NCBI GenBank assembly: GCA_017437925.1
Contig: JAFRWQ010000139.1
Coordinates: 1 to 7,461, forward strand
Reading direction: 5' to 3'
DNA from: Bacillota bacterium
Lineage (GTDB): Bacteria > Bacillota_A > Clostridia > Peptostreptococcales > Anaerovoracaceae
DNA: 7,461 nt
The notes beneath the pieces were generated by a model, which did not search any database, was not told the origin of the DNA, and saw only the letters and a program-made list of their open reading frames with translations. Each line of letters starts with the position of its first letter. Position 1 is the stretch's first letter. A program made the position numbers and the translations under genes. This document shows, piece after piece, positions 1-7,461 of this stretch.

Positions 1-133
1 CTCCGTCTACGAACCCATACGCATGGACGAGATCATGCAGGGGGACCCCGCCCCAGGCAGCCTCGTGCTCGACCGCTTCAGCTGGAAGCGCTCCGCCGAG
101 CTGCTGGCCGGGATACTGAGGGAGTGGGAGTAG
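1..133 (+). CDS. 3' end of a gene, possibly a glycosyltransferase
   Basis: Only the last 43 codons are present, read in the frame starting at position 2 and ending at TAG 131-133. The tail contains FSWKRSAELLAGILREWE. A Phe-Ser-Trp followed by an amphipathic helix with 'SAELL' is common at the C-terminus of GT-B fold glycosyltransferases (families 1 and 4), where the final helix packs back onto the first domain. No catalytic part is visible, so the assignment rests on this short tail only and could be wrong. An intrinsic terminator follows 34 bases downstream, so this gene is the last of its transcription unit. Confidence 0.5.
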   Translation, partial: SVYEPIRMDEIMQGDPAPGSLVLDRFSWKRSAELLAGILREWE

Positions 134-167
134 GCCGCCGGATTCTCATCATATGATCCAATATTAT

Positions 168-199
168 CCCCCGTCATGAGGATGGCGGGGGGCTTTTTT
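168..199 (+). terminator. Strong intrinsic terminator after the first gene
   Basis: A 10-bp stem (CCCCCGTCAT at 168-177 against ATGGCGGGGG at 182-191, with one G-U pair) closes a four-base GAGG loop. Six T residues follow at 194-199, two bases after the stem. This is a textbook Rho-independent terminator for the gene ending at 133. It separates that gene from the Fic operon. Confidence 0.93.
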
Positions 200-364
200 A
201 CTTGGATAATGTGACACCTGGGACCTGTTCAGGTTTAATTATGAGCGTTTCATTACGTTATTTTGGATTTAATACAGTCATTTTGCGGGAGAACGGCAAT
301 GTCAACATTTCATTATTAATGCTGAAAACGCGATAAAATTTGATTGCGATTTCCAAAACATTGA
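200..364. other. A+T-rich intergenic stretch, no gene seen
   Basis: This stretch is markedly A+T-rich (about 36% G+C over 241-420) compared with the surrounding genes. It holds a small palindrome, ACCTG-TT-CAGGT, at 223-234, with one further ACCTG at 216-220. The octamer TTTCATTA occurs twice, near 248 and near 308. No RNA gene or convincing protein gene is visible. A 31-codon reading frame at 241-336 has only a weak ribosome binding site. The region may hold further regulatory DNA for the Fic operon or mark the edge of acquired DNA. Confidence 0.5.
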
Positions 365-463
365 GTTAGGGAATATTTACGCTGGTTTTTCCACAAAAAG
401 TTCCCTAACTGCTTGACGGTTAGGGAACTTTTATATATAATTCCAAGTGAAATGTTCCCTAAC
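365..463. promoter_or_regulatory. Four-box symmetric operator (GTTAGGGAAC boxes) of the Fic operon
   Basis: The 10-bp box GTTAGGGAAC occurs four times in alternating orientation: 365-374 (forward, 9 of 10 matching), 400-409 (reverse), 419-428 (forward) and 454-463 (reverse). The two inner boxes extend to a perfect 14-bp inverted repeat (396-409 and 419-432) with a 9-bp spacer. Centre-to-centre distances are 35, 19 and 35 bp, so all four boxes are symmetric about position 414. Each box is itself a loose dyad (GTT-N4-AAC). The inner pair flanks and overlaps the -35 element and spacer of the promoter at 413-441. The last box lies just before the ribosome binding site. This is the architecture expected of a repressor binding cooperatively; the regulator is not identifiable here. 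Confidence 0.82.
413..441 (+). promoter_or_regulatory. Near-consensus housekeeping promoter of the Fic operon
   Basis: The -35 element is TTGACG (413-418, 5 of 6 matching) and the -10 element is TATAAT (436-441, perfect), with an optimal 17-bp spacer. Transcription should start near 447-449, which puts the GTG at 447 at or before the mRNA start and favours the ATG at 477 as the true Fic start. The -35 lies in the centre of the inner operator palindrome, and the right arm (419-432) fills most of the spacer. A bound repressor would therefore block RNA polymerase directly. A promoter this strong covered by operators suggests a unit that is normally kept silent. Confidence 0.87.
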
Positions 464-476
464 CGGAGGTGTTCTT

Positions 477-1412
477 ATGTCGGGATTTGATGAGATACGG
501 TCCGCGCTCAACGAAAGGGCGGAGCTTAACGCGAGGCTCTCGCAGATACCCTATGAGGGCACTCCCGAGATAAAAGAAGTAAAAGGGCAGAAATACCTTT
601 ATACGAGAAAGCGCGTCGGCAGCAAGCTGACCTCGGCCTATGTGGGCACGTATTCCGACGAGCTCTACCAGCTGCTGCTGCGCGGTACAAGAGAAGCGAG
701 AGAGCTGAGAAAGCAGATCAGAAAGCTGGACAGAAGGCTGGCCGACCTGGGCTACCTTGAGGGCGAGCTGCCGCCCCGGGTGGTGCAGAACCTGGATTTC
801 GCCAGGGCGAACATGAAGTCCAACATATATGACCAGGCGGTGCTCGAGGGGGTGGCCACGTCCTTCCCCCAGACCGAGGAGATCATAGACAACGGCAGGG
901 TCAGCGGCATGACGGCGACCGACGTCCAGAAGATACTGAACCTGAAGCACGCCTGGGAGTTCATCCTGGACCCCGGCGTCATTCAGGCGAGGAGCGATCT
1001 TTACGTTCTCTGCCACATCGCGAGGCTCGTGAACGAGGGCTTTTTTGCGGACGGAGGCCGCATTCGCGGGGTGCCCGTGACCATAGGCGGTACGTCGTAC
1101 GTCCCGCCGCTTCCCATAGAAACGGTGGTGAGAGAAGAGATCGAGGAGATACTCGGGTCCGGCGCCGAAGACATCGACAAGGCGATACGCCTATGCCTGT
1201 ACACCATGAAGACCCAGGTCTTTCTCGACGGCAACAAGCGGGCTGCGGTGATCTTCGCCAATCACTTTCTCATCGCCCACGGCCGGGGTTTTCTTGTGAT
1301 ACCCGAGGCGAATGTCCCTCTGTTCAAGAAGCTTCTGGTGGATTACTATGAATGTGAAGATCCAAAGACCATTGCCGGTTTCCTGAAGACAAATTGCTGG
1401 AAAACGTTTTAG
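477..1412 (+). CDS. Fic-domain protein with Gln in place of the catalytic His
   Basis: The protein has 311 residues. The ATG at 477 is chosen because GGAGGT (465-470) lies 6 bases upstream; a GTG at 447 coincides with the predicted mRNA start. Residues 28-93 hold a basic region (YLYTRKRVGSK...YVGTYS) followed by a charged, probably coiled helix. Residues 115-165 match the N-terminal inhibitory helix region of class II Fic proteins, with LEG at 123-125 around the conserved Glu124, although the usual Ser four residues before it is Gln120. The flap is at about 193-211 (GGRIRGVPVTIGGTSYVPP). The Fic motif, normally HxFx[DE]GN[GK]R, reads QVFLDGNKR at 247-255. Fic enzymes usually transfer AMP or another phosphate-containing group to a protein hydroxyl, using this His as the base. 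With Gln247 the chemistry may be altered or lost. I recall Firmicutes Fic relatives with the same Gln, so it may be a subfamily trait. It is the first gene of the operon. Confidence 0.88.
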   Translation: MSGFDEIRSALNERAELNARLSQIPYEGTPEIKEVKGQKYLYTRKRVGSKLTSAYVGTYSDELYQLLLRGTREARELRKQIRKLDRRLADLGYLEGELPPRVVQNLDFARANMKSNIYDQAVLEGVATSFPQTEEIIDNGRVSGMTATDVQKILNLKHAWEFILDPGVIQARSDLYVLCHIARLVNEGFFADGGRIRGVPVTIGGTSYVPPLPIETVVREEIEEILGSGAEDIDKAIRLCLYTMKTQVFLDGNKRAAVIFANHFLIAHGRGFLVIPEANVPLFKKLLVDYYECEDPKTIAGFLKTNCWKTF

Positions 1413-1444
1413 GGGGGCGAAGCTGCCCGGGAAAGGAACACACC

Positions 1445-1966
1445 ATGCTAAACACTATGACTTTTATGAAATACATGAAGACTGAGGCGGGGATGCTGGC
1501 GCGGGTGGAGACGTCGTCCAGAGCGCCGCTGAACGTGGATCTCGATAAGGATTCGGAGATGGACCTTAAGCAGGGGACCCGCTGCGAGCTCGACATACGC
1601 GCATATTCGGGAGATTTCATGATCTTTCAGCGTGAGGACGAGTTTCGCGTGTATGCGGAAAAACAATACCACATCAGCGGAACCGAAGTTATGATTCCGA
1701 TCGGCACTTACATACCGAGGACCGGGTGGACGGAAGATGACTCCTGGCAGAAGCCGACCATCGCCTTCTCGGGCGTCGTGCAGGGCGGCGCTTACTACAG
1801 CAACGCGAAAGAAGACTCTCCCAACTATTCGCTGGAGATCAAGACCTTTGACATGGTATTCGATTTCAAGGTGCGCTATGACGGCAAGGTGATGATAGGA
1901 GACTATGTCTGCGGACGCGCGTGGCTGTACGCGACCATGAAGCATGTGGAGAAGGGAAAGAAATGA
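1445..1966 (+). CDS. Hypothetical protein, beta-rich, second gene of the Fic operon
   Basis: I do not recognise this 173-residue protein. The ATG at 1445 follows AAGGA (1433-1437) with a 7-base gap; a TTG at 1394 would overlap the Fic gene and lacks a site. The N-terminus (MLNTMTFMKYMKTEAGMLARVETSS) is Met-rich and perhaps helical. The rest alternates hydrophobic and charged residues in short strands (for example CELDIRAYSGDFMIF at 47-61 and MVFDFKVRYDGKVMIGDYV at 137-155), suggesting a mostly beta, soluble fold. There is no signal peptide or membrane segment, and the C-terminus is basic (KHVEKGKK). It starts 32 bases after the Fic stop, and its stop overlaps the next start (ATGA at 1963-1966), so it is very likely translationally coupled to the next protein. 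No function can be assigned. Confidence 0.78.
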   Translation: MLNTMTFMKYMKTEAGMLARVETSSRAPLNVDLDKDSEMDLKQGTRCELDIRAYSGDFMIFQREDEFRVYAEKQYHISGTEVMIPIGTYIPRTGWTEDDSWQKPTIAFSGVVQGGAYYSNAKEDSPNYSLEIKTFDMVFDFKVRYDGKVMIGDYVCGRAWLYATMKHVEKGKK

Positions 1967-2913
1967 GCGGTCAGATCTCGCTTTACAAGTGCATACTTAA
2001 TGGCATGAAGGACGGCAGGCTTGAAGAGGGTTTCAGTCTTCCGCCCGAAGAAGGCTCGGAACTGAGGTTTGCCGACGGCGCCCGGGACGGTATAGTGCGA
2101 TATCATATGTTGCCCGAAAAGCTCGATGAGGCCGGCGCGAAGCTGATGGCTGGGGCTGTAAGGTATGCCGCAAAAGGCAATGCGAGGAAGGCTGACAAGG
2201 CGTTTTCGGAGCTCGGTAAGGTCCGCAGGGCCGTCGGAATGATCGGCGAGCTGCAGCGCTTCATCATGGACCGCCGGGACAGGCTCAACGCCGACAATCT
2301 GTACAGAACGGCGCTTGAACTCATGATCGGATCCTGCGGCAGGGAGACGGTCAAATTCGCTCTCATAATGATGGCTCTCTTCGTTCCGGACAGCGAGCGC
2401 ACCAAAGAGGTGATAAGAACGCTGGGCCTCAGCGACGAGTTCACCCTCTTCTCCGTGCTCAACATGCTGGGCTGGGAGGGCGGCAACGCCGAGATCTTCG
2501 CCCTGGCGCAGAAGGTGCGCGGCTGGGGCAGGATACATGCCCTGGACCTGCTTAAACCCGAGACATCCGATATCAGGGAGTGGATACTGCTGAACGGCGT
2601 CGACAACGACGTGATGCCCGCCTATTCGGCCCTCACGGCCTGGGAGAAGGCGGATGTCGCGGAGCGCCTTTACGGCCCTCTCACGAAGGAAGAGTTCGCT
2701 GCAATAGGCCGCATAATGGAGGCCCTGCTCGACGAGGGTCCGGTCGCCGGTATCTCCGAGATCGAGGACGCTGAAGAATACGTGCTTAAGTATCTCTCGC
2801 TGGCGGGCAGTTACAAGCTCGGTCCCGAAGAGCTTGCGGTCCTGGATACGCTTAAGAACTGGCTCGAGGCGCCTGAAGACCCTGAAGAAGAGCGTAGCAG
2901 CCGGGAGGAATGA
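1963..2913 (+). CDS. Hypothetical helical protein, third gene of the Fic operon
   Basis: The protein has 316 residues. The ATG at 1963 overlaps the preceding stop by four bases and is preceded by a purine-rich GGAGAAGGG stretch; an upstream GTG at 1921 would overlap that gene further. The protein is predicted to be almost wholly helical and soluble, without signal peptide. The segment at 185-225 (RGWGRIHALDLLKPETSDIREWILL..., then DNDVMPAYSALT) looks like the best-conserved core. It resembles, from memory, uncharacterised Firmicutes proteins with a 'WG.IHA...L.P.T..IR.W' pattern, sometimes misnamed in databases. The spacing of helices suggests a HEAT-like scaffold rather than an enzyme, but no catalytic motif is visible. 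The C-terminus is strongly acidic (EAPEDPEEERSSREE). It ends one base before the SDR gene, consistent with an operon. Confidence 0.8.
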   Translation: MSGQISLYKCILNGMKDGRLEEGFSLPPEEGSELRFADGARDGIVRYHMLPEKLDEAGAKLMAGAVRYAAKGNARKADKAFSELGKVRRAVGMIGELQRFIMDRRDRLNADNLYRTALELMIGSCGRETVKFALIMMALFVPDSERTKEVIRTLGLSDEFTLFSVLNMLGWEGGNAEIFALAQKVRGWGRIHALDLLKPETSDIREWILLNGVDNDVMPAYSALTAWEKADVAERLYGPLTKEEFAAIGRIMEALLDEGPVAGISEIEDAEEYVLKYLSLAGSYKLGPEELAVLDTLKNWLEAPEDPEEERSSREE

Positions 2914-2914
2914 T

Positions 2915-3727
2915 ATGATAGATTACGGACTTAAGGGCCGCGTCGCCCTGGTGACCGGAGCCAACAACCCCTGGGGCATAGGGGCCGCGACGGCCCTCGC
3001 CTTTGCCCGCGAGGGAGCGAGGCTCGTGCTGGTGTACAAGAAGGTCGACCGGCCCTTCGACGAGAGCAAGGCCGATAAAAACGGCGTCGACCGCTACTAT
3101 AAAGCCAATGCCGACGACGCCTCGGAGGTCTCGGCGAAGCTCCGCGAACTTGGAGTCGAGTTTATTGTCCTTGAAAAGGATATTTCAGATGAAACTCAGG
3201 TCAGGGAGATCTTCGACGCAGCCATCGAGCGCTTCGGAAGGGTCGACATCCTGGTCAACAACGCCGCGGCCGACGACGAGACCGGCTGCGACACCATAGA
3301 GACCGTGACCCGCGAGGTCATCGACAATACCTTTGCGGTCAACGTGAGGGGAAGCCTTCTGATGACCCGCGAATTCGTCCGCCGCTTTAAAGACTACGGC
3401 AGGATCATCAGCCTTTCCACCGACTCCGCCCAGGTCTTCGCAGGCCAGATCACCTACGGGGCCAGCAAAGCGACCCTGGAGGCCCTGACCCGCAGCGTCG
3501 CCATGGAGCTGGGAAAGTACGGCATAACGGTCAACGCAGTGGCTCCCGGGCCCACCCAGACCGGCTGGATAGACGGGGAGCTCGAAGAGGCTGTGCTGCC
3601 CCTGATACCCATGGGCAAGCTCATACAGCCCGAAGACATCGCCAACACCATAGTGTTCCTGGCAAGCGAGCAGGCCCGCATGATCACCGGGCAGGTCATA
3701 AAGGTCTCGGGCGGGCATGCGCTGTAG
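2915..3727 (+). CDS. Short-chain dehydrogenase/reductase (SDR family), substrate unknown
   Basis: This is a 270-residue classical-type SDR with a Rossmann fold, catalysing NAD(P)-dependent oxidation or reduction of an unknown alcohol or ketone in the cytoplasm. GGAGG at 2904-2908 sits 6 bases before the ATG. The dinucleotide-binding loop is TGANNPWGIG (14-23), two residues longer than the usual TGxxxGxG. Lys42-Lys43 after the second strand favour NADP. NNAA is at 115-118. The catalytic tetrad is visible as Asn143, Ser168, Tyr181 and Lys185 (YGASK). The PG motif follows in VAPGPTQT, and the C-terminus is the usual SGGHAL type. The stretch between strands two and three (about 44-83, with FDESKADKNGVDRYYKAN) is longer than in FabG-like enzymes. 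FabG of fatty-acid synthesis is possible but there is no fatty-acid gene nearby; an accessory reductase is more likely. Confidence 0.93.
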   Translation: MIDYGLKGRVALVTGANNPWGIGAATALAFAREGARLVLVYKKVDRPFDESKADKNGVDRYYKANADDASEVSAKLRELGVEFIVLEKDISDETQVREIFDAAIERFGRVDILVNNAAADDETGCDTIETVTREVIDNTFAVNVRGSLLMTREFVRRFKDYGRIISLSTDSAQVFAGQITYGASKATLEALTRSVAMELGKYGITVNAVAPGPTQTGWIDGELEEAVLPLIPMGKLIQPEDIANTIVFLASEQARMITGQVIKVSGGHAL

Positions 3728-3736
3728 TGAGGATCT

Positions 3737-3970
3737 ATGAAGAAAGCAACGCTGGATGAACTGGGTTTCGAAGCCAGAGGCGAGGCCGTGAGGTTCCTGA
3801 AAAAACTCTGGACCGGCGAGGGGGCGGACTGTCCCGTCTGCGGCGGAAAGCTTGAGCTGCTGCACAGGAAGGCTAAGAAGAATGTCTGCGACTGGCAGTG
3901 CCCCGGCTGCGGAAGGGTGTTCAGGACCATACACCTGCTGGATGAACTGAATGAGACCATGCCCAAGTAG
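3737..3970 (+). CDS. Small zinc-ribbon protein, last gene of the Fic operon
   Basis: The protein has 77 residues. It starts 9 bases after the SDR stop, with GAGG at 3729-3732 as a close ribosome binding site. It carries two Cys pairs, Cys32-Pro-Val-Cys35 and Cys55-Pro-Gly-Cys58 (each followed by Gly), which should bind one zinc as a ribbon; Cys51 is an extra cysteine. A short helical N-terminus (EAVRFLKKLW) precedes the ribbon. The layout, with WQCPGCGRVF at the second pair, resembles the zinc ribbons of some transposases and of transcription factors, but no transposase domain is attached and the protein is complete. It may bind nucleic acid or a partner protein. Whether it is the regulator of the upstream operator cannot be told. 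Function unknown. Confidence 0.75.
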   Translation: MKKATLDELGFEARGEAVRFLKKLWTGEGADCPVCGGKLELLHRKAKKNVCDWQCPGCGRVFRTIHLLDELNETMPK

Positions 3971-3991
3971 TGGGTTTATGAAATGAGACCA

Positions 3992-4027
3992 AGCCCGGGT
4001 CGTATGTTTTATAAATTAGACCGGGCT
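3992..4027. repeat. Long-loop hairpin between the Fic operon and the peptidase gene
   Basis: AGCCCGG(G)TC at 3992-4001 pairs with GACCGGGCT at 4019-4027: nine base pairs with a single bulged G at 3999 and a 17-base A+T-rich loop. No T-tract follows on either strand, so it is not a standard intrinsic terminator. It could be an mRNA stability or processing element, a weak Rho-assisted stop, or a protein-binding dyad. It lies in the only gap of note (118 bp) between the zinc-ribbon gene and the peptidase gene. Confidence 0.55.
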
Positions 4028-4088
4028 CAAATAAGTGGCTTAAATGAGTTCAAGCCCTGATAACATACTAAAACGAGAGGCAATGAAG

Positions 4089-5417
4089 ATGGACGAAGAA
4101 AGAACGATGCGCTACGCCGAAGAGCTGCGGAGCATGATAAGGATAGAGACCGTGTCCGAGCCGGCGGCGAGAAGCCCCGAGGAGAACTTCGGGCGCTTCC
4201 ACGCCCTGATGTGGGAGATGTTCCCCGATCTTAAGAGGGTCTGCGAGGTGAGCGAACACGACGGATCCCTCCTGATGAAGTGGAAGGGGAGCGACGAGAG
4301 CAGGCTTCCCGTCATGTTCATGAACCACCACGACGTGGTCCCCGCGAGCTCCGAGGGCTGGGAGAAGGGCCCCTTCAGCGGCGAGATAGCCGACGGCAAG
4401 CTCTGGGGCCGCGGCACCCTCGACGACAAGGGAGGCCTCTGGGCCATGCTGAGGGCCGCCGACGAGCTGACGAGGGAGGGCTTCGTCCCGCCCTGCGACT
4501 TTTACTTTGAGACCGGCTGCGACGAGGAGATCAGGGGCCACGGGGCTGACGTGATCTCGGCCATGCTGAAGGAGAAGGGCCAGCGCTTCGAGATGGTCTT
4601 CGACGAAGGCGGAGACGTGGTGAAGGACCCCATAGCGGGAGCCAAAGGCACGATCGCCATGATAGGGGTCGGCGAAAAGAGCGTGGTGGAGCTGCGCTTT
4701 ACCGCGACTTCCGAAGGCGGCCACGCGTCCACACCCGAGAAAGACTCCCCCCTGGTGAGGCTGGGCAAGTTCATGGCCTACGTGGACGCTCATCAGGTCT
4801 TCGACGTTGAAATTTCAGACACTTTAAGGGAGATGTTCTCGCGCCTCGCTCCATTCATGGGTAAGAAGGGAAAGCTCCTTGAAAAGGCCGACAAGCTTAA
4901 GAGACCCATAGAATTCATCAATCCCAAGCTGGGAGGCACCGTGGGAGCCCTGCTTGCGACTACAGTCGCCTTCACCCAGGCGGGCGGGGGAGACGCCATC
5001 AACGTGATACCCAGGCAGGCCTGGGTCGCCGCCGACATGAGGTGCTCCCACCACCAGGGCCAGGACGGGTCCGTCGCCGCCATAACCAAGGTCGCGAAGA
5101 AGTTCGGAATCACCACCGAAGTCACCATGAGGAGCGTGGAATCCCGCATCACCGGCCACAGGGGCAGGGCCTTCTGCCTGGCGGAAGAGGCCGCCAAAGC
5201 GACTATCCCCGGCCTTGAGGGGGTCACTCCCTACATCATGACCGGCGGCTCCGACTCCCGCTACTTCGACAGGGTCTGCGACCAGTGCATAAGGTTTCTT
5301 CCCTTTACGCTGCAAAGGGACCAGCTGAAGTCCATACACGGCGTAAACGAGTACGTCGCCCTGGACACGCTGATCCCCGCGGTGGAGTACTATAAATACC
5401 TGATGAGGCACATTTAG
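4089..5417 (+). CDS. M20-family zinc metallopeptidase/amidohydrolase
   Basis: The protein has 442 residues, typical of M20 carboxypeptidase/deacylase enzymes (ArgE/DapE/CPG2/PM20D1-like), which hydrolyse peptide or N-acyl amino acid bonds with a two-metal centre in the cytoplasm. The ATG at 4089 is preferred because AGAGG (4076-4080) lies 8 bases upstream; ATG 4083 would be only 2 bases away and ATG 4044 has no good site. Visible motifs are NHHDVVP (His80 ligand, Asp82 catalytic), WGRGTLDDKGG (Asp112/113 bridging ligand), CDEEIRG (Glu146 general base, Glu147 ligand), FDEGG (Asp172 region), SEGGHAST in the lid domain (His212), NVIPRQAWVAADMR before the return to the catalytic domain, and SIHGVNE near the end (His417 ligand). 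All key residues are present, so it should be active. The substrate is not deducible; a dipeptidase or acyl-amino-acid hydrolase is likely. Confidence 0.93.
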   Translation: MDEERTMRYAEELRSMIRIETVSEPAARSPEENFGRFHALMWEMFPDLKRVCEVSEHDGSLLMKWKGSDESRLPVMFMNHHDVVPASSEGWEKGPFSGEIADGKLWGRGTLDDKGGLWAMLRAADELTREGFVPPCDFYFETGCDEEIRGHGADVISAMLKEKGQRFEMVFDEGGDVVKDPIAGAKGTIAMIGVGEKSVVELRFTATSEGGHASTPEKDSPLVRLGKFMAYVDAHQVFDVEISDTLREMFSRLAPFMGKKGKLLEKADKLKRPIEFINPKLGGTVGALLATTVAFTQAGGGDAINVIPRQAWVAADMRCSHHQGQDGSVAAITKVAKKFGITTEVTMRSVESRITGHRGRAFCLAEEAAKATIPGLEGVTPYIMTGGSDSRYFDRVCDQCIRFLPFTLQRDQLKSIHGVNEYVALDTLIPAVEYYKYLMRHI

Positions 5418-5419
5418 CT

Positions 5420-6454
5420 TTAGCAGTACGTACCTCTGAACTCTTTGAGAAGGTCAATGAAGCGCCTGATGTCGGCTTCGTCTATCCAGTAGTGGGTGAC
5501 GAAGCGGAAGGCGGGACCGCTGCCCCTTAAGATGACGCCTCTTTCTCCCAGCCAGGCCGAGAGCTTGTCGATGTTGGGCCAGTTGAGGCTCGCGAAGACC
5601 ATGTTGATCTCGACGGCTTCGGGATCGACGGTGACGTCCGGCAGTTCGGAGAGGAGCTTTGCGAGAAGCTTGGCGTTGGCGTGGTCTTCTCCCAGGCGCT
5701 TTGTCATGTCGGTGAGGGCGATGATGCCTGCCGCCGCGAGAATACCGGTCTGGCGCATGCCTCCGCCCAGCATCTTGCGGTTCTTTCTGGCTCTGGCGAT
5801 GAACTCCTTGCTTCCGCAGAGCATGGCGCCTATGGGGGCGCAGAGGCCCTTGGAGAGGCAGCAGGAGAGGCTGTCGGTGCAGGCCGCTATCTCTTTCGCG
5901 TCTACGCCCAGGGCGGTCGCCGCGTTGAAGAGCCTGGCTCCGTCCAGATGGACGGGAATGCCGTGGGCGTGGGCCATCTCGCAGATCTCCTTCATGGTCT
6001 CGAGGGGCACGACCCTGCCGTTGGCGAGAGCGTTCTCAAGGCAGATGAGGCTGGTGGGGGGCTCGTGTATGTCTCCGGACCAGATGCGCGCTTCGATCTG
6101 CTTGGGATCGGGTATGGTGTCCTTAAAGGTCAGGGGCTTGAGGTTGAGGCTGGAGAGCACCGCCGCGGCTCCCACCTCGTGCTCGAAGATGTGGCTGTTG
6201 ATGCTGACTATGGCCTCGTCGCCCTTGCGGGTGTGGGTCATGAGGGCCAGCTGGTTGCCCATGGTGCCCGAGGGCACGAAGAGGGCGGCTTCTTTGCCCA
6301 GCATCTCGGCGGCCAGCTGCTCGAGGCGGTTGGTGGTCGGGTCGTCCATGTAGACGTCGTCGCCCACGGGGGCGTTGTACATGGCGTCTCTCATGGCCTG
6401 AGTGGGGTGGGAAACGGTATCGCTGCGGAAATCGATCATCTTGTTCGGATTCAT
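5420..6454 (-). CDS. ltaE: Low-specificity L-threonine aldolase (PLP enzyme)
   Basis: The protein has 344 residues, the normal length for this fold-type I PLP enzyme, which splits L-threonine and L-allo-threonine into glycine and acetaldehyde. The ATG at 6454-6452 is preceded on the minus strand by AAGGAGG about 10 bases away; the longer open frame upstream has no site. The N-terminus IDFRSDTVSHPT and the following GDDVYMDDPTTNRLE are hallmark family motifs. SGTMGNQ (62-68) binds the PLP phosphate, His88 (SHIFEHE) should stack on the ring, and ENALANGRVVPLE (140-152) matches the family. HLDGAR (169-174) gives Asp171 for the pyridine nitrogen and Arg174. Lys202 in LSKGLCAPIGA is the Schiff-base lysine. 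No key residue is missing. It converges on the M20 gene and is divergent from the DUF975 gene. It supplies glycine or degrades threonine. The symbol is by family; L-allo preference cannot be judged. Confidence 0.95.
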   Translation of the reverse strand: MNPNKMIDFRSDTVSHPTQAMRDAMYNAPVGDDVYMDDPTTNRLEQLAAEMLGKEAALFVPSGTMGNQLALMTHTRKGDEAIVSINSHIFEHEVGAAAVLSSLNLKPLTFKDTIPDPKQIEARIWSGDIHEPPTSLICLENALANGRVVPLETMKEICEMAHAHGIPVHLDGARLFNAATALGVDAKEIAACTDSLSCCLSKGLCAPIGAMLCGSKEFIARARKNRKMLGGGMRQTGILAAAGIIALTDMTKRLGEDHANAKLLAKLLSELPDVTVDPEAVEINMVFASLNWPNIDKLSAWLGERGVILRGSGPAFRFVTHYWIDEADIRRFIDLLKEFRGTYC

Positions 6455-6478
6455 AAACTCAATTCCTCCTTTTTTACC

Positions 6479-6507
6479 ATCGTAAACCAAAGGAGGTTTT
6501 TTTGCAA
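6479..6507 (-). promoter_or_regulatory. Probable promoter of the threonine aldolase gene
   Basis: On the minus strand, TTGCAA (6507-6502) and TACGAT (6484-6479) are separated by 17 bp and would start transcription about 18 bases before the ATG, leaving room for the ribosome binding site at 6464-6470. Each hexamer matches consensus at 4 of 6 positions. The -35 is a palindrome that is also used by the promoter in the opposite direction. Confidence 0.45.
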
Positions 6508-6530
6508 GAAAACACGAGTGGTGATATACT
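6502..6530 (+). promoter_or_regulatory. Probable promoter of the DUF975 and radical SAM genes
   Basis: TTGCAA (6502-6507, 4 of 6) and TATACT (6525-6530, 5 of 6) are 17 bp apart. Transcription would start near 6536-6538, about 60 bases before the ATG at 6597, so the G+C-rich hairpin at 6538-6560 would sit at the extreme 5' end of the mRNA. Confidence 0.6.
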
Positions 6531-6537
6531 GGTAAAC

Positions 6538-6571
6538 GGTCCGGGCTTTCGGCCCGGTCCCGCACTTTTTT
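6538..6571 (+). terminator. Hairpin plus T-tract in the leader of the DUF975 gene
   Basis: CCGGGC (6541-6546) pairs with GCCCGG (6552-6557) around a 5-base loop. The stem extends by two more G-C pairs past a T-T mismatch (6538-6539 with 6559-6560). Six T residues (6566-6571) follow five bases after the outer stem. No plus-strand gene ends upstream, so this is either a leaky terminator/attenuator in the 5' leader or a 5'-end stabilising hairpin. The gap between stem and T-tract makes efficient termination uncertain. Confidence 0.5.
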
Positions 6572-6596
6572 ACATACCCAAAGGAGAACCTATTCA

Positions 6597-7325
6597 ATGT
6601 GGACAAGATATGAACTCAAGGACAGGGCGAAGATAGCCTTCCGCGCCAATTACCTTTACTGCGTGCTGGTCTCGCTGATCCTGCTGCTCATAAGCGGGGG
6701 CCTTGCCGGAGCGACCGGAAGCAGGGTAAATATAAATGTCAATGACGGCGGCAGCACCAAGATCCCCGACATCATGTTCAAGTGGGACAGCCTTCCCGAC
6801 AGCAGTAAAATGGCCATAAGCGGGGTGCTTCTCGGAGCCGCGGGCCTGGGCATAGTGCTCAGCGTGGTGGTAACGATCTTCCTGCGCAACCCGGCCACGG
6901 TGGGCTGCAGGCGCTTCTTCTTCATGAACACCTACTCCCCCGGACAGCTCAATGAGGTCGGCTGGGGATTCTCAAAGGAGAACTACAAGGGTGTGGTCTC
7001 GGCCATGTTCAGGATGGACCTTTCGATCTTCCTCTGGAGCCTGCTGCTGGTCATCCCCGGCATCGTCAAGGGCTACGCCTACAGGATGGTGCCCTACATC
7101 CTCTCCGAGGAACCGAACATCGATCCCAGGCGCGCCATGGATATCTCCAGCGAGATGATGATGGGCAACAAGTGGGGAGCCTTCGTGCTGGACCTTTCCT
7201 TCATCGGCTGGTACATACTCGCGGCCCTTACTTTAGGCCTGCTGGACATCTTCTGGGTCAGCCCCTACTACAACGCGACCCACGCGGAGCTCTACAGGGT
7301 GCTGAGGGAGCGCTACCAGCACTGA
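6597..7325 (+). CDS. DUF975-family integral membrane protein
   Basis: The protein has 242 residues. AAGGAG at 6581-6586 lies 10 bases before the ATG. Four hydrophobic segments are visible at about 17-40, 73-96, 141-160 and 194-221, with a short polar loop (45-72) after the first and a cytoplasmic-looking Arg-rich turn (CRRFFFMNTY) after the second. The C-terminal half carries the conserved DUF975 signature: KGYAYRMVPYILSEEPNIDPRRAMDIS, then MMGNKWGAFVLDLSFIGWYILAALTLGLLDIFWVSPYYNATHAELY. DUF975 proteins are widespread in Firmicutes, sit in the cytoplasmic membrane and have no established biochemical role. It is probably cotranscribed with the radical SAM gene 27 bases downstream. Confidence 0.93.
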   Translation: MWTRYELKDRAKIAFRANYLYCVLVSLILLLISGGLAGATGSRVNINVNDGGSTKIPDIMFKWDSLPDSSKMAISGVLLGAAGLGIVLSVVVTIFLRNPATVGCRRFFFMNTYSPGQLNEVGWGFSKENYKGVVSAMFRMDLSIFLWSLLLVIPGIVKGYAYRMVPYILSEEPNIDPRRAMDISSEMMMGNKWGAFVLDLSFIGWYILAALTLGLLDIFWVSPYYNATHAELYRVLRERYQH

Positions 7326-7352
7326 TAAATAATAAGTAAAGGGGGCAGGCCC

Positions 7353-7461
7353 GTGAAACTCTCGTCTTTCCTCTGCTTCGCCGGCTTCGGCATAAAGACC
7401 GTCCTTCTTCGTAAGAAAGACCCCATACTGGGCACCGTCATAGTGACCGACAAGTGCAACC
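7353..7461 (+). CDS. Start of a probable radical SAM protein (cut by window end)
   Basis: A GTG at 7353 lies 7 bases after AAGGGGG (7339-7345) and opens a frame that continues to the window edge (36 codons). The translation runs MKLSSFLCFAGFGIKTVLLRKKDPILGTVIVTDKCN. The segment LGTVIVTDKCN is how many radical SAM proteins enter their CxxxCxxC iron-sulfur motif, the last Cys here being the first expected ligand; the other two would lie just beyond the window. Radical SAM enzymes cleave S-adenosylmethionine reductively to start radical chemistry. The substrate class cannot be told. Placement 27 bases after the DUF975 stop suggests one operon. Confidence 0.72.
   Translation, partial: MKLSSFLCFAGFGIKTVLLRKKDPILGTVIVTDKCN

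What the first reader, a model, noticed from the sequence alone, without database searches (positions are those of the whole stretch)
365..463. Four-box operator with exact two-fold symmetry over a near-consensus promoter
Four copies of GTTAGGGAAC in alternating orientation are spaced 35, 19 and 35 bp centre to centre, all symmetric about position 414. The inner pair is a perfect 14-bp inverted repeat covering the -35/spacer region; the outer pair sits upstream and between the mRNA start and the ribosome binding site. Same-orientation boxes are 54 bp apart, close to five helical turns, which suits cooperative binding or wrapping by a multimeric repressor. No DNA-binding regulator with a classical fold is encoded next to it, so the Fic protein, the zinc ribbon or a distant regulator may be the binder.
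Basis: partly seen in the sequence, partly recalled or inferred. Interest (0 to 1): 0.72.

Follow-up and report, generated by a model that had tools for sequence, protein, structure and literature searches.

The report
Fic protein's own two-box operator
The repeated boxes in front of this gene are most likely the docking sites of the gene's own product, a Fic-fold protein that has lost its usual catalytic residue and seems to read DNA with a small beta-sheet, so the gene appears to switch itself off; the same arrangement recurs with this gene in very different gut bacteria.

Summary
The boxes are real, but the four-box symmetry is not the unit. The conserved unit is a two-box inverted pair, TTAGGGAAC-N25/26-GTTCCCTAA, spanning the -10 of the fic promoter: 76 of 80 starts (window plus 79 loci at 66-83% identity) have it, and 148 of 155 full-length genes down to about 38% identity have a pair of related half-sites (shuffles 1.5%). 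Spacings cluster at N25/26 and N15, one helical turn apart. Two palindromic pairs in tandem are symmetric anyway; the gap between pairs varies and the window's value is unique.

The binder is most likely the Fic protein. Its N-terminal domain (predicted three-stranded sheet plus helix, pLDDT 94.7) holds the residue that tracks the box: Arg35 in 23 of 24 proteins with TTGGGG boxes against 1 of 94 with TTAGGG boxes, beyond 2000 tree-based simulations. No neighbour gene is widely shared. The catalytic His of Fic is Gln in 167 of 168. Best reading: a mobile, self-repressing, probably non-AMPylating Fic regulator working like CccR with a different DNA-binding domain. No binding experiment exists.

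The parts
419..428 (+). Box 3, left half-site of the conserved core pair, between -35 and -10
   Evidence: conserved geometry
454..463 (-). Box 4, right half-site of the core pair, between expected mRNA start and ribosome binding site
   Evidence: 76 of 80 starts have the pair at N25 or N26
365..374 (+). Box 1, left half-site of the optional upstream pair (one mismatch)
   Evidence: complete upstream pair in 37 of 76
400..409 (-). Box 2, right half-site of the optional upstream pair
413..418 (+). -35 hexamer TTGACG, ends just before box 3
   Evidence: sequence; TTG at -7 relative to the TTAGGGAAC core of box 3 in 35 of 43 genes examined
436..441 (+). -10 hexamer TATAAT, inside the core pair
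   Evidence: sequence; best TATAAT match at +16 from the box 3 core in 28 of 43 genes examined
465..470 (+). Ribosome binding site GGAGGT
   Evidence: sequence
477..1412 (+). fic gene, 311 aa, proposed autorepressor
561..650 (+). Codons of the predicted three-stranded beta-sheet (residues 29-58); residue 35 tracks the half-site, residues 33 and 51 perhaps
   Evidence: structure; covariation
657..746 (+). Codons of the long predicted helix (residues 61-90) joining sheet and Fic domain
1005..1271 (+). Fic domain PF02661 (residues 177-265)
1215..1217 (+). Gln247 codon where other Fic proteins have the catalytic His
   Evidence: alignment to FICD

Best explanation
The fic gene represses itself. 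A Fic protein dimer binds the two inverted half-sites TTAGGGAAC-N25-GTTCCCTAA, one N-terminal beta-sheet per half-site. Because one half-site lies between -35 and -10 and the other just after the expected mRNA start, the bound dimer bridges the -10 and shuts out RNA polymerase. A second pair upstream, present in 37 of 76 close loci and 56 of 156 full-length genes of the wider set, adds affinity. Specificity sits in the sheet: residue 35 reads box position 3 (shown statistically); residue 33 positions 3-4 and residue 51 positions 7-8 (suggested only). The Fic domain keeps the nucleotide-binding DGNKR motif but has Gln for the catalytic His, so it more likely senses a nucleotide or a partner that relieves repression than acts as an AMP transferase. 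Shown: conserved operator geometry, covariation at residue 35, loss of His, no widely shared neighbour. Inferred: dimer, direct binding, repression, ligand sensing.
For: Core pair in 76 of 80 starts, N25 in 61 and N26 in 15; pair in 148 of 155 unique full-length genes, proximal gaps N25/N26 in 124 and N14-N16 in 19, shuffled 1.5%. Fixed placement around -35/-10 (43 genes). Residue 35 against box position 3: Arg in 23 of 24 G boxes and 1 of 94 A boxes; top of all columns; MI/H 0.862 against a maximum of 0.635 in 2000 simulations on a tree from residues 100-311 only; 0 of 300 simulations reach it over all columns. Residue 33 Lys/Arg against position 4 G/T: 119 of 119 and 29 of 29, on two changes of each. 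Largest neighbour cluster 9 of 79 loci, next 4. In 50 genomes 59 of 63 exact pairs lie at fic promoters and 2 directly after fic. Pattern-only search in 299 genomes of one family: 18 of 25 loci lie at a fic gene; of the 19 loci not known before, 12. N-domain model pLDDT 94.7; the two best Foldseek rows are arm-type DNA-binding domains (not significant). Precedent: CccR.
Against: No binding or expression data. Foldseek matches of the N-domain are not significant (E 0.19 and 0.21), and unrelated helical chains score higher Z in VIA-align. On starred branches alone only 4 independent pairs exist for position 3 (about 2.8 concordant, 0 discordant), too few for significance. The residue 33 and 51 links do not pass the all-columns control (9, 56 and 63 of 150). 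Exceptions: L155 (Asn35 with a G box) and L039 (Arg35 with an A box). Seven of 155 genes lack a pair under the rule used. Seven of 25 pair loci have no intact fic, and four of those genomes show no fic relative, which pure autoregulation does not explain.
Confidence: 0.8

Rival explanations
1. The boxes are sites of a host-encoded regulator that controls fic as a foreign gene.
For: No binding test was possible; some solo pairs occur in genomes where no fic relative was found.
Against: The pair travels with fic across loci titled from several phyla, changes in step with Fic residue 35, and is nearly confined to fic in 50 host genomes. No widely shared neighbour gene.
Confidence: 0.08
2. The pairs are primarily ends or scars of a mobile single-gene cassette, with regulation secondary.
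For: Ten of 151 genes carry a further pair within 150 nt after the stop, 9 of them at 0-13 nt (control windows 60 of 4449). Solo pairs without the gene. In 18 of the 45 most similar pairs of loci listed, similarity spans only 58-76 nt upstream to the stop, give or take 12 nt.
Against: 141 of 151 genes lack a downstream pair; the fixed geometry around -35 and -10 is an operator's hallmark; other close pairs share kilobases (such as L048/L050); those 18 pairs come from few clusters; duplicated targets were not sought; decay of unselected flanks would give the same bounds.
Confidence: 0.08
3. The pair acts in RNA as a hairpin.
For: Pairs fold well as single strands; the five tested (four solo pairs and the window's core pair) had z between -4.9 and -7.4, as any inverted repeat would.
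Against: Box 3 lies upstream of the expected mRNA start, so the fic mRNA would hold only box 4; half-site letters covary with a protein residue.
Confidence: 0.04

Closest known systems
CccR of Yersinia pseudotuberculosis (PMC9755527; passages and section 10 part 1 seen)
   Same: Fic-fold protein that binds its own promoter as a dimer at two inverted 10-bp boxes 26 bp apart and represses itself
   Different: CccR has a C-terminal HTH, the catalytic His and FtsZ AMPylation; here the proposed DNA reader is an N-terminal beta-sheet, His is Gln, box letters differ, and the pair is often doubled
Gln-type Fic/Doc clade D2 (PMC4454073; passages seen)
   Same: Motif Qx[FY]x[DE][GV]NKR in place of HxFx
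   Different: D2 proteins are described as usually single-domain; this branch carries an N-terminal domain and an operator pair
Arm-type DNA-binding domains of HPI and P4-like integrases (3jtz, 3rmp)
   Same: First two Foldseek rows for the N-domain (E 0.19 and 0.21, not significant)
   Different: Those belong to integrases; here the domain sits on a Fic protein
Pfam DUF6788 (PF20586)
   Same: Precomputed PF20586.4 on all 120 listed of 7993 homologues
   Different: The PF20586.3 model held here gave no match over its cut-off in 28 host genomes, and the window protein no match in Pfam beyond Fic; no paper in the library names DUF6788

Membership tests
CccR-type Fic autorepressor | Fic fold | tested here: met
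   PF02661 over its cut-off; Foldseek FICD, BT_2513, SO_4266
CccR-type Fic autorepressor | Own promoter with inverted half-sites about 26 bp apart | tested here: met
   (sequence only)
CccR-type Fic autorepressor | C-terminal HTH domain | tested here: not met
   No HTH in Pfam up to E 1; the extra domain is N-terminal, helix-sheet-helix
CccR-type Fic autorepressor | Catalytic His of HxFx(D/E)GN(G/K)R | tested here: not met
   Gln in the window and in 167 of 168 unique relatives, window included
CccR-type Fic autorepressor | Autorepression and dimer binding | not testable with these tools
   needs EMSA and reporter assays
Gln-type Fic (D2 of Khater and Mohanty) | Motif Qx[FY]x[DE][GV]NKR | tested here: met
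   QVFLDGNKR in the window
Gln-type Fic (D2 of Khater and Mohanty) | Single-domain protein (usual, not strict) | tested here: not met
   N-terminal domain of about 95 residues
phd-doc / FicTA toxin-antitoxin pair | Partner antitoxin gene beside it | tested here: not met
   No neighbour shared by more than 9 of 79 loci; only ORFs of 50 aa or more within 4 kb were compared, so a very short partner could be missed
Arm-type integrase DNA-binding domain | Same fold | tested here: inconclusive

The most novel reading that the evidence does not exclude
A horizontally spreading single-gene element: a Fic pseudoenzyme turned into a one-component DNA-reading switch, with an evolvable recognition code in its beta-sheet, whose operator pair both silences the gene and marks the ends of the roughly 1-kb unit that moves between phyla, leaving solo pairs behind when it is lost.
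Probability: 0.2. Interest if true: 0.82.

Novelty: new variant of a known kind. Interest (0 to 1): 0.63.

Why it matters
Gln-type Fic proteins were catalogued in 2015 and argued to be possibly not dead, with no function shown in the passages I saw. Here one large branch gets a testable function: a self-repressing transcription regulator. It also offers a natural recognition code (residue 35 to one base) across many orthologues, and adds a second case, with a different DNA-binding domain, of a Fic regulator using half-sites about 26 bp apart, which suggests that the Fic dimer itself may set that distance.

Tried and rejected
Four-box symmetric operator as the unit: rejected, because the inner gap varies and the upstream pair is optional. 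Zinc ribbon or other neighbour as the regulator: not supported, no widely shared neighbour. Known RNA element: no Rfam match in the window at gathering thresholds. Defence system: only weak PADLOC rows, best E 0.001 for the zinc ribbon and 0.037 for Fic. Viral scans for pairs without the gene: 8 + 3 contigs, fic in 3 of them (L091, L201, L203); the other 8 show no fic and may be chance. Box positions 7 and 8 against residue 51: first-ranked column, single-column P 0.003 and 0.002, but not beyond the all-columns control. Residue 33 was second-ranked for position 4. Rows dropped: L068, because its pair call is a chance match (it is still inside the 148); L007 (gene cut at the contig start); genes with internal stops or no start were skipped. 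The half-site rule was written after seeing the sequences; its shuffles used the same rule but kept only base composition. Simulations were kept only if 10-60 tips carried G. Literature: searches listed no paper on a Fic protein with an N-terminal sheet or on this operator, CccR apart; long answers were seen only as capped lists (such as 25 of 218, 20 of 539 and 15 of 743).

Full report
What is there. The window holds four copies of a 10-bp box around the promoter of a 311-residue Fic-family gene (477-1412). Three are exact and one has one mismatch. The promoter is near consensus (TTGACG, 17 bp, TATAAT).

What is conserved. A scan of one genome per species kept the best 80 loci, with relatives at 66-83% identity, of at least 575. 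Printing upstream regions and measuring them showed TTAGGGAAC-like boxes at N25 (61) or N26 (15) in 76 of 80 starts (the window and 79 loci, L007 left out; some loci are near-copies of each other). The four without are L030, L045 (upstream partly masked with N, one box left), L046 (degenerate) and L068. A complete second pair upstream is present in 37 of 76. The gap between box 2 and box 3 is 10-15 bp in 39 of the 42 loci with a box 2 (13 bp in 18) and 11 bp only in the window, so the symmetry about 414 is a by-product of two tandem palindromic pairs. Relative to the TTAGGGAAC core of box 3, TTG of the -35 starts at -7 in 35 of 43 genes and the best TATAAT match at +16 in 28 of 43; these 43 are the N25 genes of the G-at-position-4 class with 14 nt or more between pair and start. 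Of 8 such N26 genes, 5 have TTG at -7 and 3 the TATAAT at +16. Titles name Oscillospiraceae, Lachnospiraceae, Erysipelotrichaceae, Acidaminococcaceae, Spirochaetales and one each of Actinomycetaceae, Coriobacteriales and Bacteroides, mostly metagenome bins whose assignment can err.

How common. In whole-genome samples a relative was found in 39 of 392 genomes (phylum of G002, E up to 1e-20, stand-alone Fic included), 2 of 398 (phylum of G027, E 1e-45), 3 of 296 (phylum of G011, a genome titled Spirochaetaceae), 66 of 245 (order of G340, E 1e-40) and 5 of 197 (family of G021): patchy, as for a gene that moves.

Distant relatives. These searches and stretches taken from them reach 31-38% identity. 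They have different but related half-sites: ATGTGAAAC or GTGTGTAAC, TTAGGGTGA, ATAGGGTAC, TTGGGGAGC. Of 155 unique full-length genes with 60 nt or more upstream, 148 have a pair; proximal gaps are N25 (96), N26 (28), N15 (15), N14 (3), N24 (2), N27 (2), N16 (1) and N18 (1; the L068 chance call). Shuffled upstream regions give a pair in 1.5%. N15 and N25 differ by about one helical turn, as expected if two linked DNA-reading domains must face the same side.

Who binds. No gene beside fic is widely shared: the largest neighbour cluster spans 9 of 79 loci, all others 4 or fewer. In 50 host genomes the exact pair occurs 63 times: 59 at fic promoters, 2 directly after fic and 1 elsewhere in a held locus, and 1 on G003:C88 (L083); the reversed pattern occurs in none. 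Among 118 Lys33 proteins (L068 dropped), Arg35 occurs in 23 of 24 with G at box position 3 and in 1 of 94 with A. On a tree from residues 100-311 position 3 changes 11 times and Arg35 8 times (L068 still included). The association exceeds 2000 simulations of position 3 on that tree (0.862 against a maximum of 0.635), and 0 of 300 simulations reach it when the best of all columns is taken. Counter-examples are L155 and L039. With starred branches only, the independent-pairs test has 4 pairs (about 2.8 concordant, 0 discordant) and cannot reach significance. Residue 33 (Lys or Arg) matches position 4 (G or T) without exception, 119 and 29, but on only two changes, and 9 of 150 simulations do as well over all columns. 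Residue 51 ranks first for positions 7 and 8, with 5 of 5 Asn51 proteins having T at position 7, but fails the all-columns control.

The Fic domain. The catalytic His is Gln in 79 of 79 close proteins, window included, and in 167 of 168 of the wider unique set, Lys in one; that set was found by similarity to this protein, so it does not sample Fic proteins at large. Two of three plasmid relatives read (L191, L192) also have Gln; the third (L193, 467 aa) gave no match to my motif pattern. The Gln clade was described in 2015 as D2, with the caution that it may not be catalytically dead.

Comparison with the known. CccR, a Fic protein with a C-terminal HTH, represses its own promoter through two inverted 10-bp boxes 26 bp apart, which its authors relate to the 70 Angstrom distance of its DNA-binding helices. 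The operator logic is the same here; the DNA-binding domain, its position and the active site are not. I therefore say that it works like CccR, not that it is one.

Loose ends. Ten of 151 genes have a further pair just after the stop. A search by pattern alone in 299 genomes of the family of G027 (the genome of L078, titled Lachnospiraceae bacterium P6A3) found 25 loci in 22 genomes: 18 at fic (13 of the 20 loci fetched, one of them cut by a contig end, plus 5 already known) and 7 not, one of these beside a fic remnant (L223). Six of the 18 were known beforehand, so of 19 new loci 12 lie at fic. Four of the genomes with a solo pair show no fic relative. The reversed control hit 2 of the 299 genomes, so one or two solo pairs may be chance. 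One solo pair is kept at the same place in a second genome of the genus with unchanged arms and a changed loop (L206 and L228). Among the 45 most similar pairs of loci listed, 18 (from few clusters) share only 58-76 nt upstream to the stop, give or take 12 nt, while others share kilobases. A mobile cassette that leaves scars would explain these points, but decay of unselected flanks explains the last one too.

Noticed in passing
L015, L037, L046, L072, L073, L076, L094, L096, L128, L142: A further half-site pair within 150 nt after the fic stop codon (9 of 10 at 0-13 nt). In 7 of 10 it is of the same half-site type as the gene's promoter pair, in L037 and L128 in one arm only, and L046 has no clear promoter pair to compare.
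   Followed up: partly
L205, L206, L210, L213, L216, L217, L223: Solo operator pairs without an intact fic gene; L223 has a fic 5' remnant, and four of the host genomes show no fic relative.
   Followed up: partly
L008 and L009 at the fic stop codon: 97.9% identical over fic and 1.2 kb upstream, but the similarity ends at the stop codon.
   Followed up: no
L083 3846-3911: A second copy of the fic promoter region in the same genome as L005, broken off within box 3: looks like the remnant of a lost gene.
   Followed up: partly
window 1445-1966 and 1963-2913: Two genes of 173 and 316 aa after fic with no Pfam or NCBIfam match up to E 1.
   Followed up: no
window 3737-3970: A 77-aa zinc-ribbon protein with a below-cut-off match to the DpnI family; not among the neighbour clusters of three or more loci.
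   Followed up: partly
L171: One contig carries both Fic subfamilies with different half-sites (TTGGGG type and ATGTGAAAC type) about 2 kb apart.
   Followed up: no
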